The notes under the pieces: model-generated
Told to the model about the DNA's origin: nothing
The model's database searches: none
What the model saw: only the letters and a program-made list of their open reading frames with translations
Program-made: the position numbers and the translations under genes
Assembly (NCBI GenBank): GCA_030640045.1
Contig: DAOWKF010000048.1
Coordinates: 1 to 14,451, forward strand
Origin: Candidatus Omnitrophota bacterium
Lineage (GTDB): Bacteria; NPL-UPA2; BS750m-G34
DNA length: 14,451 bases
Direction of reading: 5' to 3'
Shown here: one piece after another, positions 1 to 14,451 of the stretch
How positions within the stretch are numbered: position 1 is the stretch's first letter
How the letters are laid out: every line of letters starts with the position of its first letter

Positions 1-1206
1 ATGACGACCCAGTTTAAACATGTCCTTCGTTTAAGTCAGAGTCTTTCTCGCGAGATAGATTCTATTTTTATCTGCGGCGGGGCGCTCGTTACCCTTGCGC
101 CGGAATCTTTAAAAGATGCGCCGCTCAACGCGATCTGCCGCGGGGAAGGAGAAGAGGCCGTTCTTGAATTGATAGAGAAGATCGAACAGGGCAGCGATTT
201 TAGAGAAATCAGGAATCTCTGGTGGAAGCAGGACAACGTTGTCTTTCACAATTCCTTAAGGCCGCTTATTTCTGACCTGGACAGCCTCCCGTTTCCGGAC
301 AGGGAAATATTTGACTACCAGGGTATTATTGATTCTGACTTTGGCCAGGCCAGTTTTATCTTCAGCCGCGGGTGCCCTTTTAACTGTTCCTATTGCAGCA
401 ATCATGCTTTTCACAGGATATACGGCGAACCGTATGTGCGTATGAGAGGTGTGGATAAGGCGCTGGGAGAGATAGAGCATGTCGCTTCCCGGTATCGCTT
501 CGATACTATAGTCTTTGATGATGATACTATGACTGCGGATAAAAAATGGCTTAAGGAGTTTTTGGATGGATACAGGAAACATTTCCGTTATCCTTTTGAT
601 TTAAATATAAGGGTAGAGACAGTGGATGAAGAAATATTCCCTCTGCTAAAAGAGGCAGGGTGCCGTAAGGTATCAATCGGCGTTGAGTGCGGGAATGAAA
701 AATTAAGAAAGGAAGTTTTAAGGCGCCGTATGACTAATAACGCTATTATGGAATGTTTTGGCCGGGCTAAGGGCTCAGGCCTTAAGACAAAGTCTTTTAA
801 CTTGATAGGTTTCCCGGGTGAAGATAGGAAGACATTTAGAGATACAATCCGCCTTAATCAGGTTATTAATCCGACTTCTCTTATATTAAATATATTTTAT
901 CCTTATCCCGGGACAGACCTCTATGAAGTATGTCACAAAAATGGATATATCGGAGAGGAAAGTAAAACATTTCGGGAAAGGGATGATACGATCTTAAATC
1001 TCCCGGATTTCCCGAGAAAAGATATTATTAATTTCTACAGGAAGTTTGGCTATCTTGTGTATCTACATACTAATCTCTGGAAGGCCGTGGTTTATTTATT
1101 CCGCTATTCCCCGTTGGGTGAACCTTTTTTAAGGTGGATAGAGAAGAATCTTTATCTTGGGGGTCGATACGCCAAGAGGATGATAAAGATTTTATCAAGG
1201 GCTTGA
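1..1206 (+). CDS. B12-binding-type radical SAM protein, 5' end cut off by window edge
   Basis: Radical SAM enzyme of the cobalamin-dependent class, which reductively cleaves S-adenosylmethionine and often methylates unreactive carbons. Seen: the CX3CX2C [4Fe-4S] motif at C125, C129 and C132; an FDDD stretch at 172-175; and a YPYPGTDLYE motif near residue 300, typical of this class. Residues 1-60 are only the second half of a B12-binding domain (IFICGG near 22-27, GEGEE at 48-52). The first half of the Rossmann-like domain is missing. The ATG at position 1 is therefore probably an internal Met and the gene starts upstream of the window. The C-terminal 70 residues are basic and partly hydrophobic, which may favour membrane contact. 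The gene ends 11 nt before the DegT-family gene and looks like part of the same operon. The substrate cannot be read from sequence; a glycan or lipid is inferred from the neighbours. Confidence 0.9.
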   Translation: MTTQFKHVLRLSQSLSREIDSIFICGGALVTLAPESLKDAPLNAICRGEGEEAVLELIEKIEQGSDFREIRNLWWKQDNVVFHNSLRPLISDLDSLPFPDREIFDYQGIIDSDFGQASFIFSRGCPFNCSYCSNHAFHRIYGEPYVRMRGVDKALGEIEHVASRYRFDTIVFDDDTMTADKKWLKEFLDGYRKHFRYPFDLNIRVETVDEEIFPLLKEAGCRKVSIGVECGNEKLRKEVLRRRMTNNAIMECFGRAKGSGLKTKSFNLIGFPGEDRKTFRDTIRLNQVINPTSLILNIFYPYPGTDLYEVCHKNGYIGEESKTFRERDDTILNLPDFPRKDIINFYRKFGYLVYLHTNLWKAVVYLFRYSPLGEPFLRWIEKNLYLGGRYAKRMIKILSRA

Positions 1207-1211
1207 AAGGA
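1206..1211 (+). promoter_or_regulatory. Ribosome binding site that sets the start of the DegT-family gene
   Basis: AAAGGA lies 6 nt before the ATG at 1218 and overlaps the stop codon of the preceding gene. The frame stays open back to an ATG at 1134, but that would add 28 charged residues unlike the family N-terminus and overlap the upstream gene by 73 nt. The Shine-Dalgarno match favours 1218. Confidence 0.6.
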
Positions 1212-1217
1212 AAGAAG

Positions 1218-2420
1218 ATGTTTCGTATTACAGTAGGTACGGTCAATATCGGAGAAGTGACAAAGAAGAGGGTTATGGCGATACTTGATTCCAACCGCCT
1301 TTCCTCCGGTAAATATGTAGAAGAATTTGAAGACAAATTTGCCCGTTATCATGGAACCAGCTCTGCTGTAGCAGTTTCGACCGGGACCGATGCATGCACT
1401 ATTGCCCTGGCAATGTTACACGATATTACATCTGCCCGTGATGATGAGGTAATACTGCCCGCCCTTACATTTGTAGCAACTGCGAATGCAGCGCTTCATG
1501 CGGGTTTCAGGCCTGTTTTTGTGGACGTAGACAGAGATACTTATAATATCAATCCGGAGAAGATAGAAGAGGCTATTGGCGCTAATACGCGGGCTATTAT
1601 GCCAGTGCATTTATTCGGCCGGCCTTGTGAGATGGATAAAATTATGGATATAGCCGCGGTAAAAAATCTCCGTGTCATAGAGGATGCCTCAGAGGCCCAC
1701 GGAGCCCTCTATCACGGAAAGAAGGTGGGGACATTTGGCAGTCTTGCTGCATTCAGTTTCTATGTAGCCCATATTGTTACTACAGGTGAAGGAGGGGCTA
1801 TTATTACTAATGATGAAGAACTTGCCGCATCCGCACGTTCACTCCGCGCCCATGGCAGGGCGTGTAAATGCAAAAAATGTGTCCTGAATATTTCGTCTTC
1901 AAGGTGCCCTTTGAGGTTTGAGCTTGATGAGAATAAAGACAGGCGATTTTTCTTTGAGCGTATCGGTTATTCCAGTAAGATGAATGAGGTAGAGGCGGCT
2001 ATTGGCCTGGAACAGATTGATAAACTCGATGAGATTATTGAAAAACGCCGCAAGAATCTTGATTTTTTAAATACACATCTTAAAGAATTTGAAGAATATT
2101 TTCAACTATTTAAAGATAAAGAAGGAGAGGTCATCAGCCCTCTGGCGTATCCTGTTTTGATAAGACGGGGCAGTAAATTGCAGAGGAAAGATATAGTAGA
2201 TTTTTTGGAAAAAAACGGGATAGAGACAAGGCCGATGTTTTCTTCTATCCCGACCCAGCAGCCGGCTTATAAATATCTTGGTTTAAAACCCGGTCAATTC
2301 CCTGAGGCTGAATATATAGGAACGCACGGCTTCTATATAGGAGTTCACCAGGACATTAAAGAAGAAGATTTATATTTTGTAGTAGAAACAATAAAAAAGT
2401 TTATAAAAAAGAAAGGTTAA
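1218..2420 (+). CDS. DegT/DnrJ/EryC1-fold PLP enzyme with His in place of the Schiff-base Lys (probable nucleotide-sugar 3-dehydratase)
   Basis: A 400-residue member of the fold-type I sugar aminotransferase superfamily. Seen: STGTDA at 54-59 (phosphate-binding region), D156 in VIEDASEAHG (pyridine-N contact) and TTGEGG at 188-193. In ordinary sugar aminotransferases the motif before GEGG carries the PLP lysine (SFYATKNLTTGEGG type). Here it reads SFYVAHIVTTGEGG, so H185 replaces Lys; the codon is cat at 1770-1772. The same exchange is established for ColD (GDP-4-keto-6-deoxymannose 3-dehydratase) and E1/DdhC/RfbH, which remove the C3 hydroxyl using PMP. Four cysteines (C216, C218, C221, C230) lie where E1 enzymes carry [2Fe-2S] ligands, but the more N-terminal E1 cysteine is S158 here. 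The C-terminal GFYIGVHQ motif also resembles the dehydratase branch. The gene lies 1 nt before an epimerase/reductase gene. Inferred role: C3 deoxygenation of an NDP-4-keto-6-deoxysugar. Aminotransferase activity is unlikely without Lys. Confidence 0.88.
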   Translation: MFRITVGTVNIGEVTKKRVMAILDSNRLSSGKYVEEFEDKFARYHGTSSAVAVSTGTDACTIALAMLHDITSARDDEVILPALTFVATANAALHAGFRPVFVDVDRDTYNINPEKIEEAIGANTRAIMPVHLFGRPCEMDKIMDIAAVKNLRVIEDASEAHGALYHGKKVGTFGSLAAFSFYVAHIVTTGEGGAIITNDEELAASARSLRAHGRACKCKKCVLNISSSRCPLRFELDENKDRRFFFERIGYSSKMNEVEAAIGLEQIDKLDEIIEKRRKNLDFLNTHLKEFEEYFQLFKDKEGEVISPLAYPVLIRRGSKLQRKDIVDFLEKNGIETRPMFSSIPTQQPAYKYLGLKPGQFPEAEYIGTHGFYIGVHQDIKEEDLYFVVETIKKFIKKKG

Positions 2421-2421
2421 A

Positions 2422-3393
2422 ATGCCATACTGGAAAAATCGTTGGGTCCTGGTTACAGGAGGCTGCGGGTTTATCGGCTCGCATGTTGTTGAGAAATTAA
2501 TAGAGCTCGGAGCAAAGGTCAGGGTCGCGGATAATCTATCACAGGGAGAAGTTTCTTGTTTAGAAAAGGTCAAAAAGAAGATTGAATTTAAAAACATCGA
2601 ACTAACTAACATAGACAAAGCAACAAAGGTGTGTAAAGGGATGGATGTGGTTATGCACCTTGCTGCAAAGGTAGGGGGGATTGGGTATAACATTGCGCAT
2701 CCCGGAGAGATGTTCTATAAAAATGTGGTTTTGAATACAACGATTATGGAAGCGGCAAGGCTTGCAGGGGTAGAAAGGTTCCTAACGGTAAGTTCTGCCT
2801 GTGTTTATCCGCGTTTTTGCACTATACCTACTCCTGAAGAAGAAGGATTTAAAGACGATCCTGATCCAAGCAATTTTGGTTATGGCTGGTCAAAAAGGGT
2901 AGCTGAAATACAGGCCAGATCCTATAACCGGGAATACAAAGATTTTAAGATAGCTATAGCCAGGCCATATAATTGTTATGGGCCACGCGATGATTTCGAT
3001 TTGAATACCTGTCATGTTATTCCTGCCCTTATCCACAAGGTAGAGGAAGGTCAAAACCCGCTAATTGTGCGAGGCACAGGAGAGGAGACACGGGCATTTA
3101 TCTATGTAGAAGATTTCGCAGAGGGTGTGATATTGCTTACAGAGAGATATCCTGAGTCTGATCCTGTCAATATCGGGACAACCGAGGAGATAAAGATAAA
3201 AGACCTTGCCTATCTTATAGTAGAGCTTTCCGGAAAGAAGATAGCTGTCCAATTTGATACCTCCAAACCTTCCGGCCAGCCAAGACGCAATGCCGATGTC
3301 CGTAAAGCCAAAGAAAAGATCGGTTTTGAGGCACGCACCCCTCTAAAAGAAGGCATTGCCAGGACTATAGAATGGTACCGAAAAAAACTTTAG
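2422..3393 (+). CDS. Extended SDR, GDP-L-fucose synthase / GDP-mannose 3,5-epimerase-like
   Basis: A 323-residue NAD(P)-dependent nucleotide-sugar epimerase/reductase. Seen: TGGCGFIGSH at 12-21 for dinucleotide binding; LAAKVGGIG at 80-88, a hallmark of GDP-fucose synthase relatives; SSACVYP at 124-130, with C127 matching the catalytic Cys of GDP-fucose synthase and GDP-mannose 3,5-epimerase; Y154-x3-K158 as the catalytic pair; RPYNCYGPRDD at 181-191; and an RRNAD segment near the C-terminus as in GDP-mannose epimerases. A GAAAGG ribosome binding site (2411-2416) precedes the ATG, which lies 1 nt after the upstream stop, so the two products are probably made together. Known relatives epimerise C3 and/or C5 and may reduce C4. 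The colitose synthase ColC belongs to this group. Inferred: it acts on the product of the upstream His-type dehydratase. The exact sugar is unknown, and a plain GDP-sugar epimerase remains possible. Confidence 0.9.
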   Translation: MPYWKNRWVLVTGGCGFIGSHVVEKLIELGAKVRVADNLSQGEVSCLEKVKKKIEFKNIELTNIDKATKVCKGMDVVMHLAAKVGGIGYNIAHPGEMFYKNVVLNTTIMEAARLAGVERFLTVSSACVYPRFCTIPTPEEEGFKDDPDPSNFGYGWSKRVAEIQARSYNREYKDFKIAIARPYNCYGPRDDFDLNTCHVIPALIHKVEEGQNPLIVRGTGEETRAFIYVEDFAEGVILLTERYPESDPVNIGTTEEIKIKDLAYLIVELSGKKIAVQFDTSKPSGQPRRNADVRKAKEKIGFEARTPLKEGIARTIEWYRKKL

Positions 3394-4061
3394 TTATTTT
3401 GACCCTGAATGAGATAGCGGGGGTAAGGGCGCTTTACCCTAAGATCCCTTTTGATAAGGCCGATGAGGTTCTCGTTATAGACGGGGGTTCAGAGGATGGG
3501 ACTATCGAGTTTTTTAAGGAAAAGGGCATCCCTGTGCATATCCAGGAGGTCAGGGGAAGGGGAGAGGCATTTCGCCTGGCCTGTAAACTAAGCAAGGGCA
3601 CTGATCTCCTGTTCTTCAGTCCTGATGGCAATGAAGACCCGGATGACATTCCGCGCCTTTTTAAACTCCTTGAAGAAGGGAATGATTTAGCCGTTGCCTC
3701 CAGATTCCTTTCGGGATCAAGAAACGATGAAGCAGAAAAATTATTGCCCCTGCGCGCGTGGGCCAACAGGATTTTTACAATTTTAGCTGACATATTTTTT
3801 AGAGGGAAGATGGCAGATACCATCAATGGCTACCGCGCTATTAAAAAAGACAAATTCATGCTTCTTAACCTTGACGTGTCAGGTTTTGCGATTGAATACC
3901 AGATGTCAATCAGGGCTATGAAATTAGGGTTCCGCATAGCTGAAATCCCCACCATAGAGGGGGACCGCATTGGCGGCGAAAGCACTGCCTATTCCATTCC
4001 CACAGGCCTCAAGATTTTAAAAATATTTCTGCGGGAGCTTGTGATTGGCAGAAAATTTTAG
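3372..4061 (+). CDS. GT2 glycosyltransferase, DPM1-like
   Basis: A 229-residue soluble GT-A fold transferase of the dolichyl-phosphate-mannose-synthase type, which usually moves a sugar from a nucleotide donor to a polyprenyl phosphate. Seen: LTLNE at 10-14, VIDGGSEDGT at 35-44 (nucleotide-binding turn), FFSPDGNEDP at 81-90 and INGYRAI at 151-157. The metal-binding DXD is read here as S83-P84-D85, with Ser replacing the first Asp. I believe this is a subfamily trait rather than damage. There is no C-terminal membrane domain. The start lies 22 nt inside the preceding gene, with AGGA at 3361-3364 seven nt upstream of the ATG. The donor and acceptor cannot be told from sequence. Confidence 0.9.
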   Translation: MVPKKTLVILTLNEIAGVRALYPKIPFDKADEVLVIDGGSEDGTIEFFKEKGIPVHIQEVRGRGEAFRLACKLSKGTDLLFFSPDGNEDPDDIPRLFKLLEEGNDLAVASRFLSGSRNDEAEKLLPLRAWANRIFTILADIFFRGKMADTINGYRAIKKDKFMLLNLDVSGFAIEYQMSIRAMKLGFRIAEIPTIEGDRIGGESTAYSIPTGLKILKIFLRELVIGRKF

Positions 4062-4069
4062 ATCACCGC

Positions 4070-4768
4070 ATGTTCGATGAAGTCAGTGTTGTTTTTCCTG
4101 CCTTTAATGAAGAAGAAAATATCTTGTCCCTTTTAAATAAATCCCGGGAAGTTTTTTCCCGATATTTTAAAAACTGGGAAATAATTGTTGTCAATGACGG
4201 AAGCGCTGATAATACTAAGGATAAGGTTGAAAGATTGGCTCAGGAAGACAAGCGGATTAGAGTTATCTCGCATGCGAAAAATTTCGGCTACGGCGGGGCA
4301 CTTCGGACGGGTTTCAGGGAGGCGCAATTTAAACTTGTATTCTTTAGTGACAGCGACAGGCAGTTTGATATGGAGGAGATTAGCCTGCTTTTGCCCTGTC
4401 TTGAGAAAGCAGATATAGTGACTGGATACCGGGTAACCAGGGCGGACCCATTCCACAGAATTTTAAATGCGTTGTTATATAACTGGCTGGTGAGGGTTAT
4501 TTTTGCAATAAAGATTAGAGATGTAAATTGCGCGTTTAAATTCATCAAGCGTCCTGTCCTTGAAACAATATCCTTAGAATCAAATGGCGCTTTGGTTAAT
4601 GCGGAACTTTTATACAAAGCAAAAAAGAATAGTTTTAAGATTGTAGAAGTCCCTGTCCATCATTACCCCAGAAAAAGCGGGTCTCAGACCGGGGCAAGGC
4701 CCGGGGTAGTATTCAGGATGTTCTTCGAGCTTTTAAAATGGAGAATAAAGTGGGGTTGTATAGGTTAA
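4070..4768 (+). CDS. GT2 glycosyltransferase, DPM1-like, with intact DXD
   Basis: A 232-residue GT-A glycosyltransferase. Seen: VVFPAFNEEENI at 7-18; VVNDGSADNT at 40-49; NFGYGGALRTGF at 71-82; the metal site DSD at 94-96; DVNCAFKFIKR at 151-161; and a VPVHHYPRKSG segment at 194-204, common in polyprenyl-phosphate glycosyltransferases. It is similar in length and plan to the preceding GT2 but clearly divergent from it, so this is not a recent duplication. The start lies 8 nt after the upstream stop without a clear Shine-Dalgarno, so translation probably depends on ribosomes finishing the gene before it. Inferred role: loading a sugar onto undecaprenyl phosphate, or adding an early residue of the glycan. 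The donor is unknown. Confidence 0.9.
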   Translation: MFDEVSVVFPAFNEEENILSLLNKSREVFSRYFKNWEIIVVNDGSADNTKDKVERLAQEDKRIRVISHAKNFGYGGALRTGFREAQFKLVFFSDSDRQFDMEEISLLLPCLEKADIVTGYRVTRADPFHRILNALLYNWLVRVIFAIKIRDVNCAFKFIKRPVLETISLESNGALVNAELLYKAKKNSFKIVEVPVHHYPRKSGSQTGARPGVVFRMFFELLKWRIKWGCIG

Positions 4769-5817
4769 GCTTACAAAAGGCATTAATAGCTTTTGTAATT
4801 GATATAGTTGGCTATACAATATTTGGACCGTATATTATTGCCCGCGAAATTTTTTTCCGAAAAAGTTTTTCTCCGTCTTCAATCCTCTTACTCCGGCTTG
4901 ACCATATGGGAGATGTGCTTATGGCAACGCCTGCAATTATTGCCTTGAAAAAACAGTTTCCCTCTGCGCGGATTACAGTAGGGGTTAAAGAGGTAAACCG
5001 CTGTCTTATCTCTCTTCCAGGAATAGTAACTACCACTGTCCCACCTGTGCGGTGGAAGATGTGGGTTTCACTGCGGAAAGAAAAGTTTGATCTTGTGATA
5101 GATTTCAAAGGGGATCTTAGAAATATAATATTGCTTTTTTTAACAGGAAGTAAGGAACGCGTAAGTTATGGCATAAGGGGTGGGGGATTTCTGCTTACAA
5201 AAAGGGTTAAATATATTTCCGGCATAAGGCATGAAATAGATAGAAACCTGGATATAGTAAAGGCTATTGCCGGAGAAGCTGAGAGGCAAGTCCCGCGTTA
5301 TGATGTGAGCGCTGAAAAGGAAGCAAAAGGTGAGAAAGTTATTGGTATACATCCCGGCGCAAATTCTTCTTCCAAGAGATGGCCTGCTTCCTATTTTGCG
5401 CGACTTGCTAATAGGATTGAAAAAGAGGGGCTTGGAAGGGTTATTGTATTTGTCGGACCAAATGAAGAGAGAGTCATCAATGAGATGAAACAGAACCTTG
5501 ATCCCCGGATTCTTATAAGGGATGATTTACCTTTGGAGGCATTAGCTGTAGAGTTTAAAAAATTAGATCTATTCATCGGTAATGACAGCGGCCCGTTTCA
5601 TCTCGCTGAGGCTGTAGGCACAAAGGTGATAACTATATTCGGGGCAACATATCCCGAGATAGTCGGCCCTGTAAGCAGCAATAGTGTAATTATAAAAACC
5701 AAGCGCTCCTGTGCTCCATGTAGAATGCCGGGACAGAAAGAAAGATGTAAAAGCTTCGACTGCCTCAAGGAGATATCAGTGGATGAAGTGTATGAGGTTG
5801 TGAAAAGAAATTTATGA
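4738..5817 (+). CDS. GT9 glycosyltransferase, ADP-heptose:LPS heptosyltransferase-like
   Basis: A 359-residue GT-B enzyme of the WaaC/WaaF/WaaQ group. Seen: LLRLDHMGDVLMATPA at 51-66 (the N-terminal signature of the family); GIHPGA at 203-208 and KRWP at 213-216 in the nucleotide-sugar half; GNDSGPFHLAEAVGT at 281-295; and C325, C328, C337 and C342 in the usual C-terminal cysteine cluster. Residues 12-39 form an extra hydrophobic stretch before the catalytic fold, a likely membrane anchor. The ATG at 4738 overlaps the previous gene by 31 nt. GTG at 4750 is an alternative start with GGAG (4740-4743) six nt upstream. GT9 enzymes normally add heptose to lipopolysaccharide core. Here the donor is not certain, because no heptose-forming gene is in the window. 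Confidence 0.93.
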   Translation: MENKVGLYRLSLQKALIAFVIDIVGYTIFGPYIIAREIFFRKSFSPSSILLLRLDHMGDVLMATPAIIALKKQFPSARITVGVKEVNRCLISLPGIVTTTVPPVRWKMWVSLRKEKFDLVIDFKGDLRNIILLFLTGSKERVSYGIRGGGFLLTKRVKYISGIRHEIDRNLDIVKAIAGEAERQVPRYDVSAEKEAKGEKVIGIHPGANSSSKRWPASYFARLANRIEKEGLGRVIVFVGPNEERVINEMKQNLDPRILIRDDLPLEALAVEFKKLDLFIGNDSGPFHLAEAVGTKVITIFGATYPEIVGPVSSNSVIIKTKRSCAPCRMPGQKERCKSFDCLKEISVDEVYEVVKRNL

Positions 5818-6941
5818 CCATTCTTCAGGTCGCTACCGGAATTTCGCTATATGGAGGGGAGAGGATTCTTTTATCTCTTGCTAAACATCTAAAGGAAACT
5901 GGCCACCGTGTTATTATCGTAAGCCCTGGAAAGGGCGAATTTGTTGATGTATGTCGTGAACTCGGGCATGAGGTAGTGGTTATCCCCCTGAAAAAGACCT
6001 ATGACCTTATGGCAGTGCTGCGTATCTCACGCCTTATTAAAAAAGAGAAGATAGATATTGTCCATAGCCACGGCCTCCTTGTAAATATTATAAGCCGGCT
6101 TGCTTCATATCTCTCAGGATGTCCAATAGTTAATACCATACATGTTATCCAGCATCTAAGCAGCAATTCCGCAGGAGTTTCCAGGAGGATAAGGAATATG
6201 TACTACAGGACCCTGGATAATTTTACTTCCGGGTTCTGCCGGAAGGTTATCACTGTCTCGGATGCAGTAAAGAGAGATCTCTTAAAACAGGGATTAGAAG
6301 AAGATAAATTGGTCACCATCCCTAATGGCATAGAAGAAAATCCCTTAGGCGAAGCCATCCCTTTGGGGGTACTTCCGTCCGGGTGTGGAGAGAATGAGAA
6401 GATAGTGGGGCTGGTTGGAAGGATAGCCCCACTTAAAGGGCACGATGATTTTATAACAGCAGTAAAGATTTTAATGTCTTCTAATCCAGGGCTAAAATTT
6501 CTAATTGTGGGTGAAGATATTGCCCATGGGGGAAGGTATTTAAATAATTTAAAGGAGAGGGTAAAGAAGGAGGGATTGGAGGGACGTGTCATATTTACCG
6601 GATTTGTTAAATCTATAAGAAAGGTAATGGCAGATTTTGCCGTCCTTACCCTCCCTGCATGGGAGGAGCCGTTTGGACTGGTAATTTTAGAGGCAATGTC
6701 ATTGGGGGTGCCGGTTGTTGCCACTAATGCCGGGGGGATCCCCGAGATAATTAAAGACAATGTGAATGGGCTCCTTATCCCACCGCGTTCTCCGGGAAAA
6801 CTTAGTGAGGCAATCTTGAAGATTCTGAATAATAAAAATCTTGCGACAAGACTTGCTCAAGAGGGCCTCAATACTGTAAAATATTATACAGCCCGGAGGA
6901 TGGCGAAGAGTATAGAGGATGTCTATCGTAATGTGATATGA
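5814..6941 (+). CDS. GT4 retaining glycosyltransferase
   Basis: A 375-residue GT-B glycosyltransferase. Seen: ISLYGGERILLSLA at 10-23 (N-terminal glycine loop), DIVHSHG at 81-87, VGRIAPLKGHDDF at 201-213 opening the donor domain, and the EX7E pair E285/E293 in EEPFGLVILEAM, followed by GVPVVATNAGGIPEII. The length is normal for the family and no catalytic element is missing. It starts at an ATGA overlap with the GT9 gene, so the two are translationally coupled. It probably extends the glycan on the cytoplasmic face of the inner membrane. The sugar and linkage cannot be assigned from sequence. Confidence 0.93.
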   Translation: MTILQVATGISLYGGERILLSLAKHLKETGHRVIIVSPGKGEFVDVCRELGHEVVVIPLKKTYDLMAVLRISRLIKKEKIDIVHSHGLLVNIISRLASYLSGCPIVNTIHVIQHLSSNSAGVSRRIRNMYYRTLDNFTSGFCRKVITVSDAVKRDLLKQGLEEDKLVTIPNGIEENPLGEAIPLGVLPSGCGENEKIVGLVGRIAPLKGHDDFITAVKILMSSNPGLKFLIVGEDIAHGGRYLNNLKERVKKEGLEGRVIFTGFVKSIRKVMADFAVLTLPAWEEPFGLVILEAMSLGVPVVATNAGGIPEIIKDNVNGLLIPPRSPGKLSEAILKILNNKNLATRLAQEGLNTVKYYTARRMAKSIEDVYRNVI

Positions 6942-8092
6942 AAGTATTAGCTATAACCCGCACTGCTGTTGTAACCAGTCACAGAGAGCGTTTTAAGGCC
7001 TTATCTAAATTTGAGGATATAGACCTTACTGTAGTATGTCCTGAATACTGGGTGGAGGGGTATCGCAAGATCCATATGGAGAAAAACCGTGAGGAGACAT
7101 ATAAGCTCATAACCCTTCCGACCTTTTCCTGGCGCCTGCCCTGGGGGACAATGAAGAATGTGACATACAGATACCGGGATCTGGATAAGGTTATAGAAAA
7201 GGTCCAACCGGATATATTTGATGTGCTGGAAGAACCTTATAGCATGGTTACAGCTCACACCCTCCGTTTAAAAGAAAGATTATGTCCTGATGCGAAATTT
7301 ATCTTCTATTCAGCCCAGAATATAAAAAAGAGGTATCCCCTGCCGTTCCGCTCAGCTGAAAAATATGTATTTAATAAATCCGATTTTTCTTTCCCTGTAA
7401 GTCTGGGGGTCAAAGATATCCTTTCTCAGAAAAGTTTTTCTAAGGGCATGGAAGTTATTCCATGGGGCGTTGACCCTGAAATCTTTAAGCGCCTGCAGGT
7501 AACTGAATTGAAAAAGGGATTAAAACTCAGGAGATTTACAGTCGGATATGCAGGCAGGCTGGTAAAGGAGAAAGGTATTATTGAGTTAATGAGGGCAGTA
7601 GCAGGTCTCGAAGATGACACATCATTTCTTATTATCGGCAGCGGTCCTTTAGAGAAAAAGATCAGGAGGCTTAGCCGCAGACTTAATATGAAAGACAGGG
7701 TTATTATAAAAGGAGGATGTAAGAGAGAAGAAATGCCTCGGTATCTGAGCGCTATGGACATTCTAATAGTGCCGTCCCGTACAACCAAAAAATGGAAGGA
7801 GCAATTCGGACGTATAATTATTGAGGCATGGGGATGTTTTGTGCCTGTGATTGGGTCAAGTTCCGGACATATTCCAGAACTTATCGGGCAGGCAGGTCTT
7901 ATCTTTGAAGAAGGAGATGTGCTTGAGATGAGACATAAGATAAAGCAGGTAAAGAAAAATATCCGGCTGCGCCTTCAGCTTATTGAGAGGGGAAAGGTGC
8001 AAGTCAGGGATAACTATACCTGGGAGAAGGTAGCGGGGAAAATCCACGATGTTTATCAGAAATTATTGCAAACGGAATCTCTAACAGGATGA
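6938..8092 (+). CDS. GT4 family glycosyltransferase
   Basis: A 384-residue GT-B protein. The N-terminal acceptor domain is less typical than in its neighbour but has DIFDVLEEPYS at 92-102 and YSAQNIKKRYP at 124-134. The donor domain is clear: VGYAGRLVKEKGI at 202-214, LIIGSGPLEKKI at 231-242, and the EX7E pair E288/E296 in KEQFGRIIIEAWGC. The segment GSSSGHIPELIG at 306-317 follows, as in GT4 enzymes. It starts by an ATGA overlap with the upstream GT4 and ends by an ATGA overlap with the radical SAM gene. No Shine-Dalgarno is seen, so reinitiation is likely. Inferred: another glycan-assembly step; the donor is unknown. Confidence 0.91.
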   Translation: MKVLAITRTAVVTSHRERFKALSKFEDIDLTVVCPEYWVEGYRKIHMEKNREETYKLITLPTFSWRLPWGTMKNVTYRYRDLDKVIEKVQPDIFDVLEEPYSMVTAHTLRLKERLCPDAKFIFYSAQNIKKRYPLPFRSAEKYVFNKSDFSFPVSLGVKDILSQKSFSKGMEVIPWGVDPEIFKRLQVTELKKGLKLRRFTVGYAGRLVKEKGIIELMRAVAGLEDDTSFLIIGSGPLEKKIRRLSRRLNMKDRVIIKGGCKREEMPRYLSAMDILIVPSRTTKKWKEQFGRIIIEAWGCFVPVIGSSSGHIPELIGQAGLIFEEGDVLEMRHKIKQVKKNIRLRLQLIERGKVQVRDNYTWEKVAGKIHDVYQKLLQTESLTG

Positions 8093-9501
8093 AAATCGCT
8101 CTTATTGATCCACCTGGCACAAGTAGAGGCCTTAATACCGGTCTGGCCTATATAGCAGGGAATGTCCTGGAGAGGAGGGCAGGTGATATTGTAAAGGTCT
8201 TTGACTTTAATAACAATAGAAAGCTGGTCAAGGAACGGACAGGGGAGATTGGGGAATATGATGTCATTGCCCTATCCGTTAAGTCATTTACTATAAATAC
8301 GGGTTTTTCTATACTGGATAGAATACCATTAAAGAAAGATAGTATTGTTATTTTTGGTGGGCCGCACATTTCATTAGAGGGAAAGGATTTTTTTAAAAAA
8401 CATAACAGGATTAACGCGATACTTAAAGGTGAAGGAGAAAGCGCCTTTATAGAATTTCTGGAATGGTGTGATGGAAAAAGGAACGGCCATGATATCAAAG
8501 GCTTAAGCATCTGCCGGGGAGGAGAAGTTGTCTCCGATGGGGCTGTGGTCATTGAAGAAGACCTGGATAACTTACCATTCCCCTGTTACAGCGTGTTTGA
8601 TTCTATTTCCGGAAGCATCGATAATTATCCTTTACTTACAAGCCGGGGATGCCCCTATCAATGCATCTATTGCAGTGTTGGGCTTATATCCGGAAAAAGA
8701 TGGCGTAGCAGAAAAATTGAGTCTATTATAAAAGAGATTAAATCAGCCCGGGAAAAATTCGGTTTTAAATATTTTTTTATTATTGATGACAATTTTACCT
8801 TAAAAAAAGAACATGCCAAAGAATTCTGCCGGGCCCTTATTGCCGATAAAATTAATTTAAAATGGACCCTTCCCAATGGGATCCGCGCGGATAAAGTAGA
8901 TGAAGAGCTGATGAGTCTGATGAAGTCTTCAGGATGCGAGGCTGTATCTTTCGGCGTCGAAAGCGCTGATCCTGAAGTTTTTAAGAATATAGGCAAGGGT
9001 GAGACTCTAAAAGAGATTGAATCTGCTATAGAGCTCTGCAAGAAATATAATCTAAGGGTAAGCGGGAAATTTATCATAGGACTGCCCGGCTCAAACCGCA
9101 GGAGTACCGGGCAATCCCTTCGATGGGCAAAAAAAACAGGATTTTGTGAAGTCAACTGGAACCTCCTCGTCCCTTATCCCGGGACAGGGGCATATGAGTT
9201 TATAAATAAAAACGGACGTTTCATCCGTCCATGGGAAGAGGGATTTCATTTTGGCCCCTCCCCCAGGGTGACCTTTGAAATAGATTCCTATCCTGCAAAA
9301 CAGATGGAAAGAGATATGAGAAGGGCAAATGTATCATCCTCTAACCTCCTCTCTTTTTATGACCCTAACAATAGTTTTCTATTGAATGGCATCCGTATAC
9401 TACTGCTTATACTGCGTTATGACCCATGGCATGCCGTTTCTCATTTAAGGCACATATTTTTGCGCTGGAAGATGCGGCGCAGGCGATTTGAGTTTGTTTA
9501 A
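8089..9501 (+). CDS. Cobalamin-binding radical SAM protein (complete)
   Basis: A 470-residue enzyme with both domains. Residues 1-125 are a Rossmann-like B12-binding domain: ALIDPPG at 4-10, ALSVKSFT at 61-68, IFGGPHISLEG at 88-98 and KGEGE at 113-117. I do not see the classic DXHXXG lower-ligand motif, which is often absent in this class. Residues 180-400 are the radical SAM barrel, with C188, C192 and C195 (CX3CX2C), FIIDDNFT at 230-237, FGVESADPE and the VPYPGTGAYEF motif. A basic tail ends the protein. Family members methylate unactivated carbons or carry out ring contractions and rearrangements of lipids, antibiotics or sugars. The ATGA coupling to a GT4 gene upstream and the 14-nt overlap with another GT4 downstream argue that it modifies the glycan, its lipid carrier or a nucleotide sugar. 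The substrate is not known. Confidence 0.94.
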   Translation: MKIALIDPPGTSRGLNTGLAYIAGNVLERRAGDIVKVFDFNNNRKLVKERTGEIGEYDVIALSVKSFTINTGFSILDRIPLKKDSIVIFGGPHISLEGKDFFKKHNRINAILKGEGESAFIEFLEWCDGKRNGHDIKGLSICRGGEVVSDGAVVIEEDLDNLPFPCYSVFDSISGSIDNYPLLTSRGCPYQCIYCSVGLISGKRWRSRKIESIIKEIKSAREKFGFKYFFIIDDNFTLKKEHAKEFCRALIADKINLKWTLPNGIRADKVDEELMSLMKSSGCEAVSFGVESADPEVFKNIGKGETLKEIESAIELCKKYNLRVSGKFIIGLPGSNRRSTGQSLRWAKKTGFCEVNWNLLVPYPGTGAYEFINKNGRFIRPWEEGFHFGPSPRVTFEIDSYPAKQMERDMRRANVSSSNLLSFYDPNNSFLLNGIRILLLILRYDPWHAVSHLRHIFLRWKMRRRRFEFV

Positions 9502-10684
9502 AATCTTATATCTCAGTCCTGTATCCTTCATTGGCGGAGCAGAAGAGAGTCTCTGCACATTACTTAAGTTTATTGACAGAAACAAATTTGACCCCCTTGT
9601 TGTATTGCCTTCTAAGGGTCCTCTCGAAGAAAGACTTCTAAAAAATAATGTCCGGGTAGAGATAATTCCATGGGGAAAATTTACTAACCTCTTAAGCCGT
9701 AAAACTCTCTTTTCCATATTTATTCTCCCTTTAACTTTGCCAGAGATTTTTATTCTGTTTATCCGGTTAAGGCATTTTGTAAAAAAGGAGCGCATAGATC
9801 TTATCCACACTAACGGACTTAAATGTCATTTTATCGGGGCAATTCTGGGATTCCTGACAAAGGTTAAGATTGTTTGGCACATCCGTGAGATATATACCTT
9901 ACCTGTCCGAAGCGCCTTGAGGGTTTTTATGGCTCTGCCTATCGGCAGGGCAGAGGTGATAGCTATATCCCGGGCAGTCCAAAACAGGCTCGGGTTTAGT
10001 TCTCCCCATGTGATTTATAACGGGGTTGATACAACCCGCTTTTACCCTTTTAATCCTGATAAAGATCTAAGAGAAGAACTGGGGCTGGCGAGTGGGACAA
10101 AAATCATAACCATGCTCGGTATACTCACTCCCTGGAAAGGGCAGGATATCTTTCTCGAAGCTATTGCCATGCTCAAAACCCGCTTTCCGGATTTAGCGGG
10201 ATTGATTGTTGGGAAAGAACTCTATACTGGAATCGGACACAAAGGTTATCTTGCGTATCTTAAGAGTAAGGTAAAAAAATTAGGGATTGAGAATCAGGTT
10301 AGATTTCTTGGTTTTAGAGATGACATCCCGTATATAATCAATTCTTCATTGGCTATAGTCCATGCCTCACTTAAGCCGGAGCCGTTCGGCAGAGTGCTCA
10401 TAGAGGCTATGGCCTGCGGGAAAGTAGTTTTGGCTGCAAAAGGCGGGGCAGTAGAAGAGATAGTCAGGGACAGAGTAGACGGACTTATTGTAGAAAAAGG
10501 TAATCCGGATGCCCTTGCGCAGGCTATAGGCACCCTGATAGAGGATGAGGCTGTAGATAAAGATATGGGGATGGAAGGGAGACAGAGGATAGAAGAATTA
10601 TTTACCGCAGAGTTGATGACAAAAAATATAGAGAGGTTTTATTTAAAATTTGCGGAATCTCAAAAGTCTTCGACAGGTCGTTAA
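9488..10684 (+). CDS. GT4 glycosyltransferase with TTG start
   Basis: A 398-residue GT-B glycosyltransferase. Seen: FIGGAEESLCTLL at 14-26 (donor-side glycine loop), DLIHTNG at 104-110, LGILTPWKGQDIF at 210-222, LIVGKEL at 239-245, and the EX7E pair E298/E306 in EPFGRVLIEAMACG, followed by AKGGAVEEIV. A hydrophobic stretch at 73-92 may touch the membrane. The start is TTG at 9488, overlapping the radical SAM gene by 14 nt. No ATG or GTG gives a complete N-terminal domain, and the glycine loop lies only 15 residues in, so TTG is the best choice, with a weak AGG nearby. The last 83 nt are antisense to the end of the gene on the opposite strand. It is the last gene of the operon. Confidence 0.92.
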   Translation: MSLFKILYLSPVSFIGGAEESLCTLLKFIDRNKFDPLVVLPSKGPLEERLLKNNVRVEIIPWGKFTNLLSRKTLFSIFILPLTLPEIFILFIRLRHFVKKERIDLIHTNGLKCHFIGAILGFLTKVKIVWHIREIYTLPVRSALRVFMALPIGRAEVIAISRAVQNRLGFSSPHVIYNGVDTTRFYPFNPDKDLREELGLASGTKIITMLGILTPWKGQDIFLEAIAMLKTRFPDLAGLIVGKELYTGIGHKGYLAYLKSKVKKLGIENQVRFLGFRDDIPYIINSSLAIVHASLKPEPFGRVLIEAMACGKVVLAAKGGAVEEIVRDRVDGLIVEKGNPDALAQAIGTLIEDEAVDKDMGMEGRQRIEELFTAELMTKNIERFYLKFAESQKSSTGR

Positions 10685-12080
10685 GCTCTCCATCTTTATA
10701 CTCAAAAATAAAAATGGGGTATGATTTTTCTTTTAGATCTTCGGAGGTAGGCAGGGTGCGGTAGACCTTAAGGGTAGGGTCGCGATAAACAGTGCGTATT
10801 GCATAATTCCATTTTCTGCTGTATGAAAAATTCTGGGGACAAAAGAAGAGGCGGCTATGTGGAGGGAACCCGAGATGCATAGACTGTAATTGCTCAAGGA
10901 TATCCCGGATTTTTTCATTCCGGCGATAAAGTGTAGTAATACGGACCTGCACAAAAAAGATATGGATAATTATAAAAACGCCCAGGCAGATAGAAAGGAT
11001 ACGTTTCCGGGACGTGTGTTTTAAAAAATCCATCAGCTTTAAAAATAAATAGGCCAGGATAGCTATAAACCCCATTGACGGAATATAGTAGTAGCGAGAG
11101 GCTGTGCCCCAGCTAAAGAAGAGAAATGGAAGCAGGGTTATATAGATCCACAGTGTATAAAATTTTATAAAAGCAGGCCCCCGGATTATAGCTATTAGAC
11201 TTAGCACGGGAAGCAGTATTGAGAATATTTTTACTAAAAAAGGTAGGAGGATATTTAACAGTGGGAAGAAGGCCTTTACAGGGAATTTAGGGATATTTCG
11301 AGATGGGAGTATAAAGGTAGTCAGGTAGGTAGAGAGGTTAGAGAATATATGAGGCCCGATCATATCTTTCTTTCCGGAATAGGGGAGAGAAAACATAGCT
11401 GATAGATATATGACTAAAATTAAAATAAAAGGGATATACGGCTTTATGAGTTTTTGGTCATTCCACGACTTGATCGGGGAATCTAATTTATTATAATAGA
11501 AAAATATGTCATATAAAATAAATAATGCAAAGACCGTTACCGCCCATTCCTTACAGAGAAGGGCGGATATAAAACTTACTAAAGAAAAAAACCAATAAGC
11601 AATCTTTCCCTTCTTGCGGTACATAATAAAGTTATAAAGTGAAGACAGGAAAAAAAATGAAGTAATTAAACCGGGCAGTCCGTCTATCCAGATGACTATC
11701 TGATTATAAGGAGAAAAAACAGAGAATAAAAACGTAGTCAAAAATGCCAATTTTTTATTCTGGCTGATTCCCTGAATGATATAATAAAGTAATATACAAT
11801 TTAAGGCATGGATAAATAGAATTACAAGATGATAATAAATCGCATTTAAGTGAAAAAGTTTATAAAAGATGAGAAATGCAATATTTATTAAAGGGGCAAA
11901 ACTGCCGGGACTAAATCTAAATATAAATGGAAGGTCGAGTCCCTTAAGCGCCCCATAGAGAAATACCCAATCATCCCCGGAGAAATAGATAGGGAGAGAG
12001 CGGGCATAGACTGTGATGATAATGAGAGGTGAAAGTATAAGTGAATATTTTTTCATAAATTTCTCGACTCCGCCTTTCAT
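10602..12080 (-). CDS. GT-C fold membrane protein, GT39/TMTC-like
   Basis: A 492-residue multi-spanning membrane protein with roughly 11-12 hydrophobic segments between residues 12 and 377 and a soluble tail of about 110 residues. SGDDW at 34-38, right after the first membrane segment, matches the acidic motif in the first outer loop of GT-C glycosyltransferases. LLCKEWAVTVFALFILYD at 174-191 and SRYYYIPSMGF at 328-338 recall the PMT/TMTC type. Such enzymes take sugars from polyprenyl-phosphate carriers and act on the outer face of the membrane. The gene looks more AT-rich than the + strand operon. It stands alone on its strand and its 3' end overlaps the last operon gene by 83 nt. The first ATG (12080) has no Shine-Dalgarno. 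The ATG at 12056 (484 residues) has GGAG 11 nt upstream and may be the true start. No specific acceptor can be named. Confidence 0.82.
   Translation of the reverse strand: MKGGVEKFMKKYSLILSPLIIITVYARSLPIYFSGDDWVFLYGALKGLDLPFIFRFSPGSFAPLINIAFLIFYKLFHLNAIYYHLVILFIHALNCILLYYIIQGISQNKKLAFLTTFLFSVFSPYNQIVIWIDGLPGLITSFFFLSSLYNFIMYRKKGKIAYWFFSLVSFISALLCKEWAVTVFALFILYDIFFYYNKLDSPIKSWNDQKLIKPYIPFILILVIYLSAMFSLPYSGKKDMIGPHIFSNLSTYLTTFILPSRNIPKFPVKAFFPLLNILLPFLVKIFSILLPVLSLIAIIRGPAFIKFYTLWIYITLLPFLFFSWGTASRYYYIPSMGFIAILAYLFLKLMDFLKHTSRKRILSICLGVFIIIHIFFVQVRITTLYRRNEKIRDILEQLQSMHLGFPPHSRLFFCPQNFSYSRKWNYAIRTVYRDPTLKVYRTLPTSEDLKEKSYPIFIFEYKDGELNDLSKTFEIPQILNKTSLYFLSSTLR
12068..12071 (-). promoter_or_regulatory. 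Possible ribosome binding site for the internal start of the GT-C gene
   Basis: On the - strand this reads GGAG, 11 nt before the ATG at 12056. The spacing is slightly long. It matters because the first ATG at 12080 has no such site and overlaps the candidate -10 box. Confidence 0.35.
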
Positions 12081-12107
12081 TGTAGCATACTAAAATATGA
12101 AGGACAA
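12079..12107 (-). promoter_or_regulatory. Candidate sigma-70 type promoter for the GT-C gene
   Basis: On the - strand TTGTCC (12102-12107) and TACAAT (12079-12084) are separated by exactly 17 nt. They match the TTGACA/TATAAT consensus at 4 and 5 of 6 positions. Transcription would start near 12072, downstream of the first ATG and upstream of the one at 12056. This favours the shorter protein. Found by eye in AT-rich DNA, so moderate to low confidence. Confidence 0.4.
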
Positions 12108-12114
12108 TTTATAA

Positions 12115-12143
12115 TTTACTTTAGTCAAGATTTTATGTATAAT
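12115..12143 (+). promoter_or_regulatory. Candidate sigma-70 type promoter for the epimerase gene
   Basis: TTTACT (12115-12120) and a perfect TATAAT (12138-12143) are separated by 17 nt. The expected transcription start, about 12149-12151, lies only a few bases before the ATG at 12153, so the transcript would be leaderless or nearly so. The AAGGGA at 12145-12150 is 2 nt from the ATG, too close to serve as a normal ribosome binding site. Confidence 0.5.
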
Positions 12144-12152
12144 TAAGGGATA

Positions 12153-13190
12153 ATGAAGGTAATTGTTACTGGCGGAGCAGGATTTGTCGGAAGCCATGCA
12201 GTTGAATATTATGCAAGCAGGGGTAATGATGTATTGGCCTTTGACAATCTCTCGCGGGGAAAACTTCTGGGCCATTCAATAAAAAGCCTCTACTATAACT
12301 GGGAATATCTCAAAAAATATAAGAATATTAAGCTTGTTAAAGGTGATATCTGCGATTTTAATAGATTTAAGAGGGCTTGTCAGGGAGCCAATGTAATTAT
12401 CCATACTGCAGCCCAGACTGCCGTAACCAGCTCTATTGCTAGTCCGAGAATAGATTTTGAAAATAATACCATAGGGACATTCAATATCCTGGAGATAAGC
12501 CGTAGCTTAAAACCAAAACCGGTTATTATATTCTGCTCAACCAATAAGGTCTATGGCAGTAATGTAAATAGAATCTCAGTGAGAGAAGGTATAAAGAGGT
12601 ATAGTTTTACTGGAAAATATCGTAGAGGTATAAATGAAAAGTTTCCCATTGATCTCTGTGAACATACTCCATACGGCTCTTCTAAGCTCAGCGGTGATAT
12701 TTATATGCAGGACTACGCCAATCTCTATGGATTAAGAATCGGGGTGTTTCGTATGTCGTGTATATATGGCCCCAGACAGTTTGGTCTGGAGGAGCAGGGA
12801 TGGGTAGCCTGGTTTATCATAGCAGCTATTCTTAAAAAACCGATTACTATCTACGGTGACGGAAAACAAGTGCGGGATATCCTCTATGTCACAGACCTTG
12901 TAGAGGCCTATGAATTATTTCGAAAGTCAGGGCTAAAACATGGTGTGTATAATATCGGCGGCGGCTTTAAAAATACCCTTTCTCTGTTGGAGTTATTAGA
13001 CATACTCGCTAAACATATCGGGAAAAGGCCTGCGTATAGATTTAAGAAATGGAGACCTTCTGATCAGAAGGTCTATATTTCAGATTTGAGCCGGGTCAAA
13101 AAGGAACTGAAGTGGCAGCCCAGGACAGATTATCGTGAAGGGATTTTTAGATTAATATCATGGGTCAAGAAAAATAGAAACCTGTTTTGA
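12153..13190 (+). CDS. Extended SDR, CDP-paratose 2-epimerase (tyvelose epimerase, RfbE)-like
   Basis: A 345-residue NAD-dependent nucleotide-sugar epimerase. Seen: TGGAGFVGSH at 6-15; HTAAQTAVTSSI at 84-95; STNKVYG at 129-135; the catalytic pair Y174-x3-K178 in TPYGSSK; SCIYGPRQFG at 202-211; QGWVAWF at 215-221; and YGDGKQVRD at 234-242. The STNKVYG, RQFG, QGWVAWF and GKQVRD set is characteristic of CDP-tyvelose/CDP-paratose 2-epimerases, which invert C2 using a bound NAD. The substrate in this genome need not be CDP-paratose, because relatives of this family occur in other sugar pathways. The gene stands apart from the operon, with its own candidate promoter just before the start codon, and is convergent with the radical SAM gene downstream. 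It fits a deoxysugar pathway together with the His-type DegT enzyme. Confidence 0.92.
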   Translation: MKVIVTGGAGFVGSHAVEYYASRGNDVLAFDNLSRGKLLGHSIKSLYYNWEYLKKYKNIKLVKGDICDFNRFKRACQGANVIIHTAAQTAVTSSIASPRIDFENNTIGTFNILEISRSLKPKPVIIFCSTNKVYGSNVNRISVREGIKRYSFTGKYRRGINEKFPIDLCEHTPYGSSKLSGDIYMQDYANLYGLRIGVFRMSCIYGPRQFGLEEQGWVAWFIIAAILKKPITIYGDGKQVRDILYVTDLVEAYELFRKSGLKHGVYNIGGGFKNTLSLLELLDILAKHIGKRPAYRFKKWRPSDQKVYISDLSRVKKELKWQPRTDYREGIFRLISWVKKNRNLF

Positions 13191-13210
13191 ATACATTAAA
13201 TTATCTGGGG

Positions 13211-13233
13211 TTAACAAAACACTTGTTTTTTAA
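13211..13233. terminator. Weak hairpin between convergent genes
   Basis: TTAACAAAAC and GTTTTTTAA around an ACTT loop can pair into about nine base pairs with one bulged C, almost all A-T. It lies between the epimerase gene and the oppositely directed radical SAM gene, where a shared terminator would be expected. It lacks a GC-rich stem and a separate T-run outside the stem, so the call is weak. The rest of 13191-13327 shows nothing I can support. Confidence 0.25.
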
Positions 13234-13327
13234 AAATTATCCAGCTCAGGTTATACTTTTCGCTACAGCCATGTGTAATATGAGGTTTATATAAATGTAC
13301 ATTGAAGGATATCTTTTGAGAAATAAA

Positions 13328-14451
13328 TTATGTCTCATGGATAGTGGCCCTTAGGTCAGCCTCAAAAAAGGTCTTGCGTATATATCTTATGATTTTGATA
13401 TCCAAAGAAAAATCAAAAAAAGTATGATTAAATCTAAATTGAAAATATTTACTGAGAGGTACACTGATAAGACGTGCCAATTTTCTTAAAATAGGATTAT
13501 CAATGGAATCAGAGAGATAAGGAACTACATTGGCAAGTGAACTTATATAAGTAAGATTACCCAATCTTTTTTGATCCTTTTTGCTAAACCAAGGATTACG
13601 GCCTTTAATATCAGCTTCATGAAAATTCCATTGTGTCCATTTTTCAAGACTCTTAGGGGCCTTTAGGCCATGGCTCAAGGCAAGTGGATAAAGCGGGGTC
13701 CCGGGAAGAGCAGTATAGATACAGATAGACTCAGTAATAGCCTGGGGATTATCACGCTTTAATTTTTTAATCGCTGATATAGTCATTTTTATATCTTCGA
13801 AAGTCTCTGTTGGAAAACCAGCCATAAAAGAAAAGGCAGGTATCAACCCAAATCTTCTGGCCAGAAGATTTGCCTTAAAGGTCTCCTCCACTGTAATTTT
13901 TTTCTCCATTAATTTTAATATACGGTTACTTCCTGATTCAGCTCCGAATTTTAAGACATTGGCGCCGCTTTTTTTGAGCAATTCAACAGTTTCGCCTTTC
14001 AAAGCTAAAAAATTATCCACCCTTGTTCCGGAAGAATACCAGTGTATATTAAGATTGGCTTTTATCACCCCCTGGCAGATAGCCTTAAGCCTTTTTTCAT
14101 CTATAAAAAAATTATCATCCCGGATCCAGATAGAGTCCAGATTAAAACGTCTTACATCTCCTACAATCTTCTCCATGGCCTTTTCTACAGACATCGCCCG
14201 CCACTTTCTTTTTCTAATGCTGGCACTGCAGCAAAAGCCACAATTATATGGACATCCGCGTGAGGTCTGGCCAATGTCCAACACCCGGCGGCTATTTTCT
14301 AAATAAAAATCCCTATGGATATAATTTTCCACATTTATCAGTTCCCATGGAGTATGTAGAAGAGTATTGACATCTAAAAGAGGTCGTGAAGGATTCATGA
14401 TTATCTTTCCTTGTGATTTAAAGCCGAGACCTTTAATCTTAGATAAATCAT
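13328..14451 (-). CDS. B12-binding-type radical SAM protein, 5' end beyond window edge
   Basis: The visible 373 residues contain the radical SAM barrel. Counting from the Met at 14398: CX3CX2C at C49, C53 and C56 (with an adjacent extra C57), IWIRDDNFF at 90-98, KFGAESGS in the middle, MAGFPTETFED, and a YTALPGTPLYPLA motif equivalent to the YPGT segment of its relatives. That Met is not the real start. The frame stays open through 14399-14449, and those 17 codons (KIKGLGFKSQGKII among them) are the typical link between a B12-binding domain and the radical SAM barrel. The B12 domain itself should lie just outside the window. The gene is convergent with the epimerase gene and probably belongs to a separate transcript entering from the right. 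Its role is unknown; the context suggests glycan or lipid modification. Confidence 0.9.
   Translation of the reverse strand, partial: DLSKIKGLGFKSQGKIIMNPSRPLLDVNTLLHTPWELINVENYIHRDFYLENSRRVLDIGQTSRGCPYNCGFCCSASIRKRKWRAMSVEKAMEKIVGDVRRFNLDSIWIRDDNFFIDEKRLKAICQGVIKANLNIHWYSSGTRVDNFLALKGETVELLKKSGANVLKFGAESGSNRILKLMEKKITVEETFKANLLARRFGLIPAFSFMAGFPTETFEDIKMTISAIKKLKRDNPQAITESICIYTALPGTPLYPLALSHGLKAPKSLEKWTQWNFHEADIKGRNPWFSKKDQKRLGNLTYISSLANVVPYLSDSIDNPILRKLARLISVPLSKYFQFRFNHTFFDFSLDIKIIRYIRKTFFEADLRATIHET

Follow-up and report, generated by a model that had tools for sequence, protein, structure and literature searches.

Enzymes that join a B6 cofactor to an Fe–S cluster are rare, and why the 3-dehydratase E1 needs a cluster whereas ColD does not is a long-standing question. 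In the excerpt of PMC8987622 used here, only three nucleotide-sugar 3-dehydratases, E1, ColD and SpnQ, are named as well characterised. According to that excerpt, all three form a Schiff base with PMP, abstract a proton by means of a His residue and lose the C3 hydroxyl, after which ColD hydrolyses the intermediate and has its PMP recharged by glutamate, whereas E1 and SpnQ reduce the intermediate through a [2Fe-2S] cluster with E3 or with ferredoxin/flavodoxin systems (PMC8987622). The same excerpt, which assigns four cysteines and a [2Fe-2S] cluster to E1 and SpnQ and no cluster to ColD, agrees with what the first-pass annotation of the present DNA had stated on the clusters of E1 and ColD, and it cites by title a paper on the 'unusual [2Fe-2S]-binding motif' of E1 (PMC8987622). 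While 3-dehydratases of the E1/ColD/SpnQ type are thus known, a ligand set of four cysteines within one loop is apparently new, as no description of the branch presented below was found in the open-access literature searched.

The window, i.e. the whole 14,451-nucleotide stretch of Candidatus Omnitrophota DNA that was analysed, encodes a 400-residue protein whose translation (positions 1218–2417) reads SFYVAHIVTTGEGG and contains S158, H185, C216, C218, C221 and C230, with a loop spacing of CX1CX2CX8C. The interval 1770–1907, given for H185 to C230 in the first-pass annotation, was exact at both the protein and the DNA level. A degenerate DNA pattern for HGR[AG]CxCxxCV matched once in the window and in none of 200 shuffles. 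The protein is a member of the DegT/DnrJ/EryC1/StrS family (367.3 bits against PF01041, above the gathering cut-off), and its top NCBIfam model was RfbH (NF011936), at 303.1 bits below the cut-off of 423. An AlphaFold2 model (pLDDT 96.0) displayed an aspartate-aminotransferase-like fold, of which the cysteine loop was the least confident stretch (pLDDT 78 for block 221–230); a control model of an E1 relative reached a pLDDT of 89.0, with its loop blocks at 51–64. From its residues and the degree to which they are conserved, together with tree, modelled fold and gene context, the window protein is probably a PMP-dependent reductive GDP-4-keto-6-deoxysugar 3-dehydratase with a putative E1-like Fe–S cluster on rearranged ligands, and not an aminotransferase; cluster type, substrate and electron donor are likewise proposed on this basis.

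Table 1. Coordinates of the four-Cys gene, its diagnostic codons and its immediate neighbours
Feature	Position	Strand	Basis
Radical SAM protein, apparently cut by the contig start	1..1206	+	Radical_SAM 78.9 bits, over cut-off
Predicted four-Cys-branch PMP-dependent GDP-4-keto-6-deoxysugar 3-dehydratase, DegT/DnrJ/EryC1/StrS fold, 400 aa	1218..2420	+	Translation, Pfam/NCBIfam, tree, AlphaFold2
Ser158 codon, site of E1 upstream Cys193	1689..1691	+	Alignment
His185 codon, PLP-lysine position (E1 H220, ColD H188)	1770..1772	+	Alignment with 3bcx/3bb8 and 2gms/3b8x
Cys216 codon (E1 C251)	1863..1865	+	Translation, alignment
Cys218 codon (E1 C253)	1869..1871	+	Translation, alignment
Cys221 codon, extra loop cysteine, proposed fourth ligand replacing E1 C193	1878..1880	+	Translation, alignment
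Cys230 codon (E1 C261)	1905..1907	+	Translation, alignment
SDR, NAD-dependent epimerase/dehydratase, GDP-L-fucose-synthase-like	2422..3393	+	NCBIfam, PDB matches

Residue numbering was anchored on the PDB chains of E1 (3bcx) and its mutant 3bb8, and of ColD (2gms) and its mutant 3b8x. The column of H185 reads SFYPAHHIT in wild-type E1 and SFYPAKHIT in 3bb8 ('E1 Dehydrase H220K Mutant'), and the ColD H188N mutant 3b8x is altered in the same column, which bears out the earlier claim of a His at the PLP-lysine position. By counting, the cysteines of E1 (3bcx) were located at C193, C251, C253, C257 and C261, that is, at −27, +31, +33, +37 and +41 relative to its catalytic His, whereas the window protein carries Ser at −27 and cysteines at +31, +33, +36 and +45 relative to H185. 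As had been proposed from the sequence, S158 falls on the site of C193 and is followed by four downstream cysteines, the last of which is aligned with the E1 cysteine that directly precedes an RF motif (C261). We take the cluster ligands of E1 to be C193, C251, C253 and C261, among which C221 has no counterpart.

The window protein thus resembles E1/DdhC/RfbH (3bcx) in fold, in catalytic His, in three loop cysteines at matching positions and, as suggested by these residues, in a probable electron-transfer cluster, but lacks the E1/RfbH ligand set of an upstream Cys plus CX1CX7C: the four-Cys branch has Ser or Ala at position 158 and a CX1CX2CX8C (or X6) loop instead. With ColD (2gms) it shares the fold, the catalytic His and possibly a GDP-sugar context, given the GDP-fucose-synthase-like SDR beside its gene; ColD differs in having no loop cysteines, in carrying Cys at the 158 position and in pairing with E1 in the tree described below, whereas the window protein belongs to a separate branch. 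The earlier remark that the protein matches neither model exactly holds at the level of a sequence family. Two E1-type proteins encoded on viral contigs (L109, 9881–11221; L110, 9854–11203) retain the upstream Cys and have one more cysteine in the loop of the cluster.

Searches of genomes, viral collections and plasmids yielded 49 four-Cys proteins, a label defined by CxCxxC plus a fourth loop cysteine. These derive from 42 genomes (that of the window included), five MAG contigs (L027 and four of Selenomonadales/Selenomonadaceae), one contig of a viral collection (L156) and plasmid pDMC1 of Solidesulfovibrio magneticus; one of the 48 relatives, L031, comes from an interrupted frame, as a fragment of 261 aa. 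The loop spacing was CX1CX2CX8C in 39 and CX1CX2CX6C in 10 proteins, and residue 185 was His in all 49. Because the loop cysteines defined the label, their invariance across the 49 rows arises by construction; among 34 loci chosen without regard to cysteines (L252–L285), 32 had all four and two had none, with partial sets in none. Homologues as distant as L150 (41% identity) kept the four cysteines, and their recurrence in 48 other proteins rules out a one-genome oddity.

With the best four or five candidates scored per genome, so that counts are lower bounds, at least 15 of 386 genomes in a broad sample matched at 1e-90, comprising 10 with a four-Cys protein (among them the genome of the window) and five that were E1-type by motif. 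Within one large phylum, matches at 1e-100 were obtained in at least 39 of 334 genomes, and 40 matches gave 30 loci, 28 four-Cys and two Cys-less, about ten matches without a locus falling outside the counts. A scan of viral contigs for a DNA pattern encoding HGRxCxCxxC returned 18 stretches, none of which gave a His-type row.

Residue 158 was Ala in 48 of the 49 four-Cys proteins and Cys in none. The Ser highlighted in the first-pass annotation is indeed present, but it is peculiar to the window protein, the family residue being Ala. The Selenomonadaceae proteins (L028–L031) were found to have a Cys at position 157, one residue before the site of the E1 upstream ligand (EDCAEAH).

A tree was constructed from 81 of 161 de-duplicated rows, comprising all 15 four-Cys rows, all 12 E1 rows, ColD, 27 of 45 other His rows and 26 of 88 Lys rows, with the loop columns and column 158 removed from the alignment and fragments shorter than 340 aa excluded. 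All 55 His rows lay on one side of a branch (support 100/100) that separates them from the 26 Lys rows. Placement inside ordinary aminotransferases, which had been named beforehand as the outcome that would speak against a distinct class, was accordingly not seen.

This separation bears on the view that the protein is a sugar aminotransferase of the ordinary kind that carries a His substitution, for which the usual database label would be correct. In sequence, the nearest solved structures belong to sugar aminotransferases, for example GDP-perosamine synthase, with E1 and ColD next, and the Solidesulfovibrio plasmid protein WP_148208558.1 is labelled as a DegT-family aminotransferase. GDP-perosamine synthase has an active-site Lys and yields a 4-amino sugar; its structure (3bn1) is among the nearest of the Lys enzymes in fold and overall sequence, without such a cysteine loop. 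The excerpt of PMC8987622 further states that SpnQ can transaminate when its reductase is left out, yet also that E1 required the H220K substitution for transamination and was even then not catalytic (PMC8987622). With the PLP lysine absent, His present throughout the family and the His rows split from the Lys rows in the tree, an ordinary aminotransferase is highly improbable and was rejected.

Within the His clade, the 12 E1 rows paired with 11 of the 12 rows labelled ColD-like (100/99), and the four-Cys rows fell outside this pair; the remaining ColD-like row, L115, was placed in the branch that contains the four-Cys proteins. That branch, made up of the four-Cys rows and Cys-less proteins of the STYVAH type, was sister to E1 plus ColD with weak support (80/43). 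The first-pass annotation had suggested 'an intermediate or new class': a new class stands as a sequence family, while an intermediate between E1 and ColD does not, since these two pair to the exclusion of the four-Cys type. The four-Cys group represents an apparently unstudied branch next to E1 and ColD. A single clade of all four-Cys proteins was rejected (AU test, p 2.8e-7), and the Selenomonadaceae four-Cys pair grouped with Cys-less proteins (100/98).

Cys158 was found in none of the 15 four-Cys rows of the tree, in all 12 E1-type rows, in 27 of 28 rows without loop cysteines and in four of 26 Lys rows. Three independent contrasts each displayed the same swap between Cys158 and the loop set, a number too small for significance (sign test, p 0.25–0.5). 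Cys158 is likewise kept where loop cysteines are missing and so serves a function in addition to holding a cluster, which lessens the weight of its absence; 22 of the 26 Lys rows lack it too. A 'loss of the upstream Cys' in the window protein was not upheld over a residue never gained, since the Lys aminotransferases mostly have Ala at this position (20 of 26 rows). Parsimony with the Lys rows included provided weak evidence that the His clade had Cys158 at its root and that the E1 and four-Cys sets were gained separately; losses instead of separate gains are a live alternative.

Three proteins from viral contigs (L157, L159 and L160) were located inside the main four-Cys clade, without the cysteine loop and with Cys at position 158; they look like natural cases of conversion to a form without a cluster. 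The presence of Cys-less His enzymes in the same branch, even nested among four-Cys proteins, indicates that a cluster is dispensable in this branch, and thereby favours a ColD-like 3-dehydratase in which the four cysteines hold structural zinc or another non-redox metal and turnover relies on hydrolysis, with glutamate regenerating PMP. Such an enzyme is nevertheless unlikely: three of the four cysteines occupy E1 cluster positions, an odd coincidence for a zinc site, and Solidesulfovibrio and the Selenomonadaceae, the named hosts, are anaerobes, which weakly suits a cluster.

Gene context was compared among the 47 loci with a called four-Cys gene, seven genes being considered on either side; the neighbours of L134, which lies outside the 47, were taken from the record annotation. 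Neighbours were named by NCBIfam or Pfam on representatives, mostly below equivalog cut-offs, and otherwise by the best phmmer match above 60 bits, a criterion that separates SDRs only coarsely; close relatives from a single phylum contribute to the counts, which are hence not independent. A GDP-fucose-synthase-like or window-type SDR was present in 35 of the 47 loci (24 with an 'Fcl' gene, plus further loci with a window-type SDR), a radical SAM gene in 25 and GDP-mannose 4,6-dehydratase in 17. The L245 copy of the latter scored 414 bits, one under the cut-off of 415. GDP-mannose 4,6-dehydratase was directly upstream in 9/9 loci fetched for the CX1CX2CX6C subgroup (10 members). CDP-glucose 4,6-dehydratase-like genes were identified in two of the 47 four-Cys loci versus six of 12 for E1. 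GDP-mannose 4,6-dehydratase was present in 0/12 E1, 5/8 ColD-like and 4/23 Cys-less loci. The counts for these comparison loci are lower bounds, as several are short and no target gene was called in four of 43 (L163, L066, L110 and L132). The context of the Cys-less relatives is therefore less clear than that of the four-Cys genes.

In the window, no CDP-glucose 4,6-dehydratase was named among the scanned genes, the contig ending just upstream, and GDP-mannose 4,6-dehydratase was likewise absent, its best match in the genome being 37% identical. The SDR that follows the four-Cys gene obtained its best NCBIfam score with GDPFucSynFcl (195.5 bits, below the cut-off of 500), and its top PDB matches were GDP-L-fucose synthases. 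Taken together, the catalytic His, a plausible cluster site and the GDP-sugar context point to a reductive GDP-4-keto-6-deoxysugar 3-dehydratase.

Other genes in these loci would fit a different reaction. Relatives of the heptose-7-phosphate kinase HddA were identified in 23 and of the heptose-1-phosphate guanylyltransferase HddC in 21 of the 47 loci, accompanied by a split transketolase in 15 and an E1_dh pair in six, so that the Fe–S cluster might be present but serve something other than C3 deoxygenation of a GDP-4-keto-6-deoxyhexose, e.g. a GDP-heptose derivative or a reductive isomerisation. The representatives scored far under the NCBIfam cut-offs (162.7 of 600 for the kinase, 201.2 of 300 for the guanylyltransferase), and their substrates are consequently not fixed by these names. 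Furthermore, the CX6C subgroup directly follows GDP-mannose 4,6-dehydratase, and among the neighbour genes of four-Cys loci the window SDR is closest to that of a locus of this subgroup (L247, 292.7 bits), which renders a different reaction rather improbable.

A reductase linked to the four-Cys gene was searched for as a FAD_binding_6 gene, and none was found near it in 30 genomes, six of which were without any such gene (including the genome of the window, which is 71% complete). Six control genomes also had none near their E1 genes, one of the six being without any; the missing link is uninformative for this reason. A crude Fer2/FNR motif scan for a linked E3 reductase, run without a positive control, led nowhere. 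Both the lack of a linked reductase and the resemblance of the four-Cys GDP context to that of ColD-like loci would fit the ColD-like enzyme with a structural metal. SpnQ, a dTDP-4-keto-2,6-dideoxyglucose 3-dehydrase, is a cluster-using enzyme with a dTDP substrate and was compared by description only; it is served by general ferredoxin/flavodoxin reductases, an arrangement that would suit a four-Cys gene without a reductase of its own.

For the reductive 3-dehydratase considered probable here, the following course is proposed. PMP would condense with the 4-keto group of GDP-4-keto-6-deoxy-mannose (or -heptose), His185 would deprotonate the cofactor at C4', and the hydroxyl at C3 would depart, as in E1, ColD and SpnQ. 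The resulting PMP-hexoseen would then be reduced by electrons delivered through an Fe–S cluster in loop 216–230, held by C216, C218, C221 and C230, with C221 acting as the ligand in the role of E1 C193; reduction would return PMP and release a GDP-4-keto-3,6-dideoxy sugar. The neighbouring GDP-fucose-synthase-like SDR may epimerise and/or reduce this product, and in relatives C4 may acquire a two-carbon branch through the split transketolase or the E1_dh pair.

A bolder and tentative version holds that the group evolved independently as a third class of PMP dehydratase, in which the Fe–S site was built anew in the 216–230 loop, with four local ligands able to hold even a [4Fe-4S] cluster, and in which reduction by way of ordinary ferredoxin leads to GDP-linked 3-deoxy sugars that feed a C2-branching split transketolase. 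If true, this would imply an undescribed pathway to deoxy-branched sugars in many anaerobes. On the 3-dehydratase reading in general, a group that now goes under aminotransferase labels would have them corrected, and the four-Cys branch would point to an unexplored sugar pathway. As the branch combines a probable cluster, a GDP-sugar context, nested Cys-less members and a different ligand set, the question of E1 versus ColD and their cluster becomes testable by comparison and by moving one cysteine.

A recurring, variable cluster was observed in L241, L244, L245, L156, L287, L290 and other loci, consisting of an HddA-like kinase, an HddC-like guanylyltransferase, a split transketolase (or E1_dh pair), radical SAM genes, SDRs and the four-Cys enzyme. 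This assemblage looks like an undescribed branched deoxy-sugar pathway. In yersiniose, the E1 product receives a two-carbon branch; by analogy, the transketolase or E1_dh pairs may place such a branch on the 4-keto product, a suggestion offered as a lead only.

Two Selenomonadales/Selenomonadaceae contigs (L029, 9068–11194; L030, 5592–7712) encode an NAD-dependent epimerase (SDR) and the four-Cys enzyme in a single frame of ~710 aa, SDR first, upstream of a gene that resembles mannose-1-phosphate guanylyltransferase (named by its sequence). In the truncated radical SAM gene at the start of the window, the N-terminus matched the end of the B12-binding profile only (24.8 bits, below the cut-off of 32.1). 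A further gene on the reverse strand (13331–14449) is radical-SAM-like by similarity, with 420.5 bits to a radical-SAM-like gene of the L156 cluster (6912–8429) and at most 80 bits to the others. Together with 8089–9501, the window holds three radical SAM or radical-SAM-like genes (1–1206, 8089–9501 and 13331–14449) within 14 kb of glycosyltransferase genes.
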